From Acidobacteriota bacterium (lineage in GTDB: Bacteria > Acidobacteriota > Blastocatellia > HR10), in NCBI GenBank assembly GCA_030550025.1, contig JAUQQC010000002.1, positions 130,356 through 194,355 on the forward strand: DNA of 64,000 bases. The letters are read 5' to 3'. Under the pieces are notes generated by a model, which saw nothing but the letters and a program-made list of their open reading frames with translations, was not told the origin of the DNA and did no database searches. Both the position numbers and the translations under genes were made by a program. How positions within the stretch are numbered: position 1 is the stretch's first letter; every line of letters begins with the position of its first letter. This document shows, in pieces, positions 1-64,000 of this stretch.

Positions 1-129
1 GCGCCGCCACAGCTCGAAGCGATGGAGCAGAAAAGCCGCGGTGGACAGCAGGAGGCCGAGGATCAGCAGCAGGAACGTTCGACGCGAGCTTCGCCGAATC
101 GCCAGACGCGCTCTCCTTCCTCGGGCCAT
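1..129 (-). CDS. Membrane-anchored protein, N-terminal fragment (runs off window)
   Basis: The ATG lies one base after the purF stop codon (TGA-T-ATG), so translation is probably coupled to purF. Only 43 residues are in the window. They show an Arg-rich N-terminus (MARGRRARLAIRRSSRR) followed by one hydrophobic segment (TFLLLILGLLLSTAAFLL) and then HRFELWRR. This is a type II signal-anchor or uncleaved leader. The rest lies beyond base 1, so no function can be assigned. Confidence 0.6.
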   Translation of the reverse strand, partial: MARGRRARLAIRRSSRRTFLLLILGLLLSTAAFLLHRFELWRR

Positions 130-130
130 A

Positions 131-1576
131 TCAAGACCGTTCGGACGTGACGGCCGGACTCACCTCCGCCCCATGCCCCACGCAGCGAACGTTGCGCGGC
201 TCGTAGTCGGGGGCGATCTCCGTCGGATAGCGCCCCGTATAACAGGCCGTGCAATAGCGCGTATCGTCTGGATCCCCACAGGCTTCGAGCAGCGAGGCAT
301 AGCTCAGGTATCCGAGGCTATCGGCTCCCAGGAACTGACAGATCTCCTCGACGGACATTCGCGCGGCGATCAGCTCATCCTTGCGCGGCGTGTCAATGCC
401 ATAGTAGCACGGAGCGGTCGTCGGCGGACAACTGATGCGCATGTGAATCTCCCGCGCGCCCGCCGCGCGAATCATCTGCACGATCTCGCGGCTCGTGGTA
501 CCGCGCACGATCGAATCATCCACCAGCACAATGCGCCGGCCTTCGAGCAGCTCGCGCACGGGATTGAGCTTGACCTTCACCTGCAGGTTGCGGATCGCCG
601 CACGCGGTTCGATGAACGTGCGCCCGACATAGTGATTGCGAACCAGACCGAAGACCAAGGGGATCCCCGACTCCATCGAATATCCGATGGCCGCCGCCAC
701 GCCGGAATCAGGGACTGGGACGACGACATCGGCCGAAGCCGGATGCTCGCGCGCCAGCAGCCGTCCGAGCAAATAGCGCGATTGGCTCACGGGACGCCCG
801 AAGACGATGCTGTCCGGCCGGGAGAAATATACGTGCTCGAAGATGCACTGCGTCGGACGTTGTCGAGGGAAGGGGAAGAGCGAGCGCGCCCCCCGCTCAT
901 CCACGACGATCACTTCGCCCGGTTCCACATCGCGGAGCAGCGTGGCTCCGATCAGATCGAACGCGCAGCTCTCGGAGGCGAAGACCGTGGCCCCATTGAG
1001 CGTGCCCACAAGCAGCGGTCGAAAGCCGCGTGGATCGCGCACGGCGATCAACGCGCGCGGCGTCGCAAAGAGCATCGAATACGCGCCGTCCAGCCGCGCG
1101 AGGGCTTCGACGATCGCGCCCAGGAGATCGCGCGCACGCGCGCGCGCGATCAGATGCAACACGACCTCCGTATCGCTCGTGGATTGAAAGATCGCGCCCT
1201 CGCGTTCCAACTCCTCGCGCACGCGCAGCGCTCGCGGCATGTTCCCGTTGTGGCAGACGGCGATCTGTCCGCCATGGAAGCTGACGACCATCGGCTGCGC
1301 TTCGCGTACGCTCACTTCGCCCGTCGTCGAGTAGCGCACATGGCCGATGGCCAAGCGCCCCCGCAGCCCAGCGAACGTCTCCTCGCGGAAGACCTCGCTC
1401 ACATGTCCCAAGCCGCGAACGACGTGCAGACGTTCGCCATCGGAGGTCGCGATGCCGGCCGATTCCTGTCCACGGTGCTGCAGGGCGTAGAGCCCGTAGT
1501 AGGTCAAACGCGCCGCTTCCTCGTGGTCGTAGATGCCAAAGACGCCGCAGGCTTCGCGGAGCTTCTCTTCGTTCAT
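131..1576 (-). CDS. purF: Amidophosphoribosyltransferase PurF
   Basis: First committed step of purine synthesis: PRPP plus glutamine to phosphoribosylamine, in the cytoplasm. The 481-residue protein has a short N-terminal propeptide (MNEEKLREA) before CGVFGI, so Cys10 would be the class II amidotransferase nucleophile once the propeptide is removed. The PRPP-binding loop is VLVDDSIVRGTTS. Cysteines in RPTQCIFEH, RISCPPTTAPC and the pair YCTAC match the [4Fe-4S] ligands of the Bacillus-type enzyme rather than the cluster-free E. coli type. It has its own promoter and lies downstream of a glycosyltransferase gene. The membrane protein gene at 1-129 follows it with a one-base gap. Confidence 0.97.
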   Translation of the reverse strand: MNEEKLREACGVFGIYDHEEAARLTYYGLYALQHRGQESAGIATSDGERLHVVRGLGHVSEVFREETFAGLRGRLAIGHVRYSTTGEVSVREAQPMVVSFHGGQIAVCHNGNMPRALRVREELEREGAIFQSTSDTEVVLHLIARARARDLLGAIVEALARLDGAYSMLFATPRALIAVRDPRGFRPLLVGTLNGATVFASESCAFDLIGATLLRDVEPGEVIVVDERGARSLFPFPRQRPTQCIFEHVYFSRPDSIVFGRPVSQSRYLLGRLLAREHPASADVVVPVPDSGVAAAIGYSMESGIPLVFGLVRNHYVGRTFIEPRAAIRNLQVKVKLNPVRELLEGRRIVLVDDSIVRGTTSREIVQMIRAAGAREIHMRISCPPTTAPCYYGIDTPRKDELIAARMSVEEICQFLGADSLGYLSYASLLEACGDPDDTRYCTACYTGRYPTEIAPDYEPRNVRCVGHGAEVSPAVTSERS

Positions 1577-1602
1577 GGCTGATCCGCCTTCGTAACGGCT
1601 TG

Positions 1603-1631
1603 CTTTTACTGCACGCCGTCGGAAAAGTCAA
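1603..1631 (-). promoter_or_regulatory. Sigma-70-type promoter for purF
   Basis: Read on the minus strand, TTGACT (1631-1626) and TAAAAG (1608-1603) are separated by 17 bp, about 27 bases upstream of the purF ATG at 1576. The -35 matches consensus at 5 of 6 positions and the -10 at 4 of 6. It implies that purF can be transcribed independently of the glycosyltransferase genes upstream. Confidence 0.5.
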
Positions 1632-1637
1632 TGGCGC

Positions 1638-2762
1638 CTATGACAGTGAGCCCTGGCGCGCGGCTTCTTCTGAAGAGCCTCCGCGTTGCCCGCACTGTCG
1701 AATCGCTCGCTGAAGGACGTCGGCGTGCGCGGCGACGCGATACCGCTGCACGGCCGCTTCGCGCGCCGCGCGCCCCATTCGCTGTCGCAATTGCGGATCC
1801 TCCAAAAGCGCGCGCAGGCGATCATACCATTCTTCCGGAGAACGGACGAGAAATCCCGTGATGCCATCCTCGATGATCTCCGCGACGGCACCGACGGCCG
1901 AAGCGACCGTCGGAATGCCCACGGCCATGTACTGGATCGCCTTCAAGCCGGATTTCCCCACCGCCCATTCGTCCTCGATGAGAGGATAGAGGCCGATGTC
2001 CAGGGAACGAAAGTCTTCGATCTCGCGCGCCAAGGCCCATCGCCGATTCTCCACTTCGACCGTGCGCAAGCGAACGGGTTCCGCCCCGCCAACGACGAGC
2101 AGGCGAAACGTGAACCATCGCCCCAATTCTTCGAGCACGGGCAGAATCGCCTTCAGATAGCGAAACGTCGAATGGCTCCCGATCCATCCGAGCACCGGGG
2201 GATCCGAGGGCTTCGCTTTTGGCGTGAACCGATCGGTGTCCACAATGGTCGGCAGCAGAACGACCGATTTCCCTCGCGCGCGCACATAGTCGGCAATGTG
2301 CCGATTCCCGGCGATGACGACGCTGGCCCACGCGATGAGCCGATCGGTCTTGCCGAACCATTTGAGCGGCCCCACCCATCGCCCGTAGGTGGGGCTCACA
2401 TAGGGCACGAATGTCGCATCGTCCAGATCCAGGAGCATCGGCTTGCGCAAGCCTCGGACGATGAGCCATTCCAAGAGTGGCGGACCAAGAGGAGCAATCT
2501 CGCGTTGAATCCACACGACGTCGGCGCTCGCGGCGCGAACGAGTATGCGCGGACTTCGCAGCAGAGCGATCAGCAGCCCCGCGACTTTTTTCTTCCAATG
2601 TCCCCGTTCGTAGAGGATGGCGAAGACGTCACCGGAGAGGAACGTCTGCAACTCCACGTCTATGCCGCAAGCCGCAAGCCACGCCTCGTATTGGGCGACG
2701 CGATAGCGGGTCGCCGCCGCTTCGATCGGATAAGGGGCGAGCGCGAGCACTCGAAGACGCAT
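1638..2762 (-). CDS. GT4-type glycosyltransferase
   Basis: About 374 residues with the two Rossmann-like domains of GT-B family 4 enzymes. The N-terminal half has VLALAPYPIEAAATRYR and the acidic LLDLDDATF. The C-terminal half has the nucleotide-sugar region VLGWIGSHST and the family-typical Glu region near KAIQYMAVGIPTVASAVGA. It is probably cytoplasmic and acts on a lipid-linked or polysaccharide acceptor; donor and acceptor cannot be read from sequence. I chose ATG 2762 because the longer reading uses GTG 2774, directly after the upstream stop, and adds only four residues. It is the last of three closely packed glycan genes (asnB, GT-C, this). Confidence 0.85.
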   Translation of the reverse strand: MRLRVLALAPYPIEAAATRYRVAQYEAWLAACGIDVELQTFLSGDVFAILYERGHWKKKVAGLLIALLRSPRILVRAASADVVWIQREIAPLGPPLLEWLIVRGLRKPMLLDLDDATFVPYVSPTYGRWVGPLKWFGKTDRLIAWASVVIAGNRHIADYVRARGKSVVLLPTIVDTDRFTPKAKPSDPPVLGWIGSHSTFRYLKAILPVLEELGRWFTFRLLVVGGAEPVRLRTVEVENRRWALAREIEDFRSLDIGLYPLIEDEWAVGKSGLKAIQYMAVGIPTVASAVGAVAEIIEDGITGFLVRSPEEWYDRLRALLEDPQLRQRMGRAAREAAVQRYRVAAHADVLQRAIRQCGQRGGSSEEAARQGSLS

Positions 2763-2774
2763 AGAGCTGCACAC

Positions 2775-4022
2775 TCACGAGATCGGCTTGGCGAGCGACG
2801 GCGCGGGGGGCCGGCTCGTCTTCGGCGCCCACGAGGCGGCACCCCTCTGCCGTTGCCAACCGGCGACGACGAAGATGAAGAGGAGGACGAGAATTTGCGC
2901 GCGCTGCCGATAGGCCGTGCCCACATTCCCTTGAAAGAGCGCGTAAACGAGCGTCAGACTGCCCACGAAGAGGAGGATCGCAAAGGTGTTCGCCAGCCGT
3001 TGCCGCACGGCGAGGGCGATTCCTCGCAAGAGCCACGGCAACATCCCCCACCAGAGCACCATCTCCGGCAGCGTGATGGCTTGACGCACGTTAGCGATGG
3101 ACCAGGGGAAGGGGGCCAAGAGCAGGTACACAAGCCCGATGGGGAGAAACCGCAACGCGCCCCCGAGCGTGGAGACGTCCACTTCCGGCTCATATCCCGA
3201 TTGCGCGAATCGCGCCAATTTCGTCCGCGACATGTGGATCTGTTCGAGTACGCTCTCGATCGAGAGCGTCTGAAGTTCGCGCTCCAGAAGCCCCAGGCTG
3301 TTGAGGGCGAGCAAAAAGACAAAGGCTAAGACGGCGTGTACGAAGAGCCCCACCACAGGGCCGCGTTTATGCCCCACGAAGGAGAGGAGCGCCGAGAACG
3401 CCACGATGTAAAAGACATAGTTGCGCAGCGAGTGAAGTGGCAAAAGGGCCAGGAAGAAAAGAGCGAGCCACGGGAGAGAGAACCGCTGATGCAGGACGAG
3501 GACGGCGTAAAGGGAGAGCAGCGTGCAGAAGATCACGAGCGCATCCTTCAGGAGCTGCGCCGACCAAAGGACGAGCGAGGGGAAGCACGCCGTCAACAGC
3601 GCCGCGCCTCGCGCCACGCGCCGGTCGAAGGTCAAGGTAGCGATCCTGTAGATGAGGATGGCATGCAGAGCCCCGATCGCGCAGTTGACGAGGACGACGA
3701 GAAAGGGCGCGCGTCCGAATACGAAGTAAAAGGCGGCGACGACGTAGAAGTAGCCGGGCTGACTGGCCGGACGCACCGGGAAGGCCGTCTCGCCTGCCCA
3801 ATAGCGAGCGATCGCCCATCCCACCCAATCGTACGTCCCCGCATCGCCGCCGAAGAAGCTCTCCAGATCCAAAAGCGCGATGAATGACGCGACGGCCACG
3901 CGCAGAGCGAGCCCCAGGAGGAAGACGCGTTGCAGGAACCGACGTTCCTCTGCGCGTCCTTCGACGGAGAAGTCGGAAGTAGCAAACGTCGTCTTCACCA
4001 CCTCGGGCATCTCGGCCCTCAT
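2775..4022 (-). CDS. Polytopic membrane glycosyltransferase, GT-C/GT39-like
   Basis: The 415 residues contain roughly ten hydrophobic helices. The first predicted outer loop carries acidic residues in FFGGDAGTYDWVGWA, the place where GT-C enzymes (ArnT/PMT-like) keep their catalytic Asp. Such proteins move a sugar from a polyprenyl-phosphate donor to an extracytoplasmic acceptor. Its start overlaps the asnB stop by four bases (ATGA), so the two are translationally coupled, and the GT4 gene follows at once. Gene neighbourhoods of asnB-like amidotransferase plus glycosyltransferases are common in exopolysaccharide loci, but no exosortase is visible here. The exact acceptor is unknown. Confidence 0.75.
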   Translation of the reverse strand: MRAEMPEVVKTTFATSDFSVEGRAEERRFLQRVFLLGLALRVAVASFIALLDLESFFGGDAGTYDWVGWAIARYWAGETAFPVRPASQPGYFYVVAAFYFVFGRAPFLVVLVNCAIGALHAILIYRIATLTFDRRVARGAALLTACFPSLVLWSAQLLKDALVIFCTLLSLYAVLVLHQRFSLPWLALFFLALLPLHSLRNYVFYIVAFSALLSFVGHKRGPVVGLFVHAVLAFVFLLALNSLGLLERELQTLSIESVLEQIHMSRTKLARFAQSGYEPEVDVSTLGGALRFLPIGLVYLLLAPFPWSIANVRQAITLPEMVLWWGMLPWLLRGIALAVRQRLANTFAILLFVGSLTLVYALFQGNVGTAYRQRAQILVLLFIFVVAGWQRQRGAASWAPKTSRPPAPSLAKPIS

Positions 4023-5935
4023 GAGAGCAAGCGAGTGCTTGAAGCTCGTCCATCAATGAACTCTCGGAACCACAGCTCGAGTATGAGCAAGGTCCAGAGC
4101 AAGGGCGAGACGTCCGCGCGCCCCTCCAGATGCGCGTCCACGAGCGCGCGTACTCCCTCCGGGCGAAAGAGCCCACGCGCGAGCGCTCGCTCCGAAAGCA
4201 GCAACTCACGCGCGAAGTCGCGCAGTTCCCGGCGCAACCATCGCCCGATGGGGACGCCGAATCCCTGCTTGCGCCGCGCGAGCGTCTCCGGCGGCAAGAT
4301 CCCCCGCATGGCGCGCCGCAAGAGATACTTGCCCTGACCGCGCCTCAGCTTGTACGCGTCCGGCATGCGCGCTTCCCACTCCAGCAGCTCGTGGTCGAGC
4401 AATGGGGCGCGCGCTTCGAGCCCATGCGCCATCGTCGCGATATCCACTTTCACGAGCAGATCATCGGGCAAGTACATGCATATGTCCGCGCGAAGGAGTG
4501 CGTCCAAAAGCGTTCCTTCCCTTTCCAGATGTCGCTCCAGGAGCCATTCCGGACGAAACCCGGTCGCGAGCGCGCGGAAGGCCTCGCTGTAGAGCTTCTG
4601 CCGCACGTCCTCATCGCACACGCTCATCCACCGTGCATAGCGTTTCGAAGGCGGCAGCGAAGCCGCGCGCAGGAAGCGTTCGGCGCGCTTCCACAGGCGG
4701 CGATCCGAGAGCCATCGCCCGAAGACGGGCGTCGCCAGATGGTGGCCGAGCGTGAACGCGCGGCCCAGCAGAGTCCACAGTGCGGACGGCAATCGCCCGG
4801 CCCACAGCATCGCGCGATAACGATCGTAGCCCGCCAATCCTTCGTCCCCCCCATCGCCCGTCAACGCGACCGTGATCCAAGCGCGCGCGAGCTTCGCCAG
4901 GTAGTAGGTGGGAATCGCCGACGCATCCGCGAACGGTTCGCCGTAGCGTCGGATGAGCTGCGGGAGGATCTCCACGACATCCGGTCGGATGATGAACTCG
5001 TGGTGTTCCGTCGCGAAGTGGCGCGCGACGCGTCGCGCGTGTTCCCGCTCGTCGTAGCCGGCTTCGTCGAACCCGATGGTGAAGGTCTTCACCGGAGCCG
5101 AGCTGGCCTCGCTCATGAGGGCGACGACGGTCGAGGAATCGAGCCCACCGCTCAAGAAGGCACCCAGAGGGACGTCACTGCGCATGCGGAGGCGCACCGA
5201 GTGACGCGCGCGCGCGAGCCATTCTTGAACGGCGTCCTCTTCGCTCACCACCAGCTTAGGGGAAAACGCCAACGTCCAATAGGGTGCGATGGCGATCTCT
5301 CCCGCGCGCCAGAGAAGCCGATGCCCCGGCTCCAGCTTCCGAATCGCGCGAAAGGCCGTGAGGGGCGCCGGGATGTATGAGAGCGCGAGATAGGCGTGTA
5401 TGGCCTCCCAGTTGATCTCGCGCGAGACGGCCGGATGTTCCAGGAGCGCCTCCAACTCCGAGGCGAAGATCAATTCCCCATTGGCGAGGGCGTAAAGCAG
5501 CGGCTTCTCCCCCACGCGATCGCGCGCCAGGAGCAACTGCTGCTGTTCCTCGTCCCACAGCGCGAAGGCGAACATGCCGCGAAGTCGCGCCAAACTCTCC
5601 AAGCCATACTGCTCGTAAGCGTGGAGGATGACCTCCGTGTCGCTCTCTGTTGCGAACCGATGACCGAGCGTTTCCAATTCCCGACGCAGCTCGCGGTAAT
5701 TGTAGATCTCTCCGTTGTGGACGATCCAGATCGTCCCACGTTCGTTCGAGATTGGCTGATGGCCGCCTTCGGGATCGATGACGCGCAAGCGGCGCACGCC
5801 CAAGCCCACGCCGGTCGTGCGGAAGTATCCTTCTTCATCCGGCCCGCGATGCGCGAGCCGATCGCACATCCGATGCAGCGTGTCTTGATCGGGAAGCGCG
5901 CCACGCGCATTCACGATTCCGGCGATTCCGCACAT
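4019..5935 (-). CDS. asnB: Asparagine synthase (glutamine-hydrolysing) family protein
   Basis: The 638 residues combine an N-terminal class II glutaminase domain, with nucleophile Cys2 (MCGIAGI) and HRGPDEEGYF, and a C-terminal ATP-pyrophosphatase domain with the PP-loop SGGLDSSTV. The start is fixed by the need for Cys at position 2; it lies 25 bases inside the 3' end of dxr. The family makes asparagine from aspartate, but relatives of this length inside glycan clusters amidate sugars or cell-surface carboxylates. The two glycosyltransferase genes directly downstream make the second role plausible. Fold assignment is firm; the substrate is not. Confidence 0.9.
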   Translation of the reverse strand: MCGIAGIVNARGALPDQDTLHRMCDRLAHRGPDEEGYFRTTGVGLGVRRLRVIDPEGGHQPISNERGTIWIVHNGEIYNYRELRRELETLGHRFATESDTEVILHAYEQYGLESLARLRGMFAFALWDEEQQQLLLARDRVGEKPLLYALANGELIFASELEALLEHPAVSREINWEAIHAYLALSYIPAPLTAFRAIRKLEPGHRLLWRAGEIAIAPYWTLAFSPKLVVSEEDAVQEWLARARHSVRLRMRSDVPLGAFLSGGLDSSTVVALMSEASSAPVKTFTIGFDEAGYDEREHARRVARHFATEHHEFIIRPDVVEILPQLIRRYGEPFADASAIPTYYLAKLARAWITVALTGDGGDEGLAGYDRYRAMLWAGRLPSALWTLLGRAFTLGHHLATPVFGRWLSDRRLWKRAERFLRAASLPPSKRYARWMSVCDEDVRQKLYSEAFRALATGFRPEWLLERHLEREGTLLDALLRADICMYLPDDLLVKVDIATMAHGLEARAPLLDHELLEWEARMPDAYKLRRGQGKYLLRRAMRGILPPETLARRKQGFGVPIGRWLRRELRDFARELLLSERALARGLFRPEGVRALVDAHLEGRADVSPLLWTLLILELWFREFIDGRASSTRLLS

Positions 5936-7098
5936 ATCAGGGAAGTGACCACCTCGTGAGCGCGCGCGCGAGCCCAGGCGTCTGCCCGGAGGACGTCCTC
6001 GATCTCGCGCGGCTCTTCCGGCTCATGGTCGTGCATCACACGCTCGATCACGGTGGCGATGGCAGGGAAGGGAAGACGATGCTCCAGGAAGGCAGCGACG
6101 GCTACTTCATTCGCCGCGTTGAGGACAGCGGGCATCGTCCCTCCGCGCCGCAGAGCTTCGTAAGCCAACCGCACGCAGGGGAAGCGCTCCAGATCCGGCG
6201 GATGAAACTCCAAATGAAGCGCCGGAGAGAAATCCAGTCGCGGCAGCGGCGTCGGCCGCCGATCCGGATAGGTGAGGGCATATTGGATGGCATATCGCAT
6301 GTCGGTCGGTCCCAACTGCGCGAGGATCGAGCCGTCCACCAATTCGATCATCGAGTGCACGACCGATTGGGGGTGGATGAGAATATCGATCTGCTCCGGA
6401 GCGACGCCGAACAACCAGTGCGCTTCGATGACCTCCAATCCCTTGTTCATGAGCGTCGCCGAATCAACGGTGATCTTCGGCCCCATGCGCCAGGTCGGGT
6501 GCTGCAACGCCTGTTCGGGGGTAACGCGCGCGAGTTCCGCCGCTGGCAATGTGCGGAACGGTCCCCCGGAAGCCGTCAGGATCAAGCGCGCCACGTCGCG
6601 ACGATTGACCCCTTGCAGACACTGATGCAAGGCATTATGCTCGCTATCTACGGGCAGGATCTCAGCGCCGGTCGCCGCTGCTTTCTCCGTCATCAACTGA
6701 CCGGCCATCACGAGCGTCTCCTTGTTGGCCAAGGCGACGCGTTTACCCTGTTCCAGCGCCCGATACGTGGGTAGCAAGCCCACGGCCCCGACCGTCGCTA
6801 CAAGCACAATGTCCACATCCGGAGCCGTCGCGAGGGCGATGAGTCCTTCCGGCCCATGCTGGATATCAGGGAGCGCGCGCACGCCGCGTCGCTGCAACTC
6901 CGCACGCAATTGGGTAGCTCCTTCCGCCGTCGCGACCGAAACGAGACGGGGCGAGAACCGCTCGATCTGCTCGGCGAGTCGTGCGACGTTCCGCTGCGCC
7001 GCCAGACCGATCACGCGAAAGCCCTCCAACTGTTCCAGCAGCGAAAGCGCGCTGGTCCCAATCGAACCCGTCGAGCCTAAGATCGCGATCCGTTTCAT
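5911..7098 (-). CDS. dxr: 1-deoxy-D-xylulose-5-phosphate reductoisomerase
   Basis: Converts DXP to MEP with NADPH in the non-mevalonate isoprenoid pathway. The NADPH loop GSTGSIGTSALSLL lies at the N-terminus, and the active-site stretches LANKETLVMAG, PVDSEHNALHQ, ASGGPFRTLP and ITVDSATLMNKGLE are all intact. The reading frame stays open back to 7251, but homology begins at MKRIAILGSTG, so I place the start at 7098 (395 residues, the usual length). It follows cdsA and uppS, the classic uppS-cdsA-dxr order, supplying precursors for the undecaprenyl carrier. Its 3' end overlaps asnB by 25 bases. Confidence 0.96.
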   Translation of the reverse strand: MKRIAILGSTGSIGTSALSLLEQLEGFRVIGLAAQRNVARLAEQIERFSPRLVSVATAEGATQLRAELQRRGVRALPDIQHGPEGLIALATAPDVDIVLVATVGAVGLLPTYRALEQGKRVALANKETLVMAGQLMTEKAAATGAEILPVDSEHNALHQCLQGVNRRDVARLILTASGGPFRTLPAAELARVTPEQALQHPTWRMGPKITVDSATLMNKGLEVIEAHWLFGVAPEQIDILIHPQSVVHSMIELVDGSILAQLGPTDMRYAIQYALTYPDRRPTPLPRLDFSPALHLEFHPPDLERFPCVRLAYEALRRGGTMPAVLNAANEVAVAAFLEHRLPFPAIATVIERVMHDHEPEEPREIEDVLRADAWARARAHEVVTSLICAESPES

Positions 7099-7168
7099 CG
7101 TGCCATGTCTCAAAGGAGAGCTTCGGATCTGCCGAAGGGTCTGAATCCGCCCTAGGTCTCCGAACCCA

Positions 7169-7972
7169 TCATGATAGGAGAATCCGGCTGTAGATGTAAA
7201 TGATCGGCGCGTTGAAGAGGATGCTATCGGCCCGATCCAAAATCCCCCCATGGCCCGGGAGTAGTCGTCCCGCGTCTTTCACATTCGCGCCTCGTTTGAG
7301 CATAGATTCGATCAGGTCCCCGATCTGGCCGACCGCGTTCAGAACGAGCGCGAGGGCGAGGGCATGCCCGATGGGCAGATCGCGAAAGAACCAAAACTTC
7401 CCGCCCAGCGCCGCCACCCCGCTGCCGAGCATCCCCGCGATCGCCCCCTCGATCGTCTTGCCCGGACTTACGCGCGGCGCCAGCTTGCGCCGTCCAAGTG
7501 CACGCCCCACATAGTACGCCGCCGTATCCCCGGCGAAGATGACGAGGAAGAAGAGCGAGAGCAGTCGCGCGGCCGTCGGTGCGTCCACGCTCACCCGCAG
7601 TAGGATGAGGAAACCCAAAGCGACGGCGATGTAGAGTACACCGGTGACCGTCACCGCGCTCTCGATGAGCACGGTCTCAAAGCGCTCGGCCGTGAAGAGC
7701 GAGAGCGCGAGCGTGAGCGCCAGAAGCAGCAGTAAGCTCCCCACGATCAAGAAGGCGTTCTGTTGCTGAAACGCGAAGAGGATGACCACCGCGGTCGTAT
7801 ATCCGAGCCAGCGATCGGGGCGACAGCCGACCCGCTCGGCCAGCGCGTAGAATTCGCGAAGCCCAAGCAGCGTCCCGGCGACAACCCATCCGATCCAGTA
7901 GTACGGGTTCGAAGCCCACAACGCGAGGACGAAGAAGGGAAGCAAAACAAGAGCCGTCAGCACTCGCTTCAT
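7169..7972 (-). CDS. cdsA: Phosphatidate cytidylyltransferase
   Basis: Makes CDP-diacylglycerol from phosphatidate and CTP, an integral inner-membrane step feeding phospholipids (see pgsA in this window). Hydrophobic segments run throughout. The C-terminal CdsA signature is present in SMLKRGANVKDAG followed by LLPGHGGILDRADS. I chose ATG 7972 (MKRVLTALVLLPF) because GGAGGAGACGGAG precedes it; the frame extends to 8020, but that adds a hydrophilic 16-residue leader. It lies between uppS and dxr in one operon. Confidence 0.94.
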   Translation of the reverse strand: MKRVLTALVLLPFFVLALWASNPYYWIGWVVAGTLLGLREFYALAERVGCRPDRWLGYTTAVVILFAFQQQNAFLIVGSLLLLLALTLALSLFTAERFETVLIESAVTVTGVLYIAVALGFLILLRVSVDAPTAARLLSLFFLVIFAGDTAAYYVGRALGRRKLAPRVSPGKTIEGAIAGMLGSGVAALGGKFWFFRDLPIGHALALALVLNAVGQIGDLIESMLKRGANVKDAGRLLPGHGGILDRADSILFNAPIIYIYSRILLS

Positions 7973-8020
7973 CTCCGTCTCCTCCGGCGTCGTGTGGGGA
8001 ATTCGCCATACGGGGATCAC

Positions 8021-8818
8021 TCACGGAAGCGCGGCCGCTCCTAATCCTCCGTAGCGCCGCTCGCGCTTCTGATATTCGATCAATGCTTGGAAGAAGTGGG
8101 CCGGGCGAAAGTCGGGCCAGAGCGTCTCGGTCACATAGAGCTCCGTATATGCGATCTGCCAGAGCAAGAAATTGCTCACGCGCATTTCGCCGCTGGTGCG
8201 GATGAGGAGATCGGGGTCGGGTAGATCGGCCGTGTAGAGGTATTGCGCGATGAGCGCTTCGGTGATGGCTTCCGGAGGCAACTGGCGCTCGCGCGCCTCG
8301 CCATAAAGGCGACGGAAGGCATCTACCAACTCCGTGCGCCCGCTGTAGTTGAGAGCGACGACCAGATGCATCCGCGTGTTCATCGCCGTCTCCGCCATGA
8401 CGCGCCGCAGCTCCTCGCGGATTGCGGCGTCCAATCCCTCCCATCGCCCGATGACGCGCAAGCGAATGTCGTGGCGTTTGAGGGTCTCCACCTCTTTTCG
8501 CAGGAATTCCCGAAGCAAGCTCATGAGCGCCTCGATCTCCTCCTGTGGCCGCTTCCAGTTCTCCGTCGAGAAGGCATAGAGCGTCAGTACGGGAATGCCT
8601 AAGCGCGCCGCGGTCTCCACGATTCGACGCGCGGCTTTCGCTCCGGCTCGATGGCCGACGACGCGCGGTTTCTGTCGCCGCAGGGCCCACCGCCCATTCC
8701 CGTCCATGATGATGGCCACATGATGGGGGAGTCGCTCCGGGTGGATCTGCGTGAGGAGAAGCGCTTCGCGCGAGCCGGGTTTGATGAACCCCTCGAACCT
8801 CTTCTGCAAGTCTTCCAT
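8021..8818 (-). CDS. uppS: Isoprenyl transferase (undecaprenyl diphosphate synthase)
   Basis: cis-Prenyltransferase extending FPP with IPP to make the C55 lipid carrier for peptidoglycan and glycans. The 265 residues include the IPP/Mg site VAIIMDGNGRWALRR near residue 35 and the C-terminal RTSGEMRVSNFLLWQ, both diagnostic. In the 86-bp spacer upstream, a GGGGG/CCCCC inverted repeat (8830-8847, 8-base loop) lies directly before the GGAG ribosome-binding site. It could form a small leader hairpin. Confidence 0.96.
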   Translation of the reverse strand: MEDLQKRFEGFIKPGSREALLLTQIHPERLPHHVAIIMDGNGRWALRRQKPRVVGHRAGAKAARRIVETAARLGIPVLTLYAFSTENWKRPQEEIEALMSLLREFLRKEVETLKRHDIRLRVIGRWEGLDAAIREELRRVMAETAMNTRMHLVVALNYSGRTELVDAFRRLYGEARERQLPPEAITEALIAQYLYTADLPDPDLLIRTSGEMRVSNFLLWQIAYTELYVTETLWPDFRPAHFFQALIEYQKRERRYGGLGAAALP

Positions 8819-8904
8819 CGAACTGCTCCGGGGGCCTCTCCACCCCCATTGCTGAGCTTAACGGTGCGCGACCGTCCGCATCACCGACTCATCTCGGCTC
8901 AATC

Positions 8905-9639
8905 TTAGTAGTGGACGCGAAGGAGCGTCAAGCCCTTGGCCGGGAAGGTCGGTCCGGCCAGCCGCCGATCGCGCGCGCGGAGGATGCGCTCCATATCCTC
9001 GACGCGCCAGCGCCCGCGCCCGATCTCGCAGAGCGTGCCCATGAGCGTGCGCACCATGTAGCGGAGGAAGCCATTGGCCGTGATCTCCAGATGCAGGAGA
9101 TCGTTCTCTTGCCACAGGCGCGCGTCATAGACGCGGCGCACGGTCGTCTTGCCCGGACGTTCGCGCGTGCCGAAGGAAGCGAAATCGTGTTCGCCTACGA
9201 TCCTCTCCAGCGCTCGCTGCATGGCTGTCAGGTCGAGTGGGAAGGGGAAGTGATGCACGTAGCGAGAGAGGAAGGGGCTGAGCACCGGTCCGAGACACAA
9301 GGTGTACCGATAGGTCTTCGACACGGCGCTATAGCGCGCGTGGAAATCGGGCGGGGCCCACTCCACGGCCATCACGCGCACGTCCTGGGGGAGATTGGCA
9401 TTGAGCGCGCGCCGCCACTGGTCCTCGGACATCTCGCGCATGAGGAAGACGTTGGCGACTTGCCCTTGAGCGTGCACGCCGCGATCGGTTCGCCCGGCGC
9501 CGTGTACGGTCACCGGCCGGTGCTCCAAGCGCGAGAGCACCTCGGTGAGGACGCCCTGGACGGTTCGCGCGCCCGCTTGAATTTGCCAACCGTAGAACTC
9601 CGTCCCGTCGTAGTGCAGCAGAAGTTTAACGTTCGGCAC
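8905..9639 (-). CDS. truA: tRNA pseudouridine(38-40) synthase TruA
   Basis: Isomerises uridines 38-40 in the anticodon arm. The catalytic Asp lies in GRTDRGVHAQGQVANV, and the N-terminal KLLLHYDGTEFYGWQ is typical. I chose the GTG at 9639 (VPNVKLLLHYDG), because GGAGGAG sits five bases upstream. The frame extends to an ATG at 9669, which would place that ribosome-binding site inside the gene. The predicted 244 residues match the family. It lies between pyrE and uppS. Confidence 0.94.
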   Translation of the reverse strand: MPNVKLLLHYDGTEFYGWQIQAGARTVQGVLTEVLSRLEHRPVTVHGAGRTDRGVHAQGQVANVFLMREMSEDQWRRALNANLPQDVRVMAVEWAPPDFHARYSAVSKTYRYTLCLGPVLSPFLSRYVHHFPFPLDLTAMQRALERIVGEHDFASFGTRERPGKTTVRRVYDARLWQENDLLHLEITANGFLRYMVRTLMGTLCEIGRGRWRVEDMERILRARDRRLAGPTFPAKGLTLLRVHY

Positions 9640-9688
9640 GCGCTCTCCTCCGATGCCCTTCTTCTGCACCGTGAGGCGGGATTAGCGC

Positions 9689-10264
9689 TCACGCGAAGTA
9701 TCGGCTGCCGGGCGTGCTGAGCGGCACGCCGGCCGCGCACAAGGGACAGGCATCCGGCGGATAGGTGGGCAGGTCCAGTTGCAGCAGCGCGCGAAGTGGC
9801 ACGCCGAAATAGAGAGCCGTTCCGCTGCGATCAATCAATGCCCCGACGCCGACGACCTCCCCCCCAGCCGCGCGCACTAGCTCGATCACTTCGCGCGTCG
9901 AGCGTCCGGTCGTGATGACGTCTTCAACGACGAGCACGCGTTCGGCGGGCGCGATAGTGAAGCCGCGGCGGAGCGTGAACCGTCCCTCTTGGCGCTCGGC
10001 GAAGATCGCGCGCGCGTTCAAATGTCGCGCGACCTCGTGCGCGACGAGAATACCGCCGATGGCCGGCGCAATGACCGTCTCGATCGGCTGCTCGGCAAAG
10101 GCCTCGGCCAATCGGGCGCCCAGTTGCGTCGCGATCCGAGGATATTGCAGCACGAGCGCGCACTGAATGTAGCGCGTGCTGTGCAGCCCCGATGAGAGAC
10201 GAAAATGGCCCTCCAAAAGGGCTCCGGCTTCACGAAAAAGGCGTCCGATGTCGTCCGTGTTCAT
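9689..10264 (-). CDS. pyrE: Orotate phosphoribosyltransferase
   Basis: Joins orotate to PRPP to form OMP in pyrimidine synthesis. The PRPP loop VLVVEDVITTGRSTREV is intact, and the N-terminal FRLSSGLHSTRYIQC matches the family. Length is 191 residues. The C-terminus ends with CPLCAAG, an extra CxxC without a clear partner pair. The start overlaps the stop of the giant TPR gene by four bases (ATGA), so expression is probably coupled to that signalling protein. Confidence 0.95.
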   Translation of the reverse strand: MNTDDIGRLFREAGALLEGHFRLSSGLHSTRYIQCALVLQYPRIATQLGARLAEAFAEQPIETVIAPAIGGILVAHEVARHLNARAIFAERQEGRFTLRRGFTIAPAERVLVVEDVITTGRSTREVIELVRAAGGEVVGVGALIDRSGTALYFGVPLRALLQLDLPTYPPDACPLCAAGVPLSTPGSRYFA

Positions 10265-13200
10265 TCCTCAGTCTCCGGGTGGTCTCCTTGAAACGTGGCG
10301 GCGTCTCCGGCAAAGGAGGCTGCGCGTTGCCCCTCCTCCTGGCTCTCGCGCGTCGATCCGGGCACAACCGACGGCGGTCTCACCCGCGGAGCGGGCCGCA
10401 AGCGTTCGGCGAGCTGATCGAAGAGCCCGCCAAGCAGAAGCGCCACATCTTGCTCCGGGGAGCGCACCGGCGGCCCCTGGCGCTGCTGAATCGCCTTGGT
10501 GTAGGCAGCCGTTGCTCCCTCGATGTCGCCCTTGATGTAGAGCACGCGCCCCAACTCGTTGTACGCCTCAGCGAAGACGCCTTGCCGTTGCGCGATCGCT
10601 GTCTTGAGGGCTTCGATGGCGAGGGCGACCTCACCCCGACGTGCGTGCACGCGCCCTTTTTGATAATAAGCTTCGGGGAAGATCCCTCGACTGGCCTTGA
10701 TCGCGAGCGCGAATTGCTCCACCGCGGCATCGAGCATTCCCCGGCGACTGTAGAGCACGCCCAACTCATAGTGCGCCTCCGGGAAGCTCGTCGGATAGGC
10801 CGCGCAGACCGATTTCAAGGTGGAGATGGCGCCCTCCACATCGCCTTGCGCTGCTCGGGCGCGCGCCAGCCAATATTGCGCTTCTGGGAAATCGCCCTGT
10901 TGCTCCAAAGCTATTTGAAATTCGCTGGCGGCGGCCGCGTATTCGCCTCTTTCGTAGAGCACCTTCCCCAGATCAAAATGCGCTTCCGGAAACGGTCCGA
11001 TCTTTTGCGCGAGCGCTTGGCGCAACTCCGCGAGAGCCGTGTCGAAATCCCCTCGACTCAGGGCGACCAAGCCCAGGTAGTGGTGAGCTTCGGGATCGTT
11101 CGGATGAAGCGCTAAGGCGTGGCGGAAAGCTGCCTCGGCCTGTTCCCACCGACCCGCTTGAAAGAGCACCAGGCCGAGGTTGTGATGGAGGTAAGGATCG
11201 CGCCCTCCCGTTTGCTCCATCGCCTGCTGGTACAGCTCAATAGCTTTCGCGATGTCTCCCCGCCGCACGTAGGCGTTGCCCAGATTCCAAAGCGCTTCCG
11301 GGAAGCATCCGCCGCTTTGCTCGAGGGCCTTGTGATACGCCGCGATTGCTTCCTCCACGCGTCCTTGGGCGAGGAGGACGTTTCCCAAGCTGTAGTGCGC
11401 CAGGGGGAACGGCTCGCATTGAGCGATCGCCTGGTGGAGCGCTTCCAGCGCCGCCTCCAATTCTCCCTGCTCGAAGAGCGTGACGCCCAGGCTGTAGTAG
11501 GCATGGGGGAAGACCCGCTGCTCGACCTCGATGGCGCGTTGAAATGCGATTCGCGCTTCGGCTAGTTCCCCTCGCTCCCAGAGCGCGAGTCCGAGTCGAT
11601 AGTGAGCCTCACCGAAATCGGGCTTGTGTTCGATCGCCGCGCGATAGGCAGCGATCGCCTGCTCCAGGTCTCCACGCATGAAGTACGCATTACCGAGATT
11701 GTAGGAGGCCTCCGGATAAGGCGCTTCGGCGGTTTGAAGCGCCATTTGGAACGCGGCGATAGCACGTTCGATCTCGCCGCGGTCAAGTAATGCGAGACCC
11801 AAGTCGTGATGCGCCTGCGCGAGATCAGGCTTGAGCTGGAGGGCGCGCTCAAGAGCGCGGATCGCTTCTTCGAGATCGCCGTTCAGATAGAGCGCCGCTC
11901 CCAACGCATACTGCGCGTGCGCAAAATCTGGGTCGAGCGCGAGCACATGCCGATACGCTTCGATCGCTTCCTCCAGGCGTCCGATCTGCACGAGTGCGCG
12001 CCCTAGGTCGTAGTAAGCGTTGGGGAAGGCCGGCTGTTGCTGAATCGCTTGACGGAGGCTCGCGATCGCTTCCTCTACTTCGCCCACCTCCAGCAGTGCG
12101 CGTCCCAGGTCGTAGTAGGCTTCCGGGAACTCCGCCTGCGCCCGCACGGCCTGACGAAAGGCCTCGATCGCTTCGGGAAGCGCTTGGGCACCTTTCTGCA
12201 TGAGCGCGCGCCCGAGCTCCAGATACGCCTCCGGCCATGGTGTCTCGCGCGTGGCGATCGCACGCCGGTAGGCCTCGATCGCCTCCTCCAGTTGCCCGTG
12301 TGCGAAGAGCGCGAGCCCTAGATCGCGCCAGGCTTCCGGATACGGCGTCTCACGCTGCTGAATGGCCGTCTCGTAGGCGCGAATGGCGTGAGCGAGATCG
12401 CCCAGACCGTAGCAGATACGCCCGAGCAAGTGATATGCTTCCGGGAACTGGCGTTCGCGCTGTTCAATGGCCGTGAGAATCGCTTCCCGAGCGGCTTCCA
12501 ACTCGCCTAATCCCAAAAGCGTGCGCGCCAGATTGAAATACGCGTTGGGGAAATGCGGATGTTCCGCGATCGCTTGACGGAAGGCATCGGCCGCCGCGGC
12601 CAGATCGCCCTTTTCATGGAGCACGCGTCCGAGGTTATATCGCGCGCGGGGAAATCGCCCTCCTGCCGCTTCGAGCGCGTGGCGAAACGCGGCGACCGCT
12701 CGATCCAAGTCTTGCCGGAGGAAGAAGAGATGCCCCAGCTCGTACCAGCATTCGGCGACTTCGTGCTCCTGAGCGATCACGCGCTCCAGATGCGCGATGG
12801 CCTCATCCACATGCCCGGCGCCGGCGAGCGCGCGTCCCAACTCCAACTCCGCTTCAGGGAAATGCCCCTGCCGCTGTTCCAGAGCCCGACGCAAAGCGGC
12901 GATCGCTTCGTCATACATCCCTTGCGTCGCGTACAGGCGACCCAGATCGTAGTACGCTCGGGGGAAGAACGGATTCTGCTCGATCGCCCGTTGATAGGCA
13001 GCCATCGCGTGTTCCACTTCCCCTTGCTGCGCGAGCACCAGCCCCAATTGGTGATAAGCGGCAGCGAAGTCCCCCCCGCGTTGACGAATGGCCGTCTCCA
13101 AAGCCTCGCGGGCTTCGGCCAACGCTCCCTGGCGCAAATACGCGCGCCCCAGGTTAAAGTGCACTTCCGGCTGATTCGGATTCGCGCGCAGCAGCGCGCG

Positions 13201-13914
13201 GAAGGTGGCGATCGCTTCCTCCAGACGTCCTTGCGCCAGAAGCGCGCGCCCCAGCTCATATTGGGCTTCGGGGTAAACGCCGCCGCGCTGCTCGATCGCC
13301 GTGCGGAAGGCCTCGATCGCTCCATCGAGGTCTCCTTTCCCCATCAGGAGCCAACCGAGTTGGAAGTGAACTTCCGGACCATTCCCCCCCGATTGTTCGA
13401 GAGCCGTGCGATAAGCCGCAATAGCCTCCTCGATCCGACCGATGTGTGCCAGGGCGAATCCCAGATGGAAATGCGCGCGGGGGAAGACGCCGCCTCGCTG
13501 AGCGATGGCCTTCTGAAAAGCTTCGATCGCCCGCTCGATCTCGCCCTGACTGAGCAACGCGAGGCCCAGATTGTGATGCGCACCGGGATTGTTCCCCCCC
13601 GTCTGCTCAATGGCCCGCTCGTAGGCCGCGATGGCCTCTTTGAGGTCCCCGCGTCGCGCGAGCGCCAACCCCAGGTGGTAGTAAGCCTCCGGATAATGCG
13701 GCTGTTGTTCGGTGGCCGTCCGGAAGGCGGCGATGGCTTTCTCTATCTCCCCTGCATCGTAGAAGGCCTTGCCGAGCAGGAAATAAGCTTTCGGGAAGCG
13801 TCCCTGCTGCTGCTTGATCGCCAGACGCAGGGCCGTGATCGCCGCTTCCACCTCGCCGCGTTGGTAGTGTCGCTGGGCTTGATCAAGGTAGTGTTGTGCG
13901 AGGTTGTCCGTCAT
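10261..13914 (-). CDS. Giant TPR solenoid protein (33 repeats)
   Basis: The 1217 residues begin with no signal peptide or membrane segment, so the protein should be cytoplasmic. By hand I count 33 consecutive tetratricopeptide repeats from about residue 5 to 1149, each of the form PEAYYxLGxALxxxGxxEEAIxAYRxAIEQ. Units alternate between the canonical 34 residues and a 35-residue type ending in GG-x-F or similar. A 68-residue tail without repeats is rich in Pro, Arg and Glu. Such a solenoid would form about four superhelical turns and act as a binding scaffold; no enzymatic domain is present. GGAGGGGGAT precedes the ATG. It lies between the membrane Ser/Thr kinase and pyrE and shares repeat style with the kinase's TPRs, which suggests common origin and partnership. 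Confidence 0.85.
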   Translation of the reverse strand: MTDNLAQHYLDQAQRHYQRGEVEAAITALRLAIKQQQGRFPKAYFLLGKAFYDAGEIEKAIAAFRTATEQQPHYPEAYYHLGLALARRGDLKEAIAAYERAIEQTGGNNPGAHHNLGLALLSQGEIERAIEAFQKAIAQRGGVFPRAHFHLGFALAHIGRIEEAIAAYRTALEQSGGNGPEVHFQLGWLLMGKGDLDGAIEAFRTAIEQRGGVYPEAQYELGRALLAQGRLEEAIATFRALLRANPNQPEVHFNLGRAYLRQGALAEAREALETAIRQRGGDFAAAYHQLGLVLAQQGEVEHAMAAYQRAIEQNPFFPRAYYDLGRLYATQGMYDEAIAALRRALEQRQGHFPEAELELGRALAGAGHVDEAIAHLERVIAQEHEVAECWYELGHLFFLRQDLDRAVAAFRHALEAAGGRFPRARYNLGRVLHEKGDLAAAADAFRQAIAEHPHFPNAYFNLARTLLGLGELEAAREAILTAIEQRERQFPEAYHLLGRICYGLGDLAHAIRAYETAIQQRETPYPEAWRDLGLALFAHGQLEEAIEAYRRAIATRETPWPEAYLELGRALMQKGAQALPEAIEAFRQAVRAQAEFPEAYYDLGRALLEVGEVEEAIASLRQAIQQQPAFPNAYYDLGRALVQIGRLEEAIEAYRHVLALDPDFAHAQYALGAALYLNGDLEEAIRALERALQLKPDLAQAHHDLGLALLDRGEIERAIAAFQMALQTAEAPYPEASYNLGNAYFMRGDLEQAIAAYRAAIEHKPDFGEAHYRLGLALWERGELAEARIAFQRAIEVEQRVFPHAYYSLGVTLFEQGELEAALEALHQAIAQCEPFPLAHYSLGNVLLAQGRVEEAIAAYHKALEQSGGCFPEALWNLGNAYVRRGDIAKAIELYQQAMEQTGGRDPYLHHNLGLVLFQAGRWEQAEAAFRHALALHPNDPEAHHYLGLVALSRGDFDTALAELRQALAQKIGPFPEAHFDLGKVLYERGEYAAAASEFQIALEQQGDFPEAQYWLARARAAQGDVEGAISTLKSVCAAYPTSFPEAHYELGVLYSRRGMLDAAVEQFALAIKASRGIFPEAYYQKGRVHARRGEVALAIEALKTAIAQRQGVFAEAYNELGRVLYIKGDIEGATAAYTKAIQQRQGPPVRSPEQDVALLLGGLFDQLAERLRPAPRVRPPSVVPGSTRESQEEGQRAASFAGDAATFQGDHPETEE
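10468..13902 (-). repeat. 33 tandem TPR-coding units of 102-105 bp
   Basis: Tandem units inside the giant TPR gene. They are regular in protein sequence, with Pro at the start of most units, LG near position 7 and EAIxAxxxAI near the end. Codons have diverged between units, so this is not a recent DNA amplification. Unit 17 is 36 residues long because of one extra pair (GAQALPEA). Confidence 0.8.
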
Positions 13915-13940
13915 ATCCCCCTCCGCTCAGAGCGCGGACG

Positions 13941-16460
13941 TCACTCCCGGACGTGGAAGAGAAGCGCTCGGCCGCCACGAAGGCCCCACAGCAGCGGCAC
14001 ATTCGACGTCGCACCGGATCGCTTCACCCGGGCGATCTCCCGACCGTTGAGCGCGAGCGCGATGTCCGTGCGATCCGAAGTGAGGGTGAGCGTCAATGGA
14101 GCAGCCACATCTGGCGAATCGTCAAGCGGCTCAAGCCCTTCCTCTCGCCCGGCGATGAGACGAACGGGGCGCATGCGCCATGGAGAGAGTTCGCGTTCGC
14201 GTTCCAGGCGGAGGCCAACAGCGACGTCCCCACCTCGAAAGAGGACCGTGAGCTGTCGTTCGGTCGGCGATGGTGCCAGCGCTAGCTCGAACGTGAGCTG
14301 GGCGGAGACTTCCATCCGCAGCACGCGCTCTCGCCATTCCGCCGGAGCTTGAAGTCCCAGGGCATCGCGCGTGCGTTCGAACCAGGAGAACGCCGAGCGC
14401 GTTGACATCCGCTGCCAGATGCGGCGTGCGTCCTCCAGGCGTCCTAGGCGCAGGGCATACAGTTGCGCCAACGCCTCCAGCGCTTCGGGAAATTGATCGC
14501 GCCGAAGCGCGAGGGCTGCGCGCAACTGCTCCTCCGCTTCCTCGTAGCGTCCGACGGCTGGGTCTGAGAGAACGAGGGCCAGATCGTAGCGAGCCTCCGG
14601 ATAATTCCCCCCGCGCAGGTGAATCGCTTCGCGCAATTCGGCGAGCGCGCGTTCATAGTCGCGCAAACGATAACGAGCACGTCCGAGAAGATACCGGGCG
14701 ACGGGATCCTTCCCTCGCCGCTGCGCCAGAGCTGTCGAGAGGACTTCGGCTGCCGTGGCCGTCTCCCCCGATTCCAGCAACGCGTGCCCGAGCAAGAGGT
14801 ACGCCGGCGGGAAGATGCCGTTCTTCAATCGGATCGCTCGCCGAAGTTCTCGCACGGCTAGTTCGTACTGCCCTTGCAGCAGGAGAATGCGCCCGACTTC
14901 GACGAGATCATTGGGATCTTCCCCGGCGCGCTGCAGCGCCTCGCGCATTACGCGCTCGGCCTCTTCGTGCCGCCCCTGGCGCAGATACAGTTCGCCGAGC
15001 GCCGCTGCGGCTGCGATCAAACGTCCGCGACTTTGCTCGAGGGCCGTCCGAAAAGCGCGCTCGGCACCCACAGTATCTCCCTCTTCCAGGAGGATGCGCC
15101 CTAGATGCAGATGTGCTTCCGGCAACATCCCTCCCGCATGTTCCAGAGCCAGCAAGACTTCACTCTTCGCCCATGCGGTCTCCCCTTGATCCAAGTAGAT
15201 GAGACCGAGCAGATCGTGTGCCCGCGCGTTCCCGGAAGCACCGTGAGCGATAGCTTCTCGTAACAACGTGGCCGCTCCCTCTCGATCCCCTTCCTCGAAC
15301 AAGCGCCTTGCCTCCGAGACCGGATCGAGAACCCAGCGCGGCGCTGGTTTCGGAGCTATCGCCGGAGGTGTCGGCAACGACGGCCCACTCCTGAGCCACC
15401 AATAGATGCGGTATCCCGACCCACTCGCTCCAGCAAGGAGGAGGGCGCCGATCAGCGCCATCCCCCATCGGCGGCGAACGAGCCGCGACGTGGGCGCGGC
15501 CCGTTCTTGAAGACGCGTGGACGACGCCGAGAGGCTTTCCATTTGAGTCGGACGCACCGCAAGACTCGTGGTTCGTCGGCCCGCGCTCGCGCGCACGGCG
15601 CGCTCGAATTCCTCAGCCAACTCCCAGGCGCTCTGTGGTCTGGCCTCTGGATCCTTGCGGAGTGCGCGCAAGACGACCGCTTCGACTTCTGGACTCACCT
15701 CCGGTCGAAGGGCGCGCAGTGGCGGCGGCTCCTCGTGAACGTGCTTGAGCATCACGTCCATCGGATCGCCCTCAAAGGGCGGACGCCCCGTCAACATCTC
15801 ATATAAGATCACGCCCAGGCTGTAGATGTCCGAGGCCACCGTCGGGCTCTTCGCATTGCACTGTTCCGGAGAGGCGTATTCGGGCGTGCCAACGAAGACG
15901 CTACGCGAGATGGGCAGAGCCCCACGTTTCTGCTCATCGAGGACCTTCGCGATGCCGAAGTCCAAAACCTTGACGTAATCCCTCTCTCCCGCCACGTGCT
16001 GCAGGATGATATTGTCGGGTTTGAGATCGCGATGGATGATCCCTTGAGCGTGCGCTTCCGCCACCGCCGAGCAGATTTGCGTGAGGATGCGCGCCGCGCG
16101 CTGCGGCGAGAATGGACCTTCGCGCTTCATCACCTCGGTGAGCGTTTCCCCCTCCAGGTACTCCATGAGCAGATAGACGATCTCCCCCTCGCGCCCGCAG
16201 TCCATGATGTTGATGGCGTGCGGATGCATGACGTAGGCCGCCGCGCGGGCCTCATGTAGGAAGCGCTCGACGAAGCTCGGATAGGCCGCCAGATCCTCCA
16301 ACAGGACCTTGACTGCGACCACTTTCCCCGTCATCAGATGGCGCGCGCGGTAGACGCTCCCCATCCCGCCTTGTCCGATCTTCGCTTCGATTCGGTACTT
16401 GCCCGCGATCGTGCGTCCGAGGAGCCGATCCGGCTTGGCCTCTTCCATCGCTTTGGTCAT
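13941..16460 (-). CDS. Transmembrane Ser/Thr protein kinase with extracytoplasmic TPRs
   Basis: The 839 residues start with a Hanks-type kinase domain (about 12-285). It has the glycine loop IGQGGMGSVYRAR, Lys in VVAVKVLLED, catalytic HRDLKPDN, the DFG motif (VLDFGIAKVL) and the GTPEYASPEQ activation end, so it should be active. A single helix follows (GMALIGALLLAGASGSGY), then about nine TPRs outside the membrane and a C-terminal beta-rich region (about 715-839) resembling a sandwich or lectin-like fold, not confidently assigned. Such kinases may sense envelope state through their outer domain. It is the first gene of the operon that continues into the giant TPR protein and pyrE-truA-uppS-cdsA-dxr. 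Confidence 0.92.
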   Translation of the reverse strand: MTKAMEEAKPDRLLGRTIAGKYRIEAKIGQGGMGSVYRARHLMTGKVVAVKVLLEDLAAYPSFVERFLHEARAAAYVMHPHAINIMDCGREGEIVYLLMEYLEGETLTEVMKREGPFSPQRAARILTQICSAVAEAHAQGIIHRDLKPDNIILQHVAGERDYVKVLDFGIAKVLDEQKRGALPISRSVFVGTPEYASPEQCNAKSPTVASDIYSLGVILYEMLTGRPPFEGDPMDVMLKHVHEEPPPLRALRPEVSPEVEAVVLRALRKDPEARPQSAWELAEEFERAVRASAGRRTTSLAVRPTQMESLSASSTRLQERAAPTSRLVRRRWGMALIGALLLAGASGSGYRIYWWLRSGPSLPTPPAIAPKPAPRWVLDPVSEARRLFEEGDREGAATLLREAIAHGASGNARAHDLLGLIYLDQGETAWAKSEVLLALEHAGGMLPEAHLHLGRILLEEGDTVGAERAFRTALEQSRGRLIAAAAALGELYLRQGRHEEAERVMREALQRAGEDPNDLVEVGRILLLQGQYELAVRELRRAIRLKNGIFPPAYLLLGHALLESGETATAAEVLSTALAQRRGKDPVARYLLGRARYRLRDYERALAELREAIHLRGGNYPEARYDLALVLSDPAVGRYEEAEEQLRAALALRRDQFPEALEALAQLYALRLGRLEDARRIWQRMSTRSAFSWFERTRDALGLQAPAEWRERVLRMEVSAQLTFELALAPSPTERQLTVLFRGGDVAVGLRLERERELSPWRMRPVRLIAGREEGLEPLDDSPDVAAPLTLTLTSDRTDIALALNGREIARVKRSGATSNVPLLWGLRGGRALLFHVRE

Positions 16461-16577
16461 CCGCGCGAAGTCTCCGAGGCTATTGCTTGTTCCTCCCCCT
16501 CTGCCGTATCCTGATAGGCTTTATCTTATCGCAAAACGGATCGGATGCAAGCTAATTCCGCCAAAGGAGGTCGCGGT

Positions 16578-17642
16578 ATGTCGAAGCTCACACGCCGTCG
16601 CTTCATGGTGAGTGGATTGACGCTCATCGCGGCTCATCGGGTGCGCCCCTCATTCGCACAAGCGAGGACGCCGAATCGGCCGCTGGCTATCGCCAGCGCC
16701 AATCGCATCACCTTGCCCGATGGCACAGTGTACTACAACGGGATTCGCGCGACCGAACGGGCGTTCCAGTTGATGCGCGCCGGAAGCGATCCGTTGGATG
16801 CCGTCATCGCGGGGGTCAACATCGTCGAGGACGATCCCAACGACATGAGCGTCGGATATGGCGGCTTGCCTAACGAAGAAGGTGAGGTCGAGTTGGACGC
16901 TTCGGTCATGCATGGGCCAACGGGACGTTGTGGCGCCGTCGCCGCCTTGCGCTACATCAAGAATCCTTCCAAGGTCGCCCGTCTCGTGATGGAGGAGACG
17001 GATCACATCCTCTTGGTCGGCGAAGGGGCGCTGCGCTTCGCCCTCTCCTTCGGATTCAAGAGGGAGGAGTTGCTGACGGAACGCGCGCGCCAGGTATGGC
17101 TCCAATGGCGGCGCGAGCGCAGCGAACGCGACCATTGGATGCAACACAAGCTCCCGGGAGCATTGCGTTCCGCGCTCCCGGATTGGGATTGGCGGCAGTT
17201 CACCGGAACGATCAATTGTTTGGCGATCACCGAGGCCGGGGACATCGCGGGCGTGACCACGACAAGCGGCCTCGCCTTCAAAGTCCCTGGGCGCGTCGGC
17301 GATTCTCCGATCATTGGATGCGGCCTCTACGTGGACAACGAGGTGGGGGCGGCGGGTTCGACCGGTTGGGGGGAGGATAACATTCGCGTCGTGGGCGCCC
17401 ACACGGTCGTGGAGAATATGCGGCGCGGCATGAGTCCGCTTGAAGCCTGCCTGGAGGCCTTGCGGCGCATCGTCAAACTCTACGGCGGTCGGCCCGCGCA
17501 TCAGGTGAACTTCTACGCCCTCAACAAAAATGGCGAATACGCTGGAGCCGCTATCTTTAAAGGCGCGCAATTCGCCGTCACCGATGCACGCGGCAGCCGC
17601 GTCGAAGATTCCGCCTATCTCTTCGAGCGTCCTCCACAGTAG
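16578..17642 (+). CDS. Glycosylasparaginase-like Ntn hydrolase, Tat-exported
   Basis: 354 residues beginning with a twin-arginine signal (TRRRFMVSGLTLIAA), then an N-terminal nucleophile hydrolase of the asparaginase-2/aspartylglucosaminidase family. The autoprocessing site is FTGTINCLAI, making Thr211 the predicted nucleophile. KVPGRVGDSPIIGCGLY and VDNEVGAAGSTGWGED form the substrate pocket as in Flavobacterium glycosylasparaginase. The residue before the Thr is Gly, as in plant-type asparaginases, instead of the Asp of glycosylasparaginases. It probably removes Asn-linked GlcNAc or cleaves Asn/isoAsp peptides in the periplasm. The ATG at 16578 is set by AAAGGAGGT; the frame extends to 16545. 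Confidence 0.93.
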   Translation: MSKLTRRRFMVSGLTLIAAHRVRPSFAQARTPNRPLAIASANRITLPDGTVYYNGIRATERAFQLMRAGSDPLDAVIAGVNIVEDDPNDMSVGYGGLPNEEGEVELDASVMHGPTGRCGAVAALRYIKNPSKVARLVMEETDHILLVGEGALRFALSFGFKREELLTERARQVWLQWRRERSERDHWMQHKLPGALRSALPDWDWRQFTGTINCLAITEAGDIAGVTTTSGLAFKVPGRVGDSPIIGCGLYVDNEVGAAGSTGWGEDNIRVVGAHTVVENMRRGMSPLEACLEALRRIVKLYGGRPAHQVNFYALNKNGEYAGAAIFKGAQFAVTDARGSRVEDSAYLFERPPQ

Positions 17643-17679
17643 GTGCTCAGCTCAGGGAATCCCCGTGTATGCGAAGAGC

Positions 17680-18175
17680 CCTGTGCGGGAGGTCGGCGAC
17701 CGAACTGCTCGCGCAGCACGCGCACCAACTCCCCGGGCTGGAATGGCTTTTCGATCACCGGCCTCCTCACCCGCTTCCGGGAGGCACGCGTGCATGGGTC
17801 TACGAGATCTCCCGTGAGAAATTGAGAAACGATGAAGTGCTCGGCCATCTCTCCACGATCTCCTTACCTGTCCTCCATTGAGGTCCGGCATCTTGAGGTC
17901 GCAGAGGATCAGATCGTACGTGCGCTGTCGCACTCGCTCTCACGCTTGAGATTCCTCGTTCGTGATATCGGCATGATGCCCTTCAGCCTCCACAGGCCTT
18001 TTCACGAGATTCCGCAGGGTCGGCTCGTCCTCCACAAGGAGCAGAGACCGCGTCTCCGATGATGGAGTGAGGATTCGTAGCTCTCTTCACGCTTCTGGGC
18101 GAGGCCATCCGGGTGGCATGGAATCCACATCGTCCCGCCTCGGCGCCGGCCCTTTGGGCGGCAGTGCTTGACAAG
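17680..18175 (-). pseudogene. Decayed hybrid histidine kinase / response-regulator receiver domain
   Basis: Minus-strand pieces of one receiver domain lie in three frames. RSLLLVEDEPTLRNLV ends at a TGA (17940-17942). RTYDLILCDLKMPDLNGGQ (about 17933-17868) holds the phospho-acceptor Asp. FLTGDLVDP, then PVIEKPFQPGELVRVLREQ (17848 to about 17690), holds the switch Thr and conserved Lys. In the right order they rebuild a complete receiver domain. Just upstream, RGGTMWIPCHP in yet another frame resembles the last ATPase box of a histidine kinase. At least two, probably three, frameshifts are needed. The rest of the kinase is gone and the pgsA promoter now sits at its edge. This explains most of the 588-base gap 17643-18230. 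Confidence 0.75.
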
Positions 18176-18197
18176 ATGCGGATCGAGGGCGTAGTAT
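18168..18197 (+). promoter_or_regulatory. Sigma-70-type promoter for pgsA
   Basis: TTGACA (18168-18173, perfect) and TAGTAT (18192-18197, 4 of 6) are separated by 18 bp. The predicted start of transcription, near 18204, lies about 27 bases before the TTG start codon of pgsA. Confidence 0.6.
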
Positions 18198-18230
18198 CCC
18201 GCAGGGAATCGGCGCGAAGGGGGGATTAGG

Positions 18231-18977
18231 TTGAATTTACCGAATGCCGTGACATTGCTCAGGATCTTCATCGTCCCGGTGCTGGTTGTCGTCCTGCTCA
18301 CACGCGTTTCGGAGGCGTGGTTCGGAGTCTCGCAACGGTTATTGGGTGTGGCGATCTTCCTGGCCGCCGCACTCACGGATTGGTTGGATGGCTTTTTAGC
18401 TCGCCGTCGTCGCCAAGTCTCTCCGTTGGGGATGTTGCTGGATCCGCTCGCGGACAAGCTGTTGATCTCGGCCGCCTTGATCGCGCTCGTGGACAATCGG
18501 CTTGCGCCCGCGTGGGCGGTCGTCATCATCATCGGACGCGAGTTCGCCGTGACGGGATTGCGTGGCATCGCCGCGCGCGAGGGTTTAGTGATCGCCTCTT
18601 CGCGGATGGGGAAGTTCAAGATGCTCGCCGAAGTCGTCGCCGTCGCCCTCCTCATCTTGAGCATGACTGACGAGGGCGGGCCGCCAGTCACCCCCTATGC
18701 CGTGCCCGTCTTCTGGGAGGCCCCGGCCTTCGTGCATGTGCTGGCGCGCTTCTCCGCAAGTGGGCATTTGTCGGCACATGACGTGCGCATCTTGCTTTAC
18801 AGCGCCGGTCGCGCCGTCCTTTGGCTCGTCGTCATCTCCTCCATCTGGTCCATGTACGGCTACTTCCGGCAGTTCTACGCCTTCATGCGAAATCCGATGT
18901 ACGGGCGGCTCTCCGCCTCTCGGCTCGCCCAGGTCAAGGAGGATGTCCTGGCGCGTTCGTCCGGAGGCTCTTCCTGA
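18231..18977 (+). CDS. pgsA: CDP-diacylglycerol--glycerol-3-phosphate 3-phosphatidyltransferase
   Basis: Makes phosphatidylglycerophosphate from CDP-diacylglycerol (product of CdsA) in the inner membrane. The CDP-alcohol phosphotransferase motif is complete: LTDWLDGFLARRRR followed by GMLLDPLADK. The start codon is TTG at 18231, since the protein begins MNLPNAVTLLRIF as in the family and no ATG fits. Length is 248 residues against about 180-200 usually; the extra part is a C-terminal region of about 60 residues (PPVTPYAVPVFWEAPAF onward) before the last helix. It is convergent with the CPBP gene, nine bases apart. Confidence 0.93.
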   Translation: MNLPNAVTLLRIFIVPVLVVVLLTRVSEAWFGVSQRLLGVAIFLAAALTDWLDGFLARRRRQVSPLGMLLDPLADKLLISAALIALVDNRLAPAWAVVIIIGREFAVTGLRGIAAREGLVIASSRMGKFKMLAEVVAVALLILSMTDEGGPPVTPYAVPVFWEAPAFVHVLARFSASGHLSAHDVRILLYSAGRAVLWLVVISSIWSMYGYFRQFYAFMRNPMYGRLSASRLAQVKEDVLARSSGGSS

Positions 18978-18986
18978 TCACGGGGC

Positions 18987-19982
18987 TCATCGGTGGAAGA
19001 AAAGACCCCAGTAGCTATTGACCATCCAATGGAGGAAAGCTGCCGCCGTCACTTTTCCCGTCTTCGCATACGCCAGCCCGTAGAACCATCCGGCGATGGT
19101 CGCCAGCACGACGTAGACCCATGTCGGTTCTTCAGGATTATTGGCATGCGCTAGCCCGAAGATGAGCGAGGTGATGGCCAGAGCCCGCACAGGATGCGCG
19201 CGCCAACGCCGGGTGAGCAGATTCAGCAGGACGCCGCGAAAGAACAATTCTTCGGGCAAGGCGATCAAAAAGGCCGTGCCGAGGAGCGCAGGACCGATCT
19301 CCGAAAGTGGGCGCATCGCGGGCGAAGAAGCCACAAAGTGCGTGGGAATGGCCAGTGGGATGGCGAAGAACGTCACAAAGAGCGCGAAGTAGAGTCCCGC
19401 CCGAGCGACGTCCGCTCGGCTCAAGTAGAACGTGTATCCGACTCCCTCTAGGCGACGCACGCCGAGAAAGAGCACGAGCAACCATATCACGCCGAGGAGC
19501 TTGTCCAAACCGATCCCCGGCCGCCGTGGGAGCTCGGCCAGAGGAAGCCACTCGAACTCGATCGGGAACCAGAGCGCCACAAGGGCGAGCACATCCTGGA
19601 AGGTGAGCCCTTCGCGGTTCGGACGTCGGAAGATAAGCACGGTCGTTGGGATCAGGAGATAAGCCGCGCTGGCTCCCACGGCTTCCCAGCGGAATTGACC
19701 GAGCGCGAGCGCCGAGAGTGCCAGAAGCAGTGTGAGGACGAAGGCCAGCGCGAGGACGTTCGCGCGACGGAGCCGATCACCCCGATGGACGAAGGCCACG
19801 AGCTTCTCTCGCCCCTCTGCCGTGCCAAGCAGCAACGTCGGCCAGAAGAAGAGAGCGAACGCAAGGAGCGCACTGAAGCGGAGGCGCCATGGGGCTTCCT
19901 TCAGGGCGTACACTGAGAAGGCTCCAGTCGTCATCAGAAGGAGAAGGCCGACGATGAGTCTTTCGCGTCGCGTTGGGGTCAT
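18987..19982 (-). CDS. CPBP-family intramembrane metalloprotease
   Basis: 331 residues with about eight hydrophobic helices. The CPBP (Abi/Rce1-like) motifs are intact: ALPEELFFRGVLLNLL (EExxxR), FGLAHANN (FxxxH) and a C-terminal HWMVNSYW. The family includes intramembrane glutamic endopeptidases, some involved in processing prenylated proteins or bacteriocin immunity; the substrate here is unknown. Its start overlaps the stop of the SWIM gene by four bases, so the two are co-translated. Confidence 0.88.
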   Translation of the reverse strand: MTPTRRERLIVGLLLLMTTGAFSVYALKEAPWRLRFSALLAFALFFWPTLLLGTAEGREKLVAFVHRGDRLRRANVLALAFVLTLLLALSALALGQFRWEAVGASAAYLLIPTTVLIFRRPNREGLTFQDVLALVALWFPIEFEWLPLAELPRRPGIGLDKLLGVIWLLVLFLGVRRLEGVGYTFYLSRADVARAGLYFALFVTFFAIPLAIPTHFVASSPAMRPLSEIGPALLGTAFLIALPEELFFRGVLLNLLTRRWRAHPVRALAITSLIFGLAHANNPEEPTWVYVVLATIAGWFYGLAYAKTGKVTAAAFLHWMVNSYWGLFFHR

Positions 19983-21142
19983 GCCAATCGCCTACGCCCG
20001 AGAAGTCGCTCGGCCCGCGCTGTCTCGCCCCAGTCTTGATACAGCGCGGCCAAGCGCTCGGCCAGCCGCGAAGCCTTCGTCCCGAGCGCCTTGATCCCCT
20101 GTTCCCCCACGCGTATGGCTCGATCTGGATAGTTCGTCCGAAGATAGTGCTCGAACAGCTCCAGGTAGTCCTCCTCGGAGACCAAACTCTTGTGCCGAGC
20201 GGCCTCGTACTCCTCAAGCCGACCTTCGAGGCGACAGAGCTTGGCCAGCAACGCATAGGCTCCCGTGTCCCCTTCGGGGAGCTGTCGCTTCAGTTCGGCG
20301 ATCACTTCAGCTCGACGGCCCCAGCGCTCGGCCCATGTCACCAGCGCGGGCTCAAGAAACACGCGCGTGGATGCGCGTCCGAGCAGAAACAGCGTGACCA
20401 GGTCGCGCAAGACGGATGCCCCGAGTTTCGGATCGCGCTCGAAGGTCTGGGCCTGTGCCTCAAGGAGTTCTACCACTTGCGTGAGGATTGCCGTCAGTTC
20501 CACATCCGGCCGGCGACGGCGCCACTCGACAGCCCGCTTGAGGGTCTCCCGCACGATCGCTCCGGCGACCGAAGGGGCGAAGGTCTTCGCCCACGCGAGC
20601 AGATGGACGATCCGCCCCTCGCTCCGCGCGATGCCTTTTGAGGAGGCCCCGGACATCTTGCGAAAGAGCAACGCGATGTGTTGAGGCAACCGCTCCGGGC
20701 GTAGCGTCTCCTTCCATCGCCGAAGGACTTCCTCGATGGCGCTGTTCATGCGGCTCTCTTCAAGGAGAAGGTCTCGAAGGAGATGGGGCGGGATCGTCTC
20801 CATCCATGCGGCGAGAGATTCCATATCCCCTCCGGTAGGCGCATCCGGGCACAGCTCCTCGCGCCGATCAAGCCAAGCCAGGAGCACGGCCACGACATGC
20901 TTGCAGACCCCCCAGTAGGGGCAGGAGCATTGCGAATGTAGCTCTCCCTCTTCGACCCACACCTCGATGCGATAGAAGCGTTCCCACTGACCGCGCACGC
21001 GCGCCCGCAGGTGGTCCTGGGTCACAAGGTGCAATTCTCGAACGCGACCGCTTCGGTAATAGCTTCGTCCCCGCTCCAGGACGGCATCGCTCTCCGCATA
21101 CCATTCGATGTCCCGCGCGCTGAGCGTCCAAAGGTCCGGCAT
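19979..21142 (-). CDS. SWIM zinc-finger protein
   Basis: About 387 residues. The N-terminal part has a SWIM motif, CSCPYWGVCKH (CxCx6CxH form), expected to bind zinc and nucleic acid or protein. The remainder is alpha-helical with a TPR-like ending (EEDYLELFEHYLRTNYPD, then LAERLAALYQDWGETARAE). In many bacteria such proteins lie next to SNF2 helicases, but none is present here; the partner is a CPBP protease. I chose ATG 21142 (MPDLWTLSARDIEW); the frame extends to 21244 but would run across the divergent promoter region. Function is unknown. Confidence 0.8.
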   Translation of the reverse strand: MPDLWTLSARDIEWYAESDAVLERGRSYYRSGRVRELHLVTQDHLRARVRGQWERFYRIEVWVEEGELHSQCSCPYWGVCKHVVAVLLAWLDRREELCPDAPTGGDMESLAAWMETIPPHLLRDLLLEESRMNSAIEEVLRRWKETLRPERLPQHIALLFRKMSGASSKGIARSEGRIVHLLAWAKTFAPSVAGAIVRETLKRAVEWRRRRPDVELTAILTQVVELLEAQAQTFERDPKLGASVLRDLVTLFLLGRASTRVFLEPALVTWAERWGRRAEVIAELKRQLPEGDTGAYALLAKLCRLEGRLEEYEAARHKSLVSEEDYLELFEHYLRTNYPDRAIRVGEQGIKALGTKASRLAERLAALYQDWGETARAERLLGRRRLA

Positions 21143-21158
21143 ATAACCCTTAGCTCGT

Positions 21159-21188
21159 TTGACCCGTTCGCTCGACGATTGGTATTGT
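21159..21188 (+). promoter_or_regulatory. Promoter for the transglycosylase operon (divergent region)
   Basis: TTGACC (21159-21164) and TATTGT (21183-21188) are spaced by 18 bp, followed about 20 bases later by GGAG and the ATG at 21218. On the opposite strand TACAAT (21190-21185) overlaps the same bases and could serve the SWIM gene, although no matching -35 is visible for it. Confidence 0.5.
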
Positions 21189-21217
21189 ATGTCATGGACA
21201 TGCGAACGGAGAAGCAG

Positions 21218-23482
21218 ATGCGGGCGATCGTCTGGAAGAGGCATTGCGCGTGGGCGTTCGTCGCTTGCGGCGTCCTATTGCTTGGATTCCTTTCGAATCC
21301 GTCGGCGGACGGTCTCCGTTTCCGGAGCGATTTCATCGGACAGTCGCCGGCGGAGGCGTCGCGCGCGATGGCTGAACTCCGGGCGCTCTTCTTGCGTGGG
21401 GAGCAACCGTCAGATGGGGAGCTGCGGGCGCTCGAACGGCGGCATCCGAACACTTCGGCAGCGGCTCTGGCGCGCTTCTTGCGGGGGTATCGAAAGTACG
21501 CCGCTCGGGAATATGCGGCAGCGGTGGACCTGCTCGCTGATCCCCTCATCCCGGCGAGAACGAAACTCGGCGATTATGCCCTCCTCTACGTGGCCAAGAG
21601 CCTGCAGGCGGTCGGTCGGGCGCCCGAAGCCGAAGCGCAGTTGATGAAGCTGTGGCAGACTTACCCGAATTCAATCCATGCGCGTTCAGCGCTATTGGAG
21701 GCGGCGCGCTCGGCGCTTGATCGGGGAGAGGCGATGAGGGCTATCGCGCGCGTCGCACCGTTGGCGGAGGCCGGCGACGTGTCGGCGCTCCTGCTTCAGG
21801 CCGAGGGGTATGAGAAGCTTGGGCAGACGGAGCGCGCGATTCGGTTGTATGAACGCATTCATTTCGATCTGCCGCCGGTGCGCGAGAGCGCGAGAGCCCG
21901 CGAACGGTTGCTCCGATTGGGCATCGTCGTGGACGATGTGGTGCGCTATGGACGAGAGCGCGTGCGAGGGCGCGCCGATCGCCTCTATGAAGCGGGAGCG
22001 TACGAAGAGGCGGTACAGGCATATCGCGCGCTGCGTGCGGCCTTTCCCGAGGCGGCGCACGAGGCCGCCGTGCTCCTGCGCTTTGGCGTGAGTTTGCTCC
22101 GTACTGGTGCCGTGCGCGAGGCGAGCGCGGTGCTCCAACAGGCGAGCGAGCGCGCCTTGGCCGAGCTGCAGGCCGAAGCCCTCTATTTTCTGGCCGAGAG
22201 TTACCGACGGCTTGGGCGCGCGACCGAGTTCGTGGAGACGAGTCGCCGCTTGGTCGAACGCCATCCGCGCAGCCTCTTCGCGGCGCGCGCTTTGCTCGAC
22301 CGCGTGCGCTTCCACCAACGGAATGGCGATCGTGAGGCAGCGCTGGCTGCGTGCCGAGAGCTGATCTCGCTCCATCCGGATTCCGAGTTTGCTCCTGAAG
22401 CCTTTTGGATGCTCGGTTGGGATGCCTATCGGCGCACGGAGTACGAGGCCGCTTCCCGTGCGCTTCTGTCACTTGCCGCGCGGCATCCGCAGTCAGAGCT
22501 GTTCGCTCAGGCGGCGTATTGGGCGGCGCGTGCGGAGGAACGGTCGGGACGCCGAGATCGCGCCGTGCTCCTCTACGAGAAGATCGTCGAGCGATACCGT
22601 GACGCTTACTATGGCCAGTTGGCGCGCCAGCGTCTGGATCGCTTGAATGCCCAAGGCGTCGTCGCCTCCTGGCCGGCTCGACGGCAGGGCGAGTCCTTCG
22701 GCGATTCACTGCTTGAGCGCGCAGTCGCGCATCTGCGCCCTGTCCGCGCCCCCGGAGAGACGGCCGGACCCAGCACGCTCGAGCGCGTGGAGAAGGCCCT
22801 TGAGTTGCGCGCGATTCGATTGGACGAGTTGGCGCTCGGCGAACTCACCGCGGCTCAACGCGAGGCGCCGACGTCGCCCCGCGTCTGCTTGGAGCTGGCC
22901 CGCCTTCATCGCGATCGGGGCGATCCTCTGGCGGCGATCACTGTCCTACGGCGAGCGCATCCCGAACATGCCGCGTATCGCGGCGATGAAGTCTCCGAAG
23001 ACGTCCTCCGCTTGCTCTTCCCCCTCACCCACTGGGACCTCATTCGGCGAAACGCGGAAGCGCATGGTCTGGACCCATACCTCATCGCTGGGCTGATCCG
23101 GCAGGAGTCGGGATTCCATCCGCGGGCGCGTTCGGTCGCCAATGCGCGCGGCTTGATGCAACTGATCCCCTCGACGGGGCAGCTGGTCGCCCGTCGGTAT
23201 GGTCTGCGGCGTCTCTCTCCGGAGCGGCTCTATGATCCGGCCTTGAACATTCGCTTGGGGACGGCGTATTTGGCCGAACAACTGCGACGGTTTGGACGGA
23301 TCGAGTACGCCCTGGCGGCGTATAATGCCGGGCCTGTACGCGTCACGCGATGGCTTCAGGAACTGCCCACCGAGGAGATGGACGAGTGGATCGAGAGCAT
23401 CCCGATCACCGAGACGCGGCAGTATGTCAAGAGCATCCTGCGCAACGTCGCGCACTATCGCCGAATCTACGGCGCGTCGTGA
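21218..23482 (+). CDS. slt: Soluble lytic murein transglycosylase (Slt70-like)
   Basis: Periplasmic enzyme cleaving peptidoglycan glycan strands to 1,6-anhydro products. The 754 residues begin with a signal peptide (KRHCAWAFVACGVLLLGF). A long alpha-superhelical TPR-like region fills about 50-570 and a C-terminal SLT domain begins near 600. The catalytic Glu is Glu630 in GLIRQESGFHPRA; NARGLMQLIPSTGQ and YALAAYNAGPVRV complete the signature. The frame is open from 21011, but the promoter at 21159-21188 and GGAG at 21208-21211 place the start at ATG 21218. First gene of a run with the PEGA-TPR gene and der. Confidence 0.94.
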   Translation: MRAIVWKRHCAWAFVACGVLLLGFLSNPSADGLRFRSDFIGQSPAEASRAMAELRALFLRGEQPSDGELRALERRHPNTSAAALARFLRGYRKYAAREYAAAVDLLADPLIPARTKLGDYALLYVAKSLQAVGRAPEAEAQLMKLWQTYPNSIHARSALLEAARSALDRGEAMRAIARVAPLAEAGDVSALLLQAEGYEKLGQTERAIRLYERIHFDLPPVRESARARERLLRLGIVVDDVVRYGRERVRGRADRLYEAGAYEEAVQAYRALRAAFPEAAHEAAVLLRFGVSLLRTGAVREASAVLQQASERALAELQAEALYFLAESYRRLGRATEFVETSRRLVERHPRSLFAARALLDRVRFHQRNGDREAALAACRELISLHPDSEFAPEAFWMLGWDAYRRTEYEAASRALLSLAARHPQSELFAQAAYWAARAEERSGRRDRAVLLYEKIVERYRDAYYGQLARQRLDRLNAQGVVASWPARRQGESFGDSLLERAVAHLRPVRAPGETAGPSTLERVEKALELRAIRLDELALGELTAAQREAPTSPRVCLELARLHRDRGDPLAAITVLRRAHPEHAAYRGDEVSEDVLRLLFPLTHWDLIRRNAEAHGLDPYLIAGLIRQESGFHPRARSVANARGLMQLIPSTGQLVARRYGLRRLSPERLYDPALNIRLGTAYLAEQLRRFGRIEYALAAYNAGPVRVTRWLQELPTEEMDEWIESIPITETRQYVKSILRNVAHYRRIYGAS

Positions 23483-23489
23483 GAGGGCG

Positions 23490-24398
23490 ATGAAGCGCGC
23501 TGGAGTGCTCGCTCTTCTTTTCGTCGTTCTGCTTCCCTCCGAGGGGGGAGGGCAAAGACTTTCTGCGAAGGCGCGCGCCTCGGCGCAGGTGATGATCTCC
23601 ACGCGGCCGGGAGCCGTCGTCTTCGTGAACGATGTTCGCCGAGGCGTGACCGATGCGCGTGGACGGCTGACGCTCGTGCTGGAGCCAGGGACGTATTGGT
23701 TGCGCGTGAGCAAGATGGGCCATGAGGAAGCGCACGTGCGTCTTCATCTGGCGCCCGGCGCGCGGCGACCGCTCACGCTCTCGCTCCCTCCGCTGCGGGA
23801 TCCTGCTGAACGGCATCGCCAACAAGGGGAAGCGCTGCGCGAACAGCGACAGTTCGCGCAAGCGGCTGCCGAGTATCGGAAAGCGATCGCCTTGCGAAAG
23901 GGACGCTTCCCGCGGGCTCGACTCGGGTTGGCGCGCGCGCTGCTGGCGTTGGAAGAGCCTGAAGAGGCATTGCGCCAGGTCCGACGTGCTCTGGCCGAGA
24001 GTCGCACGCCGCTTCCCGAGGCCCGTACGCTTCTGGGGAATATCCTTCGCGCTCAGGGTCTCTACGAAGACGCCATTCGCGAATATCGCGCGGCATTGCG
24101 ACAGGCGAACAATTTCTCCCCGGAAGCTCATGCCGGACTCGCGCTGGCGCTTGGGGAGATCGGGGAGACCGAACGAGCGATCACGCACATGCGGACGGCG
24201 ATCGCTCAAAACGCGGACACCGAGCCGATCCTCTACTATCTCCTCGGCAATCTTCTGCTGGATGCGGATCGCCCTCAGGAAGCCATCGCGGCCTACGAGA
24301 CCTATTTGCGGTTAGCTCCGCAGAGCGAGACGGCGCCGGCCGTCCGCTCGCTCGTCGAGCAGTTGCGCAAGGAACTCACGTCGCAGGAGTCGCGATGA
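23490..24398 (+). CDS. PEGA-domain and TPR protein, secreted
   Basis: 302 residues: a signal peptide (KRAGVLALLFVVLLPSEGG), a PEGA-like beta domain at about 33-90 (STRPGAVVFVNDVRRGV, then LEPGTYWLRVSKMGHEE), and about five TPRs to the end. PEGA domains occur in surface or periplasmic proteins; the function here is unknown. I chose ATG 23490, eight bases after the slt stop and preceded by GAGAGGG. Its stop overlaps the der start (ATGA). Together with the transglycosylase it suggests a cell-wall role. Confidence 0.82.
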   Translation: MKRAGVLALLFVVLLPSEGGGQRLSAKARASAQVMISTRPGAVVFVNDVRRGVTDARGRLTLVLEPGTYWLRVSKMGHEEAHVRLHLAPGARRPLTLSLPPLRDPAERHRQQGEALREQRQFAQAAAEYRKAIALRKGRFPRARLGLARALLALEEPEEALRQVRRALAESRTPLPEARTLLGNILRAQGLYEDAIREYRAALRQANNFSPEAHAGLALALGEIGETERAITHMRTAIAQNADTEPILYYLLGNLLLDADRPQEAIAAYETYLRLAPQSETAPAVRSLVEQLRKELTSQESR

Positions 24399-25780
24399 AG
24401 TCGTCGGCCGCAGGCAGCACGGCATCGGCGCGCGCGTCCGGCGTTGGGGAAGTCCACGCCGTGCCGGTGGAGTGTCCGAGTGTAGTCATCTTGGGGCGAC
24501 CGAATGTCGGAAAGTCCACCCTCTTCAACCGTCTGGTGGGCATGCGACGCGCGATCGTGGGCGACGAGCCTGGGATCACGCGCGATCGTCTTCACGGACG
24601 CGTGCGATGGCGCGATCGCGAGTTCGAGCTGGTGGATACGGGCGGACTCCTCCCCGAGGAGGACGCGATCATTCCGGCGAGCATCGTGCGCCAGGCCGAA
24701 GCAGCCATCGCGCGCGCGGCTCTGCTCCTTCTCCTGGTGGATGTGCGCGAAGGGGTGACGCCGCTCGATGAAGACCTAGCACGACGCTTGCGCCGATTCG
24801 GCAAACCGATCTTCCTGGTCGTCAACAAGGTGGACACAGCGCGGTGGGAGCTGCCGGCCGAGGAGTTTCGCCGTCTGGGCTTCTCGCGAATCTTCCCTAT
24901 CTCGGCTGAGCACGGGCAGGGCATCGGCGAACTGCTCGAAGCGATCTTAGAAGTCGTCCCCGCTCCTGAAGTGCTGGAGACGCGCCCCGAGGAAATTCGC
25001 ATCGCCATCATTGGGAAGCCGAACGTAGGAAAGTCCTCGTTGGTGAATCGGCTGCTCGGCACCGAGCGTGTGATCGTCGCGCCGACGCCCGGCACGACGC
25101 GCGACGCCGTGGATTCGGAGCTGGAGTACGAGGGGACACGATTCCGTGTGATTGATACGGCGGGTATTCGCCGGAAGTCGCGGGTTCTGGAGCGGACCGA
25201 GCGCGTGGCCGTGCTCATGGCCGAGCGGCATCTCGAGCGCGCCGATGTCGCCGTGCTCCTCATTGACGCCACCGAAGGTCCGACGGCCCTGGATGCGCGC
25301 ATCGGGGGGTTCGCGCACAAAGCGGGGAAATCGCTCATCCTCGCCGTCAACAAATGGGACCTCGTCGAGAAGGATCCCACGACGGCGGCGCGCATGGAAG
25401 CCGCCATTCGCGCGCGCTTGCGATTCCTCGATTATGCGCCGATCGTCTTCATCTCGGCGCTCACGGGTCAGCGCGTCACCCGAATCCTCGAGCTGGCGAA
25501 GAAAGCGTATGAGGCGCGGCATCGGCGCATCCCGACGGCCGAGCTGAACCGCTTTTTCCAGGAGTTCGTCGCCGAGGCGCGAGCCACGACGAGCCGCCGG
25601 CGCGTGCGCGTCCAGTACATCACGCAAGCGGGCGTAGACCCACCGACGTTCGTCCTCTTCTTGAATTCCCGACGCGAGAAACTGGAAGCTGCCTACGAGC
25701 GATACATTGAGAATCGGCTGCGCGAGCAATACGAGTTCTTCGCGACGCCGATTCGCATCAAGCAGCGGCTCAAGGCGTGA
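24395..25780 (+). CDS. der: Ribosome-associated GTPase Der (EngA)
   Basis: Essential double GTPase for 50S assembly. Domain 1 has GRPNVGKSTLFNRL, DTGG and NKVD. Domain 2 has GKPNVGKSSLVNRL, DTAGIRRKSR and NKWD. A KH-like C-terminal domain (PTFVLFLNSRREKLEAAYER) follows. At 461 residues it carries about 25 unconserved residues before the first G1 motif. It overlaps the upstream PEGA-TPR gene by four bases. Confidence 0.96.
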   Translation: MKSSAAGSTASARASGVGEVHAVPVECPSVVILGRPNVGKSTLFNRLVGMRRAIVGDEPGITRDRLHGRVRWRDREFELVDTGGLLPEEDAIIPASIVRQAEAAIARAALLLLLVDVREGVTPLDEDLARRLRRFGKPIFLVVNKVDTARWELPAEEFRRLGFSRIFPISAEHGQGIGELLEAILEVVPAPEVLETRPEEIRIAIIGKPNVGKSSLVNRLLGTERVIVAPTPGTTRDAVDSELEYEGTRFRVIDTAGIRRKSRVLERTERVAVLMAERHLERADVAVLLIDATEGPTALDARIGGFAHKAGKSLILAVNKWDLVEKDPTTAARMEAAIRARLRFLDYAPIVFISALTGQRVTRILELAKKAYEARHRRIPTAELNRFFQEFVAEARATTSRRRVRVQYITQAGVDPPTFVLFLNSRREKLEAAYERYIENRLREQYEFFATPIRIKQRLKA

Positions 25781-25796
25781 CATCGGGGGTCCTCCC

Positions 25797-26285
25797 ATGA
25801 ATGGCAAACGCGTCGCCGAGAGTCAGGTCGTCCTCAGCCAGATGATGCAACCGGAGCATGCGAATATCTTGGGGAACGTGCACGGCGGATGGATCATGAA
25901 GCTCATTGACGAAGCCGGAGCGATCGTCGCCTCGCGCCACGCGCGAAAGCCCGTGGTGACGGTCGTCGTGGATTCGATTCGGTTCTGCGCGCCTGTGCAT
26001 GTCGGCGATCTCGTGCACGTGCGGGCGCGGTTGACGCAAGTCTGGCGGACTTCGATGGAGGTGGAAGTCGAGGTCGAAGCCGAGGCGCTCCTGACGGGCG
26101 AGCGACGCGTGACGTCAACGGCGTATCTCGTCTATGTCGCCTTGGACGAATCGGGTCGCCCGACGCCGGTTCCACCACTGGAGTTGGCGAGCGAGGAGGA
26201 GCGGCATCGCGCCGCGGAAGCCGAGCGGCGTCGTGCCGAACGCTTGGCCCGACGCGACGCCGCAGGTCCATCTCATATGCGCTGA
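25797..26285 (+). CDS. Acyl-CoA thioesterase, hotdog fold (YciA/BACH type)
   Basis: 162 residues. The N-terminal part carries the YciA-type active-site region ANILGNVHGGWIMKLIDEAG, with the general Asp/Glu of the hotdog helix, and VDSIRFCAPVHVGDLV. The C-terminus is a charged tail (EEERHRAAEAERRRAERL), probably a helix. It hydrolyses acyl-CoAs of unknown chain length. The start is ATG 25797, 16 bases after the der stop, with GGGGGT upstream. The next gene is an enoyl-CoA hydratase-like protein, which fits fatty-acid or branched-acid metabolism. Confidence 0.9.
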   Translation: MNGKRVAESQVVLSQMMQPEHANILGNVHGGWIMKLIDEAGAIVASRHARKPVVTVVVDSIRFCAPVHVGDLVHVRARLTQVWRTSMEVEVEVEAEALLTGERRVTSTAYLVYVALDESGRPTPVPPLELASEEERHRAAEAERRRAERLARRDAAGPSHMR

Positions 26286-26381
26286 GGGCGCTCGCCTCGG
26301 GAGTCGAAGGCCCCCCTTGCCCTTCGTTCTTCCCCTTCGGTAACATCACATACCCTATCTTCGAGGCGAGGAGCAAAGCGT

Positions 26382-27170
26382 ATGGAGATGAGACTGGTCG
26401 AATATCGTGTGGAGGGCGGCATCGCCGTCATCGAACTCTCCGATCCTCCGGCGAACACCTACACCTATGAGATGATGCGGCAGTTCGATGACGCTATCCT
26501 TCAGGCGCGCTTCGACGACAGCGTGCACGTGCTGGTGGTCACCGGAGCCGGAGATCGGTTCTTCTGCGCCGGGGCCAACATCCGCATGCTCGCCGAAGTC
26601 ACGCCGCAGTACAAGTACTACTTCTGCCTGCATGCCAACGAGACGTTGAATCGCTTGGAGAATACGCCGAAGCTCGTGATCGCGGCGCTCAATGGGCACA
26701 CCGTCGGCGGAGGATTGGAGATCGCACTCGCCTGCGATATTCGCATCGCCCGAAAGGACAGTGGGAGGATCGGCTTGCCCGAGGTCTCACTTGGCGTCTT
26801 GCCCGGCACCGGGGGGACGCAACGGTTAGCGCGACTTCTGGGGAAAGCGCGCGCGCTGGAGCTGATGGTCACCGGACGTCTGATGACGTACGAGGAGGCA
26901 CTGGAGATCGGGCTCATTCACCACATCTTCCCGAGCGAGAACTTCATGGGCCATGTTCTGGAGTACGCGCGCCAATTTCTCCCGCCGCGGAAAGCGAGCC
27001 GCGCCGTCGGCCACATCAAGCGCGCCGTGCAATCGGGATGGGAGATGTCCTTCCATGACGGGCTGGCGTTGGAGCGCGAGCTGCAGCAACTGCTCTTCCA
27101 GAGCGAGGACGCGCGCGAAGGTCTGACGGCCTACGTCGAGAAGCGCGAGCCACGATTTCAGGGACGGTGA
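26382..27170 (+). CDS. Enoyl-CoA hydratase/isomerase family protein
   Basis: 262 residues with the crotonase fold. The oxyanion-hole regions are CAGANIRMLAEV and NGHTVGGGLEIALACD, and the catalytic Glu region is GLPEVSLGVLPGTGGTQRL. Both acidic positions expected of hydratases appear to be present. It probably hydrates trans-2-enoyl-CoA, but crotonases are diverse and no dedicated beta-oxidation genes are adjacent. A 96-bp spacer upstream shows no clear promoter. Confidence 0.9.
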   Translation: MEMRLVEYRVEGGIAVIELSDPPANTYTYEMMRQFDDAILQARFDDSVHVLVVTGAGDRFFCAGANIRMLAEVTPQYKYYFCLHANETLNRLENTPKLVIAALNGHTVGGGLEIALACDIRIARKDSGRIGLPEVSLGVLPGTGGTQRLARLLGKARALELMVTGRLMTYEEALEIGLIHHIFPSENFMGHVLEYARQFLPPRKASRAVGHIKRAVQSGWEMSFHDGLALERELQQLLFQSEDAREGLTAYVEKREPRFQGR

Positions 27171-27185
27171 GGCGCGCCCGGCGCT

Positions 27186-27215
27186 TTGACAGCGGACGCC
27201 GTGCCTCCCTAAAAT
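27186..27215 (+). promoter_or_regulatory. Strong sigma-70-type promoter for the DASS transporter
   Basis: TTGACA (27186-27191, perfect) and TAAAAT (27210-27215, 5 of 6) are separated by 18 bp. The -10 overlaps the ATG at 27214 that would begin the longest reading frame. Transcription should start near 27222, so that ATG cannot be the start from this promoter. Confidence 0.6.
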
Positions 27216-27255
27216 GGCGCGCGTGAGCGCGGAGGGGCGGATTTCAGGGCACGGG

Positions 27256-28809
27256 GTGTCGTGGGAGCGCGCGCGCTCAGGGATTGGCTTCTTCGCCGGG
27301 CCGTTCCTGTTTTTCCTTGTCCTTCTGCTGCCGACGCCAGAGGTCTTCTTGCATGAGGCGGCAGTGCAAGCGGCTGCTTCCCCCACCGGGCTGGAGAGCG
27401 CGCCTCTGGCTTTCGGCATGAAGGTGACGCTCGCGCTGCTACTGCTCATGGTCACGTGGTGGGTGACCGAAGCTGTGCCGCTTCCCGTCACGGCGCTTCT
27501 GCCGGGCATCATCCTCCCCCTGTTTCAGGTCATTGGCGTTCAGGACGGTCGGCCGGTGGAGTTGAACAGTCGCGCGGTGCTCGCCCACTACGCCAATCCC
27601 GTGATCTTCCTCTTCCTCTCCGGGTTCTTGATCGCGGGCGCGATGCAGAAGTGGGGTTTGGATCGGCGCATCGCCCTTTGGATTCTGACGCGCGGCAACA
27701 TCGCGGCGAGTCCCGGCAAGGTCCTGCTGAGCTTGATGAGCGCTTCGGCCTTCATCTCGATGTGGGTCTCGAACACGGCGACGACGGCCATGATGCTCCC
27801 GATCGGCCTTGGGATCCTCTCGCGCGTGCAGGGTGCAGGTGCTTCCCCCAATTATGCGCGGGCGCTATTGTTGGGGATCGCCTATGCGGCTTCCATCGGC
27901 GGCGTGGGGACGATCATCGGAACGCCACCCAACGGCATCGCCGTCTCCATCCTGCGGCAGCAAGATGTCGTGCACCTCGATTTCCTGGAGTGGATGGCCT
28001 TCGGACTGCCGTTCGTGCTCTTGGCCGTTCCGCTGGCTTGGGTTCTCCTACGCGCGGTCTTCCCTTTTGACGTCACCTTCGATGAAGGCGTTCGTGCGCT
28101 TCTGCGCGAGGAGCGAGCGGTGCTTGGCCCTCTGGGACGAGGGGAGAAGTTGACGCTTGTCGGATTCCTCCTGGCCGTCACGCTCTGGACGACAAATCCT
28201 TTTTGGTCCCTCCTCCCCGGTCTCGGTCGGCGCCTCCAGTGGTTCGATGAGCATCTGATCGCGCTCTCGGCGGCGATCCTCCTCTTTCTCCTCCCCGTAG
28301 ACTGGAAGCGGCGTCAGTTCGTGCTGCGCTGGGAGGATTCTCGATACGTGGATTGGGGAACGCTACTGCTGTTTGGCGGGGGTCTGGCGCTCTCGGACGC
28401 CATGTTCAAGACCGGGCTGGCGCGAGTGCTCGCATCGACATTCGTCGCGCTCTTTGGGAAACCGGGTCCGCTCCTGCTCGTCTTCATGGTCGTGATCTTC
28501 ATGGAGCTGCTCACCGAAGTGACCTCCAATACGGCGGTCACCTCGATGATGGTGCCGATCCTGATCTCCCTGGCGTCGGGGCTTGGAACAGATGCCGCGT
28601 CGCTCGTTCTCCCGGCGACGATCGCCGCCTCGATGGCCTTCATGCTCCCGGTCGCGACGCCGCCGAATGCGCTCGTCTACGCGACGCAGCGCGTGACGAT
28701 CGCGGACATGCTGCGGGCGGGTATCGTCCTGGACCTGGCCGCGTGGTTGTACATCGTCGCCTTCTTCTACGGCTATGTCGCCTCGGTCCTCGGTCTCGTT
28801 CGCTTCTGA
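27256..28809 (+). CDS. DASS/SLC13-family anion symporter
   Basis: About 517 residues and a dozen hydrophobic helices. The two SNT motifs that bind Na+ and substrate are present in the repeat halves: VSNTATTAMMLPI and TSNTAVTSMMVPI, with IIGTPPNGIAV and ATPPNALVYATQ as the partner loops. It imports dicarboxylates, sulfate or similar anions with Na+; the substrate is not determinable. The frame is open from ATG 27214, but that codon lies in the promoter -10. I use GTG 27256 (SWERARSGIGFF), with AGGG upstream; GTG 27223 as a leaderless start is the alternative. Confidence 0.88.
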   Translation: MSWERARSGIGFFAGPFLFFLVLLLPTPEVFLHEAAVQAAASPTGLESAPLAFGMKVTLALLLLMVTWWVTEAVPLPVTALLPGIILPLFQVIGVQDGRPVELNSRAVLAHYANPVIFLFLSGFLIAGAMQKWGLDRRIALWILTRGNIAASPGKVLLSLMSASAFISMWVSNTATTAMMLPIGLGILSRVQGAGASPNYARALLLGIAYAASIGGVGTIIGTPPNGIAVSILRQQDVVHLDFLEWMAFGLPFVLLAVPLAWVLLRAVFPFDVTFDEGVRALLREERAVLGPLGRGEKLTLVGFLLAVTLWTTNPFWSLLPGLGRRLQWFDEHLIALSAAILLFLLPVDWKRRQFVLRWEDSRYVDWGTLLLFGGGLALSDAMFKTGLARVLASTFVALFGKPGPLLLVFMVVIFMELLTEVTSNTAVTSMMVPILISLASGLGTDAASLVLPATIAASMAFMLPVATPPNALVYATQRVTIADMLRAGIVLDLAAWLYIVAFFYGYVASVLGLVRF

Positions 28810-28820
28810 AGGGAGGAGGA

Positions 28821-29312
28821 TCATGTGGGATGGCAAGCGCTCAAGCCGAGCCATTGCGAGAGGCGATGGCGATGCCTTGCGACGAGCGCGTAGATCACCA
28901 TCTCCAGAAGCAAGAGCGGAGGCACGGCGTAGATGACGTACACAAGCAACCGCCAGGGAGAGAGCTGAGAGAAGAAGGCATTGAGTCCGAAAACGCCGCC
29001 TAAGACGCGCCCACGTCGGGTGATGACATAGAGGCGCCGGGCGCAGTGCTGCGGCGTCAGACCAAGCGGCGCGAGGGCTTCTGCGGGAATCTCCTGGTAG
29101 GGGAGGAAGACGAAGCGCCTGCGCCGATCCCGGCGGCTCGCCCATCGCGCGAAAGCCGCACACACGCCACACGCTCCATCAAAGAGCAGATAGTCTGCCA
29201 TGCCGATCGTCAACGAGCTCTCGCCCCCTCCGCCGGAACGCTCGCTCGAATCCCTTGTGAGCGTTTCGCGCAAGGATCCCTCACCGGTATGGATCTCTGC
29301 TCGAGCGCTCAT
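28821..29312 (-). CDS. DCC-family thiol-disulfide oxidoreductase-like protein (DUF393)
   Basis: 163 residues. LLFDGACGVCAAFARW is the DxxCxxC motif of the DCC family, followed by ALAPLGLTPQHCARRLYVIT and a hydrophobic C-terminal helix. The family is presumed to carry out thiol-disulfide exchange, without a well-defined role. I chose ATG 29312 because GAAGGTGG precedes it and overlaps the stop of the M48 gene. The conserved domain begins only at ATG 29201, which is the alternative start. Confidence 0.82.
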   Translation of the reverse strand: MSARAEIHTGEGSLRETLTRDSSERSGGGGESSLTIGMADYLLFDGACGVCAAFARWASRRDRRRRFVFLPYQEIPAEALAPLGLTPQHCARRLYVITRRGRVLGGVFGLNAFFSQLSPWRLLVYVIYAVPPLLLLEMVIYALVARHRHRLSQWLGLSACHPT

Positions 29313-29319
29313 GCCACCT

Positions 29320-30849
29320 TCAGCTGAAAATCTCCTGCTCCCGTCGCCGCGCCGTGCCGGGGATCGGGAGGACATGCCGTTCGACGTGGGCGAAACATCC
29401 CAGAACGCGCCATGCGGCGTCGGTCGTCGAATTGGGGGATTGGGGTGGCTCGTCCTCGGGACACGTCTCTTCTTTCCGTAAACGCGGCCGCTTGCGCTCC
29501 TGCTCTTTTTGCTTCTCCATGGCTTCTTGCGCCAACTTGCGCAGGCGCTCTTTGATCCGGTGGAATTCCTCGCTGTCGGTCACGTATTCCTCGTGGGGCG
29601 GCAGGAAGGCGAATTCGCGAAAGCTGTGAATGATGCGATCGGCGAAGGCCGGGTGCGTGCGGAAGAAGCTCGTCCCGCGCGCATACCCCTCCTTGCTCGC
29701 CATCTTGTCGAAGAACGTGATGAACGAGCGCGGGTCATATCCGCTCTTCCAGAGATATTGCGCGCCGAGCTGATCGGCTTCGAGTTCAAACTCTCGGCTC
29801 ACGCCGAGGAGCTTCAGCTCGATCACCAATCCCAATCCCGCGAATCCGTATTCGAGCAGGTAATAGGTGAGCAGGCTCACCACGCCGCCAGTCGCAATGT
29901 AAGCTGCGATCTGCGCCGCTTGATAGAGGATCGAGGCGATCGTCGCGCGCCTCATGAGCCGAGCGCTGTGACGCGCCGCGGCATGGGCGATCTCATGGGC
30001 GATGACGCCGGCCAGCTCCCCCTCGGTCTCCGCCTCCAGAATGAGCCCCGTGTTGATGAAGAGGAATCCACCCGGCAGCGCGAAAGCGTTCACCTCGTCG
30101 GTGAGAAGCAAGTGTGTCTTCACGGGGACGCGCAGATCGGAATTCCGCGCGATGTGCTCGGCCAGATTCCGAATGTAGGTCTCGACCTCCTCATCCTTGA
30201 ATTCCGGCGGCATGAGGCCGAGCGCCCGGAGCTCACGAATGGCATCTTCGCCCATCTTGATGTCTTTCTCTTGACCCTTGCCGACCTCGCGGAATCCGAT
30301 GTCCTCCACGTCGCCGTAGGGACGCTGCCGCGCGCGACCTGAGCGGATCTCCGCCTCGATGCGCGCCTTCTCCGGAGGCCACCGCGTGAGCAGGTCGAGT
30401 TTGGCCTCCTTATTCTCGTAGCCGACTTCGATTGTCTTTCGCTCGAGGGCCTCCTTCTCGACGAGCTTCTTGCGCAGGCGCTGAATCTGGCAATGAGTCT
30501 CGCGTCGTTCCTTGGCCGTCTGCGGATCATCGCGTGATCCGCGCCGATTCAGCTCCCGAAGCTTTCGACGCGCGTCCTCGATCTGACTCTTGAGCGTGGC
30601 GATCTCTTGCCGAAGCGCAGCGAGCTTCTGTTCCTTCTCCTTCCTGAGCTCGGCGCGGAACGCTTCGATCTCATCCCTCCGAAAGGTGTAGGCTTCCGAG
30701 AGCGCGAGGACATCCAAATATGGCCTCCCCACGATCTCGGCAAGAGGCGGGCGATCCTGCCGCGTCGAAGCATTGAGCGGGACGAAGCTCGTCAGAGCGA
30801 GCGAGAGTCCCACGCCGATCGCGATCAAGCGCGCTGTCCCCCTCTTCAT
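29320..30849 (-). CDS. Exported M48-family zinc metalloprotease
   Basis: 509 residues. A signal peptide (RLIAIGVGLSLALTSF) is followed by a long coiled coil (about 65-165, rich in Glu, Lys and Arg) that ordinary M48 proteins lack at this place. The protease domain has HEIAHAAARHS (HExxH) and the third zinc ligand in EFELEADQLGAQYL. The C-terminus is charged (KQKEQERKRPR). It resembles BepA/LoiP-type periplasmic quality-control proteases, with hydrophobic segments after the HExxH. It is separated from khtU by a 251-base gap holding a possible promoter. Confidence 0.92.
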   Translation of the reverse strand: MKRGTARLIAIGVGLSLALTSFVPLNASTRQDRPPLAEIVGRPYLDVLALSEAYTFRRDEIEAFRAELRKEKEQKLAALRQEIATLKSQIEDARRKLRELNRRGSRDDPQTAKERRETHCQIQRLRKKLVEKEALERKTIEVGYENKEAKLDLLTRWPPEKARIEAEIRSGRARQRPYGDVEDIGFREVGKGQEKDIKMGEDAIRELRALGLMPPEFKDEEVETYIRNLAEHIARNSDLRVPVKTHLLLTDEVNAFALPGGFLFINTGLILEAETEGELAGVIAHEIAHAAARHSARLMRRATIASILYQAAQIAAYIATGGVVSLLTYYLLEYGFAGLGLVIELKLLGVSREFELEADQLGAQYLWKSGYDPRSFITFFDKMASKEGYARGTSFFRTHPAFADRIIHSFREFAFLPPHEEYVTDSEEFHRIKERLRKLAQEAMEKQKEQERKRPRLRKEETCPEDEPPQSPNSTTDAAWRVLGCFAHVERHVLPIPGTARRREQEIFS

Positions 30850-31047
30850 CGTTCCGCCTCCTTGCCTTTAAGATGCCTCGACGGGCCGGGAGGTTTTTCT
30901 CCCCGATCCGCCTCACGCCCATCTCTATCCTCGCTCGCCCTTGTCCTTACGTCCCCTCCTCTCTGACGTGAGCGTCGCGCATCGAGTTCGATCCTCTCTC
31001 CCCGACGATCTCCTCGCGGCCCGTAGGGCACTACTACTCCGACCACC

Positions 31048-31077
31048 AGTATAGAACGAAGCTCGAGGCGCGTCCAA
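31048..31077 (-). promoter_or_regulatory. Possible promoter for the M48 protease gene
   Basis: On the minus strand TTGGAC (31077-31072) and TATACT (31053-31048, 5 of 6) are spaced by 18 bp. This would leave a leader of about 190 bases. The 251-base gap 30850-31100 contains nothing else I recognise, apart from a GAGGCG/CGCCTC inverted repeat at 31065-31085 that overlaps the -35. Confidence 0.35.
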
Positions 31078-31100
31078 GTCGCCTCTGCGAGGGGAGAACT

Positions 31101-32801
31101 TCATGAGTCGCTCGGATGAGTGGGGCAGTGCCACGCGCGATAGAGCCTCCACGCGCGCCCAATGTAGATGAGGATAAGGATGGGAAGCCCCAGAAGCGTC
31201 CAAGCGCCGAGATCGTTCCAGAGCGCAGCCGCGAGCAACGTCACCAACAGGAAACTCATGGCGACGTGAGTCGTGTATTCGATCGCGCCTTGCGGATCGG
31301 CGTGTGGGGGAAGGAATCGCGAGCGGTCCATGTGAGCGCCGATCCCTCGCAGCGCGCGCCGGAGCGCTTGCGAAAGCCCTGCGAGCACAAGTAGGCCCAT
31401 CAGGATGAGGACCGCACGCCATGACCTCGGGTGAGTCATGAGCGCCGCCGCGCACACAGCCAACAGCGCGACCATGCCCAGAAGCATCCGTGAGCCCTCT
31501 CTCCTCAGAGGGGGGCGCGAACCGCCCTCCAGTTCGCATCCGGCGGTGGAGAGATCGCCAGATGAGATTCGCATCGTCATCGGCTGTAGGGTCGTTGAGA
31601 TGAGCGTTCCGGCGAAAGCGAGAGGGGTGGGAATGAGGCGACGCAGCGCGCGATACAGCGGTCGCGTGTTCTTCATGAAGGCAGGCGCCAGAAGCGTCGT
31701 GACGAAGACGTACCAGCCCGTGAACTGGACGAGATCCGAATGAATGAGGCCGAGCTGTTGTCCGAACGCGGCGTACAGCAACGCGTACTCGCCGCGCGGG
31801 ATCATCCCTGCGCCGATGGCCAGCGCCACCGGGGCCGGGAAACCCGCCAAGAAGGCGAGCGCAGACGTGATCACCAGTTCGGTCAGGATCGAGAGCAGAG
31901 CAACCAGTAGAACGAGCGGGAAGACGCGTCGAAAGCTCTCCGGCTCCAGCAGCATGCCGAAGGCGAGGAAGAAGAGGGCGAGGAAGACATCGCGGAACGA
32001 TTCCAGTCGGCCATAGATCCGTTCGCCAAGATCGCTCTCGCGCGTGGGGGAGATCATCCCGAGCAGGAAGGCTCCGGCCGCCGGCGCCAAGCCGAACTGC
32101 GCCGCTCCGACGCCGGCCAGGATGATCAGTGCGAGCCACAGTAGCGCGAACAACTCCTCCGACCTCAAGCGGAGGGCGAGGGTCAACGCGCGAGACAGAA
32201 ACCTCCCGCCGATCCCCAAGACGAGCGCATAAAAAGCGATCGCCTTCAGGAGCGAGAGGACCACGGGCGATGCGCGCGCGCCTTCGCCGGAGAGGGCCGC
32301 GAGCGCGCCCAGATAGAGCACGGCGATGAAGTCCTCGAAGATCATGATGCCCATGAGCGCTTCGGCTTCCGGATTAGCCGTGCGGCGCCATTCGATCAGG
32401 AGCTTGGCGACGACGCCACTGCTGCTCATGGCGACGATGCCGGCCAGGAAGGCTCGCTCGATCACTCCCCATCCCAGCGCATAGCCGACCAGAAACCCTA
32501 CCAAGAGGTTCGCCAAAAGCTCTCCGGTCCCAACGAACAAGACCGCGGCGCGCACGCGCTTGAGGCGTTCCAGGGAGAACTCGACGCCGAGGAAGAACAT
32601 CAACAGGAGAACGCCCAGCTCCGAGATCGTGCGCACGGGCGTCGCCTCCGCAATCGCGCCCAGCGCGTTGGGGCCGAGCACGGCGCCGACCAGGATGTAT
32701 CCGATGATGACCGATTGTCCGCGGCGCGCGGCGAGCCAAGCGCCGAGGAAGCCGAAAAGCAGCAGTAGCCCCAGATCACGTAAGAACGAATGTTCCGGCA
32801 T
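31101..32801 (-). CDS. khtU: CPA2-family K+/H+ antiporter, KhtU-like
   Basis: 566 residues. The N-terminal 400 form the usual CPA2 exchanger (LLLFGFLGAWLAARRGQ, GAVLGPNALG, then VAMSSSGVVAKLL and GMIPRGEYALL). About 165 further residues add about four hydrophobic helices (GMVALLAVCAAALM, AVLILMGLLVLAGL and others) with no RCK/TrkA domain. KhtT, the separate regulatory subunit, is encoded just upstream, so this is a two-subunit K+ efflux antiporter. ATG 32801 has GGAAGCG upstream; the longer frame starts with TTG 32837. Confidence 0.88.
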   Translation of the reverse strand: MPEHSFLRDLGLLLLFGFLGAWLAARRGQSVIIGYILVGAVLGPNALGAIAEATPVRTISELGVLLLMFFLGVEFSLERLKRVRAAVLFVGTGELLANLLVGFLVGYALGWGVIERAFLAGIVAMSSSGVVAKLLIEWRRTANPEAEALMGIMIFEDFIAVLYLGALAALSGEGARASPVVLSLLKAIAFYALVLGIGGRFLSRALTLALRLRSEELFALLWLALIILAGVGAAQFGLAPAAGAFLLGMISPTRESDLGERIYGRLESFRDVFLALFFLAFGMLLEPESFRRVFPLVLLVALLSILTELVITSALAFLAGFPAPVALAIGAGMIPRGEYALLYAAFGQQLGLIHSDLVQFTGWYVFVTTLLAPAFMKNTRPLYRALRRLIPTPLAFAGTLISTTLQPMTMRISSGDLSTAGCELEGGSRPPLRREGSRMLLGMVALLAVCAAALMTHPRSWRAVLILMGLLVLAGLSQALRRALRGIGAHMDRSRFLPPHADPQGAIEYTTHVAMSFLLVTLLAAALWNDLGAWTLLGLPILILIYIGRAWRLYRAWHCPTHPSDS

Positions 32802-32942
32802 ATCGCTTCCGTGTCGTCGCCCGAAGGAGAATGACAAGCCGCTTCGCGCGCGCCAAGCATTGGGCCATCGCCGGTGCTCGATGCGGTCGATCCCTCCTCG
32901 TTCGTCATCAGCGCACCGCTCCCTCCGAAGGCGCGCTCGGCA

Positions 32943-33431
32943 TCAGGGAGCCGCTTCGATGAGCCGACGTAGCGCCTCGAACCCCTCCTGCTTGCCGAGG
33001 ACGACGATAGTATCGCCAGCGCGCAAGACTTCTTCGGCCGAAGGATTGGGCACGCTCTCCGGCTCGCGGATGATGGCGATCACGGAGACGCCCGTTCGCT
33101 TGCGAATACCCAGCTCGCCGATGCTCTTGCCAACGACGGGGGAGCGAGCGTCCAGTCGAAACCATTCGATGCGCAGCTCTTGAAGGACGACTTCCAAATT
33201 CTCCACGGCCCTCGGTCGGAAGAAGGCGCCGGCGAGGATCGAGCCGATCTGCCGCGCCTCGTCATCCCTCAGCTCCACGGCGAAGAGGGGATCGGGATCG
33301 CCATCGCGATAGATGTAGATCTCGCGAATGCCACTGTGATGAATGACGATCGTGAAGCGATCGCGCTCGTACGTGGTGATCTCATACTTTCGCCCGACGC
33401 CGGGCAAGTCGACTTCGGAGATGACGGCCAT
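32943..33431 (-). CDS. khtT: K+/H+ antiporter regulatory subunit, KhtT-like (TrkA-C)
   Basis: 162 residues. The N-terminal domain is of the KhtT type (MAVISEVDLPGVGRKYEI and IREIYIYRDGD). The C-terminal TrkA-C domain has GKSIGELGIRKRTGVSVIAI and GDTIVVLGKQEGFEAL. In Bacillus KhtT binds c-di-AMP and gates KhtU. GGAGGAAGACGCC precedes the ATG. It lies directly upstream of khtU and 21 bases downstream of the DapA-like gene. Confidence 0.88.
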   Translation of the reverse strand: MAVISEVDLPGVGRKYEITTYERDRFTIVIHHSGIREIYIYRDGDPDPLFAVELRDDEARQIGSILAGAFFRPRAVENLEVVLQELRIEWFRLDARSPVVGKSIGELGIRKRTGVSVIAIIREPESVPNPSAEEVLRAGDTIVVLGKQEGFEALRRLIEAAP

Positions 33432-33452
33432 GGCGTCTTCCTCCTCGTCGCA

Positions 33453-34655
33453 TCATCGCGTCGCTTCCGCCTCATGCGGCGAGAGCGCCGCATCCTCTGG
33501 GACGAGCGCTCGGCGAGCTTCCACGTGGTTCGAAGGACCGCGTGGGCTCCCCGTGCGGTCTTCCTCCTCCGCGTGCGAATGCCAGAGCGGATCGGTCTGC
33601 GCGCGAATCTCTTCCTTCAGTCGCGCATAGCCTTCAGCGAAGCTTTTCCTCTGCTCCTCGGTGAGGGCCGGCGTGCCCGAAGCGACATGAGCGCTGGTGA
33701 TGATCCCGTCGAGGGCGAGAGCGTATTTCATGGCAGCGATGAGTTTGAGGACCGGTCGCCCGCCTTCCTCGAACGTGCACAGGCGCTCGAACGTTCCGAG
33801 CAACCGCCGATACCGATGCATCAACGCTTCATCCCCCGCTGAGCATGCGCGCCACGCCTTTTGCCACTCGCGCGGGAAGACATTGGCCGGACCTGCGACG
33901 ACCCCGATCGGCAGGGCGTGATGTAAGAGGTAGAGGTTCCAGTACTCGCGAATCTTCCCAAGAAGGCCGCGCGCCGGTCGGAACAGATCGAAGATCAGCA
34001 TCGCTTCGCCCACGTAGATCCCGAACTCGCCTCTCTCGTTGAAATGGAGCGCGGCTTTCGTATAGTGGCCGAGCACCTTTCGCGGGGCCGTCACCTTGAT
34101 CCCGCAGATGTAGGGGAGGCGGCTGAGCCGTTTCACATCGCGCGTGCGGATGTGGGGGATTCTCGGATGGACGGCGATCTCCGCGTTATCGTAAAGCAGA
34201 AGCGGCAGCTCGCGCCCTTTCCGTTCAAAGAGCGGCGTCACCTCGCGATGGAAGAACGCGACCACCTCGTCGAGGTCTTCGATCGAGAGCGGAGCGATCA
34301 CCCCAGCATCGGCGCCCAGCTCCAGCGCCAGCTCCAAACTCCTGAGCGTCTCCGCGCGCGTCCGTCCCGTCACGCCCACCCAGACTTCGACCGGCCGGCG
34401 CCCGAGCTGACGCAAGCGCTCGTTGATCGCGCGCCGCTCCTCGATGGCGAGCGCGATGAGGCGTTCCCGCTGCGACGGCGAGATCCGATTCCATTCGCCC
34501 GTTGTCCCCAAGCTGAAGAGGATGTCCGCTCCGAATCCGGATTGGACGAGATAGCGGAAGAGGCGCCGCTGATCGGATTCCACGAGGCGCCCGTCCTCAT
34601 CCACGATGGTCAGGACGGGGATGCTCAATCCCCATCGCGGGCGATATCTCTCCAT
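33453..34655 (-). CDS. DapA-family class I aldolase/lyase, C-terminally extended
   Basis: 400 residues, against about 300 for DapA. The TIM-barrel landmarks are ILFSLGTTGEWNRIS (substrate loop), LLYDNAEIAV (Tyr) and ICGIKVTAPRKVLG, with the Schiff-base Lys probably in GIKVTA. The chain ends with a hydrophilic tail of about 80 residues rich in Glu, His and Arg. GGAGGGAGC before ATG 34655 fixes the start. It is probably a pyruvate- or 2-oxo-acid-dependent lyase rather than true dihydrodipicolinate synthase, given the changed loops. No lysine-pathway gene is nearby. Confidence 0.8.
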   Translation of the reverse strand: MERYRPRWGLSIPVLTIVDEDGRLVESDQRRLFRYLVQSGFGADILFSLGTTGEWNRISPSQRERLIALAIEERRAINERLRQLGRRPVEVWVGVTGRTRAETLRSLELALELGADAGVIAPLSIEDLDEVVAFFHREVTPLFERKGRELPLLLYDNAEIAVHPRIPHIRTRDVKRLSRLPYICGIKVTAPRKVLGHYTKAALHFNERGEFGIYVGEAMLIFDLFRPARGLLGKIREYWNLYLLHHALPIGVVAGPANVFPREWQKAWRACSAGDEALMHRYRRLLGTFERLCTFEEGGRPVLKLIAAMKYALALDGIITSAHVASGTPALTEEQRKSFAEGYARLKEEIRAQTDPLWHSHAEEEDRTGSPRGPSNHVEARRALVPEDAALSPHEAEATR

Positions 34656-34736
34656 GCTCCCTCCGCGCCACCTCACCGGGAGAACATATCGGCGCTGGAT
34701 CGAGAAATCAAGCCATCGGGGCTGCGCGCATACCAT

Positions 34737-35282
34737 TCATGCTCGACGCGCGAGCGCGTGCAGGTAGAGCGCGGCCAGCGTCTTCCCATCGCGAATCTCT
34801 CCCGCGCGCACCTTCTCCTCGATGCCCTCCCAGGACAACGGGAAGACTTCGATCAGCTCGTCGCTCTCAAGCTGCTGCGTCGTCGGACGCAACCCCTCGG
34901 CTCGAAACACGTGCATCCGCTCGTCGGTGAACCCTGGGGCGGTGAAGAATTCTCCCAGAGGGATCATGCGAGCGGCGCAATAGCCGGTCTCCTCTTCGAG
35001 TTCCCGATGGGCGCACGCTTCCGGACTCTCGGCCGCACGGTCGAGCGTTCCGGCTGGCAGCTCCCACAGGACTTCGCCTACGGCGTATCGAAATTGGCGA
35101 ATCAGAAGCAGGCGCCCGTCATCGAGGATCGGTACGATGACGACCGATCCTGGGTGGCGCACGATCTCGCGCGTCGTCTCGCGCCCACCGGGTAGGCGAA
35201 TGCGATCCACGTCCAGAGAGACGGCGCGTCCCGTGTAGAGGCGCCGCGTCTCGAGTCGAATCTCGCGCAAGTGTTCCTGCAT
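34737..35282 (-). CDS. nudF: Nudix hydrolase, ADP-ribose pyrophosphatase type
   Basis: 181 residues. VLWELPAGTLDR followed by AAESPEACAHRELEEETGY is the Nudix box, with REL-EEE-TG intact. One residue is inserted between the first Gly and the first Glu, compared with the GX5E consensus. GEFFTAPGFTDERMHVF is typical of ADP-ribose pyrophosphatases. It hydrolyses ADP-ribose or nucleotide sugars to sugar phosphate and NMP. I chose ATG 35282 (MQEHLREIRL), with GAGAGG upstream. It lies downstream of a glycosyltransferase gene. Confidence 0.88.
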   Translation of the reverse strand: MQEHLREIRLETRRLYTGRAVSLDVDRIRLPGGRETTREIVRHPGSVVIVPILDDGRLLLIRQFRYAVGEVLWELPAGTLDRAAESPEACAHRELEEETGYCAARMIPLGEFFTAPGFTDERMHVFRAEGLRPTTQQLESDELIEVFPLSWEGIEEKVRAGEIRDGKTLAALYLHALARRA

Positions 35283-35292
35283 AGGCGTCCTC

Positions 35293-36417
35293 TCACTTCG
35301 CCCGAGCATGCGATCGAAGCGAAGCGGTGCGATCGCATGCGGCTTCGTACACGGATTCGATCTGACGGAGAATGCGCTCTCGATCGAAGCGTTGCCGCAC
35401 GGCCAAACGAGCGGCTTCGGCGACGCGCGCGCGCCGCTCGGGATCCTCCAGAAGCTCCCACAGGCGCTCGGCCAAAGCCCTCACATCGCGTGGAGGAACC
35501 AAGAATCCCGTCTCACCGTGAACGACGATCTCGGCCGGACCTCCCGCCGCGAAGGCGATGACGGGCACGCCCGCCGCCATCGCCTGCACGAGCGCGAGCG
35601 AAAATCCTTCGCCATGCGAAGGGAGGACGAAGAGATCGCTCGCTGCCCATACTGGACGCAAATCGTCCACATGCCCGAGGAAATGCGCTCGCAGACCGAG
35701 CTGGCGCGCCAGTCGCTGCAGCCGTGCTTCGAATGCACGATGTTTCGCCGGAGCCGCACCGACGATCAGAAATTCGCAATCCTCTCGGCCGAGAAGGGCG
35801 GCGGCGCGCAGGAAATCCTCCGGCCCTTTGGCCGGCGCGAGTTGACCGACCGTCGTGATCACCAGCGGTCGCGTCAACCCAAAGCGCGCGCGCGCGTGGG
35901 CGCGCTCGGGAAGCGGCGCCACGTCTTCCTCCCTCACCCAATTGGGGATGGTCACCACCTGCGTTTCGGGAAGACTGAATTGGGCGAGCAGATTCCGACG
36001 CACGAATTCGGAGACGGCGATGATCCGATCCGCGCGCCGAAGGGCGGCCCGAGAGATGACATTGCGCCGCAGCGGGAGGTAATGATGCCGCGTGAGGATG
36101 ACGCGCGCGCGTCCGGACCCCACGGCCGCGGCGATGGTGGGCAGGTAATCGCGCCCCAGATGCGCGTGGACGATCTCGATGCCGTGCTCTCGAATCACGC
36201 GGCTCAGCCGATAGGCCGAGATCCCATCGAGCGAGTTCCGCAATGGTAACACGTGCGCGGCCGCGATGTACGGATTCACGCGCTCAAGAAGCGGGCTACC
36301 CGGGCGCACCGCCACGTGCACTTCGTGCCCGCGCTCATGTAATCCCGCTACCAGGTCGGCGACGTGAAGCTCGCCGCCGCCGATCTCCATCGCTGAGCAC
36401 ACTTGAAGAACGCGCAT
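35293..36417 (-). CDS. GT4-type glycosyltransferase
   Basis: 374 residues. The N-terminal acceptor domain has MEIGGGELHVADLVAGL and IVHAHLGRDYLPTIAA. The C-terminal donor domain has LVITTVGQLAPAKGPEDFL, FVLPSHGEGFSLALVQAMAA (the EGFxxxxxE catalytic region) and GVPVIAFAAGGPAEIV. It resembles lipopolysaccharide or exopolysaccharide GT4 enzymes; the sugar is unknown. It is divergent from pilD across a 43-base gap. The start is ATG 36417; the frame extends to 36462. Confidence 0.88.
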   Translation of the reverse strand: MRVLQVCSAMEIGGGELHVADLVAGLHERGHEVHVAVRPGSPLLERVNPYIAAAHVLPLRNSLDGISAYRLSRVIREHGIEIVHAHLGRDYLPTIAAAVGSGRARVILTRHHYLPLRRNVISRAALRRADRIIAVSEFVRRNLLAQFSLPETQVVTIPNWVREEDVAPLPERAHARARFGLTRPLVITTVGQLAPAKGPEDFLRAAALLGREDCEFLIVGAAPAKHRAFEARLQRLARQLGLRAHFLGHVDDLRPVWAASDLFVLPSHGEGFSLALVQAMAAGVPVIAFAAGGPAEIVVHGETGFLVPPRDVRALAERLWELLEDPERRARVAEAARLAVRQRFDRERILRQIESVYEAACDRTASLRSHARAK

Positions 36418-36421
36418 CGGC

Positions 36422-36449
36422 TTGACAAGTCCAGGGGCAACCATACAAG
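36422..36449 (+). promoter_or_regulatory. Sigma-70-type promoter for the prepilin peptidase
   Basis: TTGACA (36422-36427, perfect) and TACAAG (36444-36449) are spaced by 16 bp. The predicted transcript would begin about five bases before ATG 36461, and there is no ribosome-binding site, so the mRNA would be nearly leaderless. An inverted repeat ATGCC-TTC-GGCAT (36450-36462) overlaps the start codon. Confidence 0.4.
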
Positions 36450-36460
36450 ATGCCTTCGGC

Positions 36461-37648
36461 ATGTGGCAAGAGGCCGCGCGCGAGGTGGCGACCGAAGGAG
36501 CACCGCTCGCGCTCCTGCTCCTTGTAGCGTCTCTCTTCGGGCTCGCCGTGGGGAGCTTCCTGAACGTCGTGATCTATCGCGTCCCGCGCCGCATGTCCAT
36601 CGTGCGTCCCCGATCCCATTGCCCCCACTGTGGCGCGCCCATCCGATGGCGAGACAATATTCCGCTCCTCAGCTTCCTCCTCCTGAAAGGGCGCTGCCGC
36701 GCGTGCCATCACCCCATCTCCTGGCTCTATCCGGCCGTCGAAGCCGGAACCGCGCTCGGGTTCGCACTGTTGGCGTGGGAACACGGATGGAGTTGGGACC
36801 TCGTGCCGGATGCCGTATTCATGAGCGCGCTCATCGCCCTCGCCGTAATTGATGCGCGCCATCGTTTGCTGCCGGATGCCATCACCTATCCGGGATTCGT
36901 GCTGGCCGTCGGACTGCGCGCGCTCGTACCGCCGGAGAGCAACGCCGACGCCCACGACCTCGTCTTCCGCTCCGAGCTCGCGCGATTCCTCTCCGATCAC
37001 GCGCTCGGCGCGGGCGCCGTGCTCATCGTAGGGAGCAGTTTCTTGCTCTTCCTCCTGGAACGCATAGATTACCGATTGCTCGGGCGCAGGCTCGAGGAGT
37101 TGGAGACCGCTCCCGCGAGTGGGGGGGGCTCTTCTGCGCCCTCGCTCGTTCAAGAAGAACATCCGCCGGTCGAATCCCGTCCAACGCCGGAGCCGCGTGA
37201 GGGGATTGCGGACGCTCGCTCCGACGATGAAGCGCCTCAGGAGGCGTGGTCCCCCGAATGGGCAGCGCTCCTTTTGGCACTCGGCCTGTCGGGGATCTTC
37301 CTCGCGCTCGGGCGCGAGGACGCTTCGCTGGCCGCCTCCGGGGTGCGTTCGGCTCTCGGCGCGCTCGTGGGAGCTGCAGTCGGCAGCGGCCTGTTGTGGC
37401 TCTCGCGCGTGGGCTACTACGCCCTGCGCCGTTTGGAAGGTGTGGGCTTCGGTGACGTGAAGATGATGCTCATGGTCGGCGCTTTCCTCGGATGGGGGGG
37501 GGCGCTTGTGGCGATCTTTCTCGCTTCGCTGCTTGGCTCGATCTACGGCGTGACGCTCATGATCCTGACGCGCGAGCGCAACCCCAAGTTGCCCTTCGGG
37601 TCATTCTTGAGTCTGGCTGCGCTCGTGATCCTACTGCTGCTTCGTTGA
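36461..37648 (+). CDS. pilD: Type IV prepilin peptidase/N-methyltransferase with large insert
   Basis: 395 residues versus about 260-290 in the family. The methyltransferase part has two CxxC pairs (HCPHCGAPIR and GRCRACHHPIS) and the aspartyl-protease sites lie in LAVIDARHRLLPD and GVGFGDVKMMLM (GxGD). Between them is an insert of about 90 residues (near 210-300): a Pro, Glu and Ser-rich stretch (EEHPPVESRPTPEPRE) followed by additional hydrophobic helix. It cleaves type IV pilin-like leader peptides. No pilus gene is in the window. Confidence 0.93.
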   Translation: MWQEAAREVATEGAPLALLLLVASLFGLAVGSFLNVVIYRVPRRMSIVRPRSHCPHCGAPIRWRDNIPLLSFLLLKGRCRACHHPISWLYPAVEAGTALGFALLAWEHGWSWDLVPDAVFMSALIALAVIDARHRLLPDAITYPGFVLAVGLRALVPPESNADAHDLVFRSELARFLSDHALGAGAVLIVGSSFLLFLLERIDYRLLGRRLEELETAPASGGGSSAPSLVQEEHPPVESRPTPEPREGIADARSDDEAPQEAWSPEWAALLLALGLSGIFLALGREDASLAASGVRSALGALVGAAVGSGLLWLSRVGYYALRRLEGVGFGDVKMMLMVGAFLGWGGALVAIFLASLLGSIYGVTLMILTRERNPKLPFGSFLSLAALVILLLLR

Positions 37649-37678
37649 AGTGCCGTGCTCCTTCCTACACCCCCGCGC

Positions 37679-38647
37679 TCAGGGGATGAGCAAGAGTTTG
37701 CCCGTAGAGGCCCGTGAGGCGAGGACGCGATGGGCTTCGGCGGCCTCGGTCAATGGGAAGACGCGCTCGATGCGAAGGCGTATTTGCCCTTCCTGAATCC
37801 ACCGGAAGAGAGCGCGCGCGCGCTCCAGCAACTCCTCCCGCGTGGCCGCGTAGTGCGACAGATGCGGTCGCGTGAGGAACAATGAGCCCTTCGTCGAGAG
37901 GACAAGAGGATCGAGTGGAGGAACAGGACCGCTCGCCTGGCCGAAGAGCACAAGCAGACCGCGCGGCCTCAAGCAGTTCAAACTCTTCTCAAACGTCGCC
38001 TGACCGACTGAATCGTAGACGACGTCAACGCCACGCCCCTCGGTGAGCCGCTTCACCTCCACCTCGAAATCCTGCTGCGTGTAAAGGATCACCTCATCGG
38101 CGCCCGCCTCGCGCGCGCGTTGTGCCTTCTCCTCGGTCGAGACCGTGCCGATGACGCGCGCGCCTCGCAGTTTGGCCATCTGCACAATCAAAAGCCCCGT
38201 TCCCCCGGCCGCCGCATGCACGAGCGCCGTATCGCCCGGCTTGAGCGGATAAGTGCTGTGGGTGAGATAATGAGCCGTCAGCCCTTGAACCATTGCAGCC
38301 GCAGCCGTGGAAAAATCTATCGCTTCGGGAAGAGGCACCAATCTCCACGCCGGAACGACAGCGCGCTCCGCATACGCCCCAAGCGATAGCGCATAAGCGA
38401 CGCGATCCCCCACGCGAACATCCGTGACATCCGGACCCACGGCTTCCACGACGCCCGCGCCCTCGATTCCGGGAGTGAACGGAAGCGGATTCGGATACAG
38501 GCCCGTCCGATGGTAGATGTCAATGAAATTGACGCCCGCGGCCTCGATCTTCACCCGCACCTGGCCCGACCCTGGCTCCGGGATGGGAACATCTTCATGC
38601 CGCAAGACCTCCGGCCCTCCGTACTCATGAACGCGGATCGCTTTCAT
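37679..38647 (-). CDS. qor: NADPH:quinone oxidoreductase (zinc-free MDR family)
   Basis: 322 residues. The catalytic N-terminal domain begins [15 protein letters not shown] and has ITD-type [15 protein letters not shown]. The Rossmann part has [18 protein letters not shown] (AAxGGxG). No zinc ligands of the alcohol dehydrogenases are visible. It reduces quinones or enones with NADPH; physiological substrate unknown. The ribosome-binding site is AGGAGGG. The upstream 203-base gap (38648-38850) contains only a weak TACACT-like -10. Confidence 0.92.
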
Positions 38648-38850
38648 CGTTCGTCCCTCCTGACCTTCATCCCTTCGAGCGAGATGTTGTAGTGTACATC
38701 ACCCCGCGCAATCGAGAAACCTCGACGCATGACGACGGAGCGCCCATTAGGTGTGTGGGATCAGGCTCTCGATCAATCGCAAAGGACCAAGCTGAGCTCG
38801 TCTCCGGGGCGGCAGTGCGCATGTAGTCAAGGCTGATTGCGGAGCGAGCG

Positions 38851-40419
38851 TCATCCGCCTTCGCGCGTGTGTCCGAGGTGGGCGAAGAGCACGGCGTAGA
38901 GTTCGATCCCATCCCACAGGTTTTGCACGCGCAAATTCTCGTTCGCTCCGTGCTGATTATTGTCGTGGTTGACGATGGGGACGCCGATGACGGGGACGTT
39001 GAGCAGTTCCTGAAAGAGATACATGGGGATGCTCCCACCCAACGTCGGCATCTTCACAATGGGAGCGCCGACCGCTTCCTCGATGAGGCGCACGAGGGCG
39101 CGGGAGATGGGCAGATCCATTGAGGTGCGCGCCGGCGGGTATCCGGATCCCCAGATGAGCCGCACGATCTTCGGATACCGACGTCGCTGTTCGAGGGTCG
39201 GCGCTTCGGAGACGATGGTGAAGCCTTGTCGGCGGATATGTTCTTCAACGCGTCGGCGGACGCTCTCGGGCGTTTGATCGGGCACCAAGCGAAAATCAAT
39301 CGAAGCTGTCGCCTCGGTGGGGATAGCATTCTGCGCCGTCTCGCCCACATGCCCGGCGCGAAGGCCGCGCACGTTGAGCGCGGGAACCATGAGGAGTTCG
39401 ACCAAGCGCCGTCCTTGGCCTTCGGACCAACTGAGTCCGAGTTCCTCTCGAAGCGACGCCTCTATATCGGGGATCTCAGCGAGCGCGCGTCGTTCGCTCT
39501 CGGTGAGCGGGCGCACGTCCTCATAGAATCCGGCGATGCGAATGCGTCCGTCCTCCTCGCGCATGCTCGCCAGGAGATGCGCGAGCATGGCCGCGGGATT
39601 CGGCGCCCAATTCCCGTAGTGTCCGCTGTGCAAGGGACGCCTGGGGCCGTACACCGTGAGTTCCAGGTCCACGATTCCGCGCGCGCCGAAGTACACTTGC
39701 TGACGGCGCGTTTGATGGATCGGTCCGTCGCAGAGCACCCAGGCATCGGCCTTCAACCGATCGGCATACTTCTGTAAGATCGTCCGCAGATGGGGCGAGC
39801 CCGCCTCCTCTTCTCCCTCGAAGAAGAACTTGACATTCACCGAGAGGGGGATCTGCGCGGCGCGCAAAGCGTCTAAGGCGACCAGGAGCGCCACAATCGG
39901 CGATTTGTCATCGCTCGCCGAGCGCGCGTAGAGGCGCCATTCGCCGGGAATGGGCGTTGGGATCGCCGACCAGGGAACATCGCGTCCACCGTGCTCCAGA
40001 GGTCGGTCGCGGAGCACGGGCTTCCATGGATCGCTCGCCCACTGCGAGGGATCTACCGGTTGGCCATCGAAATGCGCATAGAAGACGATCGTATGGCGCG
40101 CGTGCGGGACGAGGAGTTCGCCGTAAACGGCGGGTGGGGCATCGCCGACATCGAGAATCTCCGCGCGAACGCCACGTCGCTCGAGCATCACCCGCAGGAG
40201 TTCAGCATTTCGGCGGATGGCTTCCCGATCCGAAGCGACGTTGGGGATCGAGAGGAATTCCACCAGCTCGCCGAGGATCGCTTTCTCGTGAGCGAGCCGA
40301 TATGCGCGCACTCGCTCGCGCGTAGTTCGCACGTCTTCGGCGAGCGAGCGTTGACTAGGAGCGAGACCGAGCAGAAGCAAAAGGGCCGCAGTGCATCGCC
40401 TCCGTTCTCGTCGCCTCAT
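38851..40419 (-). CDS. Exported M20-family dipeptidase/carboxypeptidase
   Basis: 522 residues starting with a Tat- or Sec-type leader (RRRERRRCTAALLLLLGL). Metal-site motifs of M20 peptidases are present: FYAHFDGQPVDP, YARSASDDKSPIVAL, and the Glu pair FFEGEEEAGSPH. The mid-chain dimerisation lid follows (GPRRPLHSGHYGNW). It hydrolyses dipeptides or C-terminal residues in the periplasm with two metal ions. The S9 peptidase gene lies 89 bases upstream, which suggests joint peptide degradation. Confidence 0.92.
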   Translation of the reverse strand: MRRRERRRCTAALLLLLGLAPSQRSLAEDVRTTRERVRAYRLAHEKAILGELVEFLSIPNVASDREAIRRNAELLRVMLERRGVRAEILDVGDAPPAVYGELLVPHARHTIVFYAHFDGQPVDPSQWASDPWKPVLRDRPLEHGGRDVPWSAIPTPIPGEWRLYARSASDDKSPIVALLVALDALRAAQIPLSVNVKFFFEGEEEAGSPHLRTILQKYADRLKADAWVLCDGPIHQTRRQQVYFGARGIVDLELTVYGPRRPLHSGHYGNWAPNPAAMLAHLLASMREEDGRIRIAGFYEDVRPLTESERRALAEIPDIEASLREELGLSWSEGQGRRLVELLMVPALNVRGLRAGHVGETAQNAIPTEATASIDFRLVPDQTPESVRRRVEEHIRRQGFTIVSEAPTLEQRRRYPKIVRLIWGSGYPPARTSMDLPISRALVRLIEEAVGAPIVKMPTLGGSIPMYLFQELLNVPVIGVPIVNHDNNQHGANENLRVQNLWDGIELYAVLFAHLGHTREGG

Positions 40420-40508
40420 AGCCAGCCTCCATGCGCGATGTGAGTATCGCGCGCGGTGCCCTCGATCTCATCCCGCATGGCTCGAAGGCGCCGCGCGCGG
40501 GCTCTCTC

Positions 40509-42458
40509 TCACTGGAGCTGAGCCGAGGAGCCAGGGACTTCGCGCCACGGCTCGAAGCGTCCGCCCAGATGTTTGGCCAGGAATTCCTCAGCGCGACCGA
40601 AGAAGTCGAGCCGGTTCTCCGGGCGGGCGAATCCATGTCCTTCATCGGGATAGACGACGTAGGTGACCGGAACGTTCTTCGCCCGCAGCGTCTGCACGAT
40701 CTGGTCGCTCTCGGCCTTCTTCACGCGCGGATCATTCGCCCCGTGACCGATGAGCAGGGGAGCCTTGATCTGATCGGCTCGGAAAAGCGGCGAGCGCGAC
40801 TTCAGGAACTCCTCATCTGTCTCCACCCTCCCCAGGCGTTTGTCGAAGAGCGCCTTCATCGGCGCCCAGTACGGCGGGATCGAGCGCAAGAGCGTGACCA
40901 GATTCGAGGGGCCGACGATGTCCACGCCGCAGGCGAATTCTTCGGGCGTGAAGGCCAATCCGACGAGCGTCGCGTAACCGCCGTAGCTGCCGCCCATGAT
41001 GCACACGCGCTTGGGATCGGCGTATCCCTGCTGCACGGCCCAGTTCTTGCCATCAATGAGATCGGTATGCATCTTCCCGGCCCACTCCCGATCGCCGGCG
41101 TTCAAATACGCCTTCCCGTATCCGGTCGAGCCGCGGAAGTTGACCTGCAAGACGGCGTACCCGCGATTGGCGAGCCATTGGACGATCGAGTTGAATCCCC
41201 ACACGTCGCGCGCCCACGGGCCGCCGTGCACAAGCAGCACCGTGGGCAGATTCCTTGGCGGGACGCCCACCGGGAGCGTGAGGTATCCGTAGAGGGTCAT
41301 CCCATCGCGGGCCGTGAACGAGATCGGTTGCATCTTCGCCAGGCGATACCGCTCGAGCGCCGGTTGATTGCTGAAGAGCAAGCTGAGCCGCCGCGTCGAG
41401 CGATCGTAGGCGTAGTAGTAAACAGGGCCATCGTCCAAGAGGTAGGAGACGATCCACATCCGGTCCTCGCGGTCTCGACTGACGATGCTCAGGTCGCCAT
41501 CGCGTTCCTTGCGCAGCAGCTCGAAATCGGCGCGAAGCGACGGATCCAGAAGTTGCCATTCCCGGCGCGCGCGAATGAATTGCACGGCCTCCAAGCGCCG
41601 CGTCTTCGGATGGATCATCACAGTGTTCACGTCATACTGCGGGTCTTCGGCGATGACGGTCGTCTTCCCGGTGGCGACGTCCACTTCGATCAACCGCGCG
41701 GCATTAGCGCCGACACTGGAGATGAGCCAGAGGCCGCGGCCGTCCGGCGTGAAGGCTGCTACACCACCGAACGTCTCGTCCGGTCCCCACCGCAGCAGCT
41801 CGCGCCAAGGCGATTTGGCGTCCTCGCGCACGCGAATGAACATCCCTCCATCTGGAGTGAATCCGGACGCTGCGCGCACCTGCAGCCGATGATCCGCGGC
41901 CCACTGGAAGACATCTCCGGGATTCTCCGTGTCCAACGCGACGGCGCCAGTCTTCAAATTGATGCGGTACACATCATGCCATCGCCGATCACGGAGATTC
42001 AGCGCGACGAGGATCTCATCGGGGAACTGCGGATCGATCGCCACGACCTGCGCTTGCACGCCTTCGAACGGCGTCAGATCGCGCGTCGTCATCGCCTTCA
42101 AGCTCGTCTGGTAGAGATGCCAATTCTCATCGCCGTCTCGGTCTTGGATGTAGAGGATGTGCTCGCTGTCCTCCTGCCAGAAATACGCGCGAATGCCACG
42201 CTTTTTATCTGAAGTCACGACCCGATCGTCGTTCTTGCCGACGGTCCGCACCCAGACGTTGAGCACGCCTTCGTGCGGTGCCAGATAGGCGAGCTTCGTC
42301 CCATCCGGGGAGATCTGCGGATTGGCCTTTTCGGGATTTCCGAAGAGGACTTCGCGAGGGATGAGCGGCGGCAGCTCCACGGCTCGCGCCACCCATCCGT
42401 TGGACAGAAGCATGAGGCTCAAGGCCACAAGGCCGCCCCAACGATGCATCCTACGCAT
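40509..42458 (-). CDS. S9-family serine peptidase (prolyl oligopeptidase/acylaminoacyl peptidase type)
   Basis: 649 residues: a signal peptide (RWGGLVALSLMLLSNGW), an N-terminal beta-propeller domain with PQISPDGTKLAYL, and a C-terminal alpha/beta-hydrolase domain. The catalytic Ser is in IMGGSYGGYATL, Asp in GHGANDPRVKKAE and His in DEGHGFARPENR. It cleaves short peptides in the periplasm. ATG 42458 follows GGAGGAGGG and sets the start. It lies in a minus-strand run with a VWFA gene upstream and the M20 peptidase downstream. Confidence 0.93.
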   Translation of the reverse strand: MRRMHRWGGLVALSLMLLSNGWVARAVELPPLIPREVLFGNPEKANPQISPDGTKLAYLAPHEGVLNVWVRTVGKNDDRVVTSDKKRGIRAYFWQEDSEHILYIQDRDGDENWHLYQTSLKAMTTRDLTPFEGVQAQVVAIDPQFPDEILVALNLRDRRWHDVYRINLKTGAVALDTENPGDVFQWAADHRLQVRAASGFTPDGGMFIRVREDAKSPWRELLRWGPDETFGGVAAFTPDGRGLWLISSVGANAARLIEVDVATGKTTVIAEDPQYDVNTVMIHPKTRRLEAVQFIRARREWQLLDPSLRADFELLRKERDGDLSIVSRDREDRMWIVSYLLDDGPVYYYAYDRSTRRLSLLFSNQPALERYRLAKMQPISFTARDGMTLYGYLTLPVGVPPRNLPTVLLVHGGPWARDVWGFNSIVQWLANRGYAVLQVNFRGSTGYGKAYLNAGDREWAGKMHTDLIDGKNWAVQQGYADPKRVCIMGGSYGGYATLVGLAFTPEEFACGVDIVGPSNLVTLLRSIPPYWAPMKALFDKRLGRVETDEEFLKSRSPLFRADQIKAPLLIGHGANDPRVKKAESDQIVQTLRAKNVPVTYVVYPDEGHGFARPENRLDFFGRAEEFLAKHLGGRFEPWREVPGSSAQLQ

Positions 42459-42569
42459 AGCCCTCCTCCTTCCGCGAACAGTTTGCCTCAAGTGCCCGCT
42501 TGTGCGGAACTCGCTCCGCTCACTCTTACGCGAGCGCTGAGCGTCGGGTTCCCGAGTTTTCGCAACGGC

Positions 42570-44243
42570 CTATCGGGCATAGTATCCTCGACGGGCCTTC
42601 ACGCGAACGCCGGGACGAAGGACCTTCACGCGGATGGTGCGCCATTTTCCATCGCGCGCCGTATTGATCGGACTGTAGGCGAGGCTATAGATCGTGCGCA
42701 GCTCGTCGGCGATGCGTTGATAGACGCCTTCCAAATCCTCGACCGTATCCGCCCGGTAGAGCGTCCCGGCCGAATGCTCGGCGAGCGCCAAGAGTTGTCG
42801 CCGGGCGAGGGCGTAGCTCATCGGGCTCTCGCGTCGCTGCCGCACGACCATCTCGTATTCCGTATCCAGGTAGATGGGATAGATGAGCACGTCCGACTCC
42901 TGAACGCGCGCGAGCAACTCTTCAAACGTATGCTCCGTCGGAAAGAGCCACGGCTGACGGATCGAGTTGTCCACGCCGTCGGTCATGACGACGATGGCCT
43001 TGCGACGCCCAGGTCGTCGCTCCACCTCGGTGAGCACGCGCCAAAGGGCATCGTAGAAAGCCGTCCCCCCACCCCCTCGAATCGTCTGAATGCTTTGCTT
43101 GAGGAGGAAGCGATTGTTCGTGAACGGTGCGATCTCGTAGACGCGACGCGCAAAGGCGAAGACGGCCATGCGATCCTCCGGCCCGATCATGTCCACGAAG
43201 GCCTGCGCCGCCCGTCGGATGACGCCCAGCTTCGATTCGGTGCTCCCGCTGACGTCCAAAAGCAATGCGAGATCAAACGGCGCCGTCACCGGGGAGAAGT
43301 GCGTGATCTGCTGCTGCACGCCGTCCTCGTAGATGACGAAGTCCTGCTTCTGGAGGTCGCTGACGGCCTTCCCGTGCTCATCGGTCACGCTCACGTTGAC
43401 GTTGACCAGTGGCGCCTCCAACGTGATGACATCTCCTGAATCTTCCGAGCGCGGTCGGCGCGGTGACGGCGGAGGAGGCTCCTCGGTCGGATCCGTGTGG
43501 AGGCTTGGGCGAGAACGCGAAGAAGGTGACGCTTCGCGGTCGGGCAGCTCGCGCGGCGGAGGCGATGGCAGCGATTCCGCGCGTGCCAGAGACGGCGAGG
43601 GAGACATCGTCGGCGGGAGCGCGAGCAGGCGAATGTCTCCGCGCATCGTCTTCGCTGTCAGGGAGCGTCCGCCGCGCCCCAGTCGGCCTTCGATCACATG
43701 GGCGTCGAATTTCCCTCGGACGAGGATCGGAAGCTCCGACTGAATGGCCCCTTGCGGCGCGTGCAGCGCGATCTCCGCGTCGAAATTGGCCGGCAGACGA
43801 AGCGTGATGTTCCCGCCGATCGTCTCGATCGTCGTCGCCCCGGGCTCGCCGGCGAGCTCGATGGACCCATCGGCGGATCTGAGCTCGAGGATCGTTCCGT
43901 CCGGGACGCGCAGCCGCACATCGAGGCGAAGTTGCGGGACGGAGGGGATCACGCACGTGAGGGTTTCCGCCGAGACGTTCAACGAGACCACGGAGGCGCG
44001 AAAAGCGCGAGCGCCGGACACGGGTCGTGCCTCCACTTCTACGCGCGATCGAGACCAGGTCTGCAGATGGATGCCGCCGGAGAGATTCTCCACGCGCGCC
44101 CTTCCCCCCATCGGAAAGTCGAAGGTCTTCTCCAAAGCCGGGACAGATGCCTGGCGGCCAGACTGAAGGGCGGAGATCGCCGAAGGCCAAAGAAGCAGTA
44201 GAAGAACGACCCAAGCCGTGAGCAAGGCGCTCCGGTTTCTCAT
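42570..44243 (-). CDS. VWFA-related acidobacterial secreted protein with beta-repeat N-domain (1)
   Basis: 557 residues: a signal peptide (LLTAWVVLLLLLWPSAIS); a beta-strand-rich region at about 30-190 resembling DUF4097/adhesin-like solenoids (RVENLSGGIHLQTW, then IELAGEPGATTIETIGGNI); a Ser/Arg/Pro-rich linker; and a VWFA domain with the MIDAS motif LLLDVSGSTESKLG plus VVMTDGVDNSI. The end, YSLAYSPIN to RGYYAR, matches the Acidobacteria-specific VWFA family. Proteins of this family are extracytoplasmic and bind unknown partners. The start is ATG 44243, with AAAGGAGG upstream. Closely similar in layout to the protein at 55673-57517. Confidence 0.9.
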   Translation of the reverse strand: MRNRSALLTAWVVLLLLLWPSAISALQSGRQASVPALEKTFDFPMGGRARVENLSGGIHLQTWSRSRVEVEARPVSGARAFRASVVSLNVSAETLTCVIPSVPQLRLDVRLRVPDGTILELRSADGSIELAGEPGATTIETIGGNITLRLPANFDAEIALHAPQGAIQSELPILVRGKFDAHVIEGRLGRGGRSLTAKTMRGDIRLLALPPTMSPSPSLARAESLPSPPPRELPDREASPSSRSRPSLHTDPTEEPPPPSPRRPRSEDSGDVITLEAPLVNVNVSVTDEHGKAVSDLQKQDFVIYEDGVQQQITHFSPVTAPFDLALLLDVSGSTESKLGVIRRAAQAFVDMIGPEDRMAVFAFARRVYEIAPFTNNRFLLKQSIQTIRGGGGTAFYDALWRVLTEVERRPGRRKAIVVMTDGVDNSIRQPWLFPTEHTFEELLARVQESDVLIYPIYLDTEYEMVVRQRRESPMSYALARRQLLALAEHSAGTLYRADTVEDLEGVYQRIADELRTIYSLAYSPINTARDGKWRTIRVKVLRPGVRVKARRGYYAR

Positions 44244-44264
44244 AGCCTTTGGCCTCCTTTCTCG

Positions 44265-44300
44265 CCCGCGCGAGCCCCATCTCTTGGGCTTCTCGCGGGG
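44265..44300 (-). promoter_or_regulatory. Imperfect hairpin in the leader of the first VWFA gene
   Basis: On the minus strand CCCGCGA-GAA-GCCC, an 8-base loop, then GGGC-TCG-CG-CGGG can pair with small bulges. It ends just upstream of the AAAGGAGG ribosome-binding site. Long GC-rich pairing next to a ribosome-binding site could hold or expose it. There is no poly-T tract, so it is not a typical terminator. The rest of the 203-base gap holds nothing I recognise. Confidence 0.35.
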
Positions 44301-44446
44301 ATCGCAGGGTCGCTTATTTGGATGCATCGTTCGCCAATTCCGTTGGGAAGCGAGCGCCGAACCCATGCCGATGCGGCCCTGCAGGCCTCGCGTCAAAGCC
44401 CTGAGCGGGATCAGCACTCGCTTCATCGGTTTTTCCACGCGCATCC

Positions 44447-45262
44447 TCATCTACGAGGGCGCTGCGGATTGAGCCATTCGTTCAACCCATCGCCCGCGAG
44501 ATTGAACGCGAGGACGGTCACGGCGATGGCCAATCCGGGGAAGAGGACCAAATGCGGCGCCGTCGTCAGATACGCGCGTCCGGAATCGAGCATCTTCCCC
44601 CAACTGGGCATCGGCTCTTGGACGCCGAGGCCGAGGAAACTCAGGCTCGCTTCGGCGAGCACGGCGCCGGCCACACCGAGCGTCGCTTGCACAATGAGCG
44701 GTTGCACGACGTTGGGCAGAACGTGGCGGAGCAGGATGCGGGCGTCGCTGGCTCCCATCGCGCGTGCGGCTTGAACGAAGTCCAGCTCCTTCACTTTCAG
44801 GACCTGGCCGCGAATGAGGCGCGCGTAGCTCACCCAGCCGATGATCGAAAGCGCGAGGATCAGGTGGTTCACGCTCGGACCGAGGAAGGCGATCATCGCG
44901 AGGGCCAGCAGAATGCCGGGGAACGCCAGGAACGTGTTGAAGAGGAAGCCCGAGATGAGCCGATCTGTCCACCCCCCATAGTAGCCCGCCAGTGCTCCGA
45001 TGATCGTCCCCACGCTCGCGCAGATGGCGACGACCAGGAGTCCGACGCGCAAAGAGACGCGCGCGCCGTAGAGCAATCGGGAGAGGACGTCGCGCCCGAA
45101 TTCGTCTCGTCCCATCGGATGCGCGCGCGAGGGCGGTTGCAATCGAGCCGCCAAATCTTGCGCTTGAATATCGTGGGGCGCCAAGCGCGGCGCCCAGAGC
45201 GCCACAAGAAGCAGCCCGAGAACCAGGACCCAGCCGATCTTCCCCGTCCATCCCATGTTCAT
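44447..45262 (-). CDS. Peptide/nickel-type ABC transporter permease (DppC-like)
   Basis: 271 residues with about six hydrophobic helices and the EAA coupling loop (FVQAARAMGASDARILL, then RHVLPN). It begins MNMGWTGKIGWVLVL, and the early GRDEFGRDVLSRLLYGARVS is the OppC_N-type signature. It pairs with DppB upstream as a heterodimeric channel importing peptides or metal complexes. The ATG overlaps the dppB stop (ATGA). No ATPase or binding-protein gene is in the window, so partners are elsewhere. Confidence 0.92.
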   Translation of the reverse strand: MNMGWTGKIGWVLVLGLLLVALWAPRLAPHDIQAQDLAARLQPPSRAHPMGRDEFGRDVLSRLLYGARVSLRVGLLVVAICASVGTIIGALAGYYGGWTDRLISGFLFNTFLAFPGILLALAMIAFLGPSVNHLILALSIIGWVSYARLIRGQVLKVKELDFVQAARAMGASDARILLRHVLPNVVQPLIVQATLGVAGAVLAEASLSFLGLGVQEPMPSWGKMLDSGRAYLTTAPHLVLFPGLAIAVTVLAFNLAGDGLNEWLNPQRPRR

Positions 45263-46188
45263 TCCACCTTGATTCGAGGATCGAGCACGCGATACAGGAG
45301 ATCGGTCGCCGTGTTGACGACGATGTAGGTCAGCGCGATCACGAGCAGACAGCCCTGCACGAGCGGATAGTCGCGTGCGGCGATGGCTTCGATCGTGAGC
45401 GTGCCGATGCCCGGCCAATTGAAGATGCGCTCGGTGATGATCGCTCCGCCGAGCAAGACGCCGAATTGTAACCCCACGATGGTGACGACCGGGATGAGGC
45501 TATTGCGGAGAACGTGGCGGTAGAGCACTGTACGCTCATTGAGGCCTTTGGCCCGAGCCGTCTTCACGTAGTCTTGATGCAGCTCTTCAAGGACGCTCGT
45601 GCGCACTAAGCGGGTGAGGATCGCCGCCAAGGCGGCTCCGAGCGTGAGCGCGGGAAGAATGAGATGTGCCGGGTCGCCAAAGCCTGAGGGGGGCAGGAGC
45701 CCGAGCTTCACCGAGAAGAGCAGGATCAAAAGCGGCCCCAGCGCGAAGTTCGGCAGAGCGATCCCCAGAAGCGCCATCACGGAAGCCACAGCGTCGCGAA
45801 TCCCACCATGATGACGAGCCGCCGTCACGCCGAGCGGGATCGCGATGAGCACGGCCACCAGCAGGGCCGCGACGGCCAATTGCAGCGTCGCTGGATAGCG
45901 GGAGAGGATTTTCTCGGCGACGGGACGCCGATCCACAAAGGTCACGCCAAGATCGCCGCGCAGTACCTGCTTCCAGTAATTTGCGTATTGCTCCAGCAGC
46001 GGCCGATCCAGCCCGAACCGATGGCGCATCTCCGCCACCTGTTCAGGCGTTGCCGTCTCTCCGAGGAAGGCGAGGACCGGATCACCCGGCACCAGATGCA
46101 ACAGCAAGAAGACAAGCGTCACCACGGCCCACAGGACGGGAATGACAAGCAGGAGCCGACGTAAGAGAATCCCTGTGATGCCATCCAT
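45259..46188 (-). CDS. Peptide/nickel-type ABC transporter permease (DppB-like)
   Basis: 309 residues. The DppB/OppB signature is the first helix (LLRRLLLVIPVLWAVVTL) and the long periplasmic loop with RHRFGLDRPLLEQYANYW. The EAA loop is VKTARAKGLNERTVLYRHV. It forms the channel with the DppC-like subunit. GAGGTGAC precedes the ATG. Two identical 9-bp direct repeats lie just upstream (46233-46260). Confidence 0.92.
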   Translation of the reverse strand: MDGITGILLRRLLLVIPVLWAVVTLVFLLLHLVPGDPVLAFLGETATPEQVAEMRHRFGLDRPLLEQYANYWKQVLRGDLGVTFVDRRPVAEKILSRYPATLQLAVAALLVAVLIAIPLGVTAARHHGGIRDAVASVMALLGIALPNFALGPLLILLFSVKLGLLPPSGFGDPAHLILPALTLGAALAAILTRLVRTSVLEELHQDYVKTARAKGLNERTVLYRHVLRNSLIPVVTIVGLQFGVLLGGAIITERIFNWPGIGTLTIEAIAARDYPLVQGCLLVIALTYIVVNTATDLLYRVLDPRIKVE

Positions 46189-46232
46189 GCGTCACCTCAT
46201 CGTTTCACGCGAGATCGCTCGTGTCGAAGTCG

Positions 46233-46260
46233 CGTAAGGCGTCTCGGTCCCCGTAAGGCG
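46233..46260. repeat. Direct repeat CGTAAGGCG x2, 19-bp period
   Basis: CGTAAGGCG occurs at 46233-46241 and 46252-46260 within the 76-base spacer upstream of the dppB-like gene. A period of 19 bp is about two helical turns, as for tandem operator half-sites. It may bind a regulator of the dppBC genes; no cognate regulator is known here. Confidence 0.35.
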
Positions 46261-46264
46261 CCTC

Positions 46265-48076
46265 TCATTCTTCTTCGCTCTCGATGAACTCGAGCAGAAG
46301 CGCGAACGGACCGAGCGGCGAACGGCTCTCGCTCCACAGCCCTTCCGGGCGAAGCGACGAGACGCGAAGGCTCGGTGGCCAGCGCGCGGCGAGACGGTGC
46401 ACGGCTTCCGCATCCGGAGCGCGGATCGTCAACGAGGACGCGCGCTCGATCCATTCGAGCGCGCGAAGGAAAGCGCGCGCCGTCTCTTGCTGCTCGAAGG
46501 TCACCGTGACCTCAAACCCCGTAATTGCCGACAGTCGAGCGCGCAGCGCCGAATCCTCTCCTACGGTCTCCCGTCGCTCACGTGCGAGAAGGACCTGCTC
46601 AATCTGCTTCGGATGACCGATGAGGAGATGCCCCTCCACGAAAGCGAACGCGCGCTCCGGATGCGCTTCGGAGGCGAAGAGCGAGATCCCGTGCACGGAG
46701 GTCTCGCGCACGCGCGCTCCCGTGTGCTTGAAGTGCTTCCCGATCAACGCGGCGAGCTTCGGCGCGTCTCGCACGGAGACGAGCAACAGAAGCGTCGGCT
46801 CTCCCGTGTCCACGACGGCGAGCGCTGATCCGAGCGCATCCGCGACCGTATCCTCCGGATCCCACCCGAGCGCCTGACGCATGCGCGCGAGCGCTCCCGT
46901 GAGGGCGAAGCGAAGCGGTTCGGGAAGCGACGCCACAAGCGTCTCTTCGAGCGCTGCGGCCAACGCCGGGGCATTCGTCCACCGATAGAGGGTGAAGTGG
47001 CGAATCCGTCTCGGGATGAGGCGAAGGATCGCGTCATCCGCCGGCGATGCGTTCGGACGAAGGATCGGATCGTAGCGCTTCACCCACTTCTGATCGAGAT
47101 CGAGAAGGTATCGGGTGACGACTTCGCCGTTGTCGAACTCGACGGCGAACGCGACGTTGAACGAAAAGGCCTTGAACGCCGCGCGCAGGACTTCCTGTTG
47201 GAGCGGAGGAGCGGCGACCGCGCGCGCTCCGAGGGCAAGCGCTTCACCGCTGGCCCATCCCCAGATGGGGCTCGAGCGCTCGCGCTCCCACCATCGGGAC
47301 GCGGATTCGCTTGAGACGCGTTCGACTACGCGGCGAAGTGCGCGCAACCGCGGATGTGCGTGCAGCGAGGGGCGACGTCCCTGAGCCGTCTCGATGATGG
47401 CGCGCAAGGTGTCCAAATGCGTCGCCACGATGAACGTCTTCGCGCACACGCTCCAGAAGAAGCCGTTCTCAGAGGCATGCGCGCGATAGCCAACGATCGG
47501 CATTCCCTCATAGGTGGTGCGCTCGATAGTGAACGTGCCGTAGGCGCGGCCAGCGAGCGCGAGCGCGTGCGTCTCGGCGAATCGGCGGAGCGCGTCCTCG
47601 GAACGCGCGGTTGTCCAGAGGAGCGCCAGATGAGGTCGAACGGTCTCCCCCTCCCAATCCATCCCCGTGACCAGAAGCGCCATCGGGGAGCGCGCGAGCC
47701 CCCCCCATTCCCACAGCTCCTGCGGGAGTCGCTCCGAGAGCGCGCTCCACCATGGGACATCGAGCAGAAGTTCGTTCACCGCGCGCGTCGAGCGTAGGCC
47801 TTCGAATACCCGTAGGGGATCGCGCACTTCGAGATAGAAGAGCGCCGTTTGCGGCGCCAGCTCGCTCGGCGCGCGCCGCGGGGGGAACGCGCCGTGGAAG
47901 AGGACCCCCCCGACTCCGGCGAGAAGGAGAACAAGTAGGGCGATCTTTCGGCTAGGAGAGAGACGAACGCGACCCCTCGGGCGATCCGCGGTCTCCTCAC
48001 CAGTGCGTTCCTCAGGCGCGCGTCCCCGCGCAAAGAGCCTTCGGAGCGCATCGAGGATCGCCCCTGCGCGGGCCAT
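46265..48076 (-). CDS. DUF3352-like membrane-anchored protein
   Basis: About 603 residues: a charged cytoplasmic N-terminus (about 45 residues), one signal-anchor helix (KIALLVLLLAGVGGVLF), then a large extracytoplasmic region starting APQTALFYLEVRDPLRVFE, with alternating alpha/beta segments such as LLVTGMDWEGETVRPHLALL and ALAVVDTGEPTLLLLVSV. The arrangement resembles DUF3352 family proteins, whose function is unknown. No catalytic motif is evident. I use ATG 48076 with AAGGGG upstream; a GTG at 48109 is possible. It shares a divergent promoter region with the glutaredoxin-like gene. Confidence 0.7.
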   Translation of the reverse strand: MARAGAILDALRRLFARGRAPEERTGEETADRPRGRVRLSPSRKIALLVLLLAGVGGVLFHGAFPPRRAPSELAPQTALFYLEVRDPLRVFEGLRSTRAVNELLLDVPWWSALSERLPQELWEWGGLARSPMALLVTGMDWEGETVRPHLALLWTTARSEDALRRFAETHALALAGRAYGTFTIERTTYEGMPIVGYRAHASENGFFWSVCAKTFIVATHLDTLRAIIETAQGRRPSLHAHPRLRALRRVVERVSSESASRWWERERSSPIWGWASGEALALGARAVAAPPLQQEVLRAAFKAFSFNVAFAVEFDNGEVVTRYLLDLDQKWVKRYDPILRPNASPADDAILRLIPRRIRHFTLYRWTNAPALAAALEETLVASLPEPLRFALTGALARMRQALGWDPEDTVADALGSALAVVDTGEPTLLLLVSVRDAPKLAALIGKHFKHTGARVRETSVHGISLFASEAHPERAFAFVEGHLLIGHPKQIEQVLLARERRETVGEDSALRARLSAITGFEVTVTFEQQETARAFLRALEWIERASSLTIRAPDAEAVHRLAARWPPSLRVSSLRPEGLWSESRSPLGPFALLLEFIESEEE

Positions 48077-48096
48077 CGCCCCTTTTGTGCCCCCCG

Positions 48097-48125
48097 TTGA
48101 TTTCTCCACGTCCGCTCGTTATTAT
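48097..48125 (+). promoter_or_regulatory. Promoter for the glutaredoxin-like operon
   Basis: TTGATT (48097-48102) and TATTAT (48120-48125, 5 of 6) are spaced by exactly 17 bp. Transcription would begin near 48132, about 30 bases before ATG 48163. Confidence 0.6.
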
Positions 48126-48126
48126 A
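48121..48126 (-). promoter_or_regulatory. Perfect -10 (TATAAT) facing the DUF3352-like gene
   Basis: The minus strand reads TATAAT at 48126-48121, overlapping the plus-strand -10 by five bases. The matching -35 position (CCCCAT) is poor, so the minus promoter would need help or be weak. Predicted start near 48114, which leaves a leader of about 38 bases before ATG 48076. Confidence 0.4.
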
Positions 48127-48162
48127 GCGGCGAGCATCTCGCGATGGGGAGCGCGCGACGCG

Positions 48163-48426
48163 ATGGGCGAACGGATACGCGTGGTCATGTATGCGAAGCC
48201 GGGATGTCATCTCTGCGAGGAGGCCGAGCGCGTCCTCGCGACCGTGGAGTGCACCGACCTCTTCGAGCTGGAGATCATCAACATCGAGCAGGACGAAGAG
48301 CTACGCCGCCGGTATGGGGAGCAAATCCCCGTCATCTTCATTGGCGGGATCAAGGCTTTCAAGTACCGCGTGGATCCGCGCGAGTTCTGCCGCAAAGTGC
48401 GCCGACTCTCAATGCGGACGAGGTGA
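48163..48426 (+). CDS. Glutaredoxin-like protein
   Basis: 87 residues with a thioredoxin fold. VVMYAKPGCHLCEEAERVL holds the CxxC (CHLC), and IPVIFIGGIKAFKYRVD is the glutathione-side strand with cis-Pro in QIPVIF. It may reduce disulfides or carry redox signals in the cytoplasm. ATG 48163 is fixed by the promoter at 48097-48125; the frame extends to 48085. The M28 gene begins five bases after its stop. Confidence 0.9.
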   Translation: MGERIRVVMYAKPGCHLCEEAERVLATVECTDLFELEIINIEQDEELRRRYGEQIPVIFIGGIKAFKYRVDPREFCRKVRRLSMRTR

Positions 48427-48430
48427 TGCG

Positions 48431-49387
48431 ATGAAGAGCCGTCAGCTCCTGGCTGTGATGATCTTATCTCTCGCCGCTTGTTCGACGAAATCCTCTTCCA
48501 CGGCGGTGGATCGGGAGCAATCGGCGACGACGTTCGCCCCGACGGAGTTCAGCGGCGAACGCGCGTTCGAGCACGTCCGCCGATTGGTCGAGTTGGGGCC
48601 GCGCCCCGTGGGCAGCGAGGCGCATGCGCGCATGCGCGCCTATCTCCTAGCCGAGTTGAAAGGGTATGGCTTGAGCGTTCGGACCGAGGAGTTTCAGGCC
48701 CAAACTCCGCTTGGGGAGAAGACCATGGTCAACATCATCGCCGAGCGCGCGGGCGCGAGCGAAGACGTGATCATCTTCGCCAGCCATTACGACACGAAGC
48801 TCTTCACCGACTTCCCCTTCGTGGGAGCGAACGATGGGGGCTCCAGCACGGGAGCGCTTCTGGAGTTAGCGCGCGTGCTCGCCGCGCGTCAGGAGAGGCC
48901 GTCGTACACGCTCTGGTTCGTCTTCTTCGATGGCGAGGAAGCTTTCGTCTCGTGGTCGCAGACGGACAGCAAGTACGGGAGTCGGTTCATGGTGCAACAG
49001 TTGGAACGTCGGGGGGAACTCTCTCGGATTCGGGCGCTCATTCTGCTGGATATGATCGGCGACAAGGACCTGGACATCGTGCGCGACGCGTATTCGACCC
49101 GTTGGCTTCAGGACATCCTTTGGGAAACGGCGCGGCAGCTCGGCTACGAGCGATACTTCACGGATCGCGAGACGTTCGTGGATGATGATCACGTCCCATT
49201 CCTGCAAAAGGGCGTGCCAGCGGTGGACCTCATTGATTTCAACTACGGGCTGTGGAATCGGTACTGGCATACGGCCGAAGATACGCTCGATAAAGTGAGC
49301 CCGCGGAGTTTGAAGATCGTGGGGGATGTCGTGCTTCGAGCGCTGCCACGGATCGAGGCGGCGCTCGCCGCAGCGGGGAGGCGGTGA
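48431..49387 (+). CDS. M28-family lipoprotein, glutaminyl-peptide cyclotransferase-like
   Basis: 318 residues. The leader LLAVMILSLAACSTKS contains a lipobox, so Cys17 would be lipidated and the protein anchored on the outer side. The M28 metal-site motifs are FASHYDTKLF, VGANDGGSSTGALLE and FFDGEEAF; SWSQTDSKYGSRFM is typical of animal-type glutaminyl cyclases. It may make pyroglutamate at N-terminal Gln or act as an aminopeptidase. It follows the glutaredoxin gene and is two bases ahead of the dehydrogenase gene. Confidence 0.88.
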   Translation: MKSRQLLAVMILSLAACSTKSSSTAVDREQSATTFAPTEFSGERAFEHVRRLVELGPRPVGSEAHARMRAYLLAELKGYGLSVRTEEFQAQTPLGEKTMVNIIAERAGASEDVIIFASHYDTKLFTDFPFVGANDGGSSTGALLELARVLAARQERPSYTLWFVFFDGEEAFVSWSQTDSKYGSRFMVQQLERRGELSRIRALILLDMIGDKDLDIVRDAYSTRWLQDILWETARQLGYERYFTDRETFVDDDHVPFLQKGVPAVDLIDFNYGLWNRYWHTAEDTLDKVSPRSLKIVGDVVLRALPRIEAALAAAGRR

Positions 49388-49388
49388 C

Positions 49389-50453
49389 GTGGTCACGCGC
49401 ATCGCCGTCATTCCGGGCGATGGGATTGGCGTCGAAGTGACGCGCGAAGCCGTGCGCGTGTTGGAAGCGGCGGCAGAGGCGTACGGTCTCGCGTTGGAGA
49501 TGACGCATTTCGATTGGGGAGCGGAGAAGTATCTCCGCGAGGGGGTCGCGCTCCCGGAGGGGGCCATCGAGATGCTCCAGCGGGAATACGACGCGATCCT
49601 CGCCGGCGCCTTCGGCGATCCGCGCATTCCGGACCATCGGCACGCGCGCGAGATCCTGCTCGGCTTGCGCATGCGGTTGGATCTGTTCATGAACTTGCGG
49701 CCGGTGAAGCTGCTGGATGAGCGGCTGACGCCGCTCAAAGGGCGGACGCCGCAAGAGATCGACTTCGTCATCGTGCGGGAGAATACCGAGGGCGCTTACG
49801 TGGACCTCGGCGGGGTCTTTCGGGAGGGGATGTCGGAGGAGGTGGCCATTCAGGAGGAGATCGCGACGCGGCGGGGGACCGAACGGATCATCGTCGCGGC
49901 CTTCGAGTATGCGCGGCGGCATGGGCGGCGGCGCGTGACGCTCGTGGATAAATCGAACGTGCTGCGCTATGGGCATGGGCTGTGGCAGCGTGTGTTCTGG
50001 GAGGTCGCCCGGCGCTATCCCGAGATCGAGGCGACGCATCAATACGTGGACGCGATGGCGCTGCTGATGGTGCAGGATCCGGCTTCGTGCGATGTGATTG
50101 TGACGACGAACATGTTCGGGGATATCTTGAGCGATCTCGGGGCGGCGCTCGTCGGCGGATTGGGCATGGCGCCCTCGGGGAACATCCATCCGGGGCGCCT
50201 CTCGCTCTTCGAGCCGGTGCATGGGACGGCGCCAGCGCTGGCGGGAAAGAACGTGGCCAATCCAATGGGCGCGATCCTCACGGTGGCGATGCTGTTGGAC
50301 TACGTAGGAGCAGAAGAAGCGGCGCGCGCCATCGAAGGGGCCGTCGTCGCGGCGATTCGAGCGGGTGAAGTCACGCGCGATCTCGGCGGCTCGCTCTCGA
50401 CCGAGGAAGTCGGACGCCGCGTTGCCGCGCGCGTGCGCGCTCAAGCTTGGTGA
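49389..50453 (+). CDS. Isocitrate/isopropylmalate dehydrogenase-family protein
   Basis: 354 residues starting from GTG 49389 with GGAGG upstream, two bases after the M28 stop. Family motifs: VIPGDGIGVEVTREAV, MNLRPVKLLDERLTPL, IVRENTEGAYVDLGG (with the conserved Glu-Asn), and MFGDILSDLGAALVGGLG followed by GMAPSGNIHPG. The substrate loop (AFGDPRIPDHRHAREILL) differs from leucine-pathway enzymes and looks closer to tartrate or other malate-type dehydrogenases. It oxidises a 2-hydroxy-dicarboxylate with NAD(P); the substrate is uncertain. Confidence 0.88.
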   Translation: MVTRIAVIPGDGIGVEVTREAVRVLEAAAEAYGLALEMTHFDWGAEKYLREGVALPEGAIEMLQREYDAILAGAFGDPRIPDHRHAREILLGLRMRLDLFMNLRPVKLLDERLTPLKGRTPQEIDFVIVRENTEGAYVDLGGVFREGMSEEVAIQEEIATRRGTERIIVAAFEYARRHGRRRVTLVDKSNVLRYGHGLWQRVFWEVARRYPEIEATHQYVDAMALLMVQDPASCDVIVTTNMFGDILSDLGAALVGGLGMAPSGNIHPGRLSLFEPVHGTAPALAGKNVANPMGAILTVAMLLDYVGAEEAARAIEGAVVAAIRAGEVTRDLGGSLSTEEVGRRVAARVRAQAW

Positions 50454-50528
50454 ACGCTGGTGGAGATAGCCAGGCTCACCAAGAGCCTCGGGTTGGGCAG
50501 GAACGTGGAGGAGGGGAGGAGATAGGAG

Positions 50529-50771
50529 ATGAGGAAGTGGCAGTATAAGACGCTGGATTGGGGCGAGCTGAGAAAGCTCGGGGCCATCGTGACGGGAAAG
50601 GATTTCGTGGATGAGAATGTGGATGCGGGATTGAATAAGCTGGGTGAGGAGGGGTGGGAACTGGTTGGCGTGTACGTGGATGGGTTCGTCGTCCATCGCT
50701 CGCAAAAGAGCATAGATATTGTCTCAATCAGCCGGTACGTCAAGTTCACCTTCAAACGGCCCATCGAATGA
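50529..50771 (+). CDS. Small DUF4177-like protein
   Basis: 80 residues. KWQYKTLDWGEL at the N-terminus and LNKLGEEGWELVGVYVDGFV match the DUF4177 layout, which ends with a strand such as VKFTFKRP. The family is of unknown function. A long purine-rich stretch with GGAGG and AGGAG precedes the ATG. GC content is somewhat lower than in neighbours. No partner is apparent. Confidence 0.72.
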   Translation: MRKWQYKTLDWGELRKLGAIVTGKDFVDENVDAGLNKLGEEGWELVGVYVDGFVVHRSQKSIDIVSISRYVKFTFKRPIE

Positions 50772-50872
50772 GGGCGGCTCAAGCAGCCGTCATCCCGTGA
50801 ACGGCTCAGGCGTGATGAGCCCTCGCGATGGCACAGGGAGCCGAGCGCGCTCGCCGTCGGGGGGATCGGAAG

Positions 50873-51691
50873 ATGCCGTTCGTTCGTGTTCCTGATGGGG
50901 AACTCTATTATCACCGTGTGGGGGGAGGGCCGCCTCTGATCCTTATCAACGATTGGCCGTTCTCCCATCGGTATTGGGAGCCGTTGGCCGATCGGTTGGC
51001 GTGTTCCTATGATGTCATCGCGTTCGATCCGCGCGGCCTCGGACGCAGCCGATCGTTCGCCGCCGCCGCCCCCTATGACGTCGAGGCTCATGCCGAGGAT
51101 GTACACGAACTGATCGTGGCGCTCGGCCTGGGCGAGGTGCACGTGATCGCGCATGCGCTCGGTGCGATCCCGGCGGCGCTGTGTCTTCAGCTCCATCCGC
51201 AGGATGTGCGCACGCTGACCCTTCTCAATCCGATCTTGGGGCCGGTGCCCTCTCCGCGCGTGGAGAGATACGTCGCATCGGCGCAGCTTCTGCTGCTGCT
51301 GCGGCAACTCGCCGCCGTGCCGCTTGTTCGCTCTCTCCTCTTTCGACGATATGCCCTTGGTCGGCTTCCGAAGGCATATCAACGCATCCTCGCCGAGGAT
51401 CTCCTTCAGGTGAATGTACGGGCCGCTTGGGAACTGGTGCATTCGGCGACGGAGGACACCACCCTGCGTCAATTCTGCGCCGCCCTCTTCGGATGGGCGC
51501 GCCCCATTCTGCTTGTGGCCTGTCGTCAAGATGGTTGGGCATCGGTCGAGACGGCGCGTTGGCTCTTCGAGCGGATTCACGCCGGACGGCTCGTGACGAT
51601 GGCCTCTCCGGCTCATTTCCCCATGCTCGAAGCCCCGGAGACATTGTGCGACGTGCTCATCGAGTTTTACAAAAAGACCGGCGCGCGATAA
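50873..51691 (+). CDS. Alpha/beta-hydrolase-fold protein without the nucleophile Ser
   Basis: 272 residues with the hydrolase fold: IAFDPRGLGRSRSFA, the elbow VIAHALGAIPAAL and AHFPMLEAPETL near the end. At the nucleophile elbow, where GxSxG is expected, the sequence is A-H-A-L-G, so the nucleophile Ser is replaced by Ala95. Asp220 (CRQDGWAS) and His248 remain. The usual HG oxyanion pair before W is also ND (LINDWPFSH). It is probably not a normal hydrolase: it could bind ligand or work by another mechanism. The start is ATG 50873, with GGGGGATCGG upstream. The degenerate NtrC-like gene follows. Confidence 0.85.
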   Translation: MPFVRVPDGELYYHRVGGGPPLILINDWPFSHRYWEPLADRLACSYDVIAFDPRGLGRSRSFAAAAPYDVEAHAEDVHELIVALGLGEVHVIAHALGAIPAALCLQLHPQDVRTLTLLNPILGPVPSPRVERYVASAQLLLLLRQLAAVPLVRSLLFRRYALGRLPKAYQRILAEDLLQVNVRAAWELVHSATEDTTLRQFCAALFGWARPILLVACRQDGWASVETARWLFERIHAGRLVTMASPAHFPMLEAPETLCDVLIEFYKKTGAR

Positions 51692-51800
51692 ACTCTCTTG
51701 ATAGTGCGAAGGGATGAACCATTGCGCGGGGACACTTTTGAAACTCATTCCCCTGCCGAGGCGTAATGAGCCAGTGGAGACTGAATGCGGGAGGATGACG

Positions 51801-53234
51801 ATGTCGGATGAACGGATCTGCATGAGCGTCGCGCCGGTCGAGGTCTCCCGTCGGGTCCGAGAGATGTCGGTCTTGGTCGTCGCGGGGACGGCGAGTCGTC
51901 AGGCCGAACTCGGACACGTGATCGAGCGGCTCGGGTGCCGGGTGACGACGGCCGATTTCTTGCAGTTGGAGAGCTTGCCCGTCGAAGGCAAGGCGTTTCA
52001 ACTCGTCGTTGTGGATGTGGAGCGAGATCTCTCGCCTCTTGGCGGAGCGCTCGCGCGGATCGAGCCGCAGAAGATCATCGCTCTCATTCCCGAAGGGATG
52101 CGGGAGCAGGAGGCGTGGATCCTTGGGCTGACCTTCGGTCGCTATGTGCTCAAGCCGGTCCATCCCGAGGAACTGCTGCAGGCCGTGCGCGATCGGTTGG
52201 AGCTTGTGGCCCTGCAGGAGACGACGACCCGCTTGAGCGACGAGCTGCGCGCGCGGTATCGCCTGGAGAACATCATTGGGATCAGTCGAGGGGCGGAGAC
52301 GCGTCGTGCGTTCGTCCGCACTTTCGCGAGCGTACGGCATCCGCTCTTCCTATCTGGGGAGCGCGGCGTCGGCAAACAGATGCTCGCGCAGACGGTGCAT
52401 TACAGTGGCCCGTGGGCGCTGGCGCCATTTGTTCTCGTGGACACGGCGCGTGTGCCGGCGAGCGCGCTCTCCGGTTTGCTCTTCGGCGATTCGGGATGGA
52501 TCGAGGGGGAGATCGAGCCGATCGGTCGTGGAGTGACGTCGCTGCTTGGCGCGGGGACGGTTTACATCACAGAGGTATCGCTCGTTCCTCTTCCGCTCCA
52601 GTATCGTCTCGCGGCCTTCCTTCGCCAGGGGCAAGCTGCTGAGGCCGAAGATGTCTCTGCGGGGCCTCGCTTCATCTTCGGTAGCCAGTGGACGCCGGAG
52701 CAACTGCGGCGGAAGGGGTTGCTCGTCGAGGATCTCTATCAACTGGTGCGGGAGGCACACCTGGCGATCGAGCCGTTGCGCGCTCGCCCGGAAGACATTC
52801 CCTATTTCGTGGACTATTTCTTGGAGCGCATCTGCCAGCGCCAGCAGAAGGAGAAGCGCGTGCTGACCGACGACGCGCTTCAGGCGCTGGCGCGCTACGC
52901 CTGGCCGGAGAACGTAGATGAGCTGCAGCGCGTGTTGGAAATCGCCGTGCGTCAGACGGCCCCGTCACCCATTGACGTCACGCATCTGCCGGAGCCAATC
53001 GGACGTCCGGCACCTCGCGTTCCCAAGATTCCCTTCCCGGAGGAAGGGATCGACTTCTACGAGCTGGTGGAGGAGTTCGAGCGCGGGTTGATCGTGGAGG
53101 CGCTGCGGCGGACTGGAGGGAATCAGCGTCGCGCGGCGCAACTGCTTCGCTTGAAGGAGACGACGTTGGCCGCCATGCGGCGACGTTTGAACGTCAAGCC
53201 CGATCGGGTTCGAAGCTTCCGTGACGAGGTATGA
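51801..53234 (+). CDS. Degenerate NtrC-family protein (altered receiver and AAA+ domains)
   Basis: 477 residues in NtrC order: receiver (about 22-135), AAA+ (about 155-385), Fis-type HTH at the end (TGGNQRRAAQLLRLKETT). The receiver keeps Asp in LVVVDVERD and Lys in YVLKPVHPEEL, but lacks the acidic pair after the first strand (VVAGTASR). The AAA+ part keeps Walker A (GERGVGK, near 186), loses the sigma-54 contact motif GAFTGA (LLFGDSGWIEGE instead) and has ITEVS at Walker B, where LDE is usual. It therefore should not activate sigma-54 in the standard way. ATG 51801 has GGGAGG upstream. Its stop overlaps the TonB-like start by four bases. Confidence 0.87.
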   Translation: MSDERICMSVAPVEVSRRVREMSVLVVAGTASRQAELGHVIERLGCRVTTADFLQLESLPVEGKAFQLVVVDVERDLSPLGGALARIEPQKIIALIPEGMREQEAWILGLTFGRYVLKPVHPEELLQAVRDRLELVALQETTTRLSDELRARYRLENIIGISRGAETRRAFVRTFASVRHPLFLSGERGVGKQMLAQTVHYSGPWALAPFVLVDTARVPASALSGLLFGDSGWIEGEIEPIGRGVTSLLGAGTVYITEVSLVPLPLQYRLAAFLRQGQAAEAEDVSAGPRFIFGSQWTPEQLRRKGLLVEDLYQLVREAHLAIEPLRARPEDIPYFVDYFLERICQRQQKEKRVLTDDALQALARYAWPENVDELQRVLEIAVRQTAPSPIDVTHLPEPIGRPAPRVPKIPFPEEGIDFYELVEEFERGLIVEALRRTGGNQRRAAQLLRLKETTLAAMRRRLNVKPDRVRSFRDEV

Positions 53235-54226
53235 GGCGAGAGAGCTCTCGTGATCTTCGGAGAGCCTTCGAGGCGGAGTGCGCTCTGGGTGAGTTCCCGT
53301 GTCTGTTGGAACAGCGCATTCGGCCAGATCGGCGGTACATACGGATCGGCATCGCGCTGACGGTGCTGCTGCATGGCTCGCTCTTCGGCTATACCCTCTA
53401 TGATTCGTATCGCGCGCTCTCATCCTGGAGGAGTTTGATCGGGTTGGCGATCGTGAGCGAGCCGGGGGATCGGCATGGGCTGCAGTTGTCGGATCGCGCG
53501 GTGCTTATCGCCCCGCTCTATTATCCCCCTGGACTTCTTGCTTCGTCCCCGGAGGAGGAGGCGAGGCGCCGTGCGGAGGAACGGCGGCGGCGTCAGGAGG
53601 CCGTGCGCCGCTTGCGCGAACACTTGGAGCAGATGGCGCGAGCGCAGGAGGAGGTGTCCAATCTGCCGAAGACCTGGGAGGACCTGGAACAACGGGTCAA
53701 GGACGAGGCACGGAAGCTGAACATCGGGCCGATCCGCGACGCCATCATCGAAATCTACCGCGCCAGGCAGGAGGGGCGCCTCACGTTCCAAGATATTAGT
53801 GTCGCCGTCTCCTTCCGCGTGCAGAAGGATGGCGCGCTCACGGACATCGCGCTTGTGGAACCTTCCGGCCTTCCGCCGGTGGATGCAGCCGCGTTGATGA
53901 TCGTCGAGGAAGCGAGCCGCGCGCGTATCCTGGCGCCACTGGTGACCGCTCAATCCGTGACCGTGAAGCTCGTCATCGCCGAGACGACCGAGTTGCGTTT
54001 CATCATCGTCTCGCCCTCGGAGGCGGGAGCCGCTCAGCTCGTCAGCCAGCTGAACGGATTACTCCTGCTCGCGCGCTTGAACGCAGGGAAACTGGATCCC
54101 CAAGCGGCGGCGATCCTCTCGCGGCTGAGCATCACGCAAGAGGGTCGCAACATCATCGCCAGTGTGAAGATCCCTCGCGCTGAGGCGGCGGAGATGTTCA
54201 AGAGCCGCATCGGGTCCGAAGAGTGA
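53231..54226 (+). CDS. TonB-like protein with coiled coil
   Basis: 331 residues: a cytoplasmic N-terminus of about 36 residues, a single helix (YIRIGIALTVLLHGSLFGY), a long charged coiled-coil (about 105-160; EEEARRRAEERRRRQEAV), and then a TonB/TolA-like beta region (SVAVSFRVQKDGALTDIAL, then EPSGLPPVDAAALMIV). It could transmit force or signal across the periplasm. It overlaps the degenerate NtrC-like gene (ATGA), so the two are co-translated, and is followed by tnaA. No ExbB/ExbD genes are in the window. Confidence 0.75.
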   Translation: MRRESSRDLRRAFEAECALGEFPCLLEQRIRPDRRYIRIGIALTVLLHGSLFGYTLYDSYRALSSWRSLIGLAIVSEPGDRHGLQLSDRAVLIAPLYYPPGLLASSPEEEARRRAEERRRRQEAVRRLREHLEQMARAQEEVSNLPKTWEDLEQRVKDEARKLNIGPIRDAIIEIYRARQEGRLTFQDISVAVSFRVQKDGALTDIALVEPSGLPPVDAAALMIVEEASRARILAPLVTAQSVTVKLVIAETTELRFIIVSPSEAGAAQLVSQLNGLLLLARLNAGKLDPQAAAILSRLSITQEGRNIIASVKIPRAEAAEMFKSRIGSEE

Positions 54227-54290
54227 CGCGGAGTCAGCTTTGGCCAAAAGCGCGTCGCGTCGGAGGACCGTTTTCGCTGAAGGAGCGCCG

Positions 54291-55664
54291 ATGAAGACTA
54301 TCATCGAACCGTTTCGGATCAAGGTCGTCGAGCCCATCCGCATGACGACGCGCGAGGAGCGCGAGCGGTATCTGCGCGAGGCCGGCTACAATCTCTTCCT
54401 GATCAAGTCCGAGCACGTCATCATAGACCTTTTGACCGACAGCGGCACGGCGGCCATGAGTTCCGAGCAGTGGGCGGCCATGATGCGGGGCGATGAGTCG
54501 TATGCCGGGAGCGCGAGCTTCTATCGCTTCGAGGCCGTCGTGCGTGAGATCTTCGGATTCAAGCATGTCATCCCCACGCATCAAGGGCGGGCGGCCGAGC
54601 GCATCCTCTTCTCGATCCTGTGCCGGCCCGGGCACATCGTGCCGAGCAATACGCATTTCGACACGACGCGGGCGAACATCGAATACGTCGGGGCTGAGGC
54701 CGTGGATCTGCCGATCCCCGAGTTCTACAAGCCCTCGGTCTATCACCCTTTCAAGGGGAACATGGACACGGAGGCCTTACGCGCGTTGATTCGGCGCGTC
54801 GGGCCAGAGCGCATTCCGCTGGTCATGCTCACGGTGACGAACAATTCCGGCGGGGGACAACCCGTCTCCATGGCCAATATCCGCGAGGTGAAAGCCATCT
54901 GCGCCGAGTACGGCATTCCCCTCTATCTGGACGCTTGCCGCTTCGCTGAGAACGCCTACTTCATCAAGCTGCGCGAGGAGGGATATGCCGAGAAGTCGGT
55001 TCGGGAGATCGCGCGCGAGATGTTCTCCTATGCGGACGGATGCACGATGTCAGCGAAAAAGGATGGGCTGGCCAACATCGGCGGGTTCCTCTGCACGAAC
55101 GACGATCGGCTGGCACAGCAGGAGAAGAATCTGCTCATTCTGACCGAGGGCTTTCCCACCTACGGGGGCTTAGCCGGCCGCGATCTGGAGGCGATCGCCG
55201 TGGGATTGCAGGAGGTGTTGGACGAAGATTATTTGCAATACCGCTTCGCCTCGACGCGCTACTTGGGACGGCACATCGCCGAGGCCGGCGTTCCGATCGT
55301 GCAACCTCCAGGTGGCCATGCCATCTATATTGACGCCGGGGCGATGCTCCCGCACATCCCCCCCCTGCAATACCCCGCGCAAGCGCTCGCTGTTGAACTC
55401 TACCGCGAAGCCGGGATTCGTTCGGTCGAGATCGGTTCGGTCATGTTCGGCAAGCGAGATCCGCAGACGGGGGAGGAGATCCCGGCGCCGATGGAGTTGG
55501 TGCGGCTGGCGATCCCTCGCCGCGTCTACACGCAGAGTCATATCGACTACGTGATCGAGGCGATCCTGGAGGTCTATAAGCGGCGCGAGACGATTCGCGG
55601 CTATCGCATCGTGTGGCAAGCACCGTTTCTGCGCCATTTCACGGCCCGTTTTGAGCCGCTCTGA
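54291..55664 (+). CDS. tnaA: Tryptophanase (tryptophan indole-lyase)
   Basis: 457 residues of the beta-eliminating PLP lyase family. Lys257 (SAKKDGLANIGG) should bind PLP. Residues that separate tryptophanase from tyrosine phenol-lyase all side with tryptophanase: Asp124 (FDTTR; Thr in phenol-lyases), Ile381 (SVEIGS; Arg in phenol-lyases) and His449 (LRHFTARF; Phe in phenol-lyases). It cleaves Trp to indole, pyruvate and ammonia. The start is ATG 54291, with GAAGGAGCG upstream. No tnaC leader peptide or tnaB permease is next to it. Confidence 0.9.
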   Translation: MKTIIEPFRIKVVEPIRMTTREERERYLREAGYNLFLIKSEHVIIDLLTDSGTAAMSSEQWAAMMRGDESYAGSASFYRFEAVVREIFGFKHVIPTHQGRAAERILFSILCRPGHIVPSNTHFDTTRANIEYVGAEAVDLPIPEFYKPSVYHPFKGNMDTEALRALIRRVGPERIPLVMLTVTNNSGGGQPVSMANIREVKAICAEYGIPLYLDACRFAENAYFIKLREEGYAEKSVREIAREMFSYADGCTMSAKKDGLANIGGFLCTNDDRLAQQEKNLLILTEGFPTYGGLAGRDLEAIAVGLQEVLDEDYLQYRFASTRYLGRHIAEAGVPIVQPPGGHAIYIDAGAMLPHIPPLQYPAQALAVELYREAGIRSVEIGSVMFGKRDPQTGEEIPAPMELVRLAIPRRVYTQSHIDYVIEAILEVYKRRETIRGYRIVWQAPFLRHFTARFEPL

Positions 55665-55676
55665 AGCGGGCTTCAG
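55661..55676. terminator. Palindromic hairpin at the convergent tnaA/VWFA junction
   Basis: CTGAAG-CGGG-CTTCAG covers the stop codons of both convergent genes (55662-55664 and 55673-55675). It can fold on either strand and would serve both directions. There is no T-tract, so an intrinsic terminator is uncertain. Confidence 0.35.
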
Positions 55677-57517
55677 CGAGCGAAGTATCCGGGGCGCGTG
55701 CGCACGCGCACGCCAGGACGAGCGACCCGCACCTCGATCCGTCGCCAGCTCCCATCGCGTTCGGCGCGCGTCGGCGTGTAGGCGAGGCTGTAGATCGTGC
55801 GCAAATCGGCTGCGATCTGCTCGTAGATGCCTTCCAGTTGGCTCAGGCGTTCGATGCGGTAGAATCGTCCTCCGGAGAGATCTGCCAATTGACGCAGTTG
55901 CTCTTGGGCCACGCGCGTGCCCGCACGCACCTGTTCGCGTCCGGATTCGTCGAGCGCCGCCGCCAGCTCCGCCTCGTTCTCGATCATGATAGGATAGATC
56001 AAGGCATCCGATTGCACGACTCCGAGGACCAGGTCCTCGAATCGCAGGAAGGACCCCGGGCGTCGCAAGGGATCGGTCCAAAGCGGCGTGCCCCAATACG
56101 CCAGCGAGCTGTCGCGTCCGTCCGTCAACACGACGAGCGCATTGCGCTGTCCGCGGACCGGGCCGAGCACCTCGACGAGCGCGTAGCCGATGGCATCGTA
56201 CAAAGCCGTGCTTCCAAGTGGCGGCACGACAGCTTCAAGCGCGCGCAGGACCTGAGCGCGATCATGCGTGAGCGGAGCCACGACCTCCACATCCCGAGCG
56301 AATAAAAGTAGCGCGACCCGATCCTCCGCGCGCATCACCTCGAGGAAACGACGCGCTGCTTGCCGAAGCGTCTCGAACTGCCCGCGCATGCTCCCGCTCA
56401 CGTCCAGCAGAAGGACGAGGTTGAAGGGGCTCGTCTCGACGGCAAAGTGGCGAACCTCTTGTCGCACGCCATCCTCCAGGATGGTGAATTCGTTCGCCGC
56501 GAGTCCGCTGAGGACCTTCCCCTCGGCATCGGTGACGCTCAGCAGGAGATTCACCAACGGCGCTTCCAATCGAATGACGTCCTCTTCCTCGGCCGAGGCC
56601 GCGGGCCATGGCACCGGACCCGCCAGTTCGATGAGACGGAGCAAACGAGGTTCCAGCAGGCGCAACGCTTCGCCCAGAACGCTCTGCCGATTCTCGGCCA
56701 GGACGCGAGCGGCGCGCGTCATCGGCTGTGGCGGAAGCATGCCCAGGATCAGGCGATCGGGAGCTGTGGGCGGGCCGAGCTCCACCCATCCGTTGAGCGT
56801 GCGCACCTGGATGGAGAGACGACCCTGCCCCCGCTTCCCAGCAAGAATCGCCGGCGGAGGCGCAACGCTTGGCACGGAGGATCGAGGCAGGACCGGTCGT
56901 TCCACACGCGGCAGCGACGGGCCGGCATAGCGCACATACCCCTCGGTCCACACCAATTCCGCTCGAACGTCCTCGACGGGGACTCCGAGGATCACATCGC
57001 CGCTCAGCGTCTCTACGCGTACGGCGCGCGGCCGACCATGTACCTGCACGGTCCCCTCTTCCGCTTTCGCCTCGATGTGCAGACCCGGAGGGACGGTCAC
57101 ATAGACATCGAGCGCTTGCTCCGATTGGCGAGTCATGCAGCGCAAGCTCACGCGGCCTTTCCCCTCCTTCAAGCGCACCATGTCCTCCGTGATTGGGAGA
57201 TTGCTCTCGATTCGAAGCAGAATCCGATCAGGACCACCTTCGCGGATGAGGATGCGCCCGTGCGGGTTCTCGATCTTGAGTTCGCTCAATGAGGGGACAT
57301 CGAGGCGCTTCTCGAAGATGACCGGACGTGGAATCAACGCGCGAACGTCTGGGGATTGCTCACTCGCTTTCGCGGGGGGATTCAGTGGCCCCCCGCGAAA
57401 GCACTCCTTCCCTCCGAGAGGGCCGGCTACTCCGATCCCAATAAGGAGCCACGTCGTGAGGCCAAGGCGATGCCGAATGGTCGTCCGTCCTCCTTTTGGG
57501 AGAGCCGCCGTGCTCAC
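55673..57517 (-). CDS. VWFA-related acidobacterial secreted protein with beta-repeat N-domain (2)
   Basis: 614 residues by the GTG start at 57517. Layout: a hydrophobic leader (LGLTTWLLIGIGVAGPLGG), a beta-rich region (LKIENPHGRILIREGG, VRVETLSGDVILGVP), then a VWFA domain with MIDAS LLLDVSGSMRGQFE and VVLTDGRDSSL, and the family end YSLAYTPTR to RPGYFAR. AAAAGGAGG sits inside the frame (57489-57497), 10 bases before an ATT at 57478, the point from which the leader would look like a normal signal peptide. The true start may therefore be that ATT. The GTG overlaps the stop of the third VWFA gene. Confidence 0.88.
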   Translation of the reverse strand: MSTAALPKGGRTTIRHRLGLTTWLLIGIGVAGPLGGKECFRGGPLNPPAKASEQSPDVRALIPRPVIFEKRLDVPSLSELKIENPHGRILIREGGPDRILLRIESNLPITEDMVRLKEGKGRVSLRCMTRQSEQALDVYVTVPPGLHIEAKAEEGTVQVHGRPRAVRVETLSGDVILGVPVEDVRAELVWTEGYVRYAGPSLPRVERPVLPRSSVPSVAPPPAILAGKRGQGRLSIQVRTLNGWVELGPPTAPDRLILGMLPPQPMTRAARVLAENRQSVLGEALRLLEPRLLRLIELAGPVPWPAASAEEEDVIRLEAPLVNLLLSVTDAEGKVLSGLAANEFTILEDGVRQEVRHFAVETSPFNLVLLLDVSGSMRGQFETLRQAARRFLEVMRAEDRVALLLFARDVEVVAPLTHDRAQVLRALEAVVPPLGSTALYDAIGYALVEVLGPVRGQRNALVVLTDGRDSSLAYWGTPLWTDPLRRPGSFLRFEDLVLGVVQSDALIYPIMIENEAELAAALDESGREQVRAGTRVAQEQLRQLADLSGGRFYRIERLSQLEGIYEQIAADLRTIYSLAYTPTRAERDGSWRRIEVRVARPGVRVRTRPGYFAR

Positions 57518-58608
57518 GGCTGACCCACCGGAGCGTAATAGCCGCGCCGAGCATGGACCTTGAACTTCTTACCCCCCTCGCGAGCAACCTCGATCTTGAT
57601 GCGCCGCCATTTCCCATCGCGGCTCGTGTTCGAGGAGATGTAGCCGATATTGTACTGCTGGCGCAACTCGCGGGCGATCGTCGCGCACACGGCTTCCAAG
57701 AGCGACGCCCCCATGACGGTGAAGTGACGGCCTCCGGTCAGCTTCGAGAGCTGTTGCAGGATGGCGATCCCCTGCTGCTCGAAGTAGGTGTTGTAGAGCG
57801 TCGGGTCGGGCGTCCCGATCGTGTAGATCTGCACGTCGGATTCCTTCAGCAGGCGGGAGAGCGCGCCGTAGCTGTACCGCGAGCTGTTGTCCTGCCCATC
57901 GCTGATGATCAGAAGCACGCGCTTGCCATGTCGGGCATGACGCAGCTTCAGCACGCCTTCGTAGACGGCATCGAAGAGCGCCGTTCGCCCTTGCGCGCGA
58001 AGGAACGGGAGATACGTGAGCAAAACCTCTCCGTCAGTGAAATCCGCCAAGAGCATCACCTGCTTGTTGAAGGCGATGGCGAAGAACTCGTCCTGCGGAT
58101 TGCTCCACTCGATGAAGCGACGCACGGCTTCGCGCAGGCGGGCGATCTTGCTCTTCATGCTGCCAGAGATGTCCAGGATCAACCCCACGCTGATCGGGAT
58201 GTCATCGGTGCTGAAGAACTTGACCTGCTGTGGGACATCGTCCTCGTAGACGGTGAAGTGATCCGATCTCAATCCCGTGACGAAGCGCCCCAGTTGATCG
58301 GTCACGCTGATGGAGAGCAGGACCAATTCCGACTTGAGCCGGATGAACTGCTCCTGCAGGGATTGATCCGTGGCGGCCGTCGTCCGCGTGACTTGTCCCG
58401 ATGCGTTCTGCGGTTCGGTCGGGGTGCCTTCCGGAGTCTCCGAACGATATGGCCTCGTCACGAATTGGTCGTCCGATGTCGGGGCTGCCAGTGGCCGCAT
58501 CGGGGAAGGCCCAAACGGAAGGAGCAGAAGCCCCACCGATACGTATGCCAGCACCCGCCATCGTCGGAGCGTGAGGAACGGAGATATTCTCCTGGTCCTT
58601 GGGCTCAT
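57514..58608 (-). CDS. VWFA-related acidobacterial secreted protein (3), short form
   Basis: 364 residues: a twin-Arg/basic leader with helix VLAYVSVGLLLLPFG, a short linker, and a VWFA domain with MIDAS LILDISGSMKSKIA plus IISDGQDNSSRYS, ending with IGYISSNTSRDGKW and RGYYAP. It lacks the beta-repeat N-terminal domain of the other two. The start is ATG 58608, preceded by AAGGAGGG; a longer frame runs to 58710 across a promoter. Its stop overlaps the start of the second VWFA gene, so they are one transcription unit. Confidence 0.9.
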   Translation of the reverse strand: MSPRTRRISPFLTLRRWRVLAYVSVGLLLLPFGPSPMRPLAAPTSDDQFVTRPYRSETPEGTPTEPQNASGQVTRTTAATDQSLQEQFIRLKSELVLLSISVTDQLGRFVTGLRSDHFTVYEDDVPQQVKFFSTDDIPISVGLILDISGSMKSKIARLREAVRRFIEWSNPQDEFFAIAFNKQVMLLADFTDGEVLLTYLPFLRAQGRTALFDAVYEGVLKLRHARHGKRVLLIISDGQDNSSRYSYGALSRLLKESDVQIYTIGTPDPTLYNTYFEQQGIAILQQLSKLTGGRHFTVMGASLLEAVCATIARELRQQYNIGYISSNTSRDGKWRRIKIEVAREGGKKFKVHARRGYYAPVGQP

Positions 58609-58669
58609 CGTTCCCTCCTTAGTTTTCGGTCTTCCCGTTCTCAGAACCCTGTTCCGGCGCGGACTCCTA

Positions 58670-58698
58670 ATGATAAAGACAATCGCGAGCCAAGGCAA
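58670..58698 (-). promoter_or_regulatory. Promoter for the VWFA gene pair
   Basis: On the minus strand TTGCCT (58698-58693) and TATCAT (58675-58670, 5 of 6) are spaced by exactly 17 bp. The transcript would have a leader of about 55 bases before ATG 58608. Confidence 0.55.
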
Positions 58699-58731
58699 CG
58701 GAATTTTCACTTCACACCGCTAGGACCAGCC

Positions 58732-60216
58732 TCATAGGCCTCGCTCGGCCGGGGAGAAGGAACGCGCGGCAGAAGCAGGCTCCACATTGGTGCGTTCGAG
58801 CGCGCGGGCGAGTTCCTGCTGCAGGAGCGTGAGAAGATGGTATCCCACAAGTGGGTCGCCCGCTTCCAACGGGCCGCACAGCCAGAGTTCGCCCCGCTTC
58901 TCCCCTTGCTCATCGGTCAGGGGGAGGCGGACGCTCCACATCGGCGCGCGTTCGTCCGGCGAGGCGCGTCGGGACATTGAGAGCACCCATCGCTCGGTCC
59001 ATCGAATTTCGGCGGAGTCGAAATCGCCGATCTCCAATAAGCGCGAGAGCGCGGCGCGGAGCTGATCCGGTGACTCCACCTGCTGGAGATCCGCGATCGC
59101 GCGCCGCCATTGAATGTTCTTGCTCAAGACGCGAGGACGTCGAAGAGCCCTCCCCAAAGCGTGAAGCAGCTCTTGAAATTCCGGATACCCAAGCGATTGG
59201 ATGACGAAGAAGACCGAGGCACCGAGGACGAAAAGGAGAACGCCGAGTGGCTTCCCCTGCGGGTTCATGAACAGTAAGCTGAACAGGCCGAACCCGGCGC
59301 ATGCCGCGTAGAGCACGAGCACGACTTGTCGCCGCGTCAGTCCGCGCCGCAACAGCATGTGGTGAATATGCTCCAGATCGCCCTGAAAGAGCGGTCGTCG
59401 GCTCAGCGCGCGACGAATGAGCGCCCACAGGGTGTCCAGGATCGGGAGGCCGAAGGAGACCAGCGGGATCGCAACGGCAACGGCCGTCGCGCTCTTTTGC
59501 GAGCCTTCGACGGCGAGGGCTCCAAGGAGAAATCCCAAAAAGAGGCTTCCCGAATCGCCCAGGAAGATCGTCGCCGGCACGAAGTTGTACCGGAGGAATC
59601 CCGCGATCGCTCCGGCGAGCGCGACCGTGAGGGTGACCATCAACGGCTGGTCGTAAAAGAGCGCGGCCACAAGGAGCGTCCCCGTGGCGAACAGGGCGGC
59701 ACCCGCCGAGAGGCCATCCAGTCCATCAATGAGGTTGAACGCGTTCGTGATGCCGACGAGCCACAGCACCGTGAGGGGGAGCGACAGAAGGCCCAATTCG
59801 ATCGTCCCCCCAAAGGGATTCCAGATTCGGGTGATCTGGAGACCAAAGGCGTAGGCCAGCAGGGCCGCCGCTCCCTGCACGGAGAATTTGATTCGGGCAT
59901 TGGCGCCGCGCAGATCGTCATAAAGGCCAAGGAGGAGAACGAGCGTGCTCGGCACGAGAAGCTTCATGATCTCCGAAAGCTGCGCTCGAAAATGGAGCGC
60001 AACCCGATTCTCCACGAGGAACAATCCGGCGAGCGCCAGAAGAAAGGCCGCGTAGATGGCGAGTCCACCCAGTCGGGGCGTTGGACATTCATGAATCTTC
60101 TGCGGCCGGTCCGGATGATCGAGGATTCCCCAGCGGATCGCCAGATGTCGAACCAGGGGCGTCAGTACGGAAGAGAGTGCGAGAGCCAGGATGAATAGCG
60201 CCAGATACGTCTTCAT
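58732..60216 (-). CDS. wecA: WecA/MraY-type polyprenyl-phosphate sugar-1-P transferase with C-terminal GAF-like domain
   Basis: 494 residues. The first about 340 form the polytopic transferase: LGLYDDLRGANARIKF, NAFNLIDGLDGLSAGA, FLGDSGSLFLGFLLG and HIHHMLLRRGLTRRQ are its Mg and substrate motifs. About 150 further cytoplasmic residues follow, with a central piece (LRAALSRLLEIGDFDSAEIRW, then RGELWLCGPLE) like a GAF domain, absent from ordinary WecA. It starts glycan assembly on undecaprenyl phosphate. The start is ATG 60216, with GGGCGAAG upstream. The GAF-like assignment is moderate. Confidence 0.9.
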   Translation of the reverse strand: MKTYLALFILALALSSVLTPLVRHLAIRWGILDHPDRPQKIHECPTPRLGGLAIYAAFLLALAGLFLVENRVALHFRAQLSEIMKLLVPSTLVLLLGLYDDLRGANARIKFSVQGAAALLAYAFGLQITRIWNPFGGTIELGLLSLPLTVLWLVGITNAFNLIDGLDGLSAGAALFATGTLLVAALFYDQPLMVTLTVALAGAIAGFLRYNFVPATIFLGDSGSLFLGFLLGALAVEGSQKSATAVAVAIPLVSFGLPILDTLWALIRRALSRRPLFQGDLEHIHHMLLRRGLTRRQVVLVLYAACAGFGLFSLLFMNPQGKPLGVLLFVLGASVFFVIQSLGYPEFQELLHALGRALRRPRVLSKNIQWRRAIADLQQVESPDQLRAALSRLLEIGDFDSAEIRWTERWVLSMSRRASPDERAPMWSVRLPLTDEQGEKRGELWLCGPLEAGDPLVGYHLLTLLQQELARALERTNVEPASAARSFSPAERGL

Positions 60217-60298
60217 CGCTTCGCCCGTCCGCGCCACACCTTTGTGTCAATCGCGCGTCCCGTCACGGAATCCTCGCTCGAAATCGTCCGGCTTGCAC

Positions 60299-60327
60299 AC
60301 CGTATCACCAAAGGCCTGCGGTGTCAA
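60299..60327 (-). promoter_or_regulatory. Promoter for the WecA-like gene
   Basis: On the minus strand TTGACA (60327-60322, perfect) and TACGGT (60304-60299) are spaced by 17 bp, with a TG just upstream of the -10 (extended -10). A second TTGACA lies closer to the gene without a partner -10. Leader length would be about 75 bases. Confidence 0.5.
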
Positions 60328-60410
60328 ATGAGAAACGGCGCGACGGATTTCTCATGAAGCTCGATGCGACTGGCCAAGCGGTGCCGCATACCCTTCCCGC
60401 TGGATCATTT

Positions 60411-60421
60411 GGTATCATACC
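60411..60421 (+). promoter_or_regulatory. Extended -10 upstream of the glycyl-tRNA synthetase gene
   Basis: TGG-TATCAT is an extended -10 (TATCAT at 60413-60418, 5 of 6). No good -35 lies 17 bases upstream. The element sits inside a perfect inverted repeat GGTAT-C-ATACC (60411-60421), which might be an operator. The divergent gap to the WecA-like gene is 243 bases. Confidence 0.35.
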
Positions 60422-60459
60422 TTGTCTTGCCGACATCGCTGCTGGATGGAGCATGGGGG

Positions 60460-62286
60460 ATGAACGTGAGCTTGGAGACGATTCGCAGTTTGTGCAAGCG
60501 TCGGGGACTGGTCTTTCCATCCTCGGAGATTTATGGAGGGATCGAGAGCATTTGGGACTACGGGCCGCTGGGCGTCGAGCTGAAGAACAACATCAAGCGG
60601 GCTTGGTGGCGGGCCGTCGTTTATGAGCGAGATGACGTTGAGGGGCTGGACGCGGCCATCTTGATGAACCGGCTGGTGTGGAAATATTCGGGGCATGAGG
60701 AGACGTTTTCGGATCCGCTCGTGGACTGTCGGGAGTGCAAGCGCCGATTCCGAGCCGATGATCTTTTGGAGGAGTCCTTCAACCGCGCTGTGGAGCAAAT
60801 GATGGCCGGTTTCCAGGCCGCGTTCCAGCGCCTGGGTGAAGAGGTCGAAGAGATCGGGGCGTTCTTTGATGAGCTCGAGCGTCAGGAGCGGGAACGCGGG
60901 CGCGTCTATCCGAACCGGTGGGCGTTGGTCACCGAAACGCTCAAGCGCCCCGAGATTCAGAAGCAGCTTCGGAGCCGATTCCAAGAGTTCTCAGAATGGC
61001 TCTCACAACCCATACCGGGAATGGATTCCGAACCGCTGAGGGCGTGGAGAGAAGCGCTTGAGCAGATCGAGCCGCACTTTCGCGAGCGGATGGACGCAAT
61101 CCGGGTCATCGAAGCGAGTTTCGGACGGACTTACGAATCCGACGGTCAACTCCTTCAGCGAGCGATCGTAGCATACCGGCCGTGGACGACCGAAGTGGTG
61201 CGGGCGTCCTGGGGCGAGCTTTTCGTCTTCTTGAATGAGAGGAAGGCGATCAGCTGCCCCCATTGTGGTGCTCGGGGATCATTCACCCGGCCGCGTCGGT
61301 TCAATCTCATGTTCAAGACCTTCATGGGGCCGGTGGAGGAGGAATCGGCGCTCGTCTATCTGAGACCGGAGACGGCGCAAGGCATCTTCGTGAATTTCCG
61401 GAATGTGCTCGAGGGCGCGCGGCGGAAGCTGCCCTTTGGGATCGCGCAAATCGGGAAAGCCTTCCGCAACGAGATCACGCCGGGGCAGTTCCTCTTCCGC
61501 GTGCGGGAGTTCGAGCAGATGGAGATCGAGTACTTCGTGCGTCCGGGCGAAGACGAAACATGGTTTGAGCACTGGGTCGAGGAGCGCTTCCGTTGGTATC
61601 TCCGCTTGGGTATTCGCGCGGAGAATCTCCGGCGGCGGGAGCAATCGCCCGAAGAGCTGGCGCATTACAGCAAGCGCACCGTGGACATCGAATATCGGTT
61701 CCCGATGGGGTGGGGAGAGATCGAGGGCATCGCCAATCGGACGGACTATGATCTCCGAGCGCACTCGAAGTCCAATCCGCAGAACGAGCATTCGACGGAG
61801 GAGCTTGTGGTTTTCGATCAGGCGACCTCCACGCACATCCGACCGTATGTGATCGAGCCCTCGGCGGGCGTTGATCGCATCTTCCTGGCGCTTCTGTGCG
61901 ACGGCTATCATGAGGAGACCGTGCGAGGGGAGAAGCGCGTCGTGCTGAGGCTGCATCGGGATTTGGCTCCGATCAAGGTAGCCGTCTTCCCCCTCTTGCG
62001 CAACCGGAGCGAGCTGGTCGAGCTGGCGCATCGGATTGCGGCCGATCTGCGTCGAGTCGTCCCCGGGCGCGTCGTCTACGACGACACGGCCTCGATCGGG
62101 CGCCTCTATCGCCGCCAGGACGAGATCGGCACGCCGTACTGCGTGACCGTGGACGTCCAGTCGCTCTCTGACCAGCAGGTGACCGTTCGCGATCGCGATA
62201 CCATGGAACAGGTGCGGATACCCGTGGATCGCTTGAGGGAATATTTCGCCGAACAGTTCCGGCGGGAGGACTCGCTCGTGGGCTGA
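60460..62286 (+). CDS. glyS: Glycyl-tRNA synthetase, single-chain alpha2 type
   Basis: 608 residues. The class II core lies at the centre (RRFNLMFKTFMGPVEEESA, YLRPETAQGIFVNFRN, FGIAQIGKAFRNEITPGQFL) and an anticodon-binding domain at the C-terminus (LAPIKVAVFPLLRNRSELVEL). This is the eukaryote/archaea-like single-chain type, not the alpha/beta form of E. coli. A long helical insertion lies between the N-terminal motif and the core, with one pair of Cys-based fingers possible (DCRECKRRF, CPHCGARG). The frame extends to 60364; ATG 60460 begins the homologous MNVSLETIRSLCKRRG. Confidence 0.94.
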   Translation: MNVSLETIRSLCKRRGLVFPSSEIYGGIESIWDYGPLGVELKNNIKRAWWRAVVYERDDVEGLDAAILMNRLVWKYSGHEETFSDPLVDCRECKRRFRADDLLEESFNRAVEQMMAGFQAAFQRLGEEVEEIGAFFDELERQERERGRVYPNRWALVTETLKRPEIQKQLRSRFQEFSEWLSQPIPGMDSEPLRAWREALEQIEPHFRERMDAIRVIEASFGRTYESDGQLLQRAIVAYRPWTTEVVRASWGELFVFLNERKAISCPHCGARGSFTRPRRFNLMFKTFMGPVEEESALVYLRPETAQGIFVNFRNVLEGARRKLPFGIAQIGKAFRNEITPGQFLFRVREFEQMEIEYFVRPGEDETWFEHWVEERFRWYLRLGIRAENLRRREQSPEELAHYSKRTVDIEYRFPMGWGEIEGIANRTDYDLRAHSKSNPQNEHSTEELVVFDQATSTHIRPYVIEPSAGVDRIFLALLCDGYHEETVRGEKRVVLRLHRDLAPIKVAVFPLLRNRSELVELAHRIAADLRRVVPGRVVYDDTASIGRLYRRQDEIGTPYCVTVDVQSLSDQQVTVRDRDTMEQVRIPVDRLREYFAEQFRREDSLVG

Positions 62287-62297
62287 AGGTCTTGACC

Positions 62298-63716
62298 TTG
62301 AGAGGAACGGTGACGACATTTGAAGTCCCAAACGCTATCCTCGAACTCTGCCGTGCCATTGGGCAGGCCGGGGGACGCGCGCTTCTGGTCGGCGGGAGCG
62401 TGCGGGATCGGCTTCTTGGTTTGCCGTGGAAGGATTTCGATCTGGAGGTGTACGGCCTCTCGGCTGAGGCGTTGAAGGCGGTTCTGGAGCGCTTTGGGGA
62501 AGTGAACACGGTTGGCGAAGCGTTCACCGTCTACAAACTGCGGCTCAATGGATGGGAGGTGGATGTGAGCTTGCCCCGTCGGGAGACCAAGAGTGGGCGT
62601 GGACATCGCGGCTTCCTCATCGAGGGCGATCCCTTCTTGAGTTTCGAGGAAGCGGCGCGCCGACGCGATTTCACGATCAATGCCGTGTTCTACGACCCGC
62701 TGACTGGTGAACTCATCGATCCATTCGGAGGGCAGGTCGACCTTAAGCGGCGCATCCTCCGGATGGTGGATGCACGGACGTTTCCCGAAGATAGCTTGCG
62801 GGTGCTCCGGGCCATGCAGTTTGCCGCTCGATTTGAACTCGGGATCGAGCCGGAGACGCTCAGGCTCTGTCGCTCGATCGACCTCTCCGACTTGCCGAGC
62901 GAGCGCATTTGGGGAGAGGTGGAGAAGTTGCTGCTTTTGGCTGAGCGTCCCTCGATCGGGCTTCAGGCGGCGCTCGAGTTGCTCATCATCCGGAAGCTCT
63001 TTCCCGATCTCGAGTGGCTCGTTGGATGTCCGCAGGATCCGATCTGGCATCCGGAAGGGGATGTCTGGACGCATACGCGCTTGGCCATAGATCAAGCGGC
63101 TCGACTTGTGCGGGAGCACGAGTTGCCGAAGGCGAAATGGCTGACGGTGATGTTAGCCGTGCTCTTACATGACATCGGCAAGCCGCTCACGACCAGAGAA
63201 GAGAGGGGGCGGATTCGCTCCATCGGGCATGAAGAGGCAGGCGTAGAGCCGAGCCGCCGGGTGCTCGATCGGTTGAACGTCCATACGATCAACGGCTATG
63301 ATGTTCGCGCGCAGGTGCTCGCGCTTGTGGCGAATCACTTGAAGCCGGGGCAGTTTTACCGGGATCGAGATCGCGTGACCGACGGGGCCTTCCGGCGTCT
63401 GGCCATGCGGTGCGATCTGGAGCTGTTGTATCTTGTGGCCAAGGCCGATGCGTTGGCTCGCGGGCCTGCCTCTAACTCTGAGGCGGAGGAGTGGTTCATT
63501 GCGCGGGCGCGAGAACTCGGCGTTGAGCATGCGCCGCCACGCCGATTGCTCATGGGACGGCATCTGCTAGCGCTTGGGATGAAGCCAGGCCCGGAGATGG
63601 GGCGCATATTGCAGGCTGTGTACGAGATGCAGCTTGAGGGGCAGGTGAAGACTCTAGAGGAGGCGATCGAAGCCGCCCGCAAGTTGCTCGCGGGATTCCA
63701 GCATTCGCAGGTTTGA
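62298..63716 (+). CDS. cca: CCA-adding/poly(A) polymerase family nucleotidyltransferase with HD domain
   Basis: 472 residues. The nucleotidyltransferase motif is LLVGGSVRDRLLGLPWKDFD, with Asp-x-Asp, and RRRDFTINAVFYDP is the second motif. RILRMVDARTFPEDSLRVLRA binds tRNA-side elements. An HD domain follows (LLHDIGKPLT). It adds or repairs CCA ends of tRNA, possibly with phosphatase activity from the HD part. The start is uncertain: TTG 62298 has AAGGT seven bases upstream, TTG 62292 is too close to it, and GTG 62310 has AGAGG upstream. It starts within a few bases of the glyS stop. Confidence 0.9.
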   Translation: MRGTVTTFEVPNAILELCRAIGQAGGRALLVGGSVRDRLLGLPWKDFDLEVYGLSAEALKAVLERFGEVNTVGEAFTVYKLRLNGWEVDVSLPRRETKSGRGHRGFLIEGDPFLSFEEAARRRDFTINAVFYDPLTGELIDPFGGQVDLKRRILRMVDARTFPEDSLRVLRAMQFAARFELGIEPETLRLCRSIDLSDLPSERIWGEVEKLLLLAERPSIGLQAALELLIIRKLFPDLEWLVGCPQDPIWHPEGDVWTHTRLAIDQAARLVREHELPKAKWLTVMLAVLLHDIGKPLTTREERGRIRSIGHEEAGVEPSRRVLDRLNVHTINGYDVRAQVLALVANHLKPGQFYRDRDRVTDGAFRRLAMRCDLELLYLVAKADALARGPASNSEAEEWFIARARELGVEHAPPRRLLMGRHLLALGMKPGPEMGRILQAVYEMQLEGQVKTLEEAIEAARKLLAGFQHSQV

Positions 63717-63782
63717 CGAGTGTTTTGGCGACCGCTGTGACGTTTCAGGAAATCGCGCAAATCATCTAGCGGAGGGAGGTGG

Positions 63783-64000
63783 ATGCGGACCGTCCTTGTG
63801 TTGCAACATGCCGCATGCGAGACGCTCGGCACGATCGCGGATACGCTCCGGCGCGCGTCGGTGCAGACCACGTGCATCCGAACGTTCGCCGGAGATTCGA
63901 TCCCCGCGCATATGGGTGAGGCCGTTGGCCTCATCCTCATGGGTGGGCCAATGGGCGTTTACGAACAGGATCAGTATCCGTTCCTCGCCGACGAGATTCG
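63783..64000 (+). CDS. Class I glutamine amidotransferase-like protein, N-terminal fragment
   Basis: 72 residues are visible before the window ends. MRTVLVLQHAACETLGTIAD and the class I landmark GLILMGGPMGVYEQDQYPFL match GuaA-like amidotransferases of the kind that work alone (GMP-synthase-like GATase). The catalytic Cys and His-Glu pair would lie beyond 64000. GGAGGGAGGTGG precedes the ATG. Confidence 0.88.
   Translation, partial: MRTVLVLQHAACETLGTIADTLRRASVQTTCIRTFAGDSIPAHMGEAVGLILMGGPMGVYEQDQYPFLADEI

Follow-up and report, generated by a model that had tools for sequence, protein, structure and literature searches.

The gene at 51801-53234 (+ strand) of the 64,000-nucleotide stretch of DNA analysed here (the window) encodes a 477-aa NtrC-like regulator built from a pseudo-receiver, a degenerate AAA+ domain and a Fis-type helix-turn-helix (HTH). 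By analogy with known GAFTGA-less regulators, it is probably a sigma-54-independent, non-hydrolysing, DNA-binding descendant of an NtrC-type activator. In bEBPs, ATP hydrolysis and the remodelling of sigma-54 polymerase are carried out through three elements, the GAFTGA loop, the Walker B motif and the arginine fingers (PMC7175178); because all three are missing here, the regulator almost certainly cannot act as a standard sigma-54 activator. An initial annotation of the window had suggested sigma-54 independence, which is now very probable; the loss of GAFTGA proved to be fixed in every orthologue found.

Architecture of the gene pair

The regulator gene and the gene that follows it overlap stop-to-start, as first annotated, with an ATGA common to the end of one and the start of the other. 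The second gene (53231-54226, +) encodes a 331-aa TonB/TolA-like envelope protein. The regulator start at 51801 is backed by a GGGAGG located 6 bases 5′ of its ATG and by the N-termini of congeners; a longer start at 51714 is disfavoured, since a candidate promoter (described below) would fall inside the gene and GGGAGG precedes 51801. Pfam assigns Sigma54_activat, AAA_lid_14 and HTH_8 (31.6 bits, cutoff 22) to the regulator, with a Sigma54_activat score of about 55-59 bits (55.5 by Pfam). Twelve further Sigma54_activat proteins encoded in the same genome, which also carries rpoN, score 221-256 bits, indicating that the weak match is a property of the regulator itself.

A dismantled AAA+ motor

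We read the motifs of the AAA+ domain in alignments that included orthologues as well as canonical activators of this genome and of the phylum. These alignments bore out the initial description of a protein that has lost GAFTGA and the canonical Walker B while keeping Walker A and an HTH. The GAFTGA position is occupied by GDSGWIEGEIEP, within a loop 1 region (LLFGDSGWIEGEIEPIGRGVT; 52476-52538, +) that is also the weakest-confidence stretch of the AAA+ domain in the AlphaFold model, at about 55 pLDDT. Walker A is kept as GERGVGKQ (52356-52379, +), and at the Walker B position (GTVYITEV; 52554-52577, +) FLDE has become YITE, with Thr in place of Asp and the Glu retained. Three losses go beyond the earlier description: both finger arginines are gone from the arginine-finger segment LLVEDLYQLVR (52719-52751, +), where FREDLYYR has become LVEDLYQL; the sensor II arginine is replaced by Asp in WPENVDELQ (52902-52928, +; NVREL to NVDEL); and sensor I reads GSQ instead of ATN. 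The absence of GAFTGA, the Walker B Asp, both arginine fingers and the sensor II Arg is common to 7/7 full-length proteins, in which the Walker B site reads YITE, YLTD or YISE and Walker A conforms to GERGxGK. The best conserved part of the regulator is the Fis-type HTH (53100-53189, +), recognized by Pfam HTH_8.

The receiver-like domain (residues about 22-132; 51864-52196, +), delimited by alignment and model, is also altered. VAGT stands for VDDE in alignments, in agreement with the initial report of a missing acidic pocket, and the switch Thr is lost too; two residues remain, the Asp at the phospho-acceptor position (VVVD) and the Lys of beta-5 (LKP), and Pfam Response_reg gave no match in the window protein. 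This Asp and Lys are kept throughout the window's genus and in G007, a genome of the sister family f3, and are replaced by Glu and Thr in G005. Because G007 has the receiver Thr, Asp and Lys in place and a weak Response_reg match (20.6 bits, under the cutoff of 30.2), receiver loss looks stepwise from these sequences. AlphaFold predicted a confident NtrC-type fold for the window protein (mean pLDDT 87), and the best PDB matches of the model were full-length Brucella NtrX entries.

A degenerate clade in Blastocatellia

Full-length orthologues were present in 6/6 sampled genomes of the window's family, spanning two genera, and in G007. A second branch, found in eight genomes of family f8, lacks both a receiver domain and GAFTGA, and its Walker A is without the lysine as well (GERGLRQE); several of these genomes are multi-copy, with three copies each in G014 and G030. 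A degenerate regulator was found in 15 genomes. When 297 genomes of the phylum were scanned, only remoter matches appeared outside these families, and the best of those that were read had intact motors. In a species-level genome collection, close members — Bacterium HR10 and HR08 among them — occurred only in Blastocatellia, Acidobacteria or unclassified records, and other GAFTGA-less matches were far more distant from the window protein. The degenerate clade was seen only in class Blastocatellia. A literature search returned no match for GAFTGA with Acidobacteria, nor for GAFTGA with sigma-54-independent.

In a joint tree, all degenerate rows grouped together (100/100), and their branches are long. 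Because long branches were grouped and either degenerate branch received low support when placed alone among canonical proteins, a single origin of both branches is favoured rather than established. Separately, four GAFTGA-less NtrC-like proteins from Bacillales (L219, L254, L256, L258) have an altered Walker B and are not close to the window protein; the first arginine-finger residue is kept in three of the four.

Among the f8 short-regulator copies examined (L081-L092), 9/12 adjoin genes of two clusters, which Pfam assigned, for those examples that were tested, to a histidine kinase and an OmpR-type regulator. The genes occur in one of two arrangements: the short regulator and the kinase diverge, or the short regulator and the OmpR regulator converge. 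No histidine kinase was found among the conserved flanking genes of the regulator in the window's family.

Gene neighbourhood and candidate regulatory sites

As far as contigs extend, the gene order in the window's family is M28 peptidase, IDH, DUF4177 protein, hydrolase, regulator, TonB-like protein and tnaA. The DUF4177 protein (50529-50771, +) is an order-wide partner of the alpha/beta-hydrolase (50873-51691, +), and family f2 carries both without any regulator. In G007 the block from M28 through IDH, DUF4177 and hydrolase to the regulator is kept, and the TonB-like gene and tnaA lie elsewhere. The tryptophanase-like enzyme (tnaA; 54291-55664, +) is sparse in the class and located elsewhere in other families. 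Hydrolase-regulator adjacency extends over two families and TonB adjacency over one, and the steadier partner of the regulator is the upstream hydrolase with its DUF4177, IDH and M28 genes. Of the two flanking genes pointed out in the initial annotation, the upstream hydrolase held in both families with the full-length regulator, and the downstream tnaA in the window's own family only.

Two further features of this region were apparent. Two adjacent VWA-domain genes (55673-58710, −) lie 3′ of tnaA, in the same order across the family where the contig extends. On the other side, a 614-aa protein (46265-48109, −) adjoins two oligopeptide-permease-like genes, a position common to relatives; it had no Pfam match at E 0.01 and is possibly a substrate-binding protein.

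A narrower form of our preferred reading (set out below) places the targets of the regulator within this neighbourhood: it would repress or activate the hydrolase block or tnaA locally, in response to an aromatic or indole-type ligand, much as TyrR does. We consider this unlikely. The downstream enzyme does align with tryptophanases, and carries tryptophanase-like residues at the positions of TPL Thr124 and Arg381. Moreover, TyrR, which likewise lacks GAFTGA, regulates aromatic amino acid genes at sigma-70 promoters (PMC3162934). However, tnaA adjoins the regulator only in the window's family, and no genus-wide operator came to light upstream of the regulator (51801), the hydrolase (50873) or tnaA (54291); the search for DNA-binding sites upstream of 50873 and 54291, proposed with the initial annotation, was therefore negative. 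TyrR and DhaR also have other input domains, with no known receiver-like domain, the TyrR input being ACT/PAS.

One inverted repeat, ACTCGCTC-N17-GAGCGAGT, matches perfectly in G003 and almost perfectly in G002 (alignment by eye); matching at only 5/8 in the window and poorly in G001, it was not accepted as an operator. A weak candidate sigma-70-type promoter, TTGAAA-N18-CGTAAT (51738-51767, +), was picked out in an alignment by eye and is mostly kept in the genus; a consensus scan did not report it.

A TonB-like protein with its own distribution

The TonB-like protein combines one N-terminal hydrophobic helix and a charged coiled coil, both recognized in the initial annotation, with a TonB/TolA-like C-terminal domain. 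Its TonB_C score is 20.6 bits against a curated cutoff of 24.6, and its TIGR01352 score 25.9 against 27.1; a profile search recovered TolA chains at E 5e-4 and TonB chains at 2e-3. Block pLDDT was about 72-94 in the C-terminal half, a fair to high confidence, and the model had no significant PDB fold match, the best TonB/TolA hit reaching E about 0.1. An extra alpha/beta segment lies C-terminal to the TonB_C-like part in the window protein and its homologues (L014-L042). Neither ExbB/ExbD nor TolQ/TolR occurred among the annotated neighbours of the gene.

The gene is single-copy in 39/58 Blastocatellia genomes sampled, absent or barely detectable in family f5, missing from a few further genomes, and nearly absent elsewhere in the phylum. 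Its neighbours vary, including an aldehyde dehydrogenase, a sigma factor, a TPR protein, LpxC and an atpI-like gene; in G007 (L049:106-2390) it lies directly 5′ of an atpI-like gene and an ATP synthase A gene, and in G028 (L054) an ATP synthase A gene is about 3 kb away.

The initial annotation had suggested that the pair may be an envelope-to-DNA switch; on such a reading the TonB-like protein would sense or transduce the state of the envelope and control the co-translated regulator. The ATGA overlap in the window speaks for such a dedicated switch, as does adjacency in 6/6 genomes of the family, across two genera. The overlap, however, is not kept in congeners and gives way to a 58-base gap in the sister genus. 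Those six genomes of one family are also the only ones in which the TonB-like gene adjoins the regulator: the two lie apart in 9 of the 15 genomes with a degenerate regulator, on different contigs in the eight f8 genomes having both, and the G007 regulator keeps its upstream block with the TonB-like gene elsewhere, beside the atpI-like gene. Separation in most genomes is the outcome that the initial annotation had named as refuting its reading, and no functional link between the two proteins emerged. Because the TonB-like gene is class-wide, mostly without a degenerate regulator, and adjacency is so confined, the switch is unsupported and we regard it as quite improbable. The TonB-like gene is instead an independent envelope gene of the class, and an operon neighbour of the regulator in one family only.

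A maintained regulator

Across the whole gene, regulator dN/dS was 0.11-0.17 between the window and three congeners, with low dN in each domain; against the sister genus it was 0.20, at saturated dS. The HTH had the lowest dN of four segments in 3/4 comparisons, and the reading frame was open in 7/7 genomes with the full-length form. Since the AAA+ losses are common to 7/7 full-length proteins and dN/dS is this low, the regulator is a maintained protein under purifying selection, not a decaying gene. A pseudogene whose AAA+ motifs are vanishing because the protein is no longer needed would fit the many missing catalytic residues and a receiver eroding stepwise, from Thr, Asp and Lys in place in G007 to Glu and Thr for Asp and Lys in G005. 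We nevertheless dropped this reading as very improbable on the strength of dN/dS and open frames; in addition, the same losses occur in two families and in the multi-copy branch of a third, and the HTH is the least changed part of the protein. It is more improbable still that the regulator serves sigma-54 transcription in trans, as a regulatory subunit mixed with canonical activators, for although the AAA+ fold is kept and the genome encodes 12 other activators, the R-finger and sensor segments, which work between subunits, have changed.

Proposed mode of action

Our preferred reading, of a non-hydrolysing DNA-binding regulator, is that an ancestral sigma-54 activator with NtrC architecture gave rise to the protein, which has abandoned that role. 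It is predicted to bind DNA via the Fis-type HTH in dimeric or small oligomeric form, perhaps with ATP bound and not hydrolysed, although ATP binding may have been lost too. Its control of sigma-70-type promoters would work through recruitment or blocking rather than through remodelling of sigma-54 polymerase, and its receiver-like domain would be a module for packing or ligand sensing instead of an ordinary phospho-switch. In this scheme we infer the lack of hydrolysis, the use of sigma-70, the oligomeric state and any particular targets, which could be anywhere in the genome. More tentatively, both branches may belong to a Blastocatellia-specific, non-hydrolysing NtrC-derived family in which the entire AAA+ motor now serves as a scaffold for ligand sensing or dimerisation, comprising a pseudo-receiver branch and a branch that would act alongside histidine-kinase/OmpR pairs; we rate this as possible but doubtful.

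The proteins form a graded natural series, from G007, with its largely recognisable receiver, through the window's genus to the branch without the Walker A lysine, which lets one ask which parts of a sigma-54 activator serve the motor only and which also serve DNA binding. They also bear on annotation practice, as the Sigma54_activat domain alone would miscall them as sigma-54 activators.

Comparison with known systems

The TonB-like protein shares with TolA/TonB C-terminal domain proteins an N-terminal hydrophobic helix, a long charged linker and a short alpha/beta domain; unlike them, it falls under the Pfam and TIGR cutoffs and has the additional C-terminal alpha/beta segment.

By analogy, the regulator most likely works like Brucella NtrX, Rhodobacter capsulatus NtrC or VpsR, in a more degenerate form. 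The members of a set of GAFTGA-less regulators — R. capsulatus NtrC and HupR, Caulobacter NtrC, TyrR, DhaR and VpsR — either act at sigma-70 promoters or are assigned to them (PMC10274813, PMC3162934). Within this set, E. coli TyrR and DhaR resemble the window protein in their changed GAFTGA (PMC3162934), and R. capsulatus NtrC, Caulobacter NtrC and HupR resemble it as GAFTGA-less bEBPs (PMC10274813). R. capsulatus NtrC requires ATP binding but not hydrolysis, whereas Caulobacter NtrC requires both Walker motifs, of which Walker B is changed in the window gene; both proteins depend on aspartyl phosphorylation (PMC10274813), in contrast to the window gene, which has no kinase nearby. Vibrio cholerae VpsR (PDB 7v2b), another GAFTGA-less bEBP and one of the structural matches, is reported to function independently of phosphorylation and ATP (PMC10274813). 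The title of its PDB entry describes VpsR as a c-di-GMP binder. Sensing of c-di-GMP in the manner of FleQ was rejected for the window protein, as the residues that we take to be those used by FleQ are not kept in the alignment.

Brucella abortus NtrX (PDB 5m7n/5m7o/5m7p) shares with the window protein the full succession of receiver, AAA+ domain and Fis-type HTH, together with the absence of GAFTGA. In alignment, Walker B (LYLDEV) and the two arginine fingers (FREDLFHRL) are intact in NtrX, whereas the window protein has lost them along with the receiver pocket.
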